Positions 1-64,000 of a stretch of DNA of 64,000 nt are shown piece by piece. How positions within the stretch are numbered: the first letter of the stretch is position 1; each line of letters starts with the position of its first letter. The stretch lies in contig NZ_QJTF01000004.1 in assembly GCF_003217235.1 (NCBI RefSeq), forward strand, positions 1 to 64,000. Reading direction: 5' to 3'. The position numbers and the translations under genes are program-made. This DNA comes from Paramesorhizobium leguminum (GTDB taxonomy: Bacteria > Pseudomonadota > Alphaproteobacteria > Rhizobiales > Rhizobiaceae). The notes under the pieces were generated by a model that saw only the letters and a list, made by a program, of their open reading frames with translations, had not been told where the DNA came from and did no database searches.

Positions 1-51
1 CGATAAAATTCCACAACAGAATGCTTGAAAGCAGTGCTGTGCCTGGACATG

Positions 52-87
52 AAAAACCCCCGAAGGTTGACATCCAACTTTCGGGGG
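52..87 (-). terminator. Rho-independent terminator of dnaK
   Basis: A 13-bp stem (57-69 with 75-87, one G-T pair) closes a 5-base loop. On the minus strand it is followed by a run of five T (complement of 52-56). It lies 46 bases past the dnaK stop codon and is oriented to end dnaK transcription. No dnaJ follows in the 56 bases visible beyond it. Confidence 0.9.
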
Positions 88-133
88 TCAGTTCAGCGAG
101 GCCGGGCTTTCATGGTTTTAAGATCGCGCGTTG

Positions 134-2044
134 TTATGCGGATTTCTTCTTGTCGTCGTCGATTTCCTCGTAATCAGCATCGACCACATCGTCATCCGAC
201 TTGTCGGAGGCTGCGGCTTCTTCGCCGCCTTCCGAAGCTTGAGCGGACTCATACATGGCCTGGCCAAGCTTCATCGAGACTTCCGCAAGCGTCTGCGTCT
301 TCGCCTTGATGTCCTCGGCGTCGTCGCCTTCCAGCGCTGTCTTCAGCGAGGCGAGCGCATCCTCGATCGACTTCTTGTCATCCGCGGAAACCTTGTCGCC
401 ATAATCCTTGAGCGACTTTTCCGTCGAATGCGCAAGCGCTTCGCCCTGGTTCTTGGCCTCGACCGTCTCGCGGCGCTTCTTGTCGGCTTCGGCATTCGCC
501 TCGGCGTCCTTGACCATCTTTTCGATGTCCGCGTCGGAAAGGCCACCCGATGCCTGGATACGGATCTGGTGCTCCTTGCCCGTGCCCTTGTCCTTGGCCG
601 AGACGTTGACGATGCCGTTAGCGTCGATGTCGAAGGTCACCTCGATCTGCGGTACGCCGCGCGGTGCGGGCGGGATGCCGACGAGATCGAACTGGCCGAG
701 CATCTTGTTGTCCGCCGCCATCTCGCGCTCGCCCTGGAAGACGCGGATCGTCACGGCGGACTGGTTGTCCTCAGCCGTGGAGAAGGTCTGCGACTTCTTG
801 GTCGGGATCGTCGTGTTGCGGTCGATCAGGCGGGTGAACACGCCGCCCAGCGTCTCGATGCCCAGCGACAGCGGGGTCACGTCGAGAAGCAGCACGTCCT
901 TGACGTCGCCCTGTAGCACGCCAGCCTGGATCGCGGCGCCGATGGCGACCACTTCATCCGGGTTGACGCCCTTGTGCGGCTCCTTGCCGAAGAAGGCCTT
1001 CACCACTTCCTGCACCTTGGGCATGCGCGTCATGCCGCCGACGAGAATGACCTCGTCGATTTCGGCTGCCTTGAGGCCGGCATCCTTGAGCGCTGCCTTG
1101 CAGGGCTCGATGGTGCGCTGGATCAGATCATCCACCAGGCTTTCGAACTTGGCGCGGGTGAGCTTCATCGTCAGGTGCTTCGGACCGCTGGCATCCGCCG
1201 TGATGAACGGCAGGTTGATTTCGGTCTGCTGCGCGGAGGAGAGCTCGATCTTGGCCTTTTCCGCAGCTTCCTTGAGGCGCTGCAGGGCAAGCTTGTCGTT
1301 CTTGAGATCGATGCCCTGTTCCTTCTTGAACTCAGCCGCCAGATATTCGACCAGACGCATGTCGAAATCCTCGCCGCCGAGGAAGGTATCGCCATTGGTT
1401 GACTTCACCTCGAACACGCCGTCGCCGATTTCAAGAACCGAGACGTCGAAGGTACCGCCGCCAAGGTCATAGACAGCGATCGTCTTGCCTTCCTTCTTTT
1501 CAAGCCCGTAGGCGAGAGCGGCAGCGGTCGGCTCGTTGATGATGCGCAGCACTTCGAGGCCGGCGATCTTGCCCGCGTCCTTGGTTGCCTGGCGCTGGGC
1601 GTCGTTGAAATAGGCGGGAACCGTGATGACGGCCTGTTCGACCTTTTCGCCAAGATAGGCTTCGGCGGTTTCCTTCATCTTCTGAAGGATCATCGCGGAA
1701 ATCTGCGAAGGCGAATATTTCTTGCCGTGCACCTCGACCCAGGCATCGCCATTGTCACCCTTGACGATCTTGTAAGGCACAAGGTCCTTGTCCTTCTTGA
1801 CCATCGGGTCGTCATAGCGGCGGCCGATCAGGCGCTTGACGGCGAACAGCGTTCCCTCCGGATTGGTCACGCCCTGACGCTTGGCGGGCTGACCCACCAG
1901 GATTTCGTCGCTATCCGTAAACGCCACGATCGAAGGCGTGGTGCGCGCGCCCTCGGCATTTTCGATGACCTTCGCGTTTTTGCCATCCATGACGGCGACG
2001 CAGGAGTTGGTCGTTCCCAGATCGATACCAATTACTTTTGCCAT
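134..2044 (-). CDS. dnaK: Molecular chaperone DnaK (Hsp70)
   Basis: This is a full-length Hsp70 of 636 residues, a cytosolic ATP-dependent chaperone that works with DnaJ and GrpE on unfolded proteins. The nucleotide-binding domain begins with GIDLGTTNS (residues 6-14) and carries the phosphate-2 region ([10 protein letters not shown]) and the adenosine motif (GGMTRMP). The linker [16 protein letters not shown] leads into the substrate-binding domain. The tail is acidic with lysines, typical of alphaproteobacterial DnaK. It has its own heat-shock-type promoter upstream and a strong terminator downstream, so it is probably transcribed alone. dnaJ, normally next to dnaK in rhizobia, lies about 10.6 kb away on the other strand. 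Confidence 0.99.
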
Positions 2045-2164
2045 ATCACGTTCTCCATTCAGCAGGCTGCCGGGACCTCTGCCGAGCGTTCCATTCAGCA
2101 GCCCCTACGGGGTTTAAACAGCACGTGGGCCCGTTGCCCGGAAACCAGCACGCCGCACGCGGCG

Positions 2165-2194
2165 TATATAAGTAGGGCGGTTTTTCCCTGCAAG
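2165..2194 (-). promoter_or_regulatory. Probable RpoH (sigma-32) heat-shock promoter of dnaK
   Basis: Reading the minus strand, CTTG (2194-2191) is followed after 18 bases by CTTATATA (2172-2165). This fits the alphaproteobacterial RpoH pattern (CTTG, 17-18 bases, C-rich/TAT box). The site is about 120 bases upstream of the dnaK start codon. The 5' leader also holds two copies of CATTCAGCAG. The promoter call is inferred from the match, the position and dnaK's known heat regulation. Confidence 0.65.
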
Positions 2195-2239
2195 CCGCGA
2201 AGCCGCGACGGGCGGTAAAAACCTTGGGATTGGGTAGAC

Positions 2240-3226
2240 TTAGATATCTTCCCAGCCGCAGCTTTCTCCCGCACGATAGATGGCATCGATAAATTTTTGG
2301 TTTTCAAGCGAATTTTCCAATGTGAAGACCGGTACGTCTTCGCCCGCCACAGCCTTGGCGAAGTTCTGCGCTTGAAGCTGGTAGTGGTTAACGTCCTGGA
2401 AATTCCATTCGCGCGCTTCCGTGTGACTGGCATCGTGGAGCGTTATACGGGCGTGGCCGTATTTGCCGGTATTGAAGGGCGCATGGACCTCGATGAAGCC
2501 CTTGTCGCCATGGAAAACCATGGACTGGCGCTGCGCCATCTGGGTGGAAACGTAAAAGCTAAGATCGAATCCTTCGAATTCCGCCGTGACATTGGCATAG
2601 CGGTCAGTACCGAAATCCGGGTCACGCTCGACCGTTGCCCGCACGCGCTTGGGTTCCAGCCCCGTGCTCATACGGGTGGCGACAACAGGATAAACGCCGA
2701 TATCGGGCAGCGCCCCGCCGCCGAGCGCCGGTTGATTGCGCATATTGCCGGGATCCTTGTTGAAATAGGTGAAGGCGCCCTGCACATGGCGGAGCGCACC
2801 GATGGCGCCGGAAGCGATCAATTCGCGCACCTTGATCCATTGCGGGTGATGATAGACCATGAACGCCTCGGCGATCAGAACATTGTGAGCATCGCGCGCG
2901 CTGATCAGCGCTGCGATTTCGCTTGCATGAAGCGCGATCGGCTTTTCGCACAGCACATGCTTCCCCGCTTCCGCCGCCTTTATCGCCCATTCCACATGCT
3001 GGGAGGTCGGCAGCGGAATATAGACGCCGTCGATGGTTTCGGAGGCGAGCATTTCCTCATACGAGCCCAAAGCATGCGGCGCGCCGAACCGATCAGCCAC
3101 GGCGCGGGCCTTGGCGATATCGCGGCTGGCGATCGCCGTCACCACGCCGTTATCTGCCGCGCAAAGCGCTGGAATCACTTGGCTAACGCCGATTTTTGCC
3201 GTCGAAAGAACACCCCAGCGGAACAT
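2240..3226 (-). CDS. Gfo/Idh/MocA family NAD(P)-dependent oxidoreductase
   Basis: The 328-residue protein has an N-terminal Rossmann domain and a C-terminal alpha/beta domain of the GFO_IDH_MocA family. The family signature CEKPIA, whose lysine takes part in catalysis, follows GKHVL in the N-terminal third. Members oxidise or reduce hydroxyl groups of sugars, inositols or trans-dihydrodiols with NAD(P). The opening [10 protein letters not shown] resembles glucose-fructose oxidoreductase and dihydrodiol dehydrogenase-like members, but the substrate cannot be read from sequence. A GAGGAG ribosome site precedes the ATG. It lies on the same strand as dnaK, with dnaK's own promoter between them. 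Confidence 0.92.
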
Positions 3227-3312
3227 GGCAACTCCTCAATGTTTGTTTGGGGCAAGCTATCCACCGACATGACAAAAAGAAAGGCTGGACAAAATGAAAG
3301 GCTGGAGGCCAC

Positions 3313-4197
3313 TCAGGATTTGTAGAAATCGATGAAGGCGCGCAGCGCCGGGCGCATCCGCCTGCGGCTGGGATAATAGAGATAAAAGCCGGGGAAGGGC
3401 GCGCACCAATCCTCCAGCACCCGCACCAGTCGGCCATCGGCAACGGCGTCGGCCACATGAAGATCGAACAGGAACGCCAGACCGGCGCCCTGAAGCGCGG
3501 CTTCGAGGGCGAGCCTGTCATCATTGAGGATCAGGGGGCCATTGACTGCCATGTCGATGGTTTCATCGCCTTTTTCGAATTCCCAGCGATAAATGCGGCC
3601 GGATGAAAAGCGATGGTTGATGCAGCGGTGGTGTATGAGATCCGATGGATGCTGCGGAATGCCATGTCGTGCGAAATAGGCGGGCGTGGCGACGACCGCG
3701 CCGCATATCGACGGCCCGAAACGCACAGCCACCATGTCGCGCTCAAGACTTTCATTGAGCCTTATTCCAGCATCGAAGCCTTCGGCGACGATATCGACGA
3801 AATTATCCTCGATGCAGATATCGAGCGTGACATCGGGATACGTTTCGCAGAATTCGCCGAAGCGCTGCGCCACCATAAGATGACCGACCGCTCGCGGCAC
3901 GCTCAGCCGCAGCGTGCCGGCGACGGTATCCTTCATTTCCACTGCAGCGCCGAGCGCCAGTTCGATTTCGCTGAGCGCCGGTGACAGGCGCTCGAGAAGC
4001 CGTCTGCCCGCCTCCGTCGGCGCGACGCTGCGAGTCGTGCGCGCAAGCAGCGCCACACCGAGACTTTCCTCCAGTGTTGAGATGGCATGGCTGACGGCGG
4101 ATGGCGCGATCTGCAGTTCCCTGGCTGCGGCGCGAAAGCTGCCATGCGCGGCGACGGAGGCGAGAACGGCGAGTTGTGAGAGCTGGTTTCGGTTCAT
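3313..4197 (-). CDS. LysR-family transcriptional regulator
   Basis: The 294-residue protein has an N-terminal winged helix-turn-helix (residues about 1-60, with the family pattern around FRAAARELQIAPSAVSHAI) and a LysR substrate-binding domain of the subfamily that includes DsdC/GcvA-like and AKR- or SDR-linked regulators. It is divergent from the aldo/keto reductase at 4294, with 96 bases between start codons. A perfect interrupted palindrome lies next to its own start codon. This layout is typical of a LysR protein controlling the divergent enzyme gene and itself; the inducer is unknown. Confidence 0.93.
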   Translation of the reverse strand: MNRNQLSQLAVLASVAAHGSFRAAARELQIAPSAVSHAISTLEESLGVALLARTTRSVAPTEAGRRLLERLSPALSEIELALGAAVEMKDTVAGTLRLSVPRAVGHLMVAQRFGEFCETYPDVTLDICIEDNFVDIVAEGFDAGIRLNESLERDMVAVRFGPSICGAVVATPAYFARHGIPQHPSDLIHHRCINHRFSSGRIYRWEFEKGDETIDMAVNGPLILNDDRLALEAALQGAGLAFLFDLHVADAVADGRLVRVLEDWCAPFPGFYLYYPSRRRMRPALRAFIDFYKS

Positions 4198-4198
4198 T

Positions 4199-4215
4199 GT
4201 TCTAAATTATAGAAC
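4199..4215. promoter_or_regulatory. Probable LysR operator in divergent promoter
   Basis: GTTCTA-AATTA-TAGAAC is a perfect 6+5+6 palindrome placed directly upstream of the LysR start codon, in the intergenic region shared with the aldo/keto reductase gene. It contains a T-N11-A core as expected for LysR-type regulators. No binding data are available; this is an inference from symmetry and position. Confidence 0.55.
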
Positions 4216-4293
4216 GGCCCGTAAAATTAAAGCGATATTATCGAATAGTGCCTACAACCCTATCTATGGCATCCCATCCAAAGGAGCTTCCAG

Positions 4294-5298
<1,005 letters not shown>

Positions 5299-5308
5299 CT
5301 CTGGATAC

Positions 5309-5450
5309 CTCCTTCCCCCTTGCGGGGAAGGTGGCCGCGTAGCGGACGGATGGGGGTGGTAAAGGCAGCGCGCTGTGATCGTCTGTTAGAGTGCAAACGT
5401 CACCACCCCCACCCGACCCTACGGGCCACCCTTCCCGCAAGGGGGAGGGA
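5309..5450. repeat. Long imperfect inverted repeat between convergent genes
   Basis: Two arms of about 50 bases (5309-5360 and 5401-5450) are near reverse complements, built around CCTTCCCCCTTGCGGGGAAG and GGATGGGGGTGGT, with about 40 bases between them. The element fills the gap between the aldo/keto reductase and the convergent yehW stop. It looks like a rhizobial-type intergenic palindromic element rather than a simple terminator; no transposase is present. Confidence 0.75.
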
Positions 5451-5464
5451 AGGGGCCGTGCCTA

Positions 5465-6214
5465 TTATTTCCCCACCAACCCCATTCTCCGCGCCAGCCT
5501 GCGCTCGATTGCCGAAAGTCCGTCGTAAATAAGCACTGCCAGTACCCCGACGATCAACCCACCCTGCAGGATGAAGGCGAGGTTGTTGGAGATGAGGCCG
5601 GCGATGATGACCTCGCCCAGCGTCTTTGCCGCCACCGTGGACCCGATGGTGGCGGTGGAAAGGCTGATCACTACGGAAAGCCGGATGCCAGCCAGAATAA
5701 CGGGAAGCGCCAGCGGCAGCTCGACCTTGAAAAGCCTCTGGCGCTCGTTCATGCCCATGCCCTTGGCCGCCTCCATCACGGTGCCGGGCAAATTGGTGAG
5801 GCCGGTTAGCGCGTTCTCGAAAATCGGCAGCAGCCCATAGAGGAACAGCGCGATCAGCGTCGGCTTGGCGCCGAAGCCGATGGCTGGGACCGCAAGCGCC
5901 AGCACGGCGACAGGCGGAAAAGTCTGGCCCACATTGACGAGGCTGCGCGACAGGGGCAGGAATTCCGCGCCGATGGGCCTCGTGACGAGGATTGCCAGCG
6001 CCAGTGCCACAAAAATGGCGGCAAGCGTGGCGGCGAGGACGATGCCAAGATGCTCGAGCGTCAGCATCAGGAGGCTGCCCTGATTGTAGATCGCAGGCGC
6101 GCCGTTTTCCGTCAGCGGCTGCAGAACCGGCTCGAACCAATGCGGCCGCAGGAGAAAGACCACCAGCAAAGCGAGCACGCAAAGCCGTAGGACAAGCGGC
6201 AGGGAAAGCCTCAT
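5465..6214 (-). CDS. yehW: Osmoprotectant ABC transporter permease, YehW type
   Basis: The 249-residue integral membrane protein has about six hydrophobic segments and a binding-protein-dependent transport (ProW/OpuBB-like) domain. The EAA coupling loop is recognisable near EAAKGMGMNERQRLFKVELPLALP. It is the last gene of a four-gene operon in the order binding protein, YehY permease, YehX ATPase, YehW permease, identical to osmF-yehYXW of enterobacteria. Its start overlaps the ATPase stop by 4 bases. The role is a second permease subunit for uptake of glycine betaine or a related compatible solute; the exact ligand is inferred only. Confidence 0.9.
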   Translation of the reverse strand: MRLSLPLVLRLCVLALLVVFLLRPHWFEPVLQPLTENGAPAIYNQGSLLMLTLEHLGIVLAATLAAIFVALALAILVTRPIGAEFLPLSRSLVNVGQTFPPVAVLALAVPAIGFGAKPTLIALFLYGLLPIFENALTGLTNLPGTVMEAAKGMGMNERQRLFKVELPLALPVILAGIRLSVVISLSTATIGSTVAAKTLGEVIIAGLISNNLAFILQGGLIVGVLAVLIYDGLSAIERRLARRMGLVGK

Positions 6215-7146
6215 GCCGGCCTCGCCGCGCGCTTGACAAGGCCCTGCACGGTGACACGCCCGATGCGTTTGCCATCTGCCTCCACCGGCAGCGCTTCGCG
6301 CCCGGACCAGAGCAGTTCTGCGAGAGCGTCGCGCTGCGTCGCCGCGGCCGGCAAAGCCGGGCCCTTCGCTGTTCCCGGCTCCACCGCATCGCGAATTTGG
6401 TTCAGCGACAACAGCCGGAAGGCCCTGTCGCCCGCGCCGACCAGCGTTTCGACGAAGGGCGTGGCGGGCTTTTTGAGGATTTGCGCCGGCGTCGCATATT
6501 GAATCAGTTTGCCCTCATCCATGACGGCGATGCGGTCGCCCAGAAGAATGGCTTCCTCCATGTCGTGGGTGACGAGGATGATGGTGGTGCCGAACCGTTT
6601 GTTGATGGCGAGAATGTCTTCTTGCGCCTTGGCCCGGATCACCGGATCGAGCGCGCCGAAGGGCTCGTCCATGAGAAGCACGTTCGGCTCCGCCGCCAGC
6701 GCACGCGCGACGCCCACGCGCTGTTGCTGGCCGCCCGAAAGCTCGCGCGGGTAGCGCGGGCCGAAAGTGGCGGGATCGAGCTGGAACAGTTCCAGAAGCT
6801 CGCCCACCCGCGCGGCTATGCGGGCCTTGTCCCAGCCGAGCAGGTCAGGCACGGTGGCGATATTCTGCGCCACCGTGCGATGCGGGAAGAGCCCGTTGCC
6901 CTGGATGGCATAGCCGATATGGCGGCGCAGCTCATAGGCCGGCACGTCTCTATTGTCGCGGCCATCGAGCTTGATTACGCCTGAGGTCGGCTCGACCAGG
7001 CGGTTGATCATGCGCAGCAGCGTGGTCTTGCCGGACCCTGAGGTGCCGACGACCGCGGTGATGGTGCGCGGCTCGACCACGAAGGACACATCCTTCACGA
7101 CTTCCTCGTCGCCATAGCGCTTCGTTATGTTTTCGATCTCGATCAT
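6211..7146 (-). CDS. yehX: Osmoprotectant ABC transporter ATP-binding protein, YehX type
   Basis: The 311-residue ABC ATPase has Walker A GTSGSGKTT (about residues 34-42), Q-loop, signature LSGGQQQR, Walker B LLMDEP and switch histidine in VTHDMEEA. The C-terminal region past residue about 240 is a shortened extension ending in a sequence like the end of a CBS domain (LPVEADGKRIGRVTVQGLV), as in ProV/OpuA-class ATPases whose CBS domains sense ionic strength. It overlaps the neighbouring permease genes by 4 bases on both sides, so translation is coupled through the operon. It energises the YehY/YehW permease pair. Confidence 0.93.
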   Translation of the reverse strand: MIEIENITKRYGDEEVVKDVSFVVEPRTITAVVGTSGSGKTTLLRMINRLVEPTSGVIKLDGRDNRDVPAYELRRHIGYAIQGNGLFPHRTVAQNIATVPDLLGWDKARIAARVGELLELFQLDPATFGPRYPRELSGGQQQRVGVARALAAEPNVLLMDEPFGALDPVIRAKAQEDILAINKRFGTTIILVTHDMEEAILLGDRIAVMDEGKLIQYATPAQILKKPATPFVETLVGAGDRAFRLLSLNQIRDAVEPGTAKGPALPAAATQRDALAELLWSGREALPVEADGKRIGRVTVQGLVKRAARPA

Positions 7147-8342
7147 GCGGACACCTTTCGGCTGCCGTTGAATGTGCTCATTTCGGTAATGGCATCGAGT
7201 ATGACGGCGGCGGCAAAGGCGAGCGCCACGGTGGGCACCGCGCCAAGCAGCACCAGATCCATCGCCGTCTGGCCGATGCCCTGAAAGACGAAGACCCCGA
7301 AACCGCCGCCGCCGATGAGCGCGGCGATGGTGGCAAGGCCGATATTCTGCACCAGCACGATCCTTATCCCGGTCAGGATGACCGGAAAGGCGAGCGGAAA
7401 CTCGATCTGGAAGAGGCGCTGCCAGGTGGTCATGCCCATGCCGCGCGCCGCTTCGTTCGCCGCCGGCGGCACGCCTGCAAGCCCCGCCACGGTGTTCGCC
7501 ACCACGGGGAGGAGCGAATAGAGGAACAGCGCTATAAAGGCGGGCGGCGCGCCGATGCCGCGAATGCCAATGGCGCTTGCGCCCGGCACATGCAGGGCGA
7601 TCCAGCCGAGCGGCGCGATCAGGAGACCGAAAAGCGCGATGGATGGGATCGTCTGGATGATGTTGAGGACGTTCAGCACCGCGTCACGCAGCACCGGCAC
7701 GCGGTGGCAGAGAATGCCGAGCGGTATGCCCACCGTCACCGCCGCCGCGAGCGAGCCGAGCGCCAGTTCCAGATGCGTGGCGCCCTCGGTCCAGAAACTG
7801 TCGGCGCGGTTGGCATATTCCTTGAGGATCGACAGGCCGTTCCAGCTGCCTGAAAGAAGAATCGCGCCAAGCGCCAGCGCGGCGAGCCCGAGCGCGCCGA
7901 CGCGTGCGGCGGGCCGCAGGTCGAGCCGGGCCAGGCTATCGGTGATGAGCAGCGTAAAGGCGAAGCTCAGGAGCCAGAAGCCGGAGGCGGGCGAAACGCG
8001 GGCGTACGTGTTGCCGTCCGGCGTCAGATGACCGGGAGTAAGACCGATGAGGACGAGTAGCGCGACAAGCGCTGCAACCCCTGCTGCCAGCCGCCATAAA
8101 ATGCCAAAACGCATGAGGCCGATGAGCGTGGCCGTGCCGAGAACGCAAACCAGCGTGATTGCCGCCCATACTGGAAGGGCCTCGAAGATCGTTCGTCCCT
8201 CGCCGGCAACGATCCGGTTGGCGCGGAAGGTGGCGAAGGGCAGGAGGATGCCGCACATCGCGATTATGGCGATGACGACGCCGAGTTTGTCGAGGCCGAT
8301 GCGTCCCATGCCTCCCTCCCCAAATAGCGCCTCGCTGACCAC
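7143..8342 (-). CDS. yehY: Osmoprotectant ABC transporter permease, YehY type (long form)
   Basis: The 399-residue permease is longer than YehW because of an N-terminal half with several extra hydrophobic segments (residues about 15-180), followed by the conserved permease domain with the EAA loop EAARGMGMTTWQRLFQIEFPLAFP. This long-plus-short permease architecture is characteristic of the YehYW pair. The start codon lies 4 bases after the binding-protein stop. The first residues read MVSEALFGEGGMGRIGLDK, so a slightly downstream start is possible. Predicted location: inner membrane. Confidence 0.9.
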   Translation of the reverse strand: MVSEALFGEGGMGRIGLDKLGVVIAIIAMCGILLPFATFRANRIVAGEGRTIFEALPVWAAITLVCVLGTATLIGLMRFGILWRLAAGVAALVALLVLIGLTPGHLTPDGNTYARVSPASGFWLLSFAFTLLITDSLARLDLRPAARVGALGLAALALGAILLSGSWNGLSILKEYANRADSFWTEGATHLELALGSLAAAVTVGIPLGILCHRVPVLRDAVLNVLNIIQTIPSIALFGLLIAPLGWIALHVPGASAIGIRGIGAPPAFIALFLYSLLPVVANTVAGLAGVPPAANEAARGMGMTTWQRLFQIEFPLAFPVILTGIRIVLVQNIGLATIAALIGGGGFGVFVFQGIGQTAMDLVLLGAVPTVALAFAAAVILDAITEMSTFNGSRKVSA

Positions 8343-8346
8343 GAAA

Positions 8347-9270
8347 TTACTTCACGAAACCGTTCTTCGTGAGGAAATCCGTTGCCACGGCCTTTGCCGG
8401 TTCGCCGCCTACCTGGACGCGTCCGTTCAGACCCTGCAGGGTGACGAGATCGAGCTTTTCGAACACCGGCTTAAGCAGCGTTTCGATTTGCGGATATTTC
8501 TTCAACACTGCCTCACGGATGATCGGCGTCGGCTGGTAGACGGGCTGAACGTGCTTGTCGTCCTGGAGGACGGCGAGGCCGGATTCCGCAATGCCGCCAT
8601 CGGTGCCATAAACCATCGCGGCGTTGGCGCCACTGGTCTTGTTGGCGGCGGCTGCGATGGTTGCCGCCGTATCACCGCCTGAGAGGGTGATGAGCTGGTC
8701 CGGCTTCAACGTGAAACCGTAGGCCGTCTGGAAAGCAGGCAATGCCCCGGCGGAATTGACGAACTCCGAGGACGCGGCAAGCACGATATCGCCGCCACCG
8801 GCGACATATTTGCCGAAATCGCTGAAGGTGACGATCTTGTTCGGCTCCGCGACGTCCTTCCGCAGCGCGACGCCCCAGGTGTTATTGGCGGGCGACGGCG
8901 TCAGCCAGACGATCTTGTTGGCGTCGAAATCGAGCTTCTTGGCTTCGGCATAGGCTTGGCCTGCATCTTTCCAGAGCGGATCGCCGGCCTTTTCGAAGAA
9001 GAACGCGGCATTGCCGGTATATTCAGGATAGATGTCGATCTCGCCGGCTATCAGCGCCTTGCGCATCACCGGCGTCGTTCCGAGCTGGATGCGGTCCGTG
9101 ACGGGAACGTCGCCGGCCTTGAGCACGGCAAGGATGATATTGCCCAGCACGCCGCCTTCCGTATCGATCTTGGAGGAAACGACGACCTGCGCGTTCGCGG
9201 AAGCGGTGGCAAGCCCGAGGCCCAGAACTGCGCCGAGCGCGGCTTTAAGAAAGAAATTCCGATAGGACAT
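8347..9270 (-). CDS. osmF: Osmoprotectant ABC transporter substrate-binding protein (OsmF/YehZ type)
   Basis: The 307-residue protein has a Sec signal peptide (hydrophobic residues about 8-27, likely cut after ANA) and an OpuAC/glycine-betaine-binding domain with typical segments such as DIYPEYTGNAAFF and the C-terminal EAVLKKYPQIETLL. It is periplasmic and delivers the ligand to the YehY/YehW/YehX complex. It is the promoter-proximal gene of the operon; 165 bases separate it from the upstream gene, room enough for its own promoter. In enterobacteria this system is stress-induced; I see no clear promoter consensus here. Confidence 0.92.
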   Translation of the reverse strand: MSYRNFFLKAALGAVLGLGLATASANAQVVVSSKIDTEGGVLGNIILAVLKAGDVPVTDRIQLGTTPVMRKALIAGEIDIYPEYTGNAAFFFEKAGDPLWKDAGQAYAEAKKLDFDANKIVWLTPSPANNTWGVALRKDVAEPNKIVTFSDFGKYVAGGGDIVLAASSEFVNSAGALPAFQTAYGFTLKPDQLITLSGGDTAATIAAAANKTSGANAAMVYGTDGGIAESGLAVLQDDKHVQPVYQPTPIIREAVLKKYPQIETLLKPVFEKLDLVTLQGLNGRVQVGGEPAKAVATDFLTKNGFVK

Positions 9271-9370
9271 GTCCGTATTCCCTTTGTTCCGGTGCGGACT
9301 GGGGAGGAACCATCGATATGAGCCAAAGGGAAGTACCCCGACCCTATCCTACTGACATCCGGTGTCTGGA

Positions 9371-9392
9371 GCATGATCGGATAAGATCATGC
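9371..9392. repeat. Truncated copy of the dispersed palindrome
   Basis: GCATGATC, a 6-base remnant, then GATCATGC: only the outer arms of the 43-bp palindrome found elsewhere in the window remain, with the inner stem deleted. It is followed by GGTAAA, similar to the GGCTAAA after full copies. It sits upstream of osmF. Confidence 0.7.
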
Positions 9393-9435
9393 GGTAAACC
9401 AAACGGAGCGTCCCATTGAAACCTTTCAGAATGCT

Positions 9436-10575
9436 TTAGGTTGCAAAACTCCGCGCAAACAGCCGGTTCAGGTCGGTTATGACAGCGCGAGCGCTCTCTC
9501 CGAGCAACAACCCTTCGTTAAGCCGGTCGGACGCCACCTGCTGAAAGGCCATGAAACCATCGTGGCGCGGGCGCAGCCAGGCGCCTTCCAGCGTCTTGCG
9601 CGTGGCCGTGTAGAAATCGCTTGTCGCCGCGTTCACCACTTGGTCTTCCCATGCGGCGGCGTGACCGGGCTGTCCACCGGAAGCGGCGTAGAGGCCGCGC
9701 TGGACATCGCCGCCGGCAATCCAGTAGGCAAAATCGATGGCTTCGCGCTGGTTTTTAGAGAAAGCCGAAACGGCTATGCCAGTGCCGCCAAGCGCCGAGC
9801 CGACCGGGCCGGCGTCGCCCGCGGCGGGAATATCGCCAAAGCGGATGGTGGCCGGACGAAAGCCGGGAATGGCGTAATTGACATAGCCATAGATCAGCGG
9901 CGAGCAGGCGAAGGGCGAGTTTTCTTCCGCCATCTTTTCCAGAACGGCAATCGGGTCCATCTCGAAGCAGAAGGGATCGACCAACGCCGCGATCTCCCGC
10001 AGCATCTCGAACACGGTACATCCGTCTTCAACACCGATAAGTTCGCCCGGGCCGTCGCTGGCGCAGGGATGGCCGAGATTGCCGCTCAAGGTGAAGAAGC
10101 TCATCAGCGAATGCGGCGGTCTGAGCGGCAGAAGCACGCGGCCCTGCCGCGCCAGTTCCAGCACCTCGCTCCATTGGGTAGGCGCCGTCTCCAACATATC
10201 CGGACGCCAGGCCTGAACCTGCGTCGCCGCGTCGATGGGAAAGGCCCATTGCCGGCCTTGCCAATGATAGCTCGGAAAGGATTTGCCGACACTTGCCTTG
10301 GCGAGCGCAGCCATATCCATCTCGCGCCCCGGAATATCGAGCGGCGCAAGGCATCCTTCAGCCGTTATCTGGCCGACATGCGGATGATCGATGACGATGA
10401 GATCATAGGCCTTCGCCAGTTCCTCGACCGGGAAGCTCTCGAAATCCTGCAGCGAACGCTTGTCCCATTCGATCGCAACGCCTGTCTTCTCCTGCCACAG
10501 CCGGGAACAGGCGACCATCGGATCGTAGCCGCGCGGGTGGCTCCAGGTCATGCCCTTTAAAATCACGTCGCTCAC
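9436..10575 (-). CDS. Solute-binding-protein homologue without signal peptide
   Basis: The 379-residue protein resembles family 1 extracellular solute-binding proteins: two-lobed SBP-like motifs include LAKAYDLIVIDHPHVG, FPIDAATQVQAWRPDML and GGTGIAVSAFSKNQREAIDFAYWIAGG. Unlike such proteins it begins MSDVILKGMTWSHPRGYDP and has no hydrophobic leader. The start cannot move upstream into a signal peptide because the ATG overlaps the stop of the CoA-transferase gene by 4 bases (ATGA). It is therefore probably cytosolic and co-translated with the CoA-transferase. No permease or ATPase is adjacent on this strand other than the complete osmF system. Its role is unknown; it might bind the acid or CoA ester handled by its partner. 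Confidence 0.8.
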   Translation of the reverse strand: MSDVILKGMTWSHPRGYDPMVACSRLWQEKTGVAIEWDKRSLQDFESFPVEELAKAYDLIVIDHPHVGQITAEGCLAPLDIPGREMDMAALAKASVGKSFPSYHWQGRQWAFPIDAATQVQAWRPDMLETAPTQWSEVLELARQGRVLLPLRPPHSLMSFFTLSGNLGHPCASDGPGELIGVEDGCTVFEMLREIAALVDPFCFEMDPIAVLEKMAEENSPFACSPLIYGYVNYAIPGFRPATIRFGDIPAAGDAGPVGSALGGTGIAVSAFSKNQREAIDFAYWIAGGDVQRGLYAASGGQPGHAAAWEDQVVNAATSDFYTATRKTLEGAWLRPRHDGFMAFQQVASDRLNEGLLLGESARAVITDLNRLFARSFAT

Positions 10576-11726
10576 AGCCCGAACTCCTCAAGGATTGCCG
10601 CGCTATGCTCGCCGATCTTCGGCGCCGCGCGGGTGAAGCTTGGCCGCATGCCGTCGATCCGGAGCGGAGAACGCGTGGTGTGGATGGTGACATCGTCATC
10701 CCGCTTTACGGTTTGCAGCATGTCGAGAACCTTGAATCCGTCGCTGTCCATCAATTCATTCCAGTCGAGCACCTTGGCGCACCAGATATCGGCAGGCTCG
10801 AGAATGGCGAGCCATTCCTCCACCGTCTTCGTGGTGATTTTCGCCGCAATCTTCGCCTTGATCGCGTCGCGTTCGGAAAACCAACTCTTCGGATCGTCGC
10901 GATAAGGCGCTAGCTCGTCCATCTCCAAGAGATCGGCGAGCTTCGGGATCGGCGTCATTGCGATGGCAAGAAAGCCATCGGCGGCGGGATAGACGCCGTA
11001 GGGCGCCGAGAGGTAGGCATGGGCGCTTCTGAAATCGGAGCGTTTCGGCTTCCGCCTGCCATCGTTGAGGTGGGTGGTCAGCACCTCGAACTGCAGATCG
11101 ATCAACGCCTCCATCAGGCTCGTCTCGACATGGGCGCCCTTGCCGGTGATGCCGCGGCGGACCAGGGCGGCGAGGATGCCTTGCGCAGCCGCGGCGCCGG
11201 CCAGCATGTCGCCGAGGGGCAGACCAAAGGGCACCGGCCCCAGGCCCTCGTCACCGTTGAGCCACATCACGCCGGAGCGCGACTGCGCCAGGAGGTCCTG
11301 TCCCGGCCGCTTCACCCATGGCCCTTCCGCGCCATAGCCGCTGATCGACGCATAGACGAGGCGCGGATTGAACTGGCTGACGGATTTATAATCAAGACCG
11401 AGCCGCTCGATGACGCCGGGGCGGAAATTCTGGATGAGCACGTCGGCCTTTTGCAAGATCTTGCGCAGTCTCGCCAAATCCTCCGCGTTCTTCAAATCTA
11501 TCGCCAAGCTCTCCTTGGCCCGGTTGATGGCGTGGAAAATGGTGGAATCCCCGCCGATCTCGGTATCGCTCAAATAGAGCCGGCGCGAGAGATCGCCGCC
11601 ATCGGGCCGCTCGATCTTGATGACGCGCGCGCCCAGATCCATCAGTCGCAGCGAGCAGTATGGCCCGGAGAGGAACTGGCTCATGTCGACGATGAGTAGC
11701 CCCGCCAGCGGCAGGTCGTTTGTCAT
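10572..11726 (-). CDS. CaiB/BaiF family (class III) CoA-transferase
   Basis: The protein is about 384 residues from the chosen start and belongs to the formyl-CoA transferase/carnitine CoA-transferase family. It shows the N-terminal motif DMSQFLSGPYCSLRLMDLGARVIKIERPDGGD and the catalytic-aspartate region near NPRLVYASISGYG. These enzymes move CoA between organic acids. The ATG at 11726 is preferred because GGAGGAG lies 10 bases upstream; a longer in-frame start at 11771 would add 15 residues lacking family similarity. The gene is coupled to the following signal-less binding-protein homologue. Substrate unknown. Confidence 0.92.
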   Translation of the reverse strand: MTNDLPLAGLLIVDMSQFLSGPYCSLRLMDLGARVIKIERPDGGDLSRRLYLSDTEIGGDSTIFHAINRAKESLAIDLKNAEDLARLRKILQKADVLIQNFRPGVIERLGLDYKSVSQFNPRLVYASISGYGAEGPWVKRPGQDLLAQSRSGVMWLNGDEGLGPVPFGLPLGDMLAGAAAAQGILAALVRRGITGKGAHVETSLMEALIDLQFEVLTTHLNDGRRKPKRSDFRSAHAYLSAPYGVYPAADGFLAIAMTPIPKLADLLEMDELAPYRDDPKSWFSERDAIKAKIAAKITTKTVEEWLAILEPADIWCAKVLDWNELMDSDGFKVLDMLQTVKRDDDVTIHTTRSPLRIDGMRPSFTRAAPKIGEHSAAILEEFGL

Positions 11727-11792
11727 TGGATGGCTTCTCCTCCGATCCCCAATTATAAATAGTATTTTCACATATGAGTTTTGTTGGCAATA

Positions 11793-11819
11793 CCCCTACA
11801 TGATCCTGATCATGCGGGG
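11793..11819. other. Small hairpin upstream of CoA-transferase gene
   Basis: CCCC (11793-11796) pairs with GGGG (11816-11819) around the near-perfect palindrome CATGATC-CT-GATCATG. It lies between the CoA-transferase start and the stronger hairpin at 11827-11868. It could be a minor terminator or a regulatory site; nothing decides between these. Confidence 0.4.
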
Positions 11820-11826
11820 TTAGAAA

Positions 11827-11868
11827 CCAATGAGAGCGGCAAAGGGATGAATTTGCCGTTCTCATTGG
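11827..11868 (-). terminator. Strong hairpin, probable terminator of small exported gene
   Basis: A 17-bp stem (11827-11843 with 11852-11868, one G-T or A-C position) encloses an 8-base loop. On the minus strand the sequence continues TTTCTAA. It starts 18 bases after the stop of the small exported protein gene. The short T-run makes it a plausible rather than certain intrinsic terminator. Confidence 0.6.
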
Positions 11869-11886
11869 GAATTCGCAACGATTGGA

Positions 11887-12174
11887 TTAGTTTTGTCCGT
11901 TTCTCGGAGAGGCATCGCTAAAGCGCCGGGCGGCTGGATTGCCCACCGGGGCCTGGATATATTCATTCGGATTGTCGGACAAAGAAGGCGTTGAAACGCC
12001 GATATCGCTGGTCGCCGTATAGTCGGTTGCGGGCTCGACCGTGGTGTCGGCGTCGGTTTGCGCGGTAGGATAGTCCGGACCGTCGCTCGTATCTTCGAAA
12101 TAAGGGTTCTCGGCGAAAGCCACGCTGGCATTCAAAGCCAGGGCAGCAACGGTAAGAAGAAAAGTTTTCATCAT
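11887..12174 (-). CDS. Small acidic exported protein, unknown function
   Basis: The product is 95 residues (94 if the second ATG is used). The first 21 residues form a classic Sec signal peptide (MMKTFLLTVAALALNASVAFA, likely cleaved after AFA). The mature part is about 74 residues, rich in Asp, Thr, Pro and Ser with no cysteines, and looks disordered. I recognise no family. It is followed by a strong hairpin and preceded by a long AT-rich region, so it is probably a single-gene unit. The signal peptide and codon use support a real gene. Confidence 0.65.
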   Translation of the reverse strand: MMKTFLLTVAALALNASVAFAENPYFEDTSDGPDYPTAQTDADTTVEPATDYTATSDIGVSTPSLSDNPNEYIQAPVGNPAARRFSDASPRNGQN

Positions 12175-12673
12175 GCATATCCTTGAGTCTGCGACGGAAC
12201 CATTTCGCGTCGTCGGGCCGGGAAGGTGCCATGTATTCCTGAATAATAGGAAGTAAAAATAGCCTAAGTACTTGTATTTCTTGATGTTAAGTTAAGTAAA
12301 AAATGCCAGGTGACGTACAATAATATATAAATTGAATATAAATACTCAGCAGTATCGGGGTATTTTGGAATTGTCATTATTTATATTTATTTGAGCTGCA
12401 AAGTACGATGCGATTTTCTATTTTAATAAGATCGCTGCGGAATATAAGCTGCCTTACCTGCCGTTTCAGAACGGTTCAGGCCATTCTTGAGGGGGGAGCC
12501 AAAAATAGTCCGGCTCAGAATTTCCGTTTGGCTATGGCGTTCGGCCAAGAGAACCCCTAAATAGCAGGCTGGAGCATTGCGGTCAGGTTCAGTGCCTGAC
12601 ATCCGTATTTTACCGGAAACGAAAGCCATGGGACTCGTGTCCGCATGAATATTGCTATTGGGATGACTGGTTT
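12175..12673. other. Long AT-rich intergenic region upstream of dnaJ
   Basis: These 499 bases hold no convincing gene. The part around 12240-12430 is markedly AT-rich (runs such as AATAATATATAAATTG), unlike the GC-rich surroundings. The promoters of the small exported gene (minus) and of dnaJ (plus) must lie here. A 68-codon reading frame on the minus strand (12423-12629) has no recognisable motif and is not called. An unrecognised small RNA cannot be excluded. Confidence 0.6.
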
Positions 12674-13804
12674 ATGAAGGCTGACTATTACGAGACGCTC
12701 GGCGTACAGAAGGGTGCGGATGAAAAGGCCCTGAAAAGCGCGTTCCGCAAGCTTGCCATGCAGTTCCATCCGGACAAGAATCCCGGGGACCATGAGGCTG
12801 AACGCAAGTTCAAGGAAATCGGTGAGGCTTACGAGACGTTGAAGGACCCGCAAAAGCGGGCGGCCTATGACCGTTTCGGACATGCCGCTTTCGAGCATGG
12901 CGGCGGCGGCTTCGGCGCCCACGGTTTTGGCGCGGCCGGCGGTTTTGCCGATATTTTCGAGGATATTTTCGGCGAGATGATGGGCGGCGCGCGTCAGCGC
13001 CGTGGTTCGGGCCGCGAACGCGGCGGCGATCTTCGCTACAATATGGAAATCACGCTGGAGGAAGCTTATTCGGGCAAGACCGCGCAGATCCGGGTGCCGA
13101 CCTCCATCGTCTGCGAGGATTGTTCGGGGAACGGCGCGAAGCCCGGCACACAGCCCGCGACCTGTACGATGTGCGGCGGCGCGGGACGCGTACGCGCGGC
13201 GCAGGGATTCTTCTCGATCGAGCGGACTTGCCCGACGTGCAACGGGCGTGGCCAGATCATCAAGGACCCTTGCGGCAAATGTTCCGGCCAGGGCCGTGTC
13301 GTCCAGGAGCGCTCGCTTTCCGTCAACATACCAGCCGGAATCGAGGACGGTACACGCATCCGTCTCACCGGCGAGGGCGAGGCGGGAATGCGCGGCGGCC
13401 CAGCGGGTGATCTCTATATTTTCCTGTCCGTCAAACCGCATGAATTCTTCCAGCGCGATGGCGCCGATCTCTACTGCAAGGTACCGATCTCGATGACCAC
13501 GGCGTCGCTCGGCGGCCAGTTCGAGGTATCCACGCTCGATGGCACCCAGACCCGCGTGAAAATCCCCGAAGGCACGCAGAACGGCAAGCAGTTCCGCATG
13601 AAGGGCAAGGGAATGCCCGTCTTGCGCCAGCCGGCCATGGGCGATCTGTTCATCCAGATCGACATCGAGACCCCGCAGAACCTGACCCGCCGGCAGCGCG
13701 AGCTTCTGGAGGAATTCGAGAAAATATCCTCGAAAGAGAACAGCCCGCAATCGACAGGTTTCTTCTCCCGGATGAAGGAGTTCTTCGAGGGGATCAGCGA
13801 ATAG
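12674..13804 (+). CDS. dnaJ: Chaperone protein DnaJ (type I Hsp40)
   Basis: The 376-residue protein has all four domains of a type I DnaJ: a J domain with the HPD motif at residues 32-34, a Gly/Phe-rich linker (about 75-105), a zinc-binding region with four CxxCxGxG repeats starting near Cys147, Cys164, Cys186 and Cys200, and the C-terminal substrate-binding domain. It stimulates DnaK ATPase activity and delivers unfolded clients. It is monocistronic here, with 499 bases of AT-rich DNA upstream. A 43-bp palindrome begins at the last base of its stop codon. The separation from dnaK is unusual for this group. Confidence 0.98.
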
Positions 13805-13846
13805 CATGGTCCCAAAAAGTTGCAGACTTTTTGGATAAGGCTATGC
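13804..13846. repeat. Dispersed 43-bp palindrome, copy after dnaJ
   Basis: Outer arms GCATGGTC / GGCTATGC (degenerate here) flank the inner stem CCAAAAAGT / ACTTTTTGG around TGCAG. The first base is the last base of the dnaJ stop codon. The element lies between convergent dnaJ and udgX-like genes and could form a stem at the 3' end of either mRNA. Confidence 0.9.
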
Positions 13847-13850
13847 GGGA

Positions 13851-14483
13851 TTAGCCAAGAGCTTTTTCCTTCATCAGCGCTTTCACCTTGCGCATATCCT
13901 CAACGAAGCGCCGGCGTTCGGCGTGCCTGTCCATGGGGTCGGGGATTCGCAGCAGATAGGAGGGATGGACGGTGACCAGGACCGGCCAGCCTTTGTCGCT
14001 CTGCATGGTTGCGCCACGGAATTTCATGATGGGCACCGGCTTTCCCACCAGCGCTCGCGCCGCGGTGGCGCCGAGCGCGACAGTTACGGCTGGCTGGATT
14101 AGCGCCAGTTCCTGATCGAGCCACCAGCGGCAGGCGCTGATTTCGCCGGCATTGGGCTTGGAATGAATACGACGCTTCCCGCGCAACTGAAACTTGAAAT
14201 GCTTCACCGCGTTGGTGACATAGGTTTTCTTCCGTTCAATGCCCACTTCTTCAAGGATAGCATCGAACAGCCGGCCAGCCGGCCCGACGAAAGGCCGTCC
14301 TTCGATGTCTTCCCTGTCGCCCGGCTGCTCCGCGACAAACATCACGGACGCTTCGTTACTCCCTTCACCGAATACGGTCTGGGTGGCATGTCTGTAGAGA
14401 TCGCAGCGGGTGCAGCTTTCCGCCTCTTCCCGTATCTCGTCCAGGGTGGCAAGCCTGACCTCTGTCGCAACATCTGAAACCAT
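13851..14483 (-). CDS. UdgX-type uracil-DNA glycosylase / uracil-DNA cross-linking protein
   Basis: The 210-residue protein belongs to the family 4-like uracil-DNA glycosylase group. Motif A reads AEQPGDREDIEGRPFVGPAG (about residues 51-70), and TVHPSYLLR (about 171-179) is the second catalytic motif. Between them is KRRIH (103-107), the insertion that defines UdgX; its histidine (His107 here) corresponds to the residue reported to form a covalent bond with uracil-containing DNA in the mycobacterial enzyme. Iron-sulphur ligands are suggested by Cys24, Cys27 and Cys118; His95 (NAVKH) occupies the place of a family 4 cysteine. It is convergent with dnaJ. A DNA repair or uracil-sensing role is inferred. 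Confidence 0.88.
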   Translation of the reverse strand: MVSDVATEVRLATLDEIREEAESCTRCDLYRHATQTVFGEGSNEASVMFVAEQPGDREDIEGRPFVGPAGRLFDAILEEVGIERKKTYVTNAVKHFKFQLRGKRRIHSKPNAGEISACRWWLDQELALIQPAVTVALGATAARALVGKPVPIMKFRGATMQSDKGWPVLVTVHPSYLLRIPDPMDRHAERRRFVEDMRKVKALMKEKALG

Positions 14484-14664
14484 GATAAACCTCGGTAACC
14501 CTCAAGCGGCGCGAAGCCAAAAGGTTCCGAACTGCTGGTAAAAGCTTAGCGGCTTTCCACCTTCCGAATAGAACTGCTCCGTCGGAGTTGCTCCCATGAG
14601 GCTTTGCTTTTGTCGTGCAATGCGTCATAAATCTTGCCCATAACGACATCCGGGAGAGGACGCC

Positions 14665-15264
14665 ATGGCGGGACCGTTTGCCAAGAAGCTTGCCGAGAAG
14701 TTCGATGAGGAGATCCGTTTCTTCAAGGGCTGGATTGATGGTCCCAAGGCCGTCGGCGCGATCCTGCCGACAAGTTCCGTCACCGCGCGGCGCATGGCGA
14801 GTGTCGTCAATCCCCATTCCGGTCTGCCCGTTCTTGAACTGGGACCGGGAACAGGGGTCATCACCCGGGCGATCCTTCAGCGCGGCGTGAAGCCGGAAAG
14901 CCTTTATTGCGTGGAGTATTCGGAAGATTTCGCCCGCCGCCTGTGTGCGGACTTGCCGGATATCAATATTATCCAGGGCGATGCCTTCGATCTTGACAGC
15001 ACGCTCGGCAACCATAGGGACGTTGTGTTCGATAGCGTGATCTGCGCCGTGCCGCTTTTGAATTTCCCGCTTGAGAAGCGGTTGGCGCTTCTGGAAGACC
15101 TTCTTCGCCGAATTCCCGAAGGTCGCCCGGTGATGCAGATCACCTATAGCCCGCTTCCGGCAATACCGGCGGGACGGGGAAAATATGTCGTCGAGCCCTA
15201 TGATTTCGTTATCCGCAACGTTCCGCCTGCGCGGCTGTGGGTTTATAAACGCGGCCACAGCTGA
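14665..15264 (+). CDS. pmtA: Phosphatidylethanolamine N-methyltransferase (rhizobial PmtA type)
   Basis: The 199-residue SAM-dependent methyltransferase has motif I LELGPGTGVITRAIL (about residues 57-71) and the acidic residue of motif II (CVEYSEDFA). The N-terminal segment FFKGWIDGPKAVGAILPTS matches the Sinorhizobium/Rhodobacter-type enzymes that methylate phosphatidylethanolamine to phosphatidylcholine at the inner membrane. GGGAGAGG lies before the ATG. Its place between the dnaJ region and pyrF fits other Rhizobiales. The gene is followed 24 bases later by a phosphatase gene, probably in the same transcript. Confidence 0.9.
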   Translation: MAGPFAKKLAEKFDEEIRFFKGWIDGPKAVGAILPTSSVTARRMASVVNPHSGLPVLELGPGTGVITRAILQRGVKPESLYCVEYSEDFARRLCADLPDINIIQGDAFDLDSTLGNHRDVVFDSVICAVPLLNFPLEKRLALLEDLLRRIPEGRPVMQITYSPLPAIPAGRGKYVVEPYDFVIRNVPPARLWVYKRGHS

Positions 15265-15288
15265 TCCTGCTTCTCGTGAGGCTCCGTG

Positions 15289-15954
15289 ATGCGTGGCTAT
15301 TACATCACCCATCCCCAGATCGTCATGGACCCGGCCCTCCCCGTCCCGCAATGGGGTTTGTCCGGGACGGGGAGGGCGCGGCTTGAGGCCATATGCGACA
15401 GAGCGTGGGTGCTTTCGCTTACGCGGATTTTCTCCAGCGACGAGAAGAAGGCTGTCGAGACCGCGGAGATTTTGGCCGGCTGCTCCGGCTGCCCGATAGA
15501 GATCAATGCCAGGATGGGCGAAAACGACCGCTCGTCTACCGGCTTCCTGCCGCCGCATGAATTCGAAAAGGCCGCCGGCCGGTTCTTTGCTGAACCTGAA
15601 TTGAGCTTCCGTGGATGGGAGCGGGCGGTGGACGCCCAGTCCCGCATTGTTGGCGCGGTCAATTCCGCGCTTGCCCGTTATCCCTTGGGTGGACCGGTGG
15701 CTTTTGTCGGCCATGGTGGCGTCGGTACGCTCCTGAAGTGCCATCTCGCCGGTAATCCGATCACGCGCGATCGCGACCAGCCGCCCGGCGGTGGAAATAT
15801 CTTCGCCTTCCGGCTTTCCGACCGGGCGCTGTTGTGCGATTGGGAGCCTATGGAGCAAATCCAGGAAAAGTGCGAAGCGGTTTTCCCGGGAAAAACAGGA
15901 ACTGTTTTCCCAGCGGATTTGCGCAATAACGAACCTAAAGACAATCAGCGGTGA
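15289..15954 (+). CDS. Histidine phosphatase family protein with palindrome-derived C-terminus
   Basis: The protein is about 221 residues. It has features of the phosphoglycerate-mutase-like histidine phosphatase superfamily: [11 protein letters not shown], a [15 protein letters not shown] helix and the late catalytic histidine in [13 protein letters not shown]. The usual N-terminal RHG motif is replaced by THPQ (YYITHPQ), so the catalytic histidine context is atypical and activity is uncertain. The ATG at 15289 is preferred over the in-frame GTG just before it. Roughly the last 35 residues are encoded across a palindromic repeat that also occurs inside otsB. The substrate is unknown. Confidence 0.82.
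15855..15922. repeat. Second palindromic element family, copy inside phosphatase gene
   Basis: Outer arms GCAAATCC (15855) and GGATTTGC (15915-15922) flank inner sequence CAGGAAAAGTGCGAAGCGG and TTTTCC. The same element, shorter, lies at 42952-42995 within otsB. Both copies are read in the frame that gives QEKCEA-F, so the element adds peptide without a stop codon. Confidence 0.8.
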
Positions 15955-15959
15955 TTTTC

Positions 15960-16661
15960 ATGGATGAGAATGCAGTGCGCGACCGGCTGATCGTCGGCCT
16001 CGATGTGCCGACGGTGAAGGAAGCCGAAGCCGTGGTTGCCGCTCTGGGCGACACGGTGAGCTTCTACAAAATCGGCTACCAGCTCGCCTTTGCGGGCGGC
16101 CTCGATTTTGCCGGCGAACTCGTCCGGTCGGGCAAAAAAGTCTTTCTCGACATGAAGCTGCTCGATATCGACAACACCGTCGCCAAGGGCGTCGAGAACA
16201 TCGCGGGGATGGGGGTCTCCATGCTGACGCTGCACGCCTACCCCAAGGCGATGCGCGCCGCCGTCGAAGCCGCGAAGGGCTCCGATCTCTGCCTGCTCGG
16301 CGTCACGGTGCTGACTTCCATGGATGGCGCCGATCTTGCCGAGGCCGGTTATAGGGACGACCCGCAGACGCTGGTCCTGAGGCGCGCCAAACAGGCCCGC
16401 GATGCCGGCATGGGTGGCATCGTCTGCGCGGCGACCGAAGCTGCCGCCGTGCGCGCCGTCATCGGCCCCGATATGGCGGTCGTGACCCCCGGCATCCGCC
16501 CTGTCGGGGCCGATAAGGGGGACCAGAAGCGGGTCATGACCCCGGGACAAGCGTTGCAGGCCGGGGCAAGTCACCTCGTCGTCGCACGTCCCATCGTGGC
16601 GGCCCCGGACAGGCAAGCCGCCGCCCGCGCCATACTGACGGAGATGATGACGGCGGTTTAA
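15960..16661 (+). CDS. pyrF: Orotidine 5'-phosphate decarboxylase
   Basis: The protein is 233 residues from the ATG at 15960; a GTG at 15951, overlapping the phosphatase stop, would add three. It catalyses the last step of UMP synthesis in the cytosol. The signature [15 protein letters not shown] holds the catalytic Asp-Lys-x-x-Asp group, preceded by the phosphate-site lysine in YKIGYQL. The C-terminal phosphate loop reads [21 protein letters not shown]. Its stop overlaps the convergent lactonase-like gene by 4 bases. It is probably in one transcript with pmtA and the phosphatase gene. Confidence 0.97.
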
Positions 16662-17527
16662 AGCCTTACAGGCGGATCGAACACACCCTTTACGGCGATA
16701 TCAAGAAGCAGCGGTCGTCCAGCATTCGGGTCGGCGGCGCGCTCGCTTTCGCTCATGCCTTCATAAGCGGTGGTGACGAGAAGCCGGTCGGCATTGGGGC
16801 CGACGAAGGCTGGGCAGGAGGGCTGTCGTGTAGGCACGGCAACGGAGCGGATCAGCTTGCCTTCCTGGGAATAGGCGTGCACTGCGCCCGCACTCCAGCA
16901 AGCATTCCATAGAACGCCGTCCGCATCCACTACCGACCCGTCTATCCCGCCCTCTTCCGTACGATGATGGAAGATGGCCTTTGCGCCAACCGGCAATCCG
17001 GTTTCCGGGTCCGTTTCGACGCGCCACAGGATATTCTTGTCGGTATCGGCGAAATAAGCGATCCGCCCGTTTGGCGAGAAAGAAATCGAATTGGTGATGG
17101 TGATGCCGGTGAAAAGCCGGCGCACTTCGCCCTCGCGATACCACCAGATCGAGCCGGCACCCTCTTCGGCTTTTTTGCCCATGGTGCCCAGCCAGAACGC
17201 GCCGGAGGGATGCACACGGGCATCGTTGGAACGGGTGGCCAGATTGTCGGCTTCAATGGCCTTGTGCAGCGTCAGCGCGCCGCTTTTGCGGTCGCGGATG
17301 TAGAGGCCGTTTTCGGTCCAGACGAGTTGGCGCCCGGCGTCGATGACGGCAAGCGCGCTCGCCTTCATGCCAAGATCTTGCACCTTGGTCTCGCCATCCG
17401 GCCAGCTTTTTTCCAGAAGCTGTCCCGCCAGGATGTTGAACCACCAGACGGTGCCGGTCAGAGGATTGTAGCCCGGCCCTTCGCCAAGCTCGCAGACGAA
17501 GTCGGAAAAGACGGTGGCGTTCGTCAT
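16658..17527 (-). CDS. SMP-30/gluconolactonase-like sugar lactonase
   Basis: The 289-residue protein is a six-bladed beta-propeller of the SMP-30/regucalcin/gluconolactonase family. Recognisable family elements are [19 protein letters not shown] (start), [38 protein letters not shown], and [16 protein letters not shown] with the metal-binding Asn/Asp residues. Such enzymes hydrolyse aldonolactones to aldonic acids. It is the last gene of an operon with a dehydrogenase, a 2-keto-3-deoxygalactonate kinase and an aldolase, so galactono-lactone is the most likely substrate. Its start overlaps the aldolase stop by 4 bases. Confidence 0.9.
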
Positions 17528-18168
17528 GCGTAGGTCTTTCCATAGAAGACCGAATCGTAACCGGAGATCGCCATCCAGGCCCGCTCCGCCACATCGGATG
17601 TCGTCATGCCGGGCTTATAGAGGCTGGAGCCGAGACCGAAGGTGCGGATGCCCACATCCGCATAGGCTGCGAACTCGCCTTCGGTGACGCCGCCCACCGC
17701 GCCGATGACCGTGCCCTTCGGTAGAATGGTGCTGATCGCCTTGATGCCGTTGGGTCCCAGTACGCTGGCTGGGAAAAATTTCAGCCCCGATGCCCCGGCT
17801 TTCAGCGCCGCAAGCGCTTCCGTCGGCGTTAAGACGCCGGGCATCGTCACCATGCCAGCTGTCGAGGCGGCGGCGATGACACCCGCATCGACATTGGGGC
17901 TCACCATCAGCCGGCCACCCGCGTCGTTGAGCCTGATGACGTCGGCTTGCTCGAGTACGGTGCCTGCCCCCACCAGCACATGCGCCGGCAGCGCCTTCGC
18001 CATCATCTCGATGGAGCGGAAGGCATCCGGCGAATTGAGCGGCACCTCGATGGCCTCGAAACCCGCCTCGACCAGCGCATGGCCGATAGCTAGAGCCTCT
18101 TCCGGTTTGATCCCGCGCAATATGGCGATGAGATCGCGCTTGAATTTCGGCCAGGCGACAGTGGTCAT
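17524..18168 (-). CDS. dgoA: 2-dehydro-3-deoxy-6-phosphogalactonate aldolase
   Basis: The 214-residue class I aldolase of the KDPG/KDPGal family splits 2-keto-3-deoxy-6-phosphogalactonate into pyruvate and glyceraldehyde 3-phosphate. The Schiff-base lysine lies in GASGLKFFPAS; the catalytic glutamate is in the N-terminal part near GFEAIEVPLNSPDA, and the phosphate loop near IGAVGGVTEGEF. The VPLNSP segment is as in the galactonate-pathway (DgoA) subgroup rather than Eda. It sits between dgoK and the lactonase-like gene. A palindromic repeat lies upstream, between it and dgoK. Confidence 0.94.
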   Translation of the reverse strand: MTTVAWPKFKRDLIAILRGIKPEEALAIGHALVEAGFEAIEVPLNSPDAFRSIEMMAKALPAHVLVGAGTVLEQADVIRLNDAGGRLMVSPNVDAGVIAAASTAGMVTMPGVLTPTEALAALKAGASGLKFFPASVLGPNGIKAISTILPKGTVIGAVGGVTEGEFAAYADVGIRTFGLGSSLYKPGMTTSDVAERAWMAISGYDSVFYGKTYA

Positions 18169-18196
18169 GACATTATCTCCCTATGAGGCGTTCGGA

Positions 18197-18239
18197 GCAT
18201 GGTCCCGAAAAGTTGCAGACTTTTCGGATAAGATCATGC
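18197..18239. repeat. Dispersed 43-bp palindrome, copy between dgoK and dgoA
   Basis: Inner stem CCGAAAAGT / ACTTTTCGG around TGCAG, with outer arms GCATGGTC / GATCATGC. It ends 2 bases before the dgoK stop codon (reading minus, it follows the stop at once). It could affect mRNA stability between the two cistrons. Confidence 0.9.
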
Positions 18240-18241
18240 CG

Positions 18242-19174
18242 CTAAAGCAAAAACCATAACCCGGTTGCGGCGGCGTGTAAGCCTTTTCTCACCGCATCGT
18301 CGGCATCGACCGTTTCGCAATCGAAACCCGCCGCTTGAAGCGCCTTGCGATAAAGCCGCTCCATGCGACCGGATGCAACCAGTTGCACGGTCTTGATATC
18401 TGCGGGCGCCTTGCTGCGGGCGTCGCTGGCTTCTGAGCCGATCACCATGCCGGAAAGCCGCGCGGCGGCTGCATCCTGGGTCAAGCCATTCAGGAGCATT
18501 CCCGCCCGGATTTCAAAGAGGCTGCCTAGCAGGCTGAAACCGGGGACAAGTGCCGTCGTAAGGCCTGCGGTAAATTCCGGATGATCCACATCGACGCCCT
18601 CGGCGACAGCGCCGATGGAATGACGCAGGATCGACTGGCCGGCGAGGAGCGCGTAGAGTTCACCCGTCAGATATGTCGAGAAGCGCGATACTCTGCCGTC
18701 TTCGACATATACCCATTTGGAATGAGTTCCGGGCATGGCGACGAGGCCGGAAAAACCCGGCTTGCCATGGACGAGGCCCAGAAGCTGAGTTTCCTCGCCG
18801 CGCATCACATTGGGCCGCTCGCCCTGCTGCGCCAGCCCCGGCACGATGCGGATATCGCGGCTCACATCGGGGATACGCGCGGCGGCGGCGAGAATGGTCG
18901 CGGGGTTGGCGGGCACATGCACATAGGGCGCCTCGACCCAGCCTTGCCTTGATCCCGCCATGCCGCAGATGACGACCGGCAGATCACCCGGCGCGCCAAG
19001 CGATGCAAGATGGCCTTCGAGCACTTGCGAAAAGCCCTTTGCGCGCGAGGCGTCGAGTCCGTCATCGGCGCGCTTTTCCGCGAGCACGTTGCCCGCCCGG
19101 TCCATGAGCCAGAGCCGAAAGCGGCTCGTGCCCCAGTCGGCCCCGGCGAAAGCGGGCTCTTGGCCTTGGCTCAC
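18242..19174 (-). CDS. dgoK: 2-dehydro-3-deoxygalactonokinase
   Basis: The protein is about 310 residues, starting with GTG at 19174 that overlaps the dehydrogenase stop (GTGA). Longer in-frame starts would run through the dehydrogenase gene and are rejected. The N-terminal phosphate-binding segment is ADWGTSRFRLWLMD, followed by the family motifs VICGMAGSRQGW, GEETQLLG and MPGTHSKWVYVEDG. It phosphorylates 2-keto-3-deoxygalactonate with ATP for cleavage by DgoA. A palindromic repeat follows the stop codon. Confidence 0.94.
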   Translation of the reverse strand: MSQGQEPAFAGADWGTSRFRLWLMDRAGNVLAEKRADDGLDASRAKGFSQVLEGHLASLGAPGDLPVVICGMAGSRQGWVEAPYVHVPANPATILAAAARIPDVSRDIRIVPGLAQQGERPNVMRGEETQLLGLVHGKPGFSGLVAMPGTHSKWVYVEDGRVSRFSTYLTGELYALLAGQSILRHSIGAVAEGVDVDHPEFTAGLTTALVPGFSLLGSLFEIRAGMLLNGLTQDAAAARLSGMVIGSEASDARSKAPADIKTVQLVASGRMERLYRKALQAAGFDCETVDADDAVRKGLHAAATGLWFLL

Positions 19175-19938
19175 AGATAGCCTCCATCGACGATCAGCGT
19201 CTGCGCGGTCAGCATACGGGCGGCATCGGAAGCGAGGAAGAGGCATGGGCCCACCATGTCGTCCGGCTGGATCTCCTCCTTGAGGGACTGCTTGCCGATA
19301 TGGGCCTTCATTCCTTCCGGCGTTGCCCAGAGTTCCTTCTGGCGCTCGGTCATCACCCATCCAGGCGCAATCGCGTTGACGCGGATCTTATCGATGCCGA
19401 GCTTGCCGGCAAGCCCCTTGGTCAGGCCGATGACGCCCGCTTTCGCTGCGGTGTAGACCGGCAGATCGCCCTGGTTCATCATGAAGGAGACGGAGGTGAA
19501 GTTGACGATCGCGCCGCCGCCGGCCTTTTTCATGCCCGGAAGCACAGCCTGCACCGCGAAGAACTGCGGGCGCAGATTGATCGACTGATTCAGGTTCCAA
19601 TAGTCTTCCGTCACGGCTTCGATTTCGTGGCGGTCGTCCCATGCGGCATTGTTGATGAGCACGGTGATGGCGCCGTGCGCCGCTTCAGCCTCCGCAACCG
19701 CCTTGCGCAGCGCGTCGATGTCGCGCAGATCCGTGTTCAGGTAGAGCGGGCGGTTGCCATATTTCTGTTCGAGCTGCTCGACGAGCGCCAGGGATGGCGC
19801 TTCCGCGATATCGATGAAGGCGACCCTCGCCCCTTGGCGGACGAAGCCCTCCGTCAGCGAGGCGCCGATGCCGGAGCCGCCGCCGGTGATGAGGACGGAA
19901 CGATCCTTCAGGTCGGGAAATACGGTCGATGGCAGCAT
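19171..19938 (-). CDS. SDR dehydrogenase, probable D-galactose (or related sugar) 1-dehydrogenase
   Basis: The protein is 255 residues from the ATG at 19938, which is preceded by GGAGGATAATCTC. An upstream in-frame ATG would add 25 residues translated from a palindromic repeat and is rejected. It is a classical short-chain dehydrogenase with cofactor motif GGGSGIG, NNAA, the active-site Ser and YxxxK (Y-T-A-A-K), and ends IVDGGYL. It is the first gene of the dgoK-dgoA-lactonase operon and so probably makes the lactone from D-galactose with NAD(P). The exact sugar (galactose, fucose or arabinose) is inferred from context only. Confidence 0.85.
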   Translation of the reverse strand: MLPSTVFPDLKDRSVLITGGGSGIGASLTEGFVRQGARVAFIDIAEAPSLALVEQLEQKYGNRPLYLNTDLRDIDALRKAVAEAEAAHGAITVLINNAAWDDRHEIEAVTEDYWNLNQSINLRPQFFAVQAVLPGMKKAGGGAIVNFTSVSFMMNQGDLPVYTAAKAGVIGLTKGLAGKLGIDKIRVNAIAPGWVMTERQKELWATPEGMKAHIGKQSLKEEIQPDDMVGPCLFLASDAARMLTAQTLIVDGGYL

Positions 19939-19972
19939 GAGATTATCCTCCCGGGAAGCAGGGCTGTTACCC

Positions 19973-20015
19973 GCATGATCCCAAAAAATTGCAGACTTTT
20001 TGGATAAGATCATGC
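19973..20015. repeat. Dispersed 43-bp palindrome, copy upstream of galactose operon
   Basis: Outer arms GCATGATC / GATCATGC are perfect. The inner stem is CCAAAAAAT / ACTTTTTGG with one mismatch at the loop end. It lies 35 bases upstream of the dehydrogenase start codon and creates a spurious in-frame upstream ATG for that gene. Confidence 0.92.
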
Positions 20016-20120
20016 GGCTAGTGAATATAAAATTGTTTTGCCTTCTGGCTGGCCGGTGGCTTAGCGGAATTCAGCCGAACCGTATAGTATGATGAATAAA
20101 ATTTCCTGTTATCGCGGATA

Positions 20121-20163
20121 GCATGATCCCGAAAAGTTGCAGACTTTTCGGGTAAGATCATGC
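20121..20163. repeat. Dispersed 43-bp palindrome, copy upstream of gshB
   Basis: Outer arms GCATGATC / GATCATGC are perfect and the inner stem is CCGAAAAGT / ACTTTTCGG. It lies 111 bases before the gshB start. Compared with the copy at 19973, both sides of the inner stem differ so that pairing is kept. Confidence 0.92.
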
Positions 20164-20274
20164 TCCAAACAAAGATCAGGGCGTGATGCCGTTTGATTGC
20201 ATCACGCACGGGCCCATGACAGTTTGGCGTCCTGTTTTCAACCGTAGCGAATCGCTGAGGGTATCGAGGCAATC

Positions 20275-21222
20275 ATGGCAATGAAAATCGCGGTCCAGAT
20301 GGACCATATCCGTTCCATCCGGATCGCTGGCGACACCACTTTCGCGCTGTCTCTGGAAGCGGCAAGGCGAGGTCACGAACTTTATCATTATACGCCGGAC
20401 CACCTGTCGATGCGTGACGGCATCGTCACCGCCGTGATCGAGCCGCTGCAGGTGCGCGATGTGGAGGGCGATCATTTCACGCTTGGAAAGCCGGAGCGCC
20501 GAAATCTCCAGGAAATGGACGTGGTGCTGCTTCGCCAGGACCCGCCCTTCGACATGAACTACATCACCACGACACATCTTCTGGAGCGCATTCACCCGAA
20601 GACACTGGTGGTCAACGATCCGGCATGGGTGCGCAACAGCCCGGAAAAAATCTTCGTTACCGAATTCCCGGATTTGATGCCGGAAACGCTGATCACCAAG
20701 GACCCGGAGGAGGTGGCGGCTTTCCGGCGTGAGTTCGGCGATATCATCATCAAGCCGCTTTACGGCAATGGCGGCGCCGGTGTGTTCCATCTGCAGAACG
20801 CCGACCGCAACCTCGCCTCGCTGCTTGAGATGTTCGCGCAGATGTACCGGGAGCCATTCATCGCGCAGCGCTACCTGAAGGACGTGCGCGCCGGCGACAA
20901 GCGCATCATCCTGATCGACGGCGAGCCGGTCGGCGCGATCAACCGCGTGCCTGCCGAGCACGACGCCCGCTCCAACATGCATGTCGGCGGCAAGGCGGAA
21001 GCATCCGTATTGACGGAGCGCGACTTGGAGATTTGCGCCCGCATCGGCCCTGCCTTGCGCGAGCGCGGCTTCATCCTCGTCGGCATCGATGTCATCGGTG
21101 ACTATCTGACCGAAATCAACGTCACCTCGCCCACCGGCATTCGTGAGATCAAGCGTTTCGGCGGCGCGGATGTGGCCGCGCTTTTCTGGGATTGCGTCGA
21201 GGCCAAGCGGCAGAACATATAA
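20275..21222 (+). CDS. gshB: Glutathione synthetase
   Basis: The 315-residue ATP-grasp enzyme ligates gamma-glutamylcysteine and glycine in the cytosol to make glutathione. Recognisable elements are the N-terminal [33 protein letters not shown], the glycine-rich ATP loop [11 protein letters not shown], and the metal-binding end [19 protein letters not shown]. Length matches the family. It is followed by comM after 81 bases, an association seen in other Rhizobiales. The first two codons (ATG GCA ATG AAA) leave two possible starts two codons apart. Confidence 0.97.
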
Positions 21223-21303
21223 ATAAACTGTTCTGCAAACGTTCTTGCTGTTGCCCCTGAACCGTGCTTATCTGCGTGATAGGCAGGGTCGGGGGACAAG
21301 AGC

Positions 21304-22836
21304 ATGGTATCGCGGGTCAGCACCGTAGCGTTTCAGGGGATCGAGGCGGTCCCCGTCGATGTTCAGGTGATGATCGCGCCGGGCAAGATGGGCATGTCCA
21401 TCGTCGGTCTGCCCGACAAGGCGGTGGCGGAAAGCCGCGAGCGGGTGCAGGCGGCACTTCATGCCTCCGGCCTCTCCATGCCGGCCAAGAAGGTGACGAT
21501 CAATCTCGCCCCCGCCGATCTGCCCAAGGAGGGCTCCCATTACGATCTGCCGATCGCGGTTGGCCTGATGGCGGCGCTCGGCGCGCTTCCCGGCGACGCG
21601 CTGCAAGCCTTCGTGGTGCTGGGCGAACTCTCGCTGGATGGCACCACCAGCGCTGTCGCCGGCGTTCTGCCCGCCGCCATTGGCGCCAATCGCCAGGACA
21701 AGGGATTGATCTGTCCCCATGCCTGCGGGCCAGAAGCGGCGTGGGCTGGCGCCGAGATCGACATTCTGGCGCCGCGCAGCCTGATCGCGCTCGCCAACCA
21801 TTTCCGCGGCACGCAGGTTCTGTCCCGCCCCGAACCGGCGATGCGCCAGCGCGCGGATGATTTGCCCGATCTCGCCGATATCAAGGGACAGGAGACAGCG
21901 AAACGCGCGCTCGAAGTGGCGGCTGCGGGCAATCATAATTTGATTCTGGTTGGGCCGCCGGGGTCAGGCAAGTCGATGCTGGCGCAGCGCCTGCCCTCCA
22001 TCCTGCCGCCGCTTTCGCCACGCGAATTGCTGGATGTCTCGATGATCGCCTCCATTGCAGGCGAACTCGCCGGCGGTAAGCTTTCGGATCGCAGACCCTT
22101 CCGCTCACCACATCATTCGGCTTCCATGGCCGCGATGGTCGGCGGCGGTTTCAGGGCGCGGCCCGGCGAAGTATCGCTTGCCCACAATGGCGTGCTCTTC
22201 CTCGACGAATTTCCGGAGTTCACGCCGCAGGTGCTCGATTCGCTGCGCCAGCCTCTGGAAACCGGCGAATGCATGATCGCCCGTGTCAACCACCGCATCA
22301 GCTATCCCGCGCAGATACAGCTTATTGCTGCGATGAACCCATGCCGCTGCGGCATGGCGGGTGAGCCGGGGCACCGTTGCGCGCGGGGGCCACGCTGCCA
22401 GGCGGATTATCAGGCGCGCATTTCCGGGCCGCTGCTGGACCGTATCGATTTGCGCATCGAGGTTCCCGCCGTCTCCGCCGCCGATCTCATCCGCCCGTCG
22501 CAGACCGAAGCGAGCCGCGTCGTGGCGGAGCGGGTGGCGCGGGCGCGCGCGATCCAGAAGCGCCGTTACGAGGCCTTGGGACTTGCCCATGTCTCAACCA
22601 ATGCGCATTGCTCCGCCGCCCTGATAGAACAGATCGCCGCGCCAGACGCCGGCGGCTTGGCCCTGTTGCAGAATGCCAGCGAGCAGATGAAATTTTCCGC
22701 TCGCGCCTATCATCGGATTTTGAAAGTAGCACGTACGCTTGCCGATCTCGACGGAGTGGAAAAGGTCGGCCGCCTGCATCTCGCCGAGGCGATTTCCTAC
22801 CGCATGAGCGGGGACAGGACCATGGCGGTGGCTTAG
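21304..22836 (+). CDS. comM: YifB/ComM family magnesium-chelatase-like AAA+ ATPase
   Basis: The 510-residue protein has an N-terminal Lon-like S5 fold domain (about 1-180), a central AAA+ domain with Walker A GPPGSGKS, Walker B VLFLDEFPEF and sensor regions, and a C-terminal domain including the cysteine-rich AMNPCRCGMAGEPGHRC segment. ComM is known as a hexameric branch-migration helicase that helps integrate DNA during natural transformation, and it is conserved in species not known to be transformable. The gene follows gshB. An unusual repeat-rich hairpin follows its stop codon. Confidence 0.95.
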   Translation: MVSRVSTVAFQGIEAVPVDVQVMIAPGKMGMSIVGLPDKAVAESRERVQAALHASGLSMPAKKVTINLAPADLPKEGSHYDLPIAVGLMAALGALPGDALQAFVVLGELSLDGTTSAVAGVLPAAIGANRQDKGLICPHACGPEAAWAGAEIDILAPRSLIALANHFRGTQVLSRPEPAMRQRADDLPDLADIKGQETAKRALEVAAAGNHNLILVGPPGSGKSMLAQRLPSILPPLSPRELLDVSMIASIAGELAGGKLSDRRPFRSPHHSASMAAMVGGGFRARPGEVSLAHNGVLFLDEFPEFTPQVLDSLRQPLETGECMIARVNHRISYPAQIQLIAAMNPCRCGMAGEPGHRCARGPRCQADYQARISGPLLDRIDLRIEVPAVSAADLIRPSQTEASRVVAERVARARAIQKRRYEALGLAHVSTNAHCSAALIEQIAAPDAGGLALLQNASEQMKFSARAYHRILKVARTLADLDGVEKVGRLHLAEAISYRMSGDRTMAVA

Positions 22837-22844
22837 TTAAGGCA

Positions 22845-22951
22845 ATAGGGCAGTAGGGCAGTAGGGCAATATGTTTTGATTATTACCCAATTTTTCGAGC
22901 AAATCCCTTTCCAGGAATAAGCCACAAAAACATACTGCCCTACTGCCCTAT
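22845..22951. repeat. Octamer-repeat inverted element, probable shared 3' hairpin
   Basis: The left arm (22845-22877) contains AGGGCAGT twice and AGGGCAAT once, then ATGTTTT. The right arm (22927-22951) is the reverse complement with one unit fewer. About 50 bases separate the arms. The element fills the gap between the convergent comM and transglutaminase-like genes and includes the latter's stop codon. It could serve as a bidirectional 3' structure; the unit number may vary. Confidence 0.75.
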
Positions 22952-23562
22952 TTCTCCACCGAACCAACCAGCAGATTGCTCGGCGCTTCGATGCTGACCC
23001 AGCGGCCGCTATGGTTCGCCGCCTGGCGCTTGAGGTAGGAATAGCTCGTCTCGGACCAGATTTTGATCTCGTCGGCGAGGTTGTCGAGGACGAAATCGCC
23101 CCGGTCGGTGCGAACGGTCAGCACCGCATGGCCTTCACCGTCACGCTTGCGAACGACCGTGATCAGCAGGTCGGAAAGCGGAATGCCCGCCTGCGCCAGC
23201 TCGCGGCGCTTCAGAAGAACATAGTCCTCGCAATCGCCGAAGAGCGTGGGATAGGCCCAATATTCTTCCTTGCCGTAGATCTCCTTGTCGGTCAGCGGCT
23301 TGATCCGCTCATTGACTGACGCATTGATGGCCACGAGCCGCTCCCATGTAGCGCGGGTAAGCGTCAGCGGCGCGCTGTCAGCTGATCGGGTGGCGCATTC
23401 CAGCGGCAGGCGCTTGCACAATTCATAGTGGCCGATGGGCTGGGAGGTCAGCCCGCCGATGCGCATGAAATCATCGGAAGCTGCCGATGCTTTTGCGGCG
23501 AATGAAAAGAGAGCGCCAAGAATGATCGCCGCACACAACACGCCCCTCGACATACACAACAC
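22948..23562 (-). CDS. Transglutaminase-like cysteine peptidase (BTLCP family), exported
   Basis: The 204-residue protein has a signal peptide (hydrophobic residues about 8-27, cleavage near ASA). The catalytic triad of bacterial transglutaminase-like cysteine proteinases is visible as Cys111 (GDCEDY), His145 (GEGHAVLTV) and Asp160 (FVLDNL). Family members include LapG, which cleaves surface adhesins when c-di-GMP is low. No LapD-like receptor or large adhesin lies nearby, so that role is not supported here. The start may be Met4 instead of Met1. Predicted location: periplasm. Confidence 0.9.
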   Translation of the reverse strand: MLCMSRGVLCAAIILGALFSFAAKASAASDDFMRIGGLTSQPIGHYELCKRLPLECATRSADSAPLTLTRATWERLVAINASVNERIKPLTDKEIYGKEEYWAYPTLFGDCEDYVLLKRRELAQAGIPLSDLLITVVRKRDGEGHAVLTVRTDRGDFVLDNLADEIKIWSETSYSYLKRQAANHSGRWVSIEAPSNLLVGSVEK

Positions 23563-23699
23563 TCCGCCGCAACGCTTAATCGTTAACGAAACGTTAAGAG
23601 TTGAAACGGAGGTGAGTCAATTCGTAAACCTTGAACTCAACCGCTCAATTCGACTTATGGTTACCGCGCGAGGAGTTTCAAGTTCGCAACCTGAAGGCG

Positions 23700-24938
23700 T
23701 TAATGCTGGGGCCGGTCGTTCGCCCGGATGAAACGGACGATGCGCGGCGCAATCTCGGTGCGAAAACGGGAGCCGTTGAACACGCCATAATGTCCGACTC
23801 TTGGCTGCACATAATGCATTCGGCGCGCTTCCGGAATGTTGACGCAGAGTGTTTGCGCCGCTTGGGTCTGGCCAAGGCCGGATATGTCGTCGTTCTCGCC
23901 TTCCACCGTCAGGAGCGCCGTCTTGCGAATGGCGGAAGGATCGACGCTTTCGCCGCGATGTTTCATTTCGCCCTTGGGGAGATCGTGGCGAATGAACACG
24001 GTTTCGACGGTTTGCAAATAGAACTCCGCCGGCATGTCCATTACTGCAAGGAATTCATCATAGAATTCGCGATGTTTTTCGGCGGAATCGCCATCTTCCT
24101 TCACCAGATGGAAGAAGAAGTCTTTGTGCGCGGTGAAATGCTGGTCGAGATTCATGCTCATGAAGCCGGACAATTGCAGAAAGCCGGGATAAACCGGACG
24201 CATGACGCCGGGGTGCGGCCATGGTACGGGCATGATGACGTGATCGCGGAACCAGCCGATGTCCTTTTCCGCCGCCATTTTGTTGACGGCGGTCGGGTTG
24301 ATGCGGGTGTCTATCGGGCCGCCCATGAGCGTCATCGAGGAGGGAGAAAACGGGTCGCCTTGGCCCTCCATCATCGCCACCGCCGCCAGCACCGGCACTG
24401 ATGGCTGGCAGACGGCGATGACATGGGAGTTCTCGCCCACCGCGTGAAACATTTCGATGAGATAGTCGATGTAATCGTCCAGATCGAACCGGCCTTGCTC
24501 AAGCGGCGCCATGCGGGCGTCAAGCCAGTCGGTGATATGCACGTCCCCGTGCGGCAGCAGCGCTTCCACAGTGCCGCGCAGCAGTGTCGCGTAATGGCCG
24601 GAGAGCGGCGCGACCAGCAGAATTTTCGGGTCCGCCTGCCGTCCCTCCGGCAAATCACGCCGGAAACGGATGAGATTGCAGAACGGTTTCCGCCAGACGA
24701 TCTCTTCACTTACCGCTATCCGCTCACCGTCGATCTGAGTGTCCGTCAGGTTGAAGGCCGGTTTGTCGTAACGCCGCGTCGTGCGCTCGAAAAGCTCCAT
24801 CAGCGCTGCCATCGAGCGGCCATAGGAGCTTTGCGAAAGCGGATTGAGGGGATTTTCGAAAAACAATTTGGCAGCATCCGCCAGCGCCCGGTAGGGCTGC
24901 AATGCCGCATGGTTGAATTCGAAAAACTGATAGTACAT
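23700..24938 (-). CDS. phaZ: Intracellular polyhydroxybutyrate depolymerase
   Basis: The 412-residue alpha/beta hydrolase matches the intracellular PHB depolymerase family (MYYQFFEFNHAALQPYR start; PLSGHYATLLRGTVE oxyanion region). The nucleophile is a cysteine in VIAVCQPSVP (Cys177), as in Ralstonia PhaZ1, instead of the serine of extracellular depolymerases. The late histidine lies in VGHYGVFNG. It mobilises PHB granules for carbon and energy. No phaC or phaAB genes are nearby. It is divergent from the GNAT-C39 gene. Confidence 0.95.
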   Translation of the reverse strand: MYYQFFEFNHAALQPYRALADAAKLFFENPLNPLSQSSYGRSMAALMELFERTTRRYDKPAFNLTDTQIDGERIAVSEEIVWRKPFCNLIRFRRDLPEGRQADPKILLVAPLSGHYATLLRGTVEALLPHGDVHITDWLDARMAPLEQGRFDLDDYIDYLIEMFHAVGENSHVIAVCQPSVPVLAAVAMMEGQGDPFSPSSMTLMGGPIDTRINPTAVNKMAAEKDIGWFRDHVIMPVPWPHPGVMRPVYPGFLQLSGFMSMNLDQHFTAHKDFFFHLVKEDGDSAEKHREFYDEFLAVMDMPAEFYLQTVETVFIRHDLPKGEMKHRGESVDPSAIRKTALLTVEGENDDISGLGQTQAAQTLCVNIPEARRMHYVQPRVGHYGVFNGSRFRTEIAPRIVRFIRANDRPQH

Positions 24939-24960
24939 TTCTCATGCCCGATAGTAATTT

Positions 24961-24994
24961 TAAGTATAAAAATACACAACGTACTCTATACTTA
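24961..24994. promoter_or_regulatory. Inverted repeat in divergent phaZ region
   Basis: TAAGTATA (24961-24968) and TATACTTA (24987-24994) form a perfect 8-bp inverted repeat with an 18-base spacer, in an AT-rich stretch 23 bases upstream of phaZ. It could be an operator or part of promoter elements. The remaining DNA up to 25227 shows no gene. Confidence 0.4.
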
Positions 24995-25227
24995 AGTGAA
25001 TGCCCCGTCTGGAGCATAGAGGAATACGAGGATATTGCAATGCACGCATTCTTGAGAGGTCCCGCCCCGCGCGGTTTAGCGCCACAATCCCGCCAATGTC
25101 CTCATGCTTGCCTTTGAGGAGTGGATCAGCCAATGCTGCAGGTAACGGAATAGCTATTGCTTTGTCCGCGCGCCACGGCACCGTCACGGTGCTCCGCTCC
25201 AAAGGCCAACACCCCAAAGGCCAGAAA

Positions 25228-26550
25228 ATGACAGGCGCTGCCACGCGCAAGGCCACTCCCGATGACATTGAGGCGCTTTTGCGCATAGAAGAGCGTTGCT
25301 TCACGGGTGACCGCATTTCGCGGCGCTCCTTTCGGGTGCTGATCCCTCGTCCTACGGCGGAAACCATCGTTGCGGAAGAAAACGGCCGTCTTATCGGCTA
25401 CGCGATGATCCTCTTTCGCAAGGGAACGGCTCTGGCCCGGCTTTACTCGCTCGCCGTCGACCCGGAAGCGAAATCTCGTGGTATAGGCGCCCTACTGCTC
25501 GAGGCCGCCGAGCAGGCTGCTTTCGATCATGACCGGCTGTTGCTGCGTCTGGAGGTTCGGGAAGACAATGCGCGCGCCATCGCGCTTTACAGACGCAAGG
25601 GCTATCGTCCGCTCGGACGTTGCCTTGACTATTATACCGACCATACCGATGCCCTGCGCTTCGAGAAAACGCTGCGTGGTGACACGCCGCTATCGGCCAG
25701 TGTGCCCTATTACGAGCAGACGACGGATTTCACCTGCGGCGCGGCCTGCCTGATGATGGCGCTCGCCGCCCATCTGCCTTCGGTCAAGCTCGATCCGGTG
25801 CTGGAGATACGTCTGTGGCGCGAGGCGACCACCGTCTACATGCAGTCGGGGCTGGGCGGCTGCGAGCCCTTCGGCCTTGCGGTCGCGGCGCATGAACATG
25901 GGCTGAAATCATCGGTTGCCGTATCCACGGGCGACATCCTGTTTCTGGAATCCGTGCGCGATCCGGAAAAGCGCATGGTGATGGAGTTGGCCCAGACGGA
26001 TTTTCGTCGCCGCGCCAAGGCTTATGGCATCGGCGTGAGCCAGCGCGGCTTCACCATGCAGGATCTGCGATCCACCCTGGAGCGCGGCGCTTGTGCCATT
26101 GTTCTCGTCAGTGGCTACCATATGTTCGGCAAGAAAGTGCCGCATTGGGTTCTCGCCCATGGCGATGACGGGCGCCATATCAAAATTCATGATCCCTGGG
26201 TGGAGGACGAGGTCGGCGAGACAGTCGCCGACGCCGCCAATGTGCCGGTTCCGTATGATATCTTCGATCGCATGGCGCGGTTCGGCAAAAGCGGCCTGCG
26301 CGCGGCGGTCTTTCTCGAGCATGATCCCGATAAAGTTGCAGACTTTTCGCACAAGATCTTGCGGCGCCAAAAGCATGATCCCGACAAAGTTGCAGACTTT
26401 TCGGACAAGATCATGCGGCGCCAAAAGCATGATCACGATAAAGTTGCAGACTTTTCGGGCAAGATCATGCGGCGCCAAAAGCATGATCCCGACAAAGTTG
26501 CAGACTTTTCGGACAAGATCATGCGGCGCCAAAAAGAGAAAAGGACCTGA
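25228..26550 (+). CDS. Bifunctional GNAT acetyltransferase / C39-like peptidase with C-terminal tandem repeats
   Basis: The 440-residue protein has two enzymatic domains. Residues about 5-148 form a GNAT fold with acetyl-CoA-binding motif SRGIGALLLEAA. Residues about 158-362 form a C39/papain-like peptidase with Cys170 (DFTCGAAC), His306 (VPHWVLAH) and Asp322 (IHDPW). Residues 365-436 are four 18-residue repeats of type HDPDKVADFSDKIMRRQK, each translated from a palindromic DNA element. The ATG at 25228 begins the GNAT domain; the upstream in-frame sequence lacks similarity. The next gene is an RLAN-type ATP-grasp ligase 2 bases downstream, a pairing known from comparative genomics and predicted to make or modify peptides. 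No substrate is known. Confidence 0.9.
   Translation: MTGAATRKATPDDIEALLRIEERCFTGDRISRRSFRVLIPRPTAETIVAEENGRLIGYAMILFRKGTALARLYSLAVDPEAKSRGIGALLLEAAEQAAFDHDRLLLRLEVREDNARAIALYRRKGYRPLGRCLDYYTDHTDALRFEKTLRGDTPLSASVPYYEQTTDFTCGAACLMMALAAHLPSVKLDPVLEIRLWREATTVYMQSGLGGCEPFGLAVAAHEHGLKSSVAVSTGDILFLESVRDPEKRMVMELAQTDFRRRAKAYGIGVSQRGFTMQDLRSTLERGACAIVLVSGYHMFGKKVPHWVLAHGDDGRHIKIHDPWVEDEVGETVADAANVPVPYDIFDRMARFGKSGLRAAVFLEHDPDKVADFSHKILRRQKHDPDKVADFSDKIMRRQKHDHDKVADFSGKIMRRQKHDPDKVADFSDKIMRRQKEKRT
26319..26534. repeat. Four tandem in-frame copies of the dispersed palindrome (4 x 54 bp)
   Basis: Units start at 26319, 26373, 26427 and 26481. Each has a 44-base palindrome (arms GCATGAT / ATCATGC, inner AAAGTTGCAGACTTT) plus the 10-base linker GGCGCCAAAA. 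The palindrome matches the 43-bp intergenic family but has one extra base (GATAAAGT against GAAAAGT), giving a 54-base period of exactly 18 codons. Units differ at a few bases. All lie within the coding region of the GNAT-C39 protein. Confidence 0.95.
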
Positions 26551-26552
26551 CG

Positions 26553-28013
26553 ATGCCGATCTGTGTTATTCTCGTCGGGCGTCTGTCCGATATCGATAAT
26601 GGCGCGACCCCCCACAAGGTCATGACCACTCGGGATTATCTCGCCCATCCGGCGCTTTTCAGCGGTCAGCGCCCGCGCATCATCAACCTGTCCCGCAACT
26701 ACGCCTATCAGAGCCGTGGCTATTACGCCTCGCTTCTGGCCGAGGCGCGCGGCCACCGGGTCATCCCTTCGGTCGAGACCATGATCGATCTCTCCGAGCG
26801 GCGGCTTTATGAAAACGCCATTCCGGAGCTGGAGGATGCGCTGAACAAGGCCGTCGCGCCGCATCCGGAACAGGCGCCTTCCACCATACGCGTCTATTTC
26901 GGCTATGCGCTCAATCACCAGATGGAGCGCTTCGGCCGGCTTCTGTTCGACTGGTTCCGCGCGCCGGCGCTGGAAGTTTCGGTGGAGCCGGGCGAATGGG
27001 TGAAAATCCGCAAGATCGCCTTCGCCAATCTGGCAAAGCTCGATGAATTGGAGAAGGCGCATTTCAACCATGCGCTCGCCCGCTATACGCAGCGCGAATG
27101 GCGGGCCGCGCCACAGAAAACGCCGGCGCGCTACAGCTTCGCCACCCTTTGCAATCCGCATGAGGCGATGCCGCCCTCGACGGTTTCGTCGCTCAAGCAC
27201 TGGGCGCGCATCGCCGGGCGCCTCGGCGTCGATGTCGAGCCGATTGGCCGGAAGGATTTGTCGCGTCTCGCCAATTACGATGCGCTGTTCATCCGCGAGA
27301 CGACGTCGATCTCCAATCACACCTATCGTTTCGCCCGCCGTGCCCAGCAGGAGGGAATGCCCGTCATAGATGATCCGGTCTCGATGATCCGCTGTACCAA
27401 CAAGGTCTACCTGAACGAGCTGATGAAGGCCAATTCCGTGCCCGTGCCGCCGACAGTGATGATTGCCGGCGACGAGGATCTGACGCGCGCCGCCGATCTA
27501 TTGGGCTTCCCCATGGTCATCAAGATCCCGGATTCCTCTTTCTCCCGCGGGGTCAAGAAGGTCGCCTCCTGTGAGGAGCTGAAGGCGCTGGCGACGGAAT
27601 GGCTTGAGGACAGCGATCTCCTGATCGCGCAGAAATACATGCCCACCAAATTCGACTGGCGCGTCGGCGTGCTCGATGGCAAGCCACTTTTCGCCTGCCA
27701 ATATCTGATGGCGAAACACCATTGGCAGATTGTCAATCACGACACCGGCGGCAAGCCGCTCGAAGGCGGCTTCCGCTCTTTCACACTCGCCGAAGCACCG
27801 CCATCCATCATAGAGACGGGTCTCAAGGCCGCGCGCTGCATAGGCAACGGCCTTTATGGCGTCGATCTCAAGGAAACCGATGACGGCGCGGTCGTCATCG
27901 AGGTGAACGACAATCCGAACCTCGAGCATGGCGTGGAGGATGCCGCAGAGAAGGACGAGGTCTGGCTCAGCCTGACACGCTGGTTCATCGATCGGCTGGA
28001 GCGGGGGAGATAG
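26553..28013 (+). CDS. RimK-like ATP-grasp ligase with RLAN N-terminal domain
   Basis: The 486-residue protein has an N-terminal alpha+beta domain of about 190 residues matching the RLAN (RimK-like ATP-grasp N-terminal) type (NLSRNYAYQSRGYYASLLAEARGH) and a C-terminal ATP-grasp domain: DPVSMIRCTNKVYLNELM, FPMVIKIPDSSFSRGVKKV (ATP lysine), and the metal site GVDLKETDDGAVVIEVNDNPNLEHG. RimK-like enzymes ligate amino acids, often glutamate, to carboxyl groups of peptides, proteins or metabolites. The substrate here is unknown. The gene starts 2 bases after the GNAT-C39 stop with AAAGGA upstream, so the two are surely one operon. Confidence 0.92.
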   Translation: MPICVILVGRLSDIDNGATPHKVMTTRDYLAHPALFSGQRPRIINLSRNYAYQSRGYYASLLAEARGHRVIPSVETMIDLSERRLYENAIPELEDALNKAVAPHPEQAPSTIRVYFGYALNHQMERFGRLLFDWFRAPALEVSVEPGEWVKIRKIAFANLAKLDELEKAHFNHALARYTQREWRAAPQKTPARYSFATLCNPHEAMPPSTVSSLKHWARIAGRLGVDVEPIGRKDLSRLANYDALFIRETTSISNHTYRFARRAQQEGMPVIDDPVSMIRCTNKVYLNELMKANSVPVPPTVMIAGDEDLTRAADLLGFPMVIKIPDSSFSRGVKKVASCEELKALATEWLEDSDLLIAQKYMPTKFDWRVGVLDGKPLFACQYLMAKHHWQIVNHDTGGKPLEGGFRSFTLAEAPPSIIETGLKAARCIGNGLYGVDLKETDDGAVVIEVNDNPNLEHGVEDAAEKDEVWLSLTRWFIDRLERGR

Positions 28014-28039
28014 TGAAATAGTGAAATAGTGGTAGGTTT

Positions 28040-28106
28040 CACTGCTCACTGCTCACTGCTCACTGCTCACTGCTCACTGCTCACTGCTCACTGCTCACTG
28101 CTCACT
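28040..28106. repeat. Heptanucleotide tandem repeat (CACTGCT, about 9.6 units)
   Basis: Nine perfect consecutive CACTGCT units (28040-28102) plus CACT follow without a mismatch. Just before is a short run of TAGTGAAA units (28013-28033) that could pair with CACT. The array lies between the convergent ligase and rlpA-like genes, 5 bases past the latter's stop. Perfect units suggest recent slippage and likely length variation between strains. It is not in a coding frame. Confidence 0.95.
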
Positions 28107-28111
28107 AAATT

Positions 28112-28483
28112 CTATCCCGCGCGGCGCATCCCCACCGTACTGATACAGACATTCGTGTGTCCGGCGCCGATGAAGCCGAGACGGCTTGCTGCGCCCTTGG
28201 AAAGATCGAGGATGCGTCCCCGGATGAAAGGGCCGCGATCGTTGATGCGCACGACGAGGGATTTGCCGTTTCGCTCATTCGTGACCTTGACCTTCGTGCC
28301 CAACGGCAGGGTGCGGTGCGCCGCTGTCATCGCTGATGGGTTCATCCGTTCGCCGGATGCCGTGCGCGAATGGAGCGCATACCAGGAAGCGCCGCCGCAT
28401 TGCGCCGAGGCGCCGACCGCGGTTGCGGAAATAATGCCGGCCGTTGCCGCGGCCATAAATATCGCCCGTAGTTGAAAGTTCAT
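28112..28483 (-). CDS. RlpA-like double-psi beta-barrel exported protein
   Basis: The 123-residue protein has a signal peptide (about residues 6-28, cleavage after ASA) and a single RlpA/DPBB domain: [63 protein letters not shown]. RlpA proteins act on peptidoglycan at the septum (lytic transglycosylase in Pseudomonas). There is no SPOR domain, so it is a short form, common in Rhizobiales. Periplasmic. The start has no strong ribosome site but the signal peptide fits it. Confidence 0.92.
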
Positions 28484-28943
28484 ATCTATTCACTTGTTCA
28501 GTTTCTTGAAAAGCTTCCGAAAGATTTCTCCCCTGGAAGGCCAAGCTTTGATGAAGTGAAAATGTGGCGATAAAAGGTTTCACGTATGGTTACACTGGGA
28601 TTAACTATTGTGAACTCTAAGGAAAATTATCCTAATCTTAAGTATATCTGCAGTTAAAATTTCATTACTCGCAAATTATCTTCTTGATGCTTGCTGAGGT
28701 TGCCGGTGATTCTACTGTGCAATCCTGTTGTTCGGGCGATACGCGCGGGGGTTGCCAAGTTGCGATCCCGCATTCCAAAACAAATTTGGTGCTCACGCGT
28801 CCGTGATCGGCTCCGGGGCTGGAAAACATTATTTGCATCCCAAGTTCTTGGAGGGCGGGAGAAGCTCGCATTTTTTCCGCGCGAAGCACCGGTTTTCGCT
28901 CTATAGAGCATCCTGTTCCGTGCGAAGGGAGCTCGAAGCCGCG
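28484..28943. other. Intergenic region between rlpA-like and ybaN-like genes
   Basis: These 460 bases carry no recognised gene. The first 200 bases upstream of the rlpA-like gene are AT-rich and probably contain its promoter. The plus-strand reading frame that runs into the ybaN-like gene from 28728 shows no family similarity upstream of residue 73 of that frame. Confidence 0.55.
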
Positions 28944-29360
28944 ATGGGAGCGAACATTGAGGGCGAGACCAAGGGGAGGGCAACGCCTCCTCATGCACCC
29001 GGCGCCCTGCGCTGGGTCTATTTCGCCTTGGGTGCGCTGATGCTGGCGCTCGGTCTCATCGGGGCCGTCCTGCCCGTCATGCCGTCGACGGTTTTCCTCA
29101 TTTTTGCGGCATGGTTTTTCGGGCGTTCCTCGCCCCGGCTGGAAAACTGGATGCTCGCTCACCACACCTTCGGTCCTGTCTTGCGCGGCTGGCGAGACCA
29201 TGGCGCAATCCCGAGGCGCGCCAAGGTGATGGCCTGCGCCGGCATGGCGGCTGGTTATGCGCTGTTCTGGTGGGGTGCTCGCCCAGGCTGGCCGGTCGCG
29301 GCAGGCGTGGCGCTCTTCATGATCGCCTCAACCGCTTTTGTTATCTCCCGGCCAGATTGA
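28944..29360 (+). CDS. YbaN/DUF454 family inner-membrane protein
   Basis: The protein is 138 residues from the ATG at 28944. It has hydrophobic segments at about 25-48, 50-65 and a C-terminal pair (about 95-135), and matches the DUF454/YbaN family: LGALMLALGLIGAVLPVMPSTVFLIFAAWFFGRSSPRLENWML followed by GPVLRGWRDHGAIPRRAKV. The function of the family is unknown. It is 10 bases upstream of the guanine deaminase gene, so the two are probably co-transcribed. An upstream in-frame extension to 28728 lacks similarity and is not used. Confidence 0.85.
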   Translation: MGANIEGETKGRATPPHAPGALRWVYFALGALMLALGLIGAVLPVMPSTVFLIFAAWFFGRSSPRLENWMLAHHTFGPVLRGWRDHGAIPRRAKVMACAGMAAGYALFWWGARPGWPVAAGVALFMIASTAFVISRPD

Positions 29361-29370
29361 GAGTTAAGAC

Positions 29371-30675
29371 ATGACTGAATTGCTGATCCGTGGCCGTATC
29401 CTGACATTCGTCGACGAACCGCGCGATATCGCCGATACGGCATCCTACCGCTACCTCGAAGACGGCGCCCTTCTGGTGCGCGATGGCCGGATCGCGGCGA
29501 TGGGCGACCATGCGGATGTAGCCCCAACGGCCGGCCCGGACACGCCTGTCGTCGACCATCGGCCCAATCTGGTGTTGGCTGGTCTCATCGACGCGCATAT
29601 TCATTTTCCGCAAATGCAGGCGGTCGCCTCCTATGCCGCCCAACTTCTCGAATGGCTCAATACATATACCTTCATCGAGGAGCAGAAATTCGCCGACGAA
29701 CAGCACGCCGAGTTCATCGCAGAGCGCTTCATGGATGAAATCCTGCGCCACGGCACGACAACCGTCGCCGCCTATTGCACGGTGCATCCGCAGAGCGTGG
29801 ATGCTTTCTTCCGCGCCGCGCAAGCCCGTAATATGTGCGTGATCGGCGGCAAGGTCATGATGGACCGCAACGCTCCGCCGGCGCTCTGCGACGCGCCACA
29901 GTCGTCCTATGACGACACCAAGGCGTTGATCGCCCGCTGGCACGGCAGGGGCCGGCTGCACTATGCCATCACCCCGCGCTTCGCCATCACCTCCTCGCCG
30001 GAACAGATGGAGATGGCCGCAGCGCTCGTGCGCGAGCATCCGGAAGCTTATGTCCAGACGCATCTTTCCGAAAATCGCGAGGAAATCGCGCTCACCCGCT
30101 CGCTTTATCCGGATGCGCCTGACTATACCGGCATTTACGAGCATTACGGCCTGCTTGGCCGCAAGACCCTGCTGGGCCACTGCATCCACCTCTCCGAACG
30201 CGAGATGAAGGCGCTGGCGGGAACCGGCACGGTCGCTGTTTTCTGCCCGACGTCGAATCTCTTTCTGGGCAGCGGCCTGTTCGACCGGGAAAAGCTTGCG
30301 GAAAACGGCGTGCGTATCGCGGTCGCCACCGATATCGGTGGCGGTACCAGCTTCTCGATGCTGAAGACGATGGACGAGGCCTACAAGGTCCTGCAACTGC
30401 GCGGCCAGCGCCTTTCCCCGCTCCATTCCTTCTACATGATGACGCTCGGCAACGCCCGCGCCCTGTCACTGGAAGAACGGATCGGTACGCTGAGACCGGG
30501 AACCGATGCCGACATCACCATTCTGGACAGCCGCGCCACGCCGGCCATGCGCTTGCGTATGAACACGGCCCGTACGCTCACCGAGGAATTGTTCCTTCTC
30601 CAGACCATGGGCGACGATCGCGCCGTGGCTGAGGTCTATGTAGCAGGCAAGCCGATGAAGACCGCGCTTCGATAA
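29371..30675 (+). CDS. guaD: Guanine deaminase
   Basis: The 434-residue amidohydrolase converts guanine to xanthine and ammonia. The zinc motif HxH is at residues 76-78 (DAHIHFPQMQ), followed by the family segments LLEWLNTYTFIEEQKFAD, HLSENREE, LLGHCIHLSEREM and ATDIGGGTSFSMLKTMDEAYK with the late catalytic aspartate. Length and motifs match bacterial GuaD. Cytosolic purine salvage or nitrogen-scavenging enzyme. No other purine genes are adjacent; it directly precedes the phosphate operon, whose own Pho box separates the two. Confidence 0.95.
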   Translation: MTELLIRGRILTFVDEPRDIADTASYRYLEDGALLVRDGRIAAMGDHADVAPTAGPDTPVVDHRPNLVLAGLIDAHIHFPQMQAVASYAAQLLEWLNTYTFIEEQKFADEQHAEFIAERFMDEILRHGTTTVAAYCTVHPQSVDAFFRAAQARNMCVIGGKVMMDRNAPPALCDAPQSSYDDTKALIARWHGRGRLHYAITPRFAITSSPEQMEMAAALVREHPEAYVQTHLSENREEIALTRSLYPDAPDYTGIYEHYGLLGRKTLLGHCIHLSEREMKALAGTGTVAVFCPTSNLFLGSGLFDREKLAENGVRIAVATDIGGGTSFSMLKTMDEAYKVLQLRGQRLSPLHSFYMMTLGNARALSLEERIGTLRPGTDADITILDSRATPAMRLRMNTARTLTEELFLLQTMGDDRAVAEVYVAGKPMKTALR

Positions 30676-30766
30676 AGGGTGGCGCAAAAATTCCCGCAAT
30701 CGCCGGAACTCGCAAAATATTGGGAAAACTGCCGGAATCCGGGAACCCTGACGGGATGCTACAGTT

Positions 30767-30799
30767 CTGTAACATTGCTGTCATATCACTGTAATATAG
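30767..30799 (+). promoter_or_regulatory. Three-unit Pho box upstream of pstS
   Basis: Three 11-base direct repeats lie head to tail: CTGTAACATTG, CTGTCATATCA and CTGTAATATAG. The 11-bp spacing and CTGT(A/C)AT core match PhoB-binding Pho boxes. The last unit merges into TATAGA, a possible -10 element, about 60 bases before the pstS start. PhoB, the expected activator, is encoded at the end of the same gene cluster. Confidence 0.9.
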
Positions 30800-30860
30800 A
30801 TTCCGTAGAGGGCTAGCGACGCCGCCCGCGTCACCCAACTTCTCAACAGGAGCTGCTCCT

Positions 30861-31907
30861 ATGAACAAGATGATTTATACGACCGCTGCGCTGGCGATTG
30901 CCGCCGCCGTGTCGGTGTCCGCCGCTCAGGCTCGCGACCAGATTCAGGTGGCAGGTTCCTCGACGGTTCTGCCCTATGCCAAGATCGTTGCCGAGACCTT
31001 CGGCGAGACCTATCCGAACTTCAAGACGCCTGTCGTCGAGTCCGGCGGTTCGGGCGCCGGCATCAAGGAATTCTGCAAGGGCGTCGGCGAAAACACCATC
31101 GACATCGCCAATGCGTCACGCGCCATGAAGGGCAGCGAGCTGAAGTCCTGCGTCGACGCCGGCGTCAAGGATGTGCAGGAAGTCCGCATCGGCTATGACG
31201 GCATCGTGTTCGCCACCGACATCAAAGGTCCGAACTGGAACCTGACGCCGAAGGATGTCTATACCGCTCTCGCCGCCAAGGTCGTCGTCGACGGCAAGCT
31301 GGTCGACAATCCGAACACCAAGTGGAGCCAGGTCAACAAGGACCTGCCGGATTGGGATATCGCCGCCTACATTCCGGGCGAAAAGCACGGTACGCGTGAA
31401 GTTTTCGAAGAAAAGCTTCTGGCCGAAGGTTGCAAGGAAGCCGGCGCTGCTGAAGCTATGAAGACCAGCGGCATGGACGAAAAGGCCGTAGGCAAGGCCT
31501 GCGTGCAGGTCCGCAAGGACGGCAAGGCTGTCGATATCGATGGCGATTACAGCGAAACGCTCGCTCGCATCTCGTCGAACAAGACCGGCGTCGGCGTATT
31601 CGGCCTCGCTTTCTACGAAAACAATGCCGACAAGCTGAAGGTCGCCACCGTCGAGGGCGTCACCCCGACCGTCGAGACCATCTCCAGCGGCAAGTATCCG
31701 GTTTCGCGCCCGCTGTTCTTCTATGTGAAGAAGGCTCACATCGGCGTCATTCCAGGCCTGAAGGAATATGTCGATTTCTTCCTTTCCGACCAGATGATCG
31801 GACCTGACGGCCCGCTTGCCGATTACGGCCTCGTCGCCGCGCCGGAAGCCGAGCGTGTAGCACAGCGCGCCGCGTTCGACGCCGGCAAGACGATGCAGGC
31901 CAAGTAA
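30861..31907 (+). CDS. pstS: Phosphate ABC transporter substrate-binding protein PstS
   Basis: The 348-residue periplasmic protein has a signal peptide (cleavage after AQA, about residue 24) and then the phosphate-binding segments IQVAGSSTVLPYAK, ESGGSGAGIKEFCKGVG and IANASRAM, with PGEKHGTREVFEEKL in the second lobe. It captures phosphate for the PstC/PstA/PstB importer. AGGAG precedes the ATG and a three-unit Pho box lies upstream. It is the first and probably most expressed gene of the operon; a hairpin follows its stop codon. Confidence 0.98.
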   Translation: MNKMIYTTAALAIAAAVSVSAAQARDQIQVAGSSTVLPYAKIVAETFGETYPNFKTPVVESGGSGAGIKEFCKGVGENTIDIANASRAMKGSELKSCVDAGVKDVQEVRIGYDGIVFATDIKGPNWNLTPKDVYTALAAKVVVDGKLVDNPNTKWSQVNKDLPDWDIAAYIPGEKHGTREVFEEKLLAEGCKEAGAAEAMKTSGMDEKAVGKACVQVRKDGKAVDIDGDYSETLARISSNKTGVGVFGLAFYENNADKLKVATVEGVTPTVETISSGKYPVSRPLFFYVKKAHIGVIPGLKEYVDFFLSDQMIGPDGPLADYGLVAAPEAERVAQRAAFDAGKTMQAK

Positions 31908-31922
31908 GGCTAGCCGCACAAA

Positions 31923-31952
31923 TCGGGCACAGGTGGAAATGCCTGTGCCCGA
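31923..31952 (+). promoter_or_regulatory. Intercistronic hairpin between pstS and pstC
   Basis: An 11-bp perfect stem (31923-31933 with 31942-31952) has an 8-base loop and no T-run. Such a structure after a binding-protein gene usually stabilises its mRNA or causes partial termination, so PstS exceeds the membrane subunits. Function here is inferred. Confidence 0.65.
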
Positions 31953-31982
31953 ATCTCAAGTTTGGGCCACCGGGGAAATCTG

Positions 31983-33449
31983 ATGTCCGTATTGCTGGTT
32001 CTGCTCATTGTCTTCGGAATAGGCCTCGTCGGGTTCTTCGTCGGGCGCCAGCGCGCACGCGCCAAGGAAACCGTAGGCATCAAGGTCCATTCTCGCGCCC
32101 ATTATCATGGCTGGTGGGTGTTTCTGGTAACGGTGCTGCCCGCGCTCCTGTTTATCGTTCTCTGGACTGCCGGTTCGTCCATCTATCTCGAACATTCCGC
32201 CGAGGCGAGCCTTCCGCCGCAAACGGCGACAAGCGCGCTTGCCAGCCGCGGTCTTGCGCTCGACATGGTCAAGAGCCTCGCCGCCGGGCTTGAGCGCCTC
32301 GACCCCACCGAACGCCAGAACCTGCCGCAATCCTACACTGATTTGCGCGCCCTTCTGGGAACCAAGGGTGTCGCGCTTGCCTCCGAGGGGCAGGATTACA
32401 TGCTCCCGATCGCCGAACGCTGGGAAAGCCAGGCGATCACGGCGCGCCATCTTGGCGCAGGCATCGCCTTCGCGCTTGCCGTCGCCGGCTTGATTTTCGG
32501 CCTCTCCGGCATTCATCCCCGCGCCCGCGCCCGCAATAATGTCGAGCGGATCGTGCTCTGGGGCCTGCTCGCCGCGTCCACCATCGCGATCCTGACCACG
32601 GTCGGCATCATCTTCTCGATGCTGTTCCAGACGATAAAATTCTTCCAGGACGTCTCGCCGTGGAATTTCTTCTTCGGCACCGTCTGGGATCCGCGTTTCG
32701 CGGATGCGGGTTCGGGCGGCGCAGAAGGCCAGTTCGGTCTCATCCCGCTGCTTGCCGGCACGCTCTATATCGCCCTCGTCGCCATGCTGGTGGCGGTTCC
32801 CATTGGCCTCTTCGCGGCCATCTATATGGCTGAATACGCGACGCCTCGTGTGCGCGCTATCGTCAAGCCTTTGCTGGAAATCCTCGCCGGCATCCCCACC
32901 ATCGTCTACGGCTTCTTCGCGCTCATCACGGTCGGCCCATTCCTTCGCGATATGAGCGCGGCGATTTCCGGCGGCCCGGCCTTCATCATGTCGCAGAGTG
33001 TTCTGACGGCGGGCCTCGTCATGGGCATCATGTTGATCCCCTTCGTCTCGTCGCTTTCCGATGATATCATCACCGCTGTTCCGGGCGCCATGCGCGACGG
33101 TTCGCTGGGTCTCGGCGCCACGCGGTCGGAAACCGTCAAGCGCGTCATCCTCCCCGCCGCGCTTCCGGGCATCGTCGGCGCGCTGCTTTTGACAGCGTCA
33201 CGCGCCATCGGCGAGACGATGATCGTGGTGCTTGCGGCAGGCGTCGCGGCCAGGCTCAACATAAATCCGTTCGACGCGATGACCACCATCACGGTCAAGA
33301 TCGTCAATCAGCTGACCGGCGATCTCGAGTTCGACTCGCCGCAGACACTGGTCGCCTTCGCGCTCGGCCTCACCCTTTTCTTCCTTACGCTCGCGATGAA
33401 CATCTTCGCCCTCTATATCGTGCGCAAGTACCGGGAGCAGTACGAATGA
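31983..33449 (+). CDS. pstC: Phosphate ABC transporter permease PstC
   Basis: The protein is 488 residues from the ATG at 31983; an in-frame TTG at 31962 is less likely. The C-terminal part is a standard PstC permease (residues about 190-488, with the EAA-like loop GSLGLGATRSETVKRVILPAALPG). The first 190 residues hold three extra hydrophobic segments and a periplasmic stretch, as in other alphaproteobacterial PstC proteins, which are longer than the 319-residue E. coli form. Inner-membrane channel subunit for phosphate import. The stop overlaps pstA by 4 bases. Confidence 0.96.
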   Translation: MSVLLVLLIVFGIGLVGFFVGRQRARAKETVGIKVHSRAHYHGWWVFLVTVLPALLFIVLWTAGSSIYLEHSAEASLPPQTATSALASRGLALDMVKSLAAGLERLDPTERQNLPQSYTDLRALLGTKGVALASEGQDYMLPIAERWESQAITARHLGAGIAFALAVAGLIFGLSGIHPRARARNNVERIVLWGLLAASTIAILTTVGIIFSMLFQTIKFFQDVSPWNFFFGTVWDPRFADAGSGGAEGQFGLIPLLAGTLYIALVAMLVAVPIGLFAAIYMAEYATPRVRAIVKPLLEILAGIPTIVYGFFALITVGPFLRDMSAAISGGPAFIMSQSVLTAGLVMGIMLIPFVSSLSDDIITAVPGAMRDGSLGLGATRSETVKRVILPAALPGIVGALLLTASRAIGETMIVVLAAGVAARLNINPFDAMTTITVKIVNQLTGDLEFDSPQTLVAFALGLTLFFLTLAMNIFALYIVRKYREQYE

Positions 33450-34765
33450 CTGACGCAACGTACAATTCGAGTGCTGCCGCGACAGGACGCCCTGTGCGGC
33501 GTGACATCGGCATCAAGCGCCGCTACGCAGCGGAACGCCGCTTCCGTCTCTATGGTATTATTGCCATCGCCATCGGTATTTTCTTCCTGTTCGCGCTGCT
33601 CTCCTCGGTTATCTCCAATGGCTATACCGCCTTCTGGCAGACGACCATCGAGCTGCCGGTCAAGCTGGATGAGAAAATCATCGACCCCAGCAATCAGCGG
33701 GCGACTAACCCGAATGTGCTGATGACGGCCAATTATCCGGTGGTCGTGCGCAATGCCCTTGCCGAAAAGCTGGGTGTGGCCGCAACAGACAGGCCGGCCA
33801 TGAGGGAGGTGAGCAAGTTCTTCTCCGATGGCGTGCGCAACCAGCTTCGGGAGATGGTGGTAGCCAATCCGTCGCTGATCGGCACGACGCAGACGATTCC
33901 CGTGCTCGCCAGTGGTGATATCGACTCGGCCTTCAAGGGGCAGATCGATTTGAGCGTTGACCAGGCCAACCGCAAGGTCTCCGACCAGCAGGTTGGCTGG
34001 ATGAAAAAGCTCGCCGACGAAGGCGTGATGAAGGAAAAGTTCAACACCGGCCTCTTCACCTACGGCGCATCGAGCCGTCCGGAAACCGCCGGCCTTGGCG
34101 TGGCCCTGATCGGCTCCCTCTATATGATGCTGATCGTGCTGGTGCTTGCACTCCCCATCGGCGTCGCGGCCTCCATCTATCTGGAAGAATATGCAAAGAA
34201 GAACCGTCTCACCGACCTGATCGAAGTCAACATCAATAATCTGGCGGCGGTACCGTCCATCGTCTACGGCCTGCTCGGGCTGGCGGTGTTCATCAATCTG
34301 GTCGGCCTGCCGCGCTCGGCCTCGCTGGTCGGCGGCCTGGTGCTGACGCTGATGACCCTGCCGACGATCATCATCGCCACCCGTGCCGCATTGCGCGCCG
34401 TGCCTCCATCGATCCGCGCCGCCGCGCTGGGGCTTGGCGCGTCCAAGACGCAGATGGTGTTCCACCATGTACTGCCGCTCGCCGCCCCCGGCATCCTGAC
34501 CGGCACGATCATCGGCCTCGCCCATGCCTTGGGCGAAACCGCGCCGCTGCTCCTGATCGGCATGGTCGCCTTCGTCGTGGGCTATCCCACAACGCCGATG
34601 GACCCGGCCACTGCATTGCCGGTGCAGATCTATATGTGGGCCAATGAGGCGGAGCGGGCCTTTGTCGAGCGCACGTCAGGCGCTATCATCGTGCTGCTTC
34701 TGTTCCTGGCGGTCATGAATATCGGTGCCATCATCTTGCGTCGCCGCTTCGAGCGTCGCTGGTAA
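33446..34765 (+). CDS. pstA: Phosphate ABC transporter permease PstA
   Basis: The 439-residue permease is longer than the 296-residue E. coli form owing to a periplasmic insertion of about 150 residues after the first membrane segment (residues about 60-215), usual in Alphaproteobacteria. The permease domain carries [28 protein letters not shown] as the ATPase-coupling loop. It pairs with PstC, with which it overlaps by 4 bases. Predicted inner-membrane location. Confidence 0.96.
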
Positions 34766-34781
34766 ACGGGAGACAAGACAC

Positions 34782-35603
34782 ATGAATCTGATGACCGAAC
34801 GATCTCTCGAGAAAGCGGTAGGAGACAAGATGAACACTGTTGTCAACACGACCAAGATGAAGGGCGATAAGGTTTCTGTCTTCTACGGCTCCAAGCAGGC
34901 CCTTTTCGATGTCGATCTCGACATTCCCGAAAAGATGGTGACGGCGCTGATCGGTCCGTCCGGCTGCGGCAAGTCCACATTCCTGCGTTCATTGAACCGC
35001 ATGAACGATACCATCGAGGGATGCCGTGTCGCCGGCAAGATCACGCTTGACGGCGAGGATATCTACGATCCCAAGATCGACGTTGTAGAGCTTCGCGCCC
35101 GCGTCGGCATGGTCTTCCAGAAGCCCAACCCGTTCCCGAAAACGATCTATGAGAACGTCGCCTACGGCCCGCGCATTCATGGCCTCGCCAAGAACCGGCA
35201 CGAAATTGATGAAATCGTAGAAAGCAGCTTGCGTCGGGCCAGCCTTTTCGAAGAGGTCAAGGACCGTCTTCATGAAGCCGGCACAGGGCTTTCCGGCGGC
35301 CAGCAGCAGCGCCTCTGCATCGCCCGCGCCATCGCGGTCAGCCCTGAGGTTATCCTGATGGATGAGCCCTGTTCCGCGCTCGATCCCATCGCCACGGCGA
35401 AGGTGGAAGAGCTGATCGACGAATTGCGGCAGAACTATACGATCGTCATCGTCACCCACTCGATGCAGCAGGCGGCCCGCGTATCGCAGAAGACCGCGAT
35501 GTTCCACTTAGGCAATCTGGTCGAAGTGGGCGACACCGAGATGATGTTCACGACGCCCAAGGAAAAGCGCACCCAGGACTATATTACCGGGCGCTTCGGA
35601 TAA
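34782..35603 (+). CDS. pstB: Phosphate ABC transporter ATP-binding protein PstB
   Basis: The protein is 273 residues from the ATG at 34782 (GGGAGACAAG upstream). A second ATG at 34830 also has GGAGACAAG before it, so a 257-residue form is possible. Walker A is GPSGCGKS, the signature is LSGGQQQR, Walker [12 protein letters not shown], and the switch histidine lies in [10 protein letters not shown]. The PstB-specific [10 protein letters not shown] and VFQKPNPFP segments are present. It energises phosphate import. A 43-bp palindrome follows the stop codon. Confidence 0.97.
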
Positions 35604-35612
35604 TTTCCCAGA

Positions 35613-35655
35613 GCATGATCCCAAAAAGTTGCAGACTTTTTGGATAAGATCATGC
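35613..35655. repeat. Dispersed 43-bp palindrome, copy between pstB and phoU
   Basis: Perfect outer arms GCATGATC / GATCATGC and perfect inner stem CCAAAAAGT / ACTTTTTGG. It begins 9 bases after the pstB stop codon and separates pstSCAB from phoU-phoB. It may act as an mRNA processing or stability element within the operon. Confidence 0.93.
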
Positions 35656-35704
35656 GGCTAAAGAATAAGGCGGCTCACCCCGGACCGTTGCGGTTCGAGA
35701 TAGG

Positions 35705-36436
35705 ATGAACAAAATGCAGTCCCAACACACCGTCCGCTCTTATGACGACGAGTTGAAGTTTCTGGCCCACAAGATCGCCGAGATGGGTGGCCATGCCGAA
35801 CGCATGGTCGAGCAGTCGGTGATGGCCATCGTCAATGCCGACAACGCGCTTGCCCAGCGCGTTATCTCGGACGACCTGATCCTCGATGCGGGCGAGCGCG
35901 AGATCGATGACCGGGCGATCACCATCATCGCCAAGCGTCAGCCCATGGCCGTCGATTTGCGCGAGATCATCGGCGCCATCCGCATCTCTTCAGATTTGGA
36001 GCGCGTCGGCGATCTCGGCAAGAACATCGCCAAGCGCGTCGCCGCCGTGTCCGACACGCGCCAGTCGATCAAGGTCTATCGCGGGCTCCAGACGCTCGCC
36101 GAGCTGGCATTGACGCAGCTGAAGGATGTGCTGGATGCTTTCGCCTCCCGCTCGGTGCAGCAGATCAACATCGTGCGCGACCGCGACGACGAGATCGACG
36201 CCATGTACACCTCGCTGTTCCGCGAGCTCCTGACCTATATGATGGAAGATCCGCGCAACATCTCCGCCTGCACGCATCTTCTCTTTTGCGCCAAGAATAT
36301 CGAGCGCATCGGAGATCATGCGACCAACATTGCCGAGACGGTCTATTACATCGTCACCGGCCAGCAGATGCCGCCAGATCGCCCGAAGGAAGATCTGAGC
36401 CACGGCATCGTCGTTGACGAAGCCAAGCGTTCGTAA
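35705..36436 (+). CDS. phoU: Phosphate-signalling regulator PhoU
   Basis: The 243-residue all-helical protein has two PhoU repeats, each with the metal-binding E/DxxxD pattern (for example DDRAITIIAKRQPMAVDLREIIGAIRISSDLERVGDLGKNIAKR and CAKNIERIGDHATNIAE). It conveys the state of the Pst transporter to PhoR and so restrains PhoB when phosphate is ample. Cytosolic. It lies 101 bases after pstB with a palindrome between, and phoB follows 26 bases later. Confidence 0.97.
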   Translation: MNKMQSQHTVRSYDDELKFLAHKIAEMGGHAERMVEQSVMAIVNADNALAQRVISDDLILDAGEREIDDRAITIIAKRQPMAVDLREIIGAIRISSDLERVGDLGKNIAKRVAAVSDTRQSIKVYRGLQTLAELALTQLKDVLDAFASRSVQQINIVRDRDDEIDAMYTSLFRELLTYMMEDPRNISACTHLLFCAKNIERIGDHATNIAETVYYIVTGQQMPPDRPKEDLSHGIVVDEAKRS

Positions 36437-36462
36437 GCGTCAGCTGGTTGGGAGTTGGTGAA

Positions 36463-37149
36463 ATGGCACACGCGCCAAAAGTGGCTGTCGTCGAGGACGA
36501 AGAGGCGCTGAGTGTCCTGCTTCGCTATAACCTCGAAGCGGAAGGCTATCTGGTGGATACGATCCTGCGCGGCGACGAGGCGGAAATCGCGCTGCGCGAG
36601 AACGTGCCGGATCTGTTGATTCTCGACTGGATGCTTCCGGGCGTTTCCGGCATCGAACTCTGCCGCCGCCTGCGCCAGCGGGTGGAGACGGAACGCCTGC
36701 CGATCATCATGCTGACCGCACGGGGCGAAGAAAGCGAACGCGTACGCGGTCTTGGCGTCGGCGCGGATGATTATGTCGTCAAGCCGTTCTCGACGCCGGA
36801 ACTCCTCGCCCGCGTCAAGGCGATGCTGCGCCGCGCCAATCCCAGCCTCCTGTCGCATGTCCTGAAAGTCGGCGATCTGGTGCTCGACCGCGAGCAGCAC
36901 CGCGTCTACCGCAAGGAGCGCGAAATCCGCCTGGGGCCGACCGAGTTCCGGCTTCTGGAATATTTCATGATGTCGCCGGGCCGCGTCTTCTCGCGCAGCC
37001 AGTTGCTGGATGGCGTCTGGGGTCCGGATATCTATGTCGATGACCGTACGGTCGATGTGCATGTCGGGCGTTTGCGCAAGGCCATCAATACGGGCCGTGC
37101 CGCCGACCCGATTCGCACGGTGCGCGGCGCCGGTTACTCGTTCGGTTGA
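36463..37149 (+). CDS. phoB: Phosphate regulon response regulator PhoB
   Basis: The protein is 228 residues from the ATG at 36463. The receiver domain has the acidic pocket (EDEE) and phospho-acceptor Asp55 (LILDWMLPG), the conserved Thr (MLTARG) and Lys (VVKPFS). The C-terminal OmpR-type winged helix reads LGPTEFRLLEYFM...RSQLLDGVWG...VDVHVGRLRKAI. It activates Pho-box promoters, including the one upstream of pstS. No phoR histidine kinase gene is found in the window, although many rhizobia have phoR next to these genes. Confidence 0.97.
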   Translation: MAHAPKVAVVEDEEALSVLLRYNLEAEGYLVDTILRGDEAEIALRENVPDLLILDWMLPGVSGIELCRRLRQRVETERLPIIMLTARGEESERVRGLGVGADDYVVKPFSTPELLARVKAMLRRANPSLLSHVLKVGDLVLDREQHRVYRKEREIRLGPTEFRLLEYFMMSPGRVFSRSQLLDGVWGPDIYVDDRTVDVHVGRLRKAINTGRAADPIRTVRGAGYSFG

Positions 37150-37336
37150 TCTCGTGACGGTTGCATGAAATAAGGCAAATAAACCAAATACTCTCGCCAG
37201 AACTATTAACAAATAGTTAGCGATCACGAAACATTTCTTCGCTTTAACATCAGTTTTTCTTGTCGCCTTTCTTTGGCCCAAAACATCCTCCCTCATTGCT
37301 CGCTCTGTTGAGGGGTCCAAGCATGAGATTGAGCTT
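37150..37336 (+). other. AT-rich promoter region of the SleB-like gene
   Basis: This 187-base gap is AT-rich with T-runs (ACATCAGTTTTTCTTG). It holds the probable phoB end of transcription and the promoter of the following gene, but no clean terminator hairpin or promoter consensus. An ATG at 37323 opens a five-codon frame ending in TGA just before the TTG start of the next gene. Confidence 0.4.
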
Positions 37337-38275
37337 TTGAAGAGCGCTAACTGGAAAATCCTGGCCGTGGCCGGTGCGCTGGCCGCGCCTGTCATGATGG
37401 CGGGATGCACCACGTCCAAGAGTGTCGATGCCGGCAAAACGGCCAAGGGAGCGGTCGCCCGGACGAGTTCGGCCCAGAGCTCTGGATATACGAGCTACGG
37501 ATATACGGCTGGCGGCAAAAAGACCTATGCCTATACTGCCCGGGACAAGGAATGCCTCAAGCGGGCGATGTATTTCGAATCGAACCGCTCCAGCAAGGAC
37601 GGTTTCCTTGCGGTGGGAACCGTGGTGATGAATCGCCTCGTCTCGGGCAAATATCCCGATACGATCTGCGGTGTCGTTGGCCAGAAGAACCAGTTCGCGC
37701 CCGGCGTGCTCTCCCGCCAGTTAAAATCCGTGCCGGAAATCGATACCGCGGCGGATGCTGTTCTCAAAGGCGAGCGGCATCCCAAGGTCAGGAATGCCAT
37801 GTTCTTCCATACCGCCGGGCTGAAATTCCCCTATCGCAACATGCACTATGTGCTGGTTGCCGGCGGCAATGCGTTTTATGAGAAGCGCCGCCGCGACGGT
37901 ACGCTTGAAACGCCGGTCCTGGAAGCGCCGCGCCTCATTGCGGCAGCTGATGTGCTGAACCCACCTGCTGCCATGCCCGCCGAAACCCGCCCGCAGGCGG
38001 TGCCGGTCCCGGCGGCTAATCCGATCGACCGGACAGTGGTTGCCAGCATCGCGCCGGGCGAGGGCTTCGGTCCCCGCGCCAAGGGCGACCGCGTGACGCG
38101 CGACGCTACGGCGCGATACGAGACGGTTGCCTGGCAGACCGGCACGGCCCCGGTGCGCGCGGAAACCTCAAGGGTATCTACGCAAACGGAACTCGGCTAT
38201 GATTCAAGCCGCAAGCCCGTCGATGCCATAGGCGAACTGCTCCTCTCGCAGGACCGGCCCGAGCCGGTTTATTAA
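37337..38275 (+). CDS. SleB-type cell wall hydrolase, probable lipoprotein
   Basis: The 312-residue protein starts with TTG at 37337 in this reading. A signal peptide ends in a lipobox (VMMAGC, Cys23), so it is probably lipid-anchored. Residues about 65-190 match the Hydrolase_2/SleB domain (CLKRAMYFESNRSSKDGFLAVGTVVMNRL, DTICGVVGQKNQFAPG), with the catalytic glutamate in YFESN. SleB enzymes cut peptidoglycan; in Gram-negative bacteria the role is cell-wall remodelling. The C-terminal 120 residues are low-complexity and probably disordered. An ATG 14 bases upstream would be in frame if one T were added, so a start-site frameshift is possible. Confidence 0.85.
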   Translation: MKSANWKILAVAGALAAPVMMAGCTTSKSVDAGKTAKGAVARTSSAQSSGYTSYGYTAGGKKTYAYTARDKECLKRAMYFESNRSSKDGFLAVGTVVMNRLVSGKYPDTICGVVGQKNQFAPGVLSRQLKSVPEIDTAADAVLKGERHPKVRNAMFFHTAGLKFPYRNMHYVLVAGGNAFYEKRRRDGTLETPVLEAPRLIAAADVLNPPAAMPAETRPQAVPVPAANPIDRTVVASIAPGEGFGPRAKGDRVTRDATARYETVAWQTGTAPVRAETSRVSTQTELGYDSSRKPVDAIGELLLSQDRPEPVY

Positions 38276-38282
38276 TAAGTCA

Positions 38283-39179
38283 TTACATCGCCACGATGGC
38301 CTTGGCCTCGGCGGCGATGTAGTCGCAAAAGAGCTTCACCCGCAGCGGAACGGTGCGTCCGAAGGCGTGAAGCGCGTTGAGCGGAAGCCGGGGGAGGGCG
38401 ATCCGCGGCGCTACATCCACCAGCGTCCCGGCTTCCAATTCCTCCGCCACCAGGCAGCGCATGAGATAGGCCGCGCCAAGCCCGCTCCGCGCCGCCTCGA
38501 TCAAGGTCGTAGCCGAATCGCAATCGATGCGCCCCGTGGGAATGAACGCCGACCCGTCGGCCAGCCGCACCGGCAGAGGGATACCATCCATCGCATAGCG
38601 GGCGAAGGGGAGGCGTTTGAGCGCTTCTGCCGAGTCCGGCCTTTCCCAATGGTCGAGGAACGCGGGCGACGCCACGATCACCATCGGCAGGTCGGTCAGG
38701 GGGCGCACGATAAGGTCGCCCTCGGTCGGATGGCCCACGCGCAGCACGACATCGTAATCCTCGCGGACGAGATTGACGAAGCGGTCCGTCAGTCCAATAT
38801 CGAGATGAAGGTGCGGATAGGCCGAGGCAAAGCCGGCAAGGAGACGCGGCAGCAGCAGCCGCGCCAGTTCGCCGGGCATGGAAATTCGCAGCCGTCCGGA
38901 GAGCGTCGGTCCGGCCCCGATAATCTCATCGCTTGAATCGAGTTCTCGCAGGAGCGGCGCCACGCGTTCGAAGAAAGCCTGGCCGTCCTGCGTCAGCGTC
39001 AGGGCGCGGGTGGAGCGGAGGAACAGCCGTGTCCCGATTCTCCTTTCCAGCCGCGCCACGCTTTTCGAGATTGCGGATGGCGTCGTGGAAAGATCGCGCG
39101 CGGCAGCGCTGAAGGACCCGGCATCGACCGTCCGCACGAAAGCCAGCAGGCCGGATGTCTCGTTCAATAGGTTCGGCAT
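38283..39179 (-). CDS. LysR-family transcriptional regulator
   Basis: The 298-residue protein has an N-terminal helix-turn-helix (FSAAARDLSTTPSAISKSVARLERRIGTRLFLR, about residues 22-54) and a LysR substrate-binding domain. It is divergent from the SDR gene at 39275, with 95 bases between start codons and a perfect interrupted palindrome between. It probably controls that dehydrogenase gene. The effector is unknown. Confidence 0.93.
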   Translation of the reverse strand: MPNLLNETSGLLAFVRTVDAGSFSAAARDLSTTPSAISKSVARLERRIGTRLFLRSTRALTLTQDGQAFFERVAPLLRELDSSDEIIGAGPTLSGRLRISMPGELARLLLPRLLAGFASAYPHLHLDIGLTDRFVNLVREDYDVVLRVGHPTEGDLIVRPLTDLPMVIVASPAFLDHWERPDSAEALKRLPFARYAMDGIPLPVRLADGSAFIPTGRIDCDSATTLIEAARSGLGAAYLMRCLVAEELEAGTLVDVAPRIALPRLPLNALHAFGRTVPLRVKLFCDYIAAEAKAIVAM

Positions 39180-39191
39180 TCATATCCTTCA

Positions 39192-39208
39192 GGCACAAAT
39201 CATGTGCC
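39192..39208. promoter_or_regulatory. Probable LysR operator in divergent promoter
   Basis: GGCACA-AATCA-TGTGCC is a perfect 6+5+6 palindrome, 13 bases upstream of the LysR start and 67 bases before the SDR start. It has the same 6+5+6 geometry as the site near the first LysR gene (4199-4215) but a different sequence. Confidence 0.55.
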
Positions 39209-39274
39209 GGACAATGGTCTAACGGCATGAGCCGCGCGGCTTTATCTCCACCCCAACCGAAACGGAGATAAGCA

Positions 39275-40024
39275 ATGCACCAGCTCAAAGACAAGGTCGC
39301 CGTCATCACCGGCGGCAATAGCGGCATCGGCAAGGCAACCGCACGCCTGTTCGCGGAAGAAGGCGCACAGGTCGTCATCACGGGCCGTCGGCAGGAAATC
39401 ATCGACGAGGCGATCAGGGAAATCGGCCACAGCGCTATAGGCATCGTCGGCGATGTCGCCGATCTCGCGCACCATCAGACACTGGCCGAGACCGTGAAGC
39501 GCCTGTTCGGCGGGCTCGATATCTATGTGGCCAATGCCGCCATCATCAATCTCACCCCCTCCAGCAACGTGACGCCGGAAGAGTATGACAGCCACTTCGC
39601 CGTCAACACGCGCGGCGTCTTCTTCGGCGTGCAGACAATCGAGCCGCTGATCCGCGATGGCGGCAGCATCATCTTGACCAGTTCGCTGGCGGCGACCAAG
39701 GTGCTTCCTGACCACGCCGTCTATGCCGGCTCGAAAGCCGCTATAGCCACCTTCGCAAAGAACTGGGCGATCGAGTTCAAGCCCCGCCGGATTCGCGTCA
39801 ATGTCCTCAGCCCTGGACCGGTTGAAACCGCGATTCTCGGCAAGCTCGGAATATCGGATGCCGACCGCCCGGCCTTTGAGGATCACATGGCTTCGCTGAT
39901 TCCGGCGGGGCGTCTAGGCCGCCCGGAGGAACTGGCGCGCGCCGCGCTCTTTCTCGCCTCAGACGCCGCAAGCTTCGTCAACGGCATCGAGCTTCACGTC
40001 GATGGCGGCATGACGCTGGCTTGA
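39275..40024 (+). CDS. Short-chain dehydrogenase/reductase
   Basis: The 249-residue classical SDR has cofactor motif GGNSGIG (about residues 14-20), NAA at about 89-91, the catalytic Ser in LTSSLA and YAGSK, and ends VDGGMTLA. It follows a divergent LysR gene, as is usual for inducible SDRs acting on aldehydes, ketones or quinone-like compounds. The substrate cannot be read from sequence. GGAGATAAGC lies before the ATG. Confidence 0.92.
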   Translation: MHQLKDKVAVITGGNSGIGKATARLFAEEGAQVVITGRRQEIIDEAIREIGHSAIGIVGDVADLAHHQTLAETVKRLFGGLDIYVANAAIINLTPSSNVTPEEYDSHFAVNTRGVFFGVQTIEPLIRDGGSIILTSSLAATKVLPDHAVYAGSKAAIATFAKNWAIEFKPRRIRVNVLSPGPVETAILGKLGISDADRPAFEDHMASLIPAGRLGRPEELARAALFLASDAASFVNGIELHVDGGMTLA

Positions 40025-40034
40025 AAGGGATGAA

Positions 40035-40301
40035 TTAAGGATGCCGCGTCCGCACCGGTACCGGCTGATAGATCACCATCGGCGGTCCGAATGGCTCATA
40101 AAAAGGCTCGTTGAAGGCCGCGCGCCGCGCCGCGCGCCGGTCGAGATCGAGCTGCAGCAGACAATTGGCAAGCGCGTCGGTCTGCGCGCGAAAGCCATAG
40201 GACCGGCAGGTCTGCGTGTCGGCGGCGCGGCGCTCTTCCGGCGTCATTGTCGTGCACCCGGCAAGGGCGGCGAGGAAAACGAGAGCATAAAACGTCTTCA
40301 T
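40035..40301 (-). CDS. Small lipoprotein, unknown function
   Basis: The product is 88 residues. MKTFYALVFLAALAGC is a lipoprotein signal with lipobox LAGC (Cys16). The mature part has a conserved-looking Cys-Arg-Ser-Tyr-Gly-Phe segment (TCRSYGFRAQTDALANCLLQLD) and a proline-rich tail. Similar small lipoproteins with CxxYGF...ANC are common in Rhizobiales, but the function is unknown. AAGG lies before the ATG. A much longer frame continuing upstream on this strand is antisense to the aminopeptidase and is not used. It is convergent with the SDR gene, 10 bases apart. Confidence 0.78.
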   Translation of the reverse strand: MKTFYALVFLAALAGCTTMTPEERRAADTQTCRSYGFRAQTDALANCLLQLDLDRRAARRAAFNEPFYEPFGPPMVIYQPVPVRTRHP

Positions 40302-40367
40302 GATTTGCCTTTCGCATTCCCCAGTGAATATAACATTCTCCGTCCATTTTTTAAAATCGGGTGCGCT

Positions 40368-41624
40368 ATGACCACACATTCTCGCGATGTTTCCGCAATT
40401 ATCGATCCCGTCAAGCTTGACCGGCTGGCCGAAGTGGCCGTCAAGGTCGGCTTGCAATTGCAGCCCGGGCAGGATCTCGTCATGACGGCGCCCATTGCCG
40501 CCCTCCCGCTTGTGCGCCGCATTGCCGAGCACGCCTATAAGGCAGGGGCTGGGCTGGTGACGCCCTTCTTTGCCGATGAGGAACTGACGCTGGCCCGCTA
40601 TCGCTTCGCGCCGGACGCAAGCTTCGACCGTGCCTCCGGCTGGCTCTACGAGGGCATGGCCAAGGCTTATGCGAACGGCGCGGCGCGCCTCGCCATCGCC
40701 GGCGACAATCCGCTGCTGCTCTCCTCGCAGGACCCGGAAAAGGTCGCCCGCGCCAACAAGGCCAACTCCATCGCCTATCAGCCGGCGCTGGAGAAGATCG
40801 CCAATTTCGACATCAACTGGAACATCGTTTCCTATCCCAATCCATCCTGGGCGAAGCAGGTCTTCCCCGACGATCCTGAGGACGTGGCAACTGCGAAGCT
40901 CGCCAATGCCATCTTCGCCGCCTCGCGCGTCGATGTTGAAGATCCGATAGGGGCTTGGGCCACGCATAATGCCACGCTGCGTCGCCGCAGCGATTGGCTC
41001 AATGGACATGCGTTTCATGCATTGCATTTCACCGGTCCGGGTACCGACCTGACGGTGGGCCTTGCCGACGAGCATCGGTGGTCTGGCGGCGCCTCGACCG
41101 CCAAGAACGGCGTCACCTGCAATCCGAACATCCCCACCGAGGAAGTGTTCACCACGCCGCACGCCCGCCGCGTGGAGGGCTATGTCACCAGCACCAAGCC
41201 ACTGTCGCATCAGGGCACACTGATCGAGAACATCTCCGTGCGCTTCGAGGAAGGCCGCATCGTCGAGGCGAAGGCAAGCCGGGGCGAGGCGGTTCTGAAT
41301 AAAGTGCTGGACACTGACGAGGGCGCCCGGCGATTGGGCGAGGTGGCGCTGGTGCCTCATTCCTCCCCGATCTCCAAGAGCGGTCTCTTGTTCTACAACA
41401 CCCTGTTCGATGAAAACGCCGCCAGCCACATCGCGCTCGGCCAGTGCTACTCGAAGTGCTTCATCAACCCTTCGCTTTCGCCGGAAGAAGTCGCCGCGCT
41501 GGGCGGCAACAAGAGCTTGATCCACATCGACTGGATGATCGGTTCCGGCAAGATCGATGTCGACGGCATCGCCAAGGATGGCAGCCGGGTGCCGGTCATG
41601 CGCAGCGGCGAATGGGCTGCATAA
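40368..41624 (+). CDS. M29 family aminopeptidase
   Basis: The protein is 418 residues from the ATG at 40368. It matches the thermophilic-type metallo-aminopeptidases (M29; AmpS/AmpT): LAEVAVKVGLQLQPGQDLVMTAPI start, FTGPGTDLTVGLADEHRWSGG, CNPNIPTEEVFTTPHARRVEGYV with the first metal-binding glutamate, and HIALGQCY ... HIDWMIGS for later metal ligands. It removes N-terminal amino acids in the cytosol using two metal ions. An in-frame upstream extension is antisense to the small lipoprotein gene and is rejected. A bidirectional terminator follows. Confidence 0.94.
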   Translation: MTTHSRDVSAIIDPVKLDRLAEVAVKVGLQLQPGQDLVMTAPIAALPLVRRIAEHAYKAGAGLVTPFFADEELTLARYRFAPDASFDRASGWLYEGMAKAYANGAARLAIAGDNPLLLSSQDPEKVARANKANSIAYQPALEKIANFDINWNIVSYPNPSWAKQVFPDDPEDVATAKLANAIFAASRVDVEDPIGAWATHNATLRRRSDWLNGHAFHALHFTGPGTDLTVGLADEHRWSGGASTAKNGVTCNPNIPTEEVFTTPHARRVEGYVTSTKPLSHQGTLIENISVRFEEGRIVEAKASRGEAVLNKVLDTDEGARRLGEVALVPHSSPISKSGLLFYNTLFDENAASHIALGQCYSKCFINPSLSPEEVAALGGNKSLIHIDWMIGSGKIDVDGIAKDGSRVPVMRSGEWAA

Positions 41625-41655
41625 CTCAGGCCGGTAATAAACGCTAATAACGTGA

Positions 41656-41690
41656 AAAAGCCCGGAAAGCGCGTCGCTTTCCGGGCTTTT
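41656..41690. terminator. Bidirectional intrinsic terminator
   Basis: The stem AAAAGCCCGGAAAGC (41656-41670) pairs perfectly with its complement (41676-41690), closing a 5-base loop GCGTC. On each strand the 3' side of the stem ends in TTTT. It lies between the convergent M29 aminopeptidase and DUF982 genes and can end transcription from both. Confidence 0.92.
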
Positions 41691-41722
41691 CGTTCGGAAA
41701 TCACGGTTTCCGTCAGAATCCA

Positions 41723-42019
41723 TCAGAACCCATGTGACGCGCGTCCATGGCCGGCATGATTGTGGGCAGACGCGGGCGGCGGGATAAGGCCTGCTTCCTG
41801 CGCTGCATGGAGGAAGGCGCGCCGCGCCTTGGCGACGGGCCTTAGCCCGTCAAGGGCATCGAGGCAGGTCTGGAGCGCCTGCCGGTAGGTGCGGCCTTGC
41901 TCGCGGTTGCGCCAATAGGTCTTGAGGCACTCCACGGCCTCCCAGGCGCTTGCCACGACGCGGCTGCGCGCATCGCCAATGTAGATGATCACGGGTACGG
42001 GGAAAACTTTGTCGTCCAT
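41723..42019 (-). CDS. DUF982 family protein
   Basis: The 98-residue protein resembles the small DUF982 family, largely restricted to Rhizobiales: PVPVIIYIGDARSRVVASAWEAVECLKTYWRNREQGRTYRQALQTCLDALDG...ARRAFLHAAQEAGL. Family members are often multicopy and of unknown function. The C-terminal HNHAGHGRASHGF is His/Gly-rich and specific to this copy. A bidirectional terminator lies past its stop. Upstream is a 240-base AT-rich gap shared with otsB, which probably contains both promoters. Confidence 0.82.
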   Translation of the reverse strand: MDDKVFPVPVIIYIGDARSRVVASAWEAVECLKTYWRNREQGRTYRQALQTCLDALDGLRPVAKARRAFLHAAQEAGLIPPPASAHNHAGHGRASHGF

Positions 42020-42262
42020 GGATATAACTCCACTTTCTTTTTATGCGTGTCTTGGGATGGAGGCCTCCCGTTTGGCGGAAGGTCGCTCTGCCCAACCCGG
42101 CAACAAACGGATGAAACCTTCGCTGGTTCCATCAGATAGGAAGAAAATTTGCCGGTGTAAGACGGAGCGGGAGATTTTTTAGCTCTTCGAAAAAATATAA
42201 TAATAACAAAATATTGCCTGGCTACGGTTGCCTTCCGGGTCGCCTGGCCTAGCTTTATAGTG

Positions 42263-43096
42263 ATGACCGCTTCGCTGACAGACCGCGCCTTTCCTCAAGC
42301 GCTGCCCGGCGCTGATATGCTTGGTGACTGGGCTGTTTTCCTCGATATCGATGGAACGCTTCTCGACATCGCCGAAAGCCCCGAGGCCATCCGCGTTCCC
42401 GATGGCCTTTCCCGCGATCTCGCCGTTCTTGCGGAAAAGCTCGACGGCGCACTGGTGCTGGTGACGGGCCGTTCCATATCGTTCGTTGACACGATCTTTC
42501 CCGATACGCGGTTTCCCGTCGCTGGCCTGCACGGCGCCGAGCGGCGCGATGCGGCCGGTCGCGTGAGCCGGGTCGAGCCGACGGCGGACTTTCTGCGCGC
42601 AAAAGAAGAGCTGCAAAAGCGGGCGGCGCGCTGGCCGCATGTAATCGTTGAGGACAAGCAAGCCGCAATCGCTGTCCATTACCGCCAAGTGCCGCAATTC
42701 GAGAAGGACATGCGGCGGCTCATGGACGAGATAGCTGCAATCGCCGGCCCGGGTTGGACCCTCCAGCAGGGCAAGATGGTCGTGGAACTGCGTCCGGCAG
42801 TCCATGACAAGGGCCATGCGCTTGAAACCTTCATGGCCATTCCGCCGTTTGTCACAAGGCGTCCGCTCGCCTTCGGCGACGATGTGACGGATGAGGCAAT
42901 GTTCAAGGCTGCCAATGCCCGCGGTGGCTTCTCGGTCAGGATTGGCCAGGAGCAAGTCCAGGAAAAGTGTGAAGCGGCTTTTCGTCCGGACTTGCGTGAG
43001 AATGTCGAGGAAAAGCCTACCGCCGCGACGTTTTATCTGCGCTCGCCCGCGATCCTGCGAGCATGGCTAAGGAAAATAGCGAGGGAGACATTATGA
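42263..43096 (+). CDS. otsB: Trehalose-6-phosphate phosphatase
   Basis: The protein is 277 residues from the ATG at 42263 (a GTG directly before is also in frame). It is a HAD phosphatase with nucleophile motif DIDGTLLDI (Asp28, Asp30), VTGRS, the family GLHGAERRD, and the late acidic pair in AFGDDVTDEAMF. It removes phosphate from trehalose 6-phosphate made by OtsA, giving the osmoprotectant trehalose. Residues about 231-245 are encoded by an inserted palindromic element (EQVQEKCEAAFRPDLREN). It overlaps otsA by 4 bases. Confidence 0.95.
   Translation: MTASLTDRAFPQALPGADMLGDWAVFLDIDGTLLDIAESPEAIRVPDGLSRDLAVLAEKLDGALVLVTGRSISFVDTIFPDTRFPVAGLHGAERRDAAGRVSRVEPTADFLRAKEELQKRAARWPHVIVEDKQAAIAVHYRQVPQFEKDMRRLMDEIAAIAGPGWTLQQGKMVVELRPAVHDKGHALETFMAIPPFVTRRPLAFGDDVTDEAMFKAANARGGFSVRIGQEQVQEKCEAAFRPDLRENVEEKPTAATFYLRSPAILRAWLRKIARETL
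42952..42995. repeat. Second palindromic element family, copy inside otsB
   Basis: Outer arms GCAAGTCC (42952-42959) and GGACTTGC (42988-42995) are exact complements, and they differ from the 15855 copy (GCAAATCC / GGATTTGC) by a compensated base change. The interior AGGAAAAGTGTGAAGCGG is nearly identical. The element is read in the same frame as in the phosphatase gene and lies near the C-terminus of OtsB. Confidence 0.85.
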
Positions 43097-44535
43097 GCCG
43101 GCTTGTCGTTATATCGAACAGAGTCCCGCTTCCGGATAAAAGCGGCGCTGCTCCAGCGGGCGGCCTCGCCGTCGCGCTTCAAGCGGCGCTTGAGGAACGC
43201 GGCGGCATCTGGATGGGCTGGTCAGGCAAGTCCACCTCAGGCCGCGAGACATCAGGCATCGACATTCGCGAGCAAGGCAAGATCACCTATGCTCTGGTTG
43301 ATTTGAGCCGCAAGGATGTCGAGGAATATTATGCGGGCTTCGCCAATCGCGTTCTCTGGCCGCTATGCCATTACCGGCTTGACCTGACGGACTATGCGCG
43401 AAAGGACATGGCGGGGTATTTCCGGGTCAACCGCCTCTTCGCCCAGCAACTGGCGCCGCTCATCAAGCCGGATGACGTGATCTGGGTGCATGATTATCAC
43501 TTGATCCCGCTTGCCGCCGAATTGCGCCAGATGGGGCTGAAAAACCGCATCGGCTTTTTCCTGCATATTCCCTGGCCGCCGGCGGATGTGCTCTTCACGC
43601 TTCCCGTCCACGAGACGATCATGCGCGGCCTTGCCTCGTATGATTTGGTCGGCTTCCAGACCCGCCACGATGCCGAAAATTTCGCCGGATGCCTGAAACG
43701 CGAAGGCATCGGCAAGGAACTGGGCCAAGGGCTTTTCGAGGCCTATGGCCATGTCTTCCGGGCTGACGTATTCCCGATCAGCATCGAGACCGCAGCCTTC
43801 GCCGAAGCCGCCCGTACCTCGCGGCGCCATGCCCTCGTCGGGCGTATGCGACAGAGCCTGGCAGGCCGTGACCTCATCATCGGCGTCGACCGCCTCGATT
43901 ATTCCAAGGGTATCACCAACCGCATCGAGGCCTTCGAGCGCTTTATCGTCAACAACCCCGACAGCCGGGGCAGGGTGACATTCCTGCAGGTCACGCCGAA
44001 ATCGCGTTCCGAAGTGCCGGAATATGGCGACATGCAGCGCATGGTGGCGGAGCTGGCCGGGCGGGTGAACGGCGCGCTCAGTACGGTCGACTGGACACCG
44101 ATCCGCTATGTTAACCGCTCCATCGGCCGAAGTGTGCTGGCCGGCCTCTACCGCATGGCGCAAGTAGGCCTGGTGACACCGCTGCGCGATGGCATGAACC
44201 TCGTCGCCAAGGAATATGTCGCGGCGCAAGATCCGGAAAATCCGGGCGTTCTCATCCTGTCGCGCTTTGCCGGCGCCGCGCGCGAGCTTGATGGCGCGCT
44301 GCTGGTCAATCCCTACGATACCGACGCGGTGTCGGACGCCATCGCCCGCGCCCTGTCCATGCCGATCGAGGCGCGGCGTGAACGCTGGAACCAGATGATG
44401 CCGCATCTTCTGGAAAATGATGTTTCCCACTGGTGCGAGAGTTTCCTGAAGGCGCTTGCCGGGCATGGCGAGACGAAGGGCGATGAGCGGCCAGCTGAAA
44501 CAAAAGGTATTTTGCAGCCAAATGATTCCATCTGA
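43093..44535 (+). CDS. otsA: Trehalose-6-phosphate synthase (GT20)
   Basis: The protein is 480 residues from the ATG at 43093, with GGGAGA upstream and a 4-base overlap with otsB. It is a retaining glycosyltransferase of family GT20 that joins UDP-glucose and glucose 6-phosphate. Key elements are VISNRVPLPDKSGAAPAGGLAVAL, WVHDYHLIPLA, FFLHIPWPP, GVDRLDYSKGI and the nucleotide-binding DGMNLVAKEYVA. With OtsB it makes trehalose for osmotic and desiccation tolerance. Confidence 0.97.
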   Translation: MSRLVVISNRVPLPDKSGAAPAGGLAVALQAALEERGGIWMGWSGKSTSGRETSGIDIREQGKITYALVDLSRKDVEEYYAGFANRVLWPLCHYRLDLTDYARKDMAGYFRVNRLFAQQLAPLIKPDDVIWVHDYHLIPLAAELRQMGLKNRIGFFLHIPWPPADVLFTLPVHETIMRGLASYDLVGFQTRHDAENFAGCLKREGIGKELGQGLFEAYGHVFRADVFPISIETAAFAEAARTSRRHALVGRMRQSLAGRDLIIGVDRLDYSKGITNRIEAFERFIVNNPDSRGRVTFLQVTPKSRSEVPEYGDMQRMVAELAGRVNGALSTVDWTPIRYVNRSIGRSVLAGLYRMAQVGLVTPLRDGMNLVAKEYVAAQDPENPGVLILSRFAGAARELDGALLVNPYDTDAVSDAIARALSMPIEARRERWNQMMPHLLENDVSHWCESFLKALAGHGETKGDERPAETKGILQPNDSI

Positions 44536-44565
44536 CGGCAAAATGCTTTAGGCGGTTAATTCGCC

Positions 44566-45264
44566 ATGAAGATTCTCGCCATCGATACCGCAGCCAGTTT
44601 TTGCGCCACCGCCGTCTATGATACGGACGAGCGGCGTTTGCTTGCCGCTGTCAGCGAGAATATCGGCAAGGGCCATGCCGAAGTGCTGATGGCCTATATC
44701 CAGCAGGCGCTAGATGAATCGGGAACTGTTATTGCCGAGATCGGCCGCATCGCCGTCAATGTCGGGCCGGGTTCGTTCACCGGCGTGCGCATCGGCGTTT
44801 CCGCCGCGCGCGGTTTCGCGCTGGCGCTGAATTGCCCCGCCATCGGCGTCACTGCCTTCGAGGCTTTGGCTGCGGAAGTGTGCGAGATATATCCAGGTAC
44901 GCCGGGCACGCCGGTTCTGGTAGCCATCGACGCGCATCGCGATGAAATCTATGCTCAATTTTTCGGATCGGACGGCGAGGTTCTTGACGGGCCGTTTGCG
45001 GGAAGTCTGGATGATGTGCTGGAACTTCTCACGCGGAGGGGGCCGCAACCGGTGTTAACCGGATCGGCGTCAGCGCGCTTGAATGAAATGCTGGCCGGGG
45101 CGCCGCTTGCCGTCGCGGGCGAGGCGGCCACTGGCCGCATCGAAACCATTGCGCGCATCGCCGCATTGCGCGAGCCGGGAGAAGCGCCGAAGCCGCTTTA
45201 CTTGCGCGGTCCTGATGCCAAGCCGCAAGTAGGCTTCGCCCTGCCAAGAAAAGCCACGCCATGA
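44566..45264 (+). CDS. tsaB: tRNA t6A modification protein TsaB
   Basis: The 232-residue ASKHA-fold protein begins ILAIDTAASFCATAVYD and contains GHAEVLMAYIQQAL and VNVGPGSFTGVRIGVSAARGFALAL. It forms a complex with TsaD and TsaE to make threonylcarbamoyladenosine at tRNA position 37. It starts a chain of overlapping genes: its stop overlaps rimI by 4 bases and rimI overlaps plsC likewise. The tsaB-rimI neighbourhood is widely conserved. Confidence 0.95.
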   Translation: MKILAIDTAASFCATAVYDTDERRLLAAVSENIGKGHAEVLMAYIQQALDESGTVIAEIGRIAVNVGPGSFTGVRIGVSAARGFALALNCPAIGVTAFEALAAEVCEIYPGTPGTPVLVAIDAHRDEIYAQFFGSDGEVLDGPFAGSLDDVLELLTRRGPQPVLTGSASARLNEMLAGAPLAVAGEAATGRIETIARIAALREPGEAPKPLYLRGPDAKPQVGFALPRKATP

Positions 45265-45767
45265 TAGGCCTGTCCTTTGGCCCGTTCGCACGAAAAAATT
45301 TCGCCATCGAGCCGCTTGTCCCGGCGGACTGTCACCATTTGCATCGAATCCACGCCGAAACATTTAGCCACTTCTGGAGCGAGGACGATTTCCATGCCCT
45401 CATAGGACAGGAAACCGTCTTCGGCTTCATTGCGCGGGAGGAGGGCAGGCCGGATGATGCGGTGGGTTTCGTGCTGGCACGCCTCACGATAGACGAGGCG
45501 GAGATATTGACCATTGCGGTTTCCCCCGCCTTCCGCCGTCTGGGCGTCGGGCGCGAGCTGATGGATGCGGTGCTGCGCCATCTGCATCATGTCCGGGCGC
45601 AAACCCTCTTTCTGGAGGTCGATCAAGCCAATATCGCGGCGCAGGCGCTCTATCGCCGCCTGGGCTTCATAAAGGTTGGCGAACGCCCCGCCTATTATGA
45701 GACCGAAGCGGGCCGGTCGGCGGCGCTGATCCTGCGCCGCGATCTGGGCACCGGTACGCCCCGATGA
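45261..45767 (+). CDS. rimI: Ribosomal protein S18-alanine N-acetyltransferase RimI
   Basis: The 168-residue GNAT protein has the acetyl-CoA loop RRLGVGRELMDAVL and the RimI-like end LFLEVDQANIAAQALYRRLGFIKVGERPAYYE. RimI acetylates the N-terminal alanine of ribosomal protein S18; the position next to tsaB supports this assignment over other GNAT activities. Both ends overlap neighbours by 4 bases. Confidence 0.9.
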   Translation: MIGLSFGPFARKNFAIEPLVPADCHHLHRIHAETFSHFWSEDDFHALIGQETVFGFIAREEGRPDDAVGFVLARLTIDEAEILTIAVSPAFRRLGVGRELMDAVLRHLHHVRAQTLFLEVDQANIAAQALYRRLGFIKVGERPAYYETEAGRSAALILRRDLGTGTPR

Positions 45768-46567
45768 TCAACAGGCTTCGTATAGCGCTCGTATTGCTCG
45801 GGATGGCGACGCTCATGCTGGCGCTGGTGCCTATCCAGTACATCCTGCTGAAAATCGGCGCCGGCCGCGCAAGCGCGATTCCGCGCTATTTTCACCGCAT
45901 CATGGCCTGGTTGCTTGGGTTCCGCATCCATGTCCATGGCGCGATGACGAAGGATCGCCCGCTCCTTCTCGTATCGAACCATATATCGTGGACCGACATT
46001 ATCCTCCTTTCCACCGTTGGCGATATTTCCTTTATTGCCAAGACGGAGGTGCGCGACTGGCCGCTTTTCGGCACCCTGTCCCTTCTGCAACGTTCCGTCT
46101 TTGTCGAGCGTGACCGGCGCGGCAAGACCGGCGAGCAGGCGTCGCAGATTGCGGAAAGGCTGGTAGCCGGCGATGTCATGGTGCTGTTCGCTGAAGGCAC
46201 CACATCGGACGGAAACCGCGTTCTCCCGTTCAAGACGTCGCTGTTCGGCGCGGCGTCCGCGGCGATCCGCGAAACCGGGGCTGAAACTGTCGCGGTGCAG
46301 CCGGTCGCAATCGTCTATACAAAATTGCATGGCATCCCGATGGGCCGCTTTCATCGCCCCGTCGCCTCCTGGCCGGGCGATGTCGAATTGATGCCGCATC
46401 TGAAAGGCATTTTGAGAGAAGGCGCGATCGATGTCGATATTCGCTTCGGCGAACCGGTCGTCATCGCCAAGGGCACGGACCGCAAGCAGCTTGCCCGCAC
46501 TATGGAAGACCGGGTCCGCGCCATGCTCCTGACCTCGCTGATGGGGCGCGGGATGGACGAGCGATAA
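45764..46567 (+). CDS. plsC: 1-acyl-sn-glycerol-3-phosphate acyltransferase (PlsC-like)
   Basis: The 267-residue membrane-associated acyltransferase has an N-terminal hydrophobic segment (about residues 8-28), the HX4D motif in SNHISWTD and the substrate motif FAEGTTSDG. It converts lysophosphatidic acid to phosphatidic acid; a related role with ornithine lipid (OlsA) is possible in this group. It is translationally coupled to rimI. Confidence 0.88.
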   Translation: MINRLRIALVLLGMATLMLALVPIQYILLKIGAGRASAIPRYFHRIMAWLLGFRIHVHGAMTKDRPLLLVSNHISWTDIILLSTVGDISFIAKTEVRDWPLFGTLSLLQRSVFVERDRRGKTGEQASQIAERLVAGDVMVLFAEGTTSDGNRVLPFKTSLFGAASAAIRETGAETVAVQPVAIVYTKLHGIPMGRFHRPVASWPGDVELMPHLKGILREGAIDVDIRFGEPVVIAKGTDRKQLARTMEDRVRAMLLTSLMGRGMDER

Positions 46568-46613
46568 ATGAGCCCTATTCTCAATTGCGTTGAAACGCGT
46601 TAAAACTCAGCCG

Positions 46614-48056
46614 ATGAATGAAACAAGCGCCACTGATAATCTTGAAATAGCCAGCGCGCCGGCCATAAACCCGCGCAAGGTTTTCGTTAAAACCTATGGC
46701 TGCCAGATGAATGTCTATGACAGCCAGCGTATGGCCGACAGCCTCGCTGAACAGGGCTATGTGGCGACGCAAACGCCTGAAGACGCCGATCTGGTGCTGC
46801 TCAACACCTGCCATATCCGCGAGAAGGCGTCGGAGAAGCTTTATTCAGCGTTGGGCCGTCTGCGCAAGATCAAGGACGAGCGCGCCGCGGATGGCCGCGA
46901 TATGCTGATCGGCGTTGCCGGCTGCGTGGCGCAGGCCGAGGGCGAAGAGATCATTCGCCGCGCGCCGTCCGTCGATCTCGTCATCGGCCCGCAGACCTAT
47001 CACCGCCTGCCGCAGGCACTCGCCCGCGTCGGTCGTGGCGAGAAGGTGGTCGAGACGGAATACGCCATCGAGGACAAGTTCGAGCATCTGCCCGCCCCGA
47101 AGAAGGAGCAGGTGAAGAGCCGTGGCGTCTCCGCCTTCCTCACCGTTCAGGAAGGCTGCGACAAGTTCTGCACCTTCTGCGTCGTCCCCTATACGCGCGG
47201 CTCTGAGGTTTCGCGCCCCGTCTCGCAGATCGTCGCCGAAGCCGAAAAGCTCGCCGCCGCCGGCGTGCGCGAGCTGACCCTTCTGGGCCAGAACGTCAAT
47301 GCCTGGCATGGCAAAGGTGAGGGCGGTCGCGAGTTGGGACTGGGCGAACTTTTGTTCCGGTTGGCGGAAATCCCCGGTATTGCCCGGCTGCGTTATACCA
47401 CCAGCCACCCGCGCGACATGGACGAGGCATTGATCGCCGCCCATCGTGATCTGGACCAGTTAATGCCTTATCTGCATTTGCCGGTGCAGGCGGGGTCCGA
47501 CCGCATCCTCAAGGCGATGAACCGCAGGCATACCGCCGCCGATTACCTGCGCCTCGTCGAGCGCATCCGCGCCGCCCGGCCCGACATCGCCCTTTCCGGC
47601 GATTTCATCGTCGGCTTTCCTGGGGAAACCGAGGAAGATTTCGAGGCGACGATGCAGCTGGTGCGCGACGTCACCTATGCGCAGGCCTATTCGTTCAAAT
47701 ATTCGCCGCGTCCCGGAACGCCGGGCGCCGATTTGCCTGGTCATGTCGATGAGGCGGTCAAGGACGAGAGGCTGCAGCGGCTCCAGGCGCTCCTGACTGA
47801 ACAGCAATATGCTTTCCAGCGCAGCATGATCGGAAAGCGCATGGATGTGTTGCTTGAAAAGCCCGGTCGCCTGCCCGGTCAGATGGTTGGCCGATCGCCC
47901 TGGCTTCTACCGGTAATTGTTGGTGAAAACCCGGGAGAAATCGGCAACATTGTCGATGTACGAATCATCGCCACCGGAACCAACAGCCTTATGGCCGAGA
48001 TGGTGGCGGCGAAACGGCAAGCGAACGCCCCTTTGGCACTTGAAACTCAATCATGA
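46614..48056 (+). CDS. miaB: tRNA-2-methylthio-N6-dimethylallyladenosine synthase MiaB
   Basis: The protein is 480 residues from the ATG at 46614 (an in-frame TTG lies 24 bases upstream). It is a radical-SAM methylthiotransferase with the UPF0004 cluster cysteines Cys30, Cys66 and Cys104, the radical SAM triad CxxxCxxC (Cys182, Cys186, Cys189), and a C-terminal TRAM domain (about 415-475). It adds a methylthio group to i6A37 of tRNAs reading UNN codons. The following phoH gene starts 11 bases after the stop. Confidence 0.96.
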
Positions 48057-48066
48057 GGAGAGCCGG

Positions 48067-49095
48067 TTGAACGCCACCGATAAAGTGAAGGCAGCCCCCG
48101 CAGGGGCTTCGGACATGGCGCATATCGTACTGACATTCGATAACAACCGGCTGGCCAGCGCGCTCTTCGGCCAGTTCGATGAAAACCTTGCCCGCGTCGA
48201 GCAGAAGCTCGGCGTCGATGTGCGATCGAAAGGCAATCAGCTTTCGATCCGCGGTGAACCGGGCGCGACCGAGCAGGCACGCCGCGCCCTCGATCATCTC
48301 TATGGTCTCGTGCAGAAGGGGCATGAGGTGACCGCGTCCGATGTCGATGGCGCGATCCGCATGGCAGTCGCTGCCGACGATCAGCTGACACTGCCAACGA
48401 TGGAGAAGAAGGGCAAGCAAACGGCGGCGCAGATATCGACGCGCAAGAAGACCATCTTTGCCCGTACGCCGACGCAGGATGCCTATATGCGGGCGCTGGA
48501 TCGCTCCGAGCTGGTCTTCGGCGTTGGTCCCGCCGGAACGGGCAAGACCTATCTCGCCGTCGCCCATGCCGCCATGCTGCTGGAGCGTGGTCTCGTGGAG
48601 CGCATCGTCCTTTCGCGCCCCGCCGTGGAAGCGGGCGAGCGGCTGGGCTTCCTGCCCGGCGACATGAAGGAGAAGGTCGATCCCTACCTCCGTCCGCTTT
48701 ACGATGCGCTTTACGACATGATGCCGGCGGAAAAAGTCGAGCGGGCGCTCGCGGCGGGCGTTATCGAGATCGCGCCGCTCGCCTTCATGCGCGGACGCAC
48801 GTTGGCCCACGCCGCCGTCATCCTCGACGAGGCGCAGAACACCACATCCATGCAGATGAAGATGTTTTTGACTCGTCTGGGCGAGAACGCCCGCATGATC
48901 GTCACCGGCGATCCGAGCCAGATCGACCTGCCGCCGGGCCAGAAATCCGGCCTTGTCGATGCGCTGCGCATTCTCGACGGCGTCCCCGGCATCGTCACCG
49001 TGCGCTTCACCGAAAAGGACGTCGTGCGCCATCCCCTCGTCGCGGCCATTGTCGTTGCCTGGGACAAGGACGCCAAGGGACACGCGAAGACATGA
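48067..49095 (+). CDS. PhoH family protein (YbeZ type)
   Basis: The protein is 342 residues from TTG at 48067, chosen because GAGGAG lies 8 bases before and it starts right after the miaB stop; an ATG at 48115 would drop the first 16 residues. The N-terminal KH-like part (about 15-105) is followed by the PhoH ATPase with Walker [14 protein letters not shown] (about 152-164) and Walker [11 protein letters not shown]. YbeZ proteins act with YbeY in rRNA maturation and ribosome quality control; ybeY follows here, consistent with this. Confidence 0.94.
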
Positions 49096-49120
49096 CCACG
49101 CATTCAGGGAATGGCCGGAT

Positions 49121-49633
49121 TTGATCGATATCGACATAATGATCGAGGCGGAAGGCTGGCCGGAGGAGGCAGCGTTGCGCCAACTCGCAGAACGCGCCGT
49201 TCTCGCTTCATGGGAAACGCTTGAGCTAGGCGCGCCCGGCGAGGGGGAGACGGAACTCAGCATCGTCTTCACGGATGATGCCGCCATCCAGCGGCTCAAT
49301 GCGGAATGGCGCGGCAAGGACAAGCCGACCAATGTGCTCTCCTTTCCGGCTTTTCCAGTTGAAGCAGGCGAGCGGCCCGGACCGATGCTGGGCGATATTG
49401 TCATAGCGCGTGAGACTGTCGCGCGCGAGGCGGCTCTGGAAATCAAGCCGTTCGATCACCATCTGACCCATTTGATTGTCCACGGACTTCTGCATCTTCT
49501 CGGGTATGACCATGAGAACGATGAGGAGGCCGAGGAAATGGAGGGCTGGGAGCGCCGGATTCTTCATGCGCTTTCCATCCCTGACCCCTATAATGTATCG
49601 CTGAAAGACGATGAACCCATTGACAATGCCTGA
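49121..49633 (+). CDS. ybeY: Endoribonuclease YbeY (rRNA maturation)
   Basis: The protein is about 170 residues. The zinc motif [11 protein letters not shown] (HxxxHxxxxxH) is intact, and [10 protein letters not shown] is a family marker. The start is uncertain: TTG at 49121 (AGGGAA upstream) fits the common IDIMIEA opening, while an ATG at 49139 would shorten it by six residues. YbeY processes the 3' end of 16S rRNA and takes part in 70S quality control. It overlaps the following corC-like gene by 23 bases. Confidence 0.93.
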
Positions 49634-50642
49634 TCCGACAGACCCGTCTTCTTCTGCCGCCGAGGCATCGCGGGCAAACGACACCGACGAGCAAAGTACG
49701 CAGCGGCCGTCACCGGCTGAAAAGCGCTCCATCTTTGCAGGCATCTTTCCCTTCTTGCGCGGCCGGCAGGCCAGCTCGCTCCGCGAGGATCTGGCGGAAG
49801 CACTCTCGGACAAGGAGAACACCGATCCGGCGTTCTCGCCCGAGGAACGTTCGATGCTCCATAACATCCTGCAATTGCAGGAGGTGCGCGTCGAGGACGT
49901 GATGATCCCGCGCTCCGACATCGAGGCGGTGGAGATCGAGACCCCGCTTGGGCAGTTGCTTGAACTTTTTGAGCAGTCCGGCCATTCGCGTATGCCGGTT
50001 TATTGCGAGACGCTCGACGATCCGCGCGGCATGGTCCATATCCGCGATGTGCTGAACCACATCACCCGACTGGGACGCCGGGAGAACGGTAGCGCATCGA
50101 AGCCTGATCTGAGCCGCGTCGATCTCGACAAGACCATCGGCGAGCTGAATCTGACGCGCAAGGTGCTGTTCGCGCCGCCATCGATGCAGGCAAGCACTCT
50201 CATGGCGCGGATGCAGGCGAGCCACATCCAGATGGCGCTGGTCATCGACGAATATGGCGGGACCGATGGGCTGGTTTCGCTGGAGGATATCGTCGAGATG
50301 GTCGTCGGCGATATCGAGGACGAGCATGACGATGAGGAAGAGATGATCGTCGAGGAGCCCGGCGGCGCGTTCGTCGTTGATGCTCGCGCCGATCTTGAGG
50401 AACTGGCGGAGCGGATCGGCCCCACATTCGTCGTGGGCGAGCACGGCGAGGATGTCGATACGGTTGGCGGTTTGATCTTCTCGATGCTTGGCCGCATTCC
50501 CTTGCGTGGCGAGGTGGTCGAGGCGCTGCCGGATTACGGATTCCATGTGCTGGAGGCCGACCGCCGCCGCATCCGCAAGGTGCGCATCGTGCCGCTCGAT
50601 GACGCGGAACGGGAAGCCAATGGCGCTGCCGGGGGTATATGA
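49611..50642 (+). CDS. CorC/HlyC family CBS-domain protein
   Basis: The 343-residue protein has a low-complexity N-terminus (about 1-60), a CBS pair ([17 protein letters not shown] ... [26 protein letters not shown]) and a C-terminal transporter-associated CorC_HlyC domain. Homologues (CorC/YbeX) are linked to magnesium/cobalt efflux and ribosome metabolism and are genetically tied to ybeY. There is no membrane-spanning domain, so it is cytosolic or peripheral. An alternative start lies 15 bases downstream. Confidence 0.92.
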
Positions 50643-50657
50643 GCGCGGCTTACGCCG

Positions 50658-50758
50658 TTACAGCGTCGTGCGCTCTTCAGACGCACAAAGGACGCTGTAA
50701 GTTATCGAATCTACGCATCGGGCTCTCCGAAAATCGGTTTCGATTTTCTGGCCGATGC
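50658..50758. repeat. Composite palindromic element between corC-like and lnt
   Basis: Two palindromes follow each other. The first (50658-50700) has outer arms TTACAGCGTC / GACGCTGTAA and inner arms GTGCG / CGCAC. The second (50715-50758) is GCATCGG...CCGATGC with inner CCGAAAATCG / CGATTTTC. Together they fill nearly the whole gap. They resemble mosaic intergenic elements of Rhizobiales and may form paired hairpins in the operon mRNA. Confidence 0.8.
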
Positions 50759-50778
50759 TGTAGCGGGAGCGAGGCTGG

Positions 50779-52377
50779 ATGAGGGGGATTACGCAGTTTT
50801 CCGGCTGGATCATATTGCTGAGCGGCTGGCGTCGCGCGCTCATGGCCTTTCTCGCCGGGGCGCTCGCGACGCTCGCTCTGCCGCCCTATGATTTCTTCGC
50901 CGTCTGCCTGATAGCCTTCCCTGTCCTCGTATGGCTGATCGACGGCGCTGTCGATACTGCCAATGGCGGTTTCATGCGCCGCGTCCTGCCCTCGGCAGTG
51001 GTTGGCTGGTGGTTCGGCTTTGGCTATTTCCTGGCAGGCCTCTGGTGGATTGGCGCGGCGCTTTTGGTTGACGCTCAAAATTTCGCCTGGGCATTGCCGC
51101 TCGCGGTCGTAGGCCTGCCGGCATTCCTTGCTCTTTTCTATGCGCTCGCCGTGCTTATCGCCCGCTGTCTTTGGTCGGATGGGCTAGGACGCATCTTCGC
51201 GCTGGCCTTCGGCTTCGGTGTCGCGGAATGGCTGCGCTCTTTCGTGCTGACGGGGTTTCCGTGGAACGCCATCGGCTATGCGGCCATGCCCACTCCGATG
51301 TTGATGCAGTCGGATGGCGTGGTCGGCCTTTTCGCCATGAATGCGCTTGCTGTTCTCGTCTTCGCCATGCCCGGGCTTCTTGCCGACAGGCGGCATCGCC
51401 GGGCTGGTCTTGTGCTTGCGCTGGTGCTCGTTGCCGCTCATGTCGGGTTCGGCTTCTACCGGCTGCATGATGCGCCGACGGTCGCCGAGGAGAGCACCGG
51501 CGTGCGTTTACGCATCGTTCAGCCTTCTATCGCGCAGGATATGAAATGGGACGACGGCGCCCGCCGCGCAATCTTTGACAAGCTTATTGCCTTGACCGGA
51601 ACATCGCCGGCACCCGGCCAATCGAAACCGGCAGTCATCGTTTGGCCGGAAACCGCAATTCCCTATATTCTGACCCGTACGCCGGAAGCGTTGGTGCGCA
51701 TCGGCGAGGCTTTGTCGGATGGCCAGGTATTGCTTGCCGGCGCCGTGCGCGAGGAAGAGGGTGTACCCAGTCCGCTTTATTACAACTCCATCTATGCGAT
51801 CAGCGACCGGGGCGAAATCATCGGTGCGGCCGACAAGGAGCATCTTGTGCCCTTCGGTGAGTATCTGCCGCTGGAGAAATGGCTGCGCGCTTTAGGGTTG
51901 CAGGAGGTGGTCGAGATGCCCGGCGGATTCTCAGCGGCAATGAGCCGCCATTCGTTGAAGGTCAACGACCATTTGGCTTTCCTGCCACTCATTTGCTACG
52001 AGGCGATCTTTCCCGCCGGGCTCGGTTATAGCGGCCCCAGAGCGACGGCGATTCTCAACGTGACGAACGATGCATGGTATGGCGATACGCCCGGCCCCTA
52101 TCAACATTTCCGCCAGGCGCAGTTGCGCGCGGTGGAGCAGGGGTTGCCACTGATTCGGGCAGCCAACAACGGATTATCGGCGGTTGTAGACCCTTATGGT
52201 CGAATCACCGATGGCCTTGCGCTCGACGCGGTGGGCATTATCGACGCTTCCCTACCGTCACCAATTGACCCGTTTTGGGGCAAGCCACCCGGATCAGTTG
52301 AAACATGGACCGTTTTGATGGTCTTGCTGGCCATTTCATGCGGTTATGCGGTGTTATCCCGCAGGCGCTTCGATTGA
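50779..52377 (+). CDS. lnt: Apolipoprotein N-acyltransferase
   Basis: The 532-residue inner-membrane enzyme adds the third acyl chain to lipoproteins. About seven hydrophobic segments occupy residues 15-215 and near the C-terminus (about 510-528). The periplasmic nitrilase-like domain (about 235-490) has the catalytic Glu (WPETAIPY), Lys (DKEHLVPFGEYLP) and Cys (LICYEAIFP). Its position after phoH-ybeY-corC is widely conserved. Confidence 0.96.
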   Translation: MRGITQFSGWIILLSGWRRALMAFLAGALATLALPPYDFFAVCLIAFPVLVWLIDGAVDTANGGFMRRVLPSAVVGWWFGFGYFLAGLWWIGAALLVDAQNFAWALPLAVVGLPAFLALFYALAVLIARCLWSDGLGRIFALAFGFGVAEWLRSFVLTGFPWNAIGYAAMPTPMLMQSDGVVGLFAMNALAVLVFAMPGLLADRRHRRAGLVLALVLVAAHVGFGFYRLHDAPTVAEESTGVRLRIVQPSIAQDMKWDDGARRAIFDKLIALTGTSPAPGQSKPAVIVWPETAIPYILTRTPEALVRIGEALSDGQVLLAGAVREEEGVPSPLYYNSIYAISDRGEIIGAADKEHLVPFGEYLPLEKWLRALGLQEVVEMPGGFSAAMSRHSLKVNDHLAFLPLICYEAIFPAGLGYSGPRATAILNVTNDAWYGDTPGPYQHFRQAQLRAVEQGLPLIRAANNGLSAVVDPYGRITDGLALDAVGIIDASLPSPIDPFWGKPPGSVETWTVLMVLLAISCGYAVLSRRRFD

Positions 52378-52520
52378 CATCCTATTTGTCATACTATGAT
52401 ATGCGCTTACGACAAATGTTCTCATTTGTCCGATTACCTCTCATGCAGTAGTATTTCCGACCTGTTCGCCGCAGGACTGATGAATGCCGAAAGCGCGCAA
52501 TCGGCGAGGAGCAGCATTTG

Positions 52521-52934
52521 ATGACCGAGAACAAGAAGAAGCCTAATCCTATCGATGTTCATGTCGGAAGCCGCATCCGCTTGCGCCGCAACATGCTTGG
52601 GTATAGCCAGGAAAAGCTGGGCGAAAGTCTTGGAATTACATTTCAGCAGATTCAGAAATACGAAAAAGGGACGAATCGCGTCGGTGCGAGCCGACTCCAG
52701 GCCATTTCGTCGATTCTGAATGTACCTGTCTCGTTTTTCTTTGAGGATGCGCCCGGCAGCACGCCTCCGGGGGCGGGCAGCTTCGGCGAAGACAATGAGG
52801 CGACCTATGTCGTCGATTTTCTCAACAGCAATGAAGGCGTGCAGCTGACGCGGTCCTTCACCAAGATTTCCGATCCGAAGATCCGGCGCAAGATCATCGA
52901 TCTCGTGAAGTCACTGGCTGACGACAGCGAGTAA
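52521..52934 (+). CDS. XRE-family helix-turn-helix regulator
   Basis: The protein is 137 residues from the ATG at 52521, with GAGGAG upstream; an in-frame TTG lies directly before. The N-terminal Cro/C1 helix-turn-helix (about 10-70) reads [48 protein letters not shown]. The C-terminal half ([43 protein letters not shown]) is typical of a regulator type conserved in Alphaproteobacteria just upstream of metK. Its targets are not apparent. A GC-rich hairpin without a T-run follows the stop (near 52940-52965). Confidence 0.92.
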
Positions 52935-53088
52935 TTATTATGCCGGGAGAATGAAATTTCCCCGGCGCGCCCCGTTTGAAAAAGAATCTCCATTGACGGT
53001 TTCCGCCTATATTGGCAAAGACAAGATGGCTGTACCGGCTGTTGTTCTTTCTGCGGTGTTCCATCAGGACTTTCAAGAGGGGTTTCCC

Positions 53089-54360
53089 GTGCTACGCAGT
53101 TCGTATCTTTTTACCAGCGAATCTGTATCCGAAGGTCATCCGGACAAGGTTTGCGATCGCATATCCGATGAAATCGTCGACATGATTTACAAGGAGGCGC
53201 GCAAGACGGGCGTCGATCCGTGGACGGTTCGCATTGCCTGTGAAACGCTCGCCACGACAAACCGGGTCGTCATCGCCGGTGAGGTGCGCGTTCCCGAAAC
53301 GCTTCTGAAAAAAGACAAGAACGGCAATGTGCTGACGGATGCCAAGGGCCATCCGCTGATCAATCCTTCCCGCTTCCGCGCCGCCGCTCGCCGCGCCATC
53401 CGAGATATCGGCTACGAGCAGGATGGCTTCCACTGGAAGACGGCCAAGATCGATGTGCTCCTCCATCCGCAATCGGCGGATATCGCGCAAGGTGTCGATA
53501 GCGCCGCCGACCGGCAGGGCGAGGAAGGTGCCGGCGATCAGGGCATCATGTTCGGCTATGCCTGCCGCGAGACGCCGGATCTTATGCCTGCGCCGATCTA
53601 TTATTCTCACAAGATATTGGAACTGCTTGCTGCCGCCCGTCATAAGGGCGAAGGCGATGCCGGCAAGCTCGGCCCCGATGCCAAGAGCCAGGTAACCGTG
53701 CGCTACGTTGACGGCAAGGCCGCCGAGGTTACGCAGATCGTGCTTTCGACGCAGCATCTGGATAGCAGCTGGGATTCGAAGAAGGTGCGCGAGGTCGTCG
53801 AGCCCTATATCCGCGAAGCGTTGGGTGATCTTCCGATTGCTCATAATTGCAATTGGTATATCAACCCGACCGGCAAGTTCGTCATCGGCGGACCGGATGG
53901 CGATGCGGGCCTGACCGGGCGCAAGATCATCGTGGATACCTATGGCGGCGCGGCTCCGCATGGTGGTGGCGCGTTCTCCGGCAAGGACACCACCAAGGTG
54001 GACCGTTCGGCAGCCTACGCCGCGCGCTATCTCGCCAAGAATGTGGTTGCCGCCGGCCTTGCCGATCGCTGTACCATTCAGCTTGCCTATGCCATCGGCG
54101 TGGCTCAGCCCCTGTCTGTCTATGTCAATCTGCATGGCACCGGCAAAGTGCTGGAAGCAACGGTGGAAAGCGCGCTGCGCGACGTCATGGACCTTTCGCC
54201 CACCGGCATCCGCAAGCATCTGGACTTGAACCGCCCGATCTATGCCCGCACCTCGTCCTACGGCCATTTCGGCCGCAAGCCGGGCCGTGATGGCTCCTTC
54301 TCCTGGGAGAAGACCGATCTCGTCAAGGCGCTGAGGGATGCGGTCGCAATCGCGGCCTGA
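53089..54360 (+). CDS. metK: S-adenosylmethionine synthetase
   Basis: The protein is 423 residues from GTG at 53089, chosen because AGAGGGG lies upstream and the family start ([26 protein letters not shown]) follows at once. An upstream in-frame ATG would add 46 unrelated residues. It makes SAM from methionine and ATP. The methionine-loop GHPDKVCD, the P-loop-like [23 protein letters not shown] and the C-terminal signature are present. I see no recognisable SAM riboswitch in the 154-base leader. Confidence 0.96.
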
Positions 54361-54367
54361 TTTTCAT

Positions 54368-55069
54368 ATGACAAATGAACCTAGACGCAGGCGCGCGACC
54401 GAAGCTTTCTTCGGTCGCCGCCAGGGTAAACCTTTACGCCCATTGCAGCGCGCCACGCGCGACGATCTCCTGCCGCGCCTGAGGCTCGATCTGGCATCGC
54501 CTGCGCCGGCAAATTTGCGGGAGCTTTTCAGCGTTCCGGTGGATGGCGTACGGCTCGAAATCGGTTTCGGTGGCGGTGAGCATCTGCTGCACGAGGCGGG
54601 ACGCTTTCCCGATATGGGCTTCATCGGCGTAGAGCCTTTCGTTAACGGCATGGCGAAGCTGCTTGCTGCGCTGAACGAAAATCCCCGCTCCAATCTGCGC
54701 CTTTATGATGAGGATGCGACGCTGGTCCTCGACTGGCTGCCATCAGCCTCGCTCGACGGCATCGATCTTTTTTATCCCGATCCGTGGCCGAAGAAGAAGC
54801 ACTGGAAGCGCCGCTTCGTAAACGGCAAGAATCTCGACCGCTTCGCCCGCGTTCTCAAGCCCGGCGGTCGCTTCCGCTTCGCCTCGGATATCGATACATA
54901 CGTCAACTGGACGCTCCAGCATTGCCGCGATCATGCGGCGTTCGAATGGCAGGCATCGTCTCCAGCCGATTGGCATACGCCCTACGAAGCCTGGCCTGGT
55001 ACCCGCTACGAGGCTAAGGCGATCCGCGAAGAGCGCCGCCCCGCCTATCTCACTTTTCTGCGGTGTTAA
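54368..55069 (+). CDS. trmB: tRNA (guanine-N7)-methyltransferase
   Basis: The protein is 233 residues from the ATG at 54368, 7 bases after the metK stop; an in-frame ATG at 54338 overlapping metK is less likely. It methylates G46 of tRNAs using SAM. Motifs are [14 protein letters not shown] (SAM binding), [10 protein letters not shown], and the family signature [18 protein letters not shown]. It follows the SAM synthetase gene. The next gene begins a transporter operon with its own leader of 140 bases. Confidence 0.95.
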
Positions 55070-55209
55070 CGATCCTAATTAGGCATTGGCGTCCCGTCAG
55101 AATGTCAGATTCTCTCCGTCAGGTTGATTGACAATTCGGCCTGTGCAGGCTTGTTTGCGGCAATGGAGTTCCTTCAGCCCGATCGGTTGAAGCAAGGGAG
55201 GATTGAATA

Positions 55210-56169
55210 ATGCATCACACGCGCAAATTTTTGCTGACTTTCGCCGCAACGGCGGCCATGGCGTTTTCCACATCGGCCTTTGCGACCGACTACAAGATCA
55301 TAGCCCCGGCGGCGCCGGGCGGCGGCTGGGACCAGACGGCCCGCACCATGCAGACGGTGCTGCAGGAAGACGGCATCTCCAAGAGCGTGCAGGTGGTGAA
55401 CGTGCCGGGCGCCGGCGGCACCATCGGGCTGGCGCAATTCGCCAATCAGGCCAAGGGCGACCCTTCGCAGCTGATCGTCGGCGGCTATGTCATGGTCGGC
55501 GCGATCCTGACCAACGCTTCGCCGGTAACGCTTGCCGACGTCACGCCCATCGCTCGCCTGACCGGCGAGTATGAGGCCGTGGTGGTCCCCGCTGCCTCGC
55601 CGATCAAGTCGATGAAGGATCTGGTCGAGAAGCTGAAGGCTGATCCCGGCTCAGTCTCCTGGGGTGGCGGTTCCGCCGGCGGCACCGACCACATCGCCGC
55701 AGGCCTCATCGCCAAGGCGGTGGGCGTCGATCCGACCAAGGTCAACTATATCGCCTATTCCGGCGGCGGCGAGGCGCTCGCTGCTATTCTCGGCGGACAG
55801 GTGACAGTCGGCATCTCCGGCTATGGCGAATTCGAATCGCAGATCAAGGCCGGCACGCTGCGCATCATCGGCATCTCCAGCGACAAGCCGATCAAGGGCG
55901 TCGATGCTCCGACCTTCAAGGAAGCCGGTGTCGACGTTGCCGTCCAGAATTGGCGCATGGTCGCCGCCGCGCCCGGCATCACGGCGGAGCAGAAGGCGGC
56001 AATCACGGCGGATATCGAGAAGATGGTCAAGTCTAAGCCGTGGCAGGACGCGCTCGCCGCCAAGGGCTGGCAGGATACTTTCCTCGCCGGTGAAGCCTTC
56101 GACAAGCAGCTTGCCGCCGATACCACGGCAACGACCACCATTCTGAAGGACATCGGTCTCGTCAAATGA
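55210..56169 (+). CDS. tctC: Tripartite tricarboxylate transporter substrate-binding protein (TctC/Bug family)
   Basis: The 319-residue protein has a Sec signal peptide (cleavage after FAT or AFA, about residue 25) and a Bug-family fold: [44 protein letters not shown], and [16 protein letters not shown]. It is a periplasmic binder that feeds TctAB; family ligands include citrate, other di/tricarboxylates and aromatic acids. GGGAGG lies upstream. Its stop overlaps tctB by 4 bases. No TctDE two-component genes are nearby. Confidence 0.93.
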
Positions 56170-56651
56170 CGAAAGCAAACCTGAATAACGGCCGGGCAAA
56201 GCCGGACAAACCGGCCTTTATCATCGCCGCCGCGCTTGCTGTCGTCGCCATCGTTGTCTTCTGGAAGACGGCGACGATGGGCGGCGCGGCGAGCTATTCC
56301 CGCGTCGGGCCGACGGCTTTTCCCTATGCCATATCCGCCGGGCTCTTGATTCTGGCGGTATGGACGGCATTCGAAGCCTGGCGCGGCGACTTTCCCAAGC
56401 GCGAGCCGCAAGAGATGGCGCCCATTCTCTGGATCGTCGGCGGCTTGGCTGCGCAGATGCTTCTGTTGAACATCACCGGCTTCTCCATCGCCACGGGCAT
56501 CCTCTTCGCCGCCACCGCGCGCGGCTTTGGTCGCGGCCCGCTGTGGCAGACGATCCCGATGGGCATTGCGCTCGCCTTCGTCCTGTGGCTGGTTTTTGCC
56601 AAAGGGCTGCAGCTTTCGCTCCCCGCCGGCCCGCTTGAGCATTTATTTTAA
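56166..56651 (+). CDS. tctB: Tripartite tricarboxylate transporter small membrane subunit TctB
   Basis: The 161-residue protein has about four to five hydrophobic segments (residues about 18-36, 52-70, 80-98, 100-118, 130-150) and the layout of the DUF1468/TctB family, including [24 protein letters not shown]. It assists the large TctA subunit. It overlaps tctC by 4 bases and precedes tctA by 21 bases. Confidence 0.9.
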
Positions 56652-56672
56652 GACATCGGAAGTAGCAGTCGC

Positions 56673-58190
56673 ATGGATACATTCGCCCATCTGGCGCAGG
56701 GTTTTGCCGTCGCCCTCGAACCGATGAACCTGCTCTATGCGCTGATTGGCGTGACGCTTGGCACCGCCGTCGGCGTGCTGCCCGGCATCGGCCCGGCGCT
56801 CACCGTCGCGCTGCTTCTGCCCGTCACCTACAAGCTCGATCCCGCCGGTTCGCTCATCATGTTCGCCGGCATCTATTATGGCGGCATGTATGGCGGATCG
56901 ACCACGTCGATCCTTTTAAACACGCCGGGCGAAAGTTCATCCATCGTCACCGCGATCGAAGGCAACAAGATGGCTAGGGCCGGGCGCGGCGGCCCGGCGC
57001 TGGCAACCGCCGCCATCGGTTCTTTCGTTGCCGGTTTGCTCGCCACGCTGGGGCTGGCGCTGCTGGCTCCCTGGGTGGTCAAGTTCGCGCTTTCCTTCGG
57101 CCCGGCGGAATATTTCGCGCTGATGGTGCTGGCCTTCATGACGGTTTCCGCCGCCTTCGGCGATTCCACGCTGCGCGGGTTGACCGCGCTCTTTCTCGGC
57201 CTGACGCTGGGGCTGATCGGCATCGATCTGCAGACCGGACAGGCGCGCCTTGCCTTCGGAGTTCCCGACCTTCTCGACGGCGTCGAGGTGACGACGCTCG
57301 CCGTGGCGCTCTTCGCCATCGGTGAAACGCTTGCCGTCGCTGCGGCGCATAGATCTGGCAAGGAACAGATCGAGCCGGTCAAGGGCTCGATCTGGATGAG
57401 CCGCGAGGATTGGGCCCGCTCATGGAAGCCATGGCTGCGCGGCACACTAATGGGCTTCCCCATCGGCGCGATGCCGGCGGGCGGCGCGGAAATCGGCACC
57501 TTTCTCTCCTATTCCGTCGAAAAACAGCTTGCGAAGAAGCCGGAGGAATTCGGCCATGGCGCCATCGAAGGCGTGGCCGGTCCGGAGGCCGCCAACAATG
57601 CCTCCGCCGCCGGAACGCTGGTGCCGCTCCTGACCCTTGGCCTGCCCACCACCGCCACGGCGGCCATCATGCTCGCCGGTTTCCAGCAATTCGGTCTCCA
57701 GCCCGGCCCGCTCCTCTTCGTCAACAGCCCGCAATTGGTCTGGGGGCTTATCGCAAGCCTGCTCGTCGCCAATTTCATGCTGCTGGTGCTGAACCTGCCG
57801 CTGATCGGCGTCTGGGTGCGACTCCTGTCGATCCCGCGCCATTGGCTCTATGCCGGTATCGTCGTTTTCGCGACGCTCGGCACCATCGGCGCCAATCCAT
57901 CGACATTCGAGCTGGGAATGCTGCTCGTCTTTGGCCTTCTCGGCTATTTCCTGCGCCGGTTCGGCTATCCGATCGCGCCGGTGGTCGTCGGTCTGATTCT
58001 TGGGCCGATGGCGGAGCAGCAATTGCGCCGCGCCCTGTCCATCAGCCAGGGCGACCCCGCCGTGCTGGTGCAGTCGCCGATAGCAATCGCTCTGTTGGTG
58101 CTGGCCGTCGCCGCTGTGATCGTGCCGCTCATCATGCGCGCCCGCGGCAAGGGAAAATTGCTGGCTGAACTGGCGGCTAATGAAGACTGA
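56673..58190 (+). CDS. tctA: Tripartite tricarboxylate transporter large membrane subunit TctA
   Basis: The 505-residue integral membrane protein has 10-12 hydrophobic segments and the TctA signature [28 protein letters not shown], followed by the mirrored GxxxG-like motif [20 protein letters not shown] in the second half. It drives ion-coupled uptake of the ligand delivered by TctC. A 43-bp palindrome starts at the base after its stop codon, separating it from the rimP operon leader. Confidence 0.94.
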
Positions 58191-58233
58191 GCATGGTCCC
58201 AAAAAGTTGCAGGCTTTTTGGATAAGATCATGC
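58191..58233. repeat. Dispersed 43-bp palindrome, copy after tctA
   Basis: Outer arms GCATGGTC / GATCATGC and inner stem CCAAAAAGT / GCTTTTTGG (one change next to the loop). It begins immediately after the tctA stop codon. Confidence 0.9.
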
Positions 58234-58325
58234 GGCTAAACCGACCTGATGCTTTTTCCGTCCCGCCCTTGAAAATTTCCGGCGGGGCGGGTATATAAGT
58301 TTCAAATTCTTGGTCGTCAGAACAA

Positions 58326-58355
58326 GGGTGGGTCCTTCCGGTCCCGCTCTTTTTT
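58326..58355 (+). terminator. Probable transcription attenuator in the rimP-nusA-infB leader
   Basis: GGGTGGG (58326-58332) pairs with CCCGCTC (58343-58349; two wobble pairs) and is followed by six T (58350-58355). It lies 38 bases before the rimP start and downstream of a TATATAAG-containing stretch (58292-58299) that may be the promoter. A second GC-rich inverted repeat (CCCGCC / GGCGGG, about 58262-58291) lies just upstream. An intrinsic terminator before rimP suggests control by attenuation or antitermination, as known for the nusA operon elsewhere. Confidence 0.6.
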
Positions 58356-58393
58356 GTTACCTGACGCATGTTTGCATAAGGGAATAGGTCCGG

Positions 58394-59077
58394 GTGACGG
58401 AAGAAGCTGCAAAGCTCAATGACAACACGCTTGAGCAAAACGAAGCGCCTGTTAACGACGAGCGGATCATCCGCGAAACCGGCGTCGATGCGCGCGTAGC
58501 CGGCATCATTGAGCCGGTGCTTGAGGCGCTGGGCTTTCGGCTGGTGCGGGTCAGGCTCTCCGGTCTCAATGGTTTGACGCTGCAGATCATGGCAGAGCGC
58601 TTCGATGGCACGATGACCGTCGAGGATTGCGAGCTCGTCAGCCGCACGGTTTCGCCGGTTCTCGATGTCGAGGATCCGATCGACCGCAAATATCATCTGG
58701 AAGTCTCGTCGCCCGGTATCGACCGGCCTCTGGTCCGCAAGTCGGATTTCGCCAACTGGCAGGGACATATCGCCAAGGTCGAGACATCGCTCGTCCATAA
58801 TGGCCGCAAGAAATTTCGCGGCCGCATCGCGGCGGTCGATGTCGACAGTGTGACGCTGGAGGCCGACCAGGCAAGCTATGGCGATGAGCCGTCCGCGACC
58901 ATCCCTTTCGATCTTCTTGCGGAAGCGCGGCTGATCCTGACCGACGATCTGATCCGCGAAGCGCTGCGCAAGGACAAGGCGCTGCGCGAAGGCCGCATAG
59001 CCGATGACGAGCTGGGTTTGCCGGATGAACAGTCCGGCGAAGACGGTCCGGACGAAGGCGACGCAGACAAGAATTGA
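58394..59077 (+). CDS. rimP: Ribosome maturation factor RimP
   Basis: The protein is 227 residues, starting with GTG at 58394. The N-terminal domain (about 30-105) holds [14 protein letters not shown]-like and [21 protein letters not shown] segments, then the family signature [14 protein letters not shown] and an SH3-like C-terminal domain. An acidic tail of about 30 residues ([23 protein letters not shown]) extends the protein past the E. coli form. RimP assists 30S subunit maturation. It heads the rimP-nusA-ylxR-infB operon. Confidence 0.95.
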
Positions 59078-59140
59078 CCTTATCGATCTTCATGCGCCCG
59101 GCGATGAACGAAGCGCCAGCGTGATATCAAGGAGAGAACC

Positions 59141-60754
59141 ATGGCAGTCAGTGCAAACAGGCTAGAGCTTCTGCAGATCGCCGATGCGGTCGCCCGCGAG
59201 AAGTCGATCGACCGCGAAATCGTCATTGCGGCCATGGCCGACGCCATCCAGAAGGCGGCGCGCTCGCGCTACGGTCAGGAAACCAATATCCGCGCCGATA
59301 TCAACGCCAAGACCGGCGAAATCAGGCTGCAGCGGCTTCTCGAAGTGGTCGAAAGCGTCGAGGATTATGCCACGCAGGTCCCGCTCGAAACCGCCCGTGA
59401 CCGCAATCCCGATGCGCGGGTCGGTGATTTCATCGCCGATCAGCTTCCGCCGATGGATTTCGGCCGCATCGCCGCACAGTCGGCCAAGCAGGTCATCGTG
59501 CAGAAGGTGCGCGAGGCCGAGCGCGACCGCCAGTTTGATGAATACAAGGATCGTGTCGGCGAGATCATCAACGGCTCGGTCAAGCGTGTCGAATATGGCA
59601 ATGTCATCATTGATCTTGGCAAGGGCGAGGCGATCGTCCGCCGCGACGAGCTGATCCCGCGCGAGGCTTTCCGCTATGGCGACCGCATCCGCGCCTATGT
59701 CTATGACGTGCGCCGTGAACAGCGCGGCCCGCAGATATTCCTGTCGCGTACCCATCCGCAGTTCATGGCAAAGCTTTTCACCATGGAAGTGCCGGAAATC
59801 TACGACGGCATCATCGAAATCAAGTCGGTCGCCCGCGATCCGGGTTCCCGCGCCAAGATCGCGGTCATCTCGCGCGATGCGTCCATCGATCCGGTCGGCG
59901 CCTGCGTCGGTATGCGCGGCTCGCGCGTTCAGGCCGTTGTCGCCGAGCTGCAGGGCGAGAAGATCGACATCATTCCGTGGTCGCCCGATGCGGCTTCGTT
60001 CATCGTCAATGCCCTCCAGCCCGCCGAAGTGGCCAAGGTTGTGCTCGATGAAGACGCGGAGCGTATTGAAGTTGTCGTCCCGGATGACCAACTATCCCTT
60101 GCGATCGGCCGTCGCGGACAGAATGTCCGCCTCGCCTCGCAGCTCACCGGTTGGGATATCGATATTCTGACGGAGCAGGAAGAATCCGAGCGCCGCCAGA
60201 AGGAATTCCTGGAGCGTTCGAACCTCTTCATGGATGCGCTCGATGTCGATGAAATGGTCGGTCAGGTGCTGGCCTCGGAAGGCTTCGCCTCCGTCGAGGA
60301 AATCGCCTTCGTGGAGTCGGACGAGATTGCCTCGATCGATGGTTTCGACGATGGTACGGCGAGTGAAATTCAGGAACGCGCGAGGGAATATCTCGACCGC
60401 ATCGAGGGCGAGCGCGATCAGCGCCGCAGAGAGCTTGGCGTCGAGGACGATCTGCGCGAATTGCCTGGAATGACCACGGCGATGCTGGTGGCTCTCGGTG
60501 AAGACGGCGTCAAGTCCGTCGAGGATTTCGCGGGCTATGCGGTGGATGAGCTGGTCGGCTGGCGCGAACGCAAGGAAGGCGAGACGACCACCCATTCCGG
60601 CGTGCTGTCCTCGTTCGAAGTTTCGCGCGCCGACGCCGAGCAGATGGTACTGACCGCCCGTTTGAAGTGCGGCTGGATCACGGAAGAGGATCTGGCGAAA
60701 GGCATCGAAGAAGAAGCCACCGAAGAAGCGGAAGGCGAGGCGGCTTCCGAATAG
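59141..60754 (+). CDS. nusA: Transcription termination/antitermination factor NusA
   Basis: The 537-residue protein has the N-terminal RNA-polymerase-binding domain (1-125), S1 domain (about 135-200), KH1 and KH2 domains (about 230-345, with [19 protein letters not shown] and [20 protein letters not shown]), and C-terminal acidic repeats (about 365-510) as in other long Proteobacterial NusA proteins. It modulates pausing, termination and rRNA antitermination, and may itself act on the leader attenuator upstream. AAGGAGAG precedes the ATG. Confidence 0.97.
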
Positions 60755-60768
60755 GGGGCCGATAGCCT

Positions 60769-61461
60769 TTGGACAGCGAGTGTGCGGGAGAAATGGCGCT
60801 GGGAGCCGGGCGCGTGGAAGCGGAAATGAACGACAGGACCTGTATCGTTACACGCGAGAGCGGTTCCGCCGAGGACATGATCCGTTTCGTGGCGGGGCCG
60901 GATGGCTCCGTCGTCCCCGATTTGAAGCGCAATCTTCCCGGCCGTGGCTGCTGGGTCAAGGCGGAGCGGCGCCATGTGGATGAAGCGGTACGCAAGAAGC
61001 TGTTCCCCCGCGCCCTGAAAGAGGGCGTGACCGCGCAGGGCGATCTGGGCGCGCTGGTGGACCGGCTTCTGGTGAAGTCCGCTTTGGGCAGCCTTTCGCT
61101 GGCGCGCAAGTCGGGCGTCGTGGTAACGGGATCGGCCAAGGTCGACATCGCTATCCGCAACGGCAAGGCCCAGATGGTCCTGCATGTGCTGGACGCGGCC
61201 GCCGATGGCGTCCGTAAACTCGATCAGGCCCGGCGCGCGCTTGTCCACGTCGGGGGGCGGGATATCCCCGCCTTCACTCTTTTTACAAGCGACGAAATGG
61301 ATTTGGCATTTGGTGGCGGAAATGTGATACATGCTGCCGTGCTTGAAGGAACGGCGGCGACCGGGTTCGTCACGCGGGCGCGCCTGCTGCATCATTTTCG
61401 CGGCGGAAGCGCAACGAATTCGGATAGATATGGCGGCAAAGCCGCGAAGGAAACGGAATGA
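60769..61461 (+). CDS. YlxR/DUF448 RNA-binding protein with L7Ae-like C-terminal domain
   Basis: The protein is 230 residues from TTG at 60769; an ATG at 60793 is the main alternative. The N-terminal YlxR domain shows [52 protein letters not shown], and the C-terminal part resembles an L7Ae/L30e-like domain ([39 protein letters not shown]). This two-domain form lies between nusA and infB in Alphaproteobacteria. It probably binds RNA. Its stop overlaps infB by 4 bases. Confidence 0.92.
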
Positions 61462-64000
61462 GCGATAGCAAATCGAGCGACGACAAGACGCTGAGCGTCG
61501 ATACCAAAAAGACGTTGACCCTGAAGCGGCCAGGCGTCGAGCAGAGCACCGTGCGCCAGAATTTCAGCCATGGGCGTACGAAGTCCGTTGTCGTTGAAAC
61601 GAAAAAGCGTAAGTTTTCCCGGCCTGATGAAAAGCCGGTGGCTCCGGCGCCTGTTGCTCAGCCGGTGACGAAGCCGCATGTGGCGCCGGCTCCCGTGCCG
61701 CGCACCGAAACGCCGCCGCCGCCCAGGCAGCAGAAGCCCATGGGCCGTTCGGGCATGGTGCTGAACACACTGTCGCGCTCGGAGATCGAGGCGCGCCGCC
61801 GTGCGCTCGAAGGCGCGCAGGTGCGTGATGCCGAAGACCGTGTTCGCGCCGAGGAAGAGGCCAGGCGCCGGGCAGAGGAAGATGCCATCCGGGCGAAGGA
61901 GCGCGAGGAATCCGCGCGCCGTCAGGCCGAGGAAGAGGCTCGTCTGAAGGCCGAGGCAGCGGCCAAGCAGCGCGCCGAGGAAGAGGCGCGCAAGCGCACA
62001 CCGGAAGCCGCTCCGGCACAGAATGCCGGTGCGCCCAGGAATGTTGCGCCCCGGGATCCGGGTAGGGATACAGGTGCGCCGAGGTCCGCCGCGCCCGCGC
62101 CGGTGCGCGGCAGGGGACCTGTGGTCGCCGACGAGTCGGAAGAGCGTCGTGGCGGCCCTGCCGGTGTCCGCCGTGGAGCGCCCGCCAAGGGAGCTCCGGT
62201 CAAGCCGGAAGTACGTACGCCTAAGGTCACCAAGACCGAAGACGATCGCCGCCGCGGCAAGCTGACGCTGACCAGCGCGCTCGATGACGACGCCGCTCGC
62301 GGCCGTTCGCTATCGGCCATGCGTCGCCGTCAGGAAAAAGCCCGCCGCGCGATGCAGCAGGAAACCCGCGAGAAGATTTCGCGCGAAGTGATTGTCCCTG
62401 AGACGATTACGATCCAGGAACTGGCGCAGCGCATGGCCGAGCGTTCGGTCGATGTCATCAAGTACCTGATGAAGCAGGGCCAGATGATGAAGCCCGGCGA
62501 CGTGATCGATGCGGATATGGCGCAGCTGCTCGCGGAGGAGTTTGGCCACACTGTCAGGCGCGTCGCTGAATCCGACGTCGAGGAAGGCATCTTCAACGTT
62601 CAGGATGACACAGCGGCTTTCATGTCGCGTCCGCCTGTCGTCACCATCATGGGCCATGTCGACCACGGCAAGACCTCGCTGCTCGATGCCATCCGTAATG
62701 CCAATGTCGTGTCCGGTGAGGCCGGCGGCATCACGCAGCACATCGGCGCCTATCAGGTCGAGAAGAACGGCCAGAAGATCACATTCATCGATACGCCCGG
62801 CCACGCGGCCTTCACCGCGATGCGCGCCCGTGGCGCGCAGGCCACCGACATCGCCATTCTGGTCGTGGCGGCGGATGACAGCGTCATGCCGCAGACGATT
62901 GAATCGATCAACCATGCCAAGGCGGCAGGGGTGCCGATCATCGTCGCGATCAACAAGATCGACAAGCACGATGCCGACCCGCAGAAGGTTCGCACCGGGC
63001 TGCTGCAGCACGATGTCTTCGTTGAAACGATGGGCGGCGAGACGCTCGATGTGGAAGTCTCCGCCAAGACGGGCGCCGGTCTCGACAAGCTTCTGGAAAC
63101 GATCCTGCTCCAGGCCGAAGTTTTGGATCTCAAGGCCGATCCGGATCGTACCGCCGAAGGTGTCGTCATCGAGGCGAAGCTCGATCGCGGCCGTGGTTCC
63201 GTCGCCACCGTTCTCGTCCAGAAAGGCACGCTCAAGCCGGGCGATATCATTGTCGCGGGTAGTGAATGGGGCCGCGTCCGCGCCCTCGTCAACGACCGTG
63301 GCGAAAACGTCAAGGAAGCCGGGCCGGCGTTGCCGGTCGAGGTTCTTGGACTGGGTGGACCGCCGCAGGCCGGCGACCGTCTTGCCGTGGTCGAGAACGA
63401 AGCCCGCGCCCGCGAAATTTCGGAATATCGCCAGCGTCTGGCCCGTGACAAGGCTGTCGCAAGACAGGCCGGTTCGCGCGGCTCGCTGGAACAGATGATG
63501 AGCCAGTTGCAGGCGAGCGGCTTGAAGGAATTCCCGCTGGTCATCAAGGGCGACGTGCAGGGCTCGGTCGAAGCTATCGCCGGCGCGCTGGAGAAGCTCG
63601 GCACCGACGAAGTGCGCGCGCGCATCGTGCATTCCGGCGCCGGCGGCATCACCGAGAGCGATATAGCGCTGGCGGAAGCCTCCAACGCGGCAATCATCGG
63701 CTTCAACGTTCGCGCCAATGTCCAGGCGCGCAGCGCCGCCGAGCAGCAGGGCCTTGAGATCCGCTATTACAACATCATCTACGATCTGGTGGACGATGTG
63801 AAAGCGGCAATGTCGGGCCTTCTGTCGCCGGAGCGCCGCGAAACCTTCCTCGGCAATGCGACGATCCTCGAGGTCTTCAACATCACCAAGGTCGGCAAGG
63901 TCGCGGGCTGCCGCGTCACCGAAGGCAAGGTCGAGCGCGGCGCGGGCGTCCGCCTTATCCGCGACAACGTGGTCATCCACGAAGGCAAGCTCAAGACGCT
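61458..64000 (+). CDS. infB: Translation initiation factor IF-2 (3' end outside window)
   Basis: The gene starts with ATG at 61458 overlapping the upstream stop (ATGA) and stays open to the window end, giving 847 codons of a protein probably somewhat longer. Residues 1-290 are a charged, Ala/Glu/Arg-rich region with a long predicted coiled coil ([20 protein letters not shown]). The conserved N-domain (about 310-390) precedes the GTPase: G1 [10 protein letters not shown]3 DTPGH, G4 NKID. Domains II, III and the start of the C-terminal fMet-tRNA-binding part follow. It places initiator tRNA on the ribosome. Confidence 0.97.

Follow-up and report, generated by a model that had tools for sequence, protein, structure and literature searches.

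Four tandem copies of a dispersed palindrome form the C-terminal tail of a GNAT/C39 protein in Paramesorhizobium leguminum, probably through in-frame capture and amplification

In P. leguminum, the C-terminal 72 residues of a GNAT acetyltransferase and C39-peptidase-like (DUF3335) protein are encoded by four tandem 54-bp units, each of which is a copy of a palindrome that is otherwise dispersed between genes. The best explanation, to which we give a probability of roughly 77%, is that the palindrome was captured in frame in an ancestor, grew in tandem to four units, and has been carried since as a tolerated C-terminal tail without a required function. The locus lies in a 64,000-nucleotide stretch of DNA (the window) taken from contig 4 of a draft genome that comprises 67 contigs and 3.73 Mb, and its features are listed in Table 1.

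Tandem Repeats Finder (TRF) reported a repeat of period 54 at 26318-26534, with 4.0 copies and a 94% match. When phased by codon, the units fill 26320-26535 in frame with an ORF that ends at 26550, and they are followed in the protein by E-KRT-stop. A preliminary description of this DNA had proposed that four such units encode the last 72 residues; the TRF result and the frame of the ORF confirm an array that is real and in frame, while the coordinates given there were about one base out of phase. Units 2 and 4 are identical except for the last base, units 1 and 3 have an ancestral GAT codon in common, and unit 3 retains, together with this codon, the FSG glycine of single-copy relatives. Peptides encoded by the array include VADFSDK and HDPDKVADFSDK. 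That the copy number reflects misassembly of a single true unit would be conceivable for a 216-bp array in a draft assembly, as the array may be longer than short reads, but units 1 and 3 carry private differences where misassembly of one unit would yield identical ones, and the reading frame is preserved across all four units; we consider such an artefact extremely improbable.

The mechanical start of the tailed ORF is at 25000, while close homologues begin with MTG..RKAT, which corresponds to 25228, and in relative L129 stop codons lie farther upstream. The true start is therefore probably 25228, judging from these alignments, which would give a 440-residue product. Numbered from the mechanical start at 25000, the DUF3335 match in Pfam extends to residue 439, and the insert comes after it. 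A RimK-like ligase gene begins 2 bp past the stop of the tailed protein and 17 bp past the array, and the pair of GNAT/C39 and ligase genes is present across the family. Beyond the ligase stop, at a distance of 26 bp, TRF also found a perfect heptanucleotide repeat (TCACTGC, 9.7 copies, 28039-28106); the matching interval is shorter in genome G002, making this a candidate variable-number repeat.

Table 1. Positions of the array, its host and neighbouring genes, and the intergenic palindrome copies in the window (hairpin energies in kcal/mol).
Feature	Position	Strand	Evidence or remark
GNAT acetyltransferase + C39-peptidase-like (DUF3335) protein, 440 aa	25228..26550	+	Pfam PF00583, PF11814; orthologue alignment
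Array unit 1	26320..26373	+	HDPDKVADFSHKILRRQK; hairpin -11.0
Array unit 2	26374..26427	+	HDPDKVADFSDKIMRRQK; hairpin -19.1
Array unit 3	26428..26481	+	HDHDKVADFSGKIMRRQK; hairpin -15.0
Array unit 4	26482..26535	+	HDPDKVADFSDKIMRRQK; hairpin -19.1
Extra base (T/C), unit position 12	26331; also 26385, 26439, 26493	+	private to locus
GAG repeating GAG of 26317-26319 across insert	26536..26538	+	possible 3-bp target duplication
Likely Shine-Dalgarno AAGGA of ligase gene, just outside array	26541..26545	+	sequence; also in relatives L128, L129
RimK-like ATP-grasp ligase, RLAN N-terminal domain	26553..28013	+	Pfam PF14401, PF08443
Intergenic palindrome copy	13804..13847	+	
Intergenic palindrome copy	18197..18240	+	site empty in G002, G001, G005
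Intergenic palindrome copy	19973..20016	+	
Intergenic palindrome copy	20121..20164	+	
Intergenic palindrome copy, single here	35613..35656	+	G002: tandem pair, period 52; G005: decayed single
Intergenic palindrome copy	58191..58234	+	

The core of the palindrome, AAAGTTGCAGACTTTTC, occurs ten times in the window when up to three mismatches are allowed, versus an expectation of 0.17, and none of 100 shuffled sequences reached ten. Searching the whole 3.73 Mb genome revealed 72 exact cores (156 with two mismatches allowed) versus none for the reversed control, and the six core copies in the window that lie outside the array are all between genes. This upholds the earlier proposal that each array unit is a copy of a dispersed intergenic palindrome. 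The consensus of the element is GAGCATGATCCCGAAAAGTTGCAGACTTTTCGGATAAGATCATGCGGC, with a left end of GAGCATGATC, or TAGAGCATGATC in many copies; a GTAG/CGTC tag is not obvious in these ends, which are only roughly mapped. It appears to be a non-autonomous element with a unit of about 54 bp, composed of a 43-44 bp imperfect palindrome and a tail of about 10 bp. The palindrome is also present in other genera of the family and is most numerous in the window genome, with 54 exact cores in G002, 17 in G001, and 0-25 in the other searched genomes. In genus g17 the core is rare, with 2-11 exact copies, and the three genomes concerned are taken as Brucella because two of them show 73-75% identity. The plasmid collection searched gave no match, an Rfam scan of 12000-37000 gave no family match at E 0.1, and a Y1 transposase (RAYT, PF01797) was found once each in G002 and G003 and not in the array genome, G000. 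A subtype of the palindrome in L013, L017, L037, L052, and L059 has another left half, accgaaggtcagcg..agca, ahead of the core, and looks like the core joined to a second element. Separately, the window holds an inverted repeat with 37 bp arms (22827-22863 / 22933-22969) and GGGCAGTA units.

The nearest named relatives of the window genome are Brucella endophytica, Phyllobacterium salinisoli, Paramesorhizobium deserti, and Mesorhizobium sp. RMAD-H1, and aligning the related loci revealed zero, one, or four units, as expected from the earlier proposal of capture followed by amplification. The insert is absent from Brucella, P. salinisoli, Mesorhizobium sp. RMAD-H1, and Aurantimonadaceae, where the protein ends a few residues past the conserved RAAV.LE, and from more distant families; loci with the empty site, FLE|KRTD, include L130-L139 and L171. 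A single in-frame copy of 57 bp is carried by each of B. endophytica and P. deserti (HDPDKVADFSGKTTRGQPR and LDPDKAADFSGSSSSKRVE, respectively) at exactly the same site as the array, both with the extra base GATCCCGATAAAG, and the window insert amounts to 57 + 3 x 54 bp. A tail shared by relatives yet bare of palindrome similarity would count against capture, and this is not what the relatives show. The preliminary description had also noted one extra base per unit, which is real and is absent from other copies of the element: in a search of 200 family genomes with a pattern allowing any base at this position, the extra base was found at this locus in the window and B. endophytica, and the sole other match was an A-run variant in G090. 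As the extra base is private to the locus, there was probably one ancestral capture first, followed later by amplification to four units in the window lineage only. GAG flanks the insert on both sides in the window and in P. deserti, while the empty site of RMAD-H1 has one GAG, and the paired GAG would fit a 3-bp target duplication. In two of the relatives' loci, L135 and L140 (Brucella cytisi and B. oryzae), the gene is out of frame at its end, owing to an A-run close before the stop that is one A shorter than in other Brucella, which may be a sequencing error.

The distribution of the insert does not follow the gene tree, which was built on 2.5 kb of coding DNA with the insert left out. The window pairs with B. 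endophytica (89/93, unstarred), and the two are joined by insert-free P. salinisoli (95/96), with insert-carrying P. deserti and insert-free Mesorhizobium sp. RMAD-H1 falling outside. A clade of the three insert carriers was rejected (AU p 0.0001), and therefore one gain with two losses, recombination between relatives, or two gains are needed. It seems unlikely that an insert with the same extra base was gained twice independently, and the two GAG copies offer a ready route by which the insert could be lost precisely.

We found 17 other close tandem pairs of the element, none of them with the extra base, in six genomes of the genus. Their periods are 54 (8 pairs), 56 (3), 53 (2), 55 (2), 52, and 51 bp, with a mode of 54. 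The suggestion that the extra base produces the 18-codon period thus fails, as 8 of the 17 pairs are exactly 54 bp without it. What the extra base does instead is to bring the first insertion to 57 bp, a multiple of three, and to select the KVADFSDKIMR reading. The window genome contains 16 close tandem pairs, three of them in the array, versus 0-2 in each of five relatives. Given these many intergenic pairs and the difference in copy number between species at 35613, the element grows in tandem as a general habit that is blind to frame and has been active in the window lineage; in the gene, such growth passed because 54 is a multiple of three. No coding-level cause is needed for this step, and the likeness of units 2 and 4 and of units 1 and 3 is what doubling of a dimer would be expected to leave.

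Taken together, these results suggest the following history. In some ancestor belonging to the genus, the element would have inserted directly behind the final conserved codon of the GNAT/C39 gene, adding 57 bp that included the private extra base and the repeated GAG, so that the frame, the stop codon, and the ribosome-binding site of the ligase gene were kept, as is seen in the relatives. In the window lineage, the 54-bp unit would then have been duplicated to four, plausibly from unit to dimer to tetramer, through slippage or unequal recombination of the kind that may underlie the same pattern at many intergenic copies. Each step could be tolerated, as multiples of 54 preserve the frame, and the product would be a 72-residue C-terminal tail, predicted with low confidence to be helical, that has no required function.

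Other in-frame copies were sought among ORFs crossing about 100 copies of the element with exact or one-mismatch cores. When the 28 other element-crossing ORFs were examined in Pfam, a known domain upstream of the element was found only in an MltA-like ORF of G001 (L108:1509-2696, minus strand); the remaining ORFs are without a domain or have the element ahead of the domain, where it is probably 5' of the true start. The MltA-like ORF terminates inside a palindrome copy (KHDPEKLQTFRTRSCG*), which supplies its last residues and stop in a different reading frame. A three-copy array of the palindrome with period 54 is present in L225 (G004:C2:2500-5500), G004 being the genome that matches the P. 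salinisoli locus, and the ORF running into this array (L093) has no gene family match in Pfam.

The array could instead act in the mRNA, with hairpins modulating the stability or translation of the ligase gene 17 bp downstream; an influence on translation had been raised in the preliminary description. The array region folds better than its shuffles (z -7.0), the ligase Shine-Dalgarno sequence lies directly after the array, and its predicted accessibility, 0.27, is lower in the window sequence than in the relatives. Against this, insert-free L131 has nearly the same predicted accessibility (0.32; start codon 0.02), predictions for the ligase start vary among relatives independently of the insert, and translation of the array to within 2 bp of the ligase ATG means that ribosomes would unfold the hairpins. 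Folding of the relatives' loci revealed a single-copy hairpin of only -9.3 in B. endophytica, one of -22.0 with a different right arm in P. deserti, and none elsewhere; by locus, the hairpin is weak in L128 and absent in L130, L131, and Brucella. As the hairpins are thus weak, rebuilt, or absent in relatives, a conserved role in ligase translation is not borne out and a conserved RNA switch is unlikely; we regard any action of the array through the mRNA as very doubtful.

One feature of the insert resists a neutral reading. Of its first 30 bases, B. endophytica departs from the array consensus at 1 and P. deserti at 3, versus 10 and 18 of the last 27 bases (Fisher p 0.002 and 1e-5), while synonymous sites between these lineages differ by 46-48% (pS 0.46-0.48). 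Elsewhere in the genome, the two arms of the element vary to about the same extent, and the asymmetry therefore seems peculiar to the GNAT/C39 gene; pure neutrality does not predict a conserved first half. The tail may therefore have been put to use, with the peptide, above all HDPDKVADFS, aiding the GNAT/C39 protein, for example as a helical docking segment, and selection keeping it and favouring more copies. This would agree with the conservation of the left half in three lineages, with a reading frame that is open in all three carriers, and with the AlphaFold2 (AF2) model, in which the tail is a helix. However, the pLDDT of this helix is about 48-64, versus mostly about 90 for the core, and two close relatives are entirely without the insert. 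Differences among the units, by hand count about four nonsynonymous and one synonymous, are as expected without constraint and show no excess of synonymous changes. In addition, the intergenic copy at 35613 is equally conserved between the window and G002, so a conserved element does not necessarily imply a conserved peptide. We therefore consider use of the tail unlikely. A bolder version, in which a selfish palindrome has turned into real protein, its HDPDKVADFS half under peptide selection since capture, the other half able to decay in relatives with one copy, and a useful helical module multiplied by tandem growth, strikes us as improbable. The 72-residue tail is probably merely tolerated.

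One small clade thus displays the steps by which a protein can grow from repeat DNA, namely an empty site, one in-frame copy, and four, and the old question of whether palindromes feed new protein or are merely tolerated becomes testable with one gene and its relatives. In-frame palindromic elements have been reviewed as recurrent (PMC10969869), and an established case is that of the Rickettsia palindromic elements (RPE), which stand in frame in protein genes (Ogata et al. 2000, reviewed in PMC2229807 and PMC10969869). Like RPE, the present palindrome is dispersed outside genes (72 exact cores) and also stands in frame in a conserved protein gene, one with insert-free homologues, whose product tolerates it; it differs from the RPE families proper, which are 105-146 bp long and interrupt many genes of Rickettsia, in its 54-bp unit, its Rhizobiales host, and its single clear tandem capture, which lies at the very C-terminal end of the protein. 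The preliminary description had seen tandem amplification as a departure from known in-frame elements, but it is not new in kind: in-frame REPs occur singly, doubled, or clustered, also at C termini, in several bacteria, and clustered REPs of Thauera and R. conorii code for 43-82 residues (PMC3733652). The array resembles these GTAG/CGTC REP clusters in placing repeats in frame within an ORF and differs in that its genome lacks a RAYT. Coxiella QMITE2, a small dispersed palindromic element that gives EnhC a strain-variable in-frame C-terminal extension of 33 residues (PMC5896051), is also alike, although it is a different element in single copy, and the accessible part of that account mentions no tandem growth. 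The related Brucella has Bru-RS1 and Bru-RS2, repeats that are palindromic, lie between genes, and measure 103-106 bp (Halling and Bricker 1994; PMC10800456, PMC2267715); we liken them to the present element by description only, and no in-frame use of them is described in PMC10800456 or PMC2267715. PARCEL, a 25-residue motif of Mollicutes and other microbes with many of its occurrences in membrane proteins, likewise has tandem palindromic DNA units encoding a protein repeat (PMC2996958); here the unit encodes 18 residues, the tail has no Pfam match, and an intergenic parent element is present, whereas none is described in the portion of the PARCEL report available to us. Our literature search, thin in subscription journals, returned no paper on an in-frame palindrome in Rhizobiales. 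The kind of event is thus already known, and the present case is a new and clear example of it, unusually well documented in its steps.
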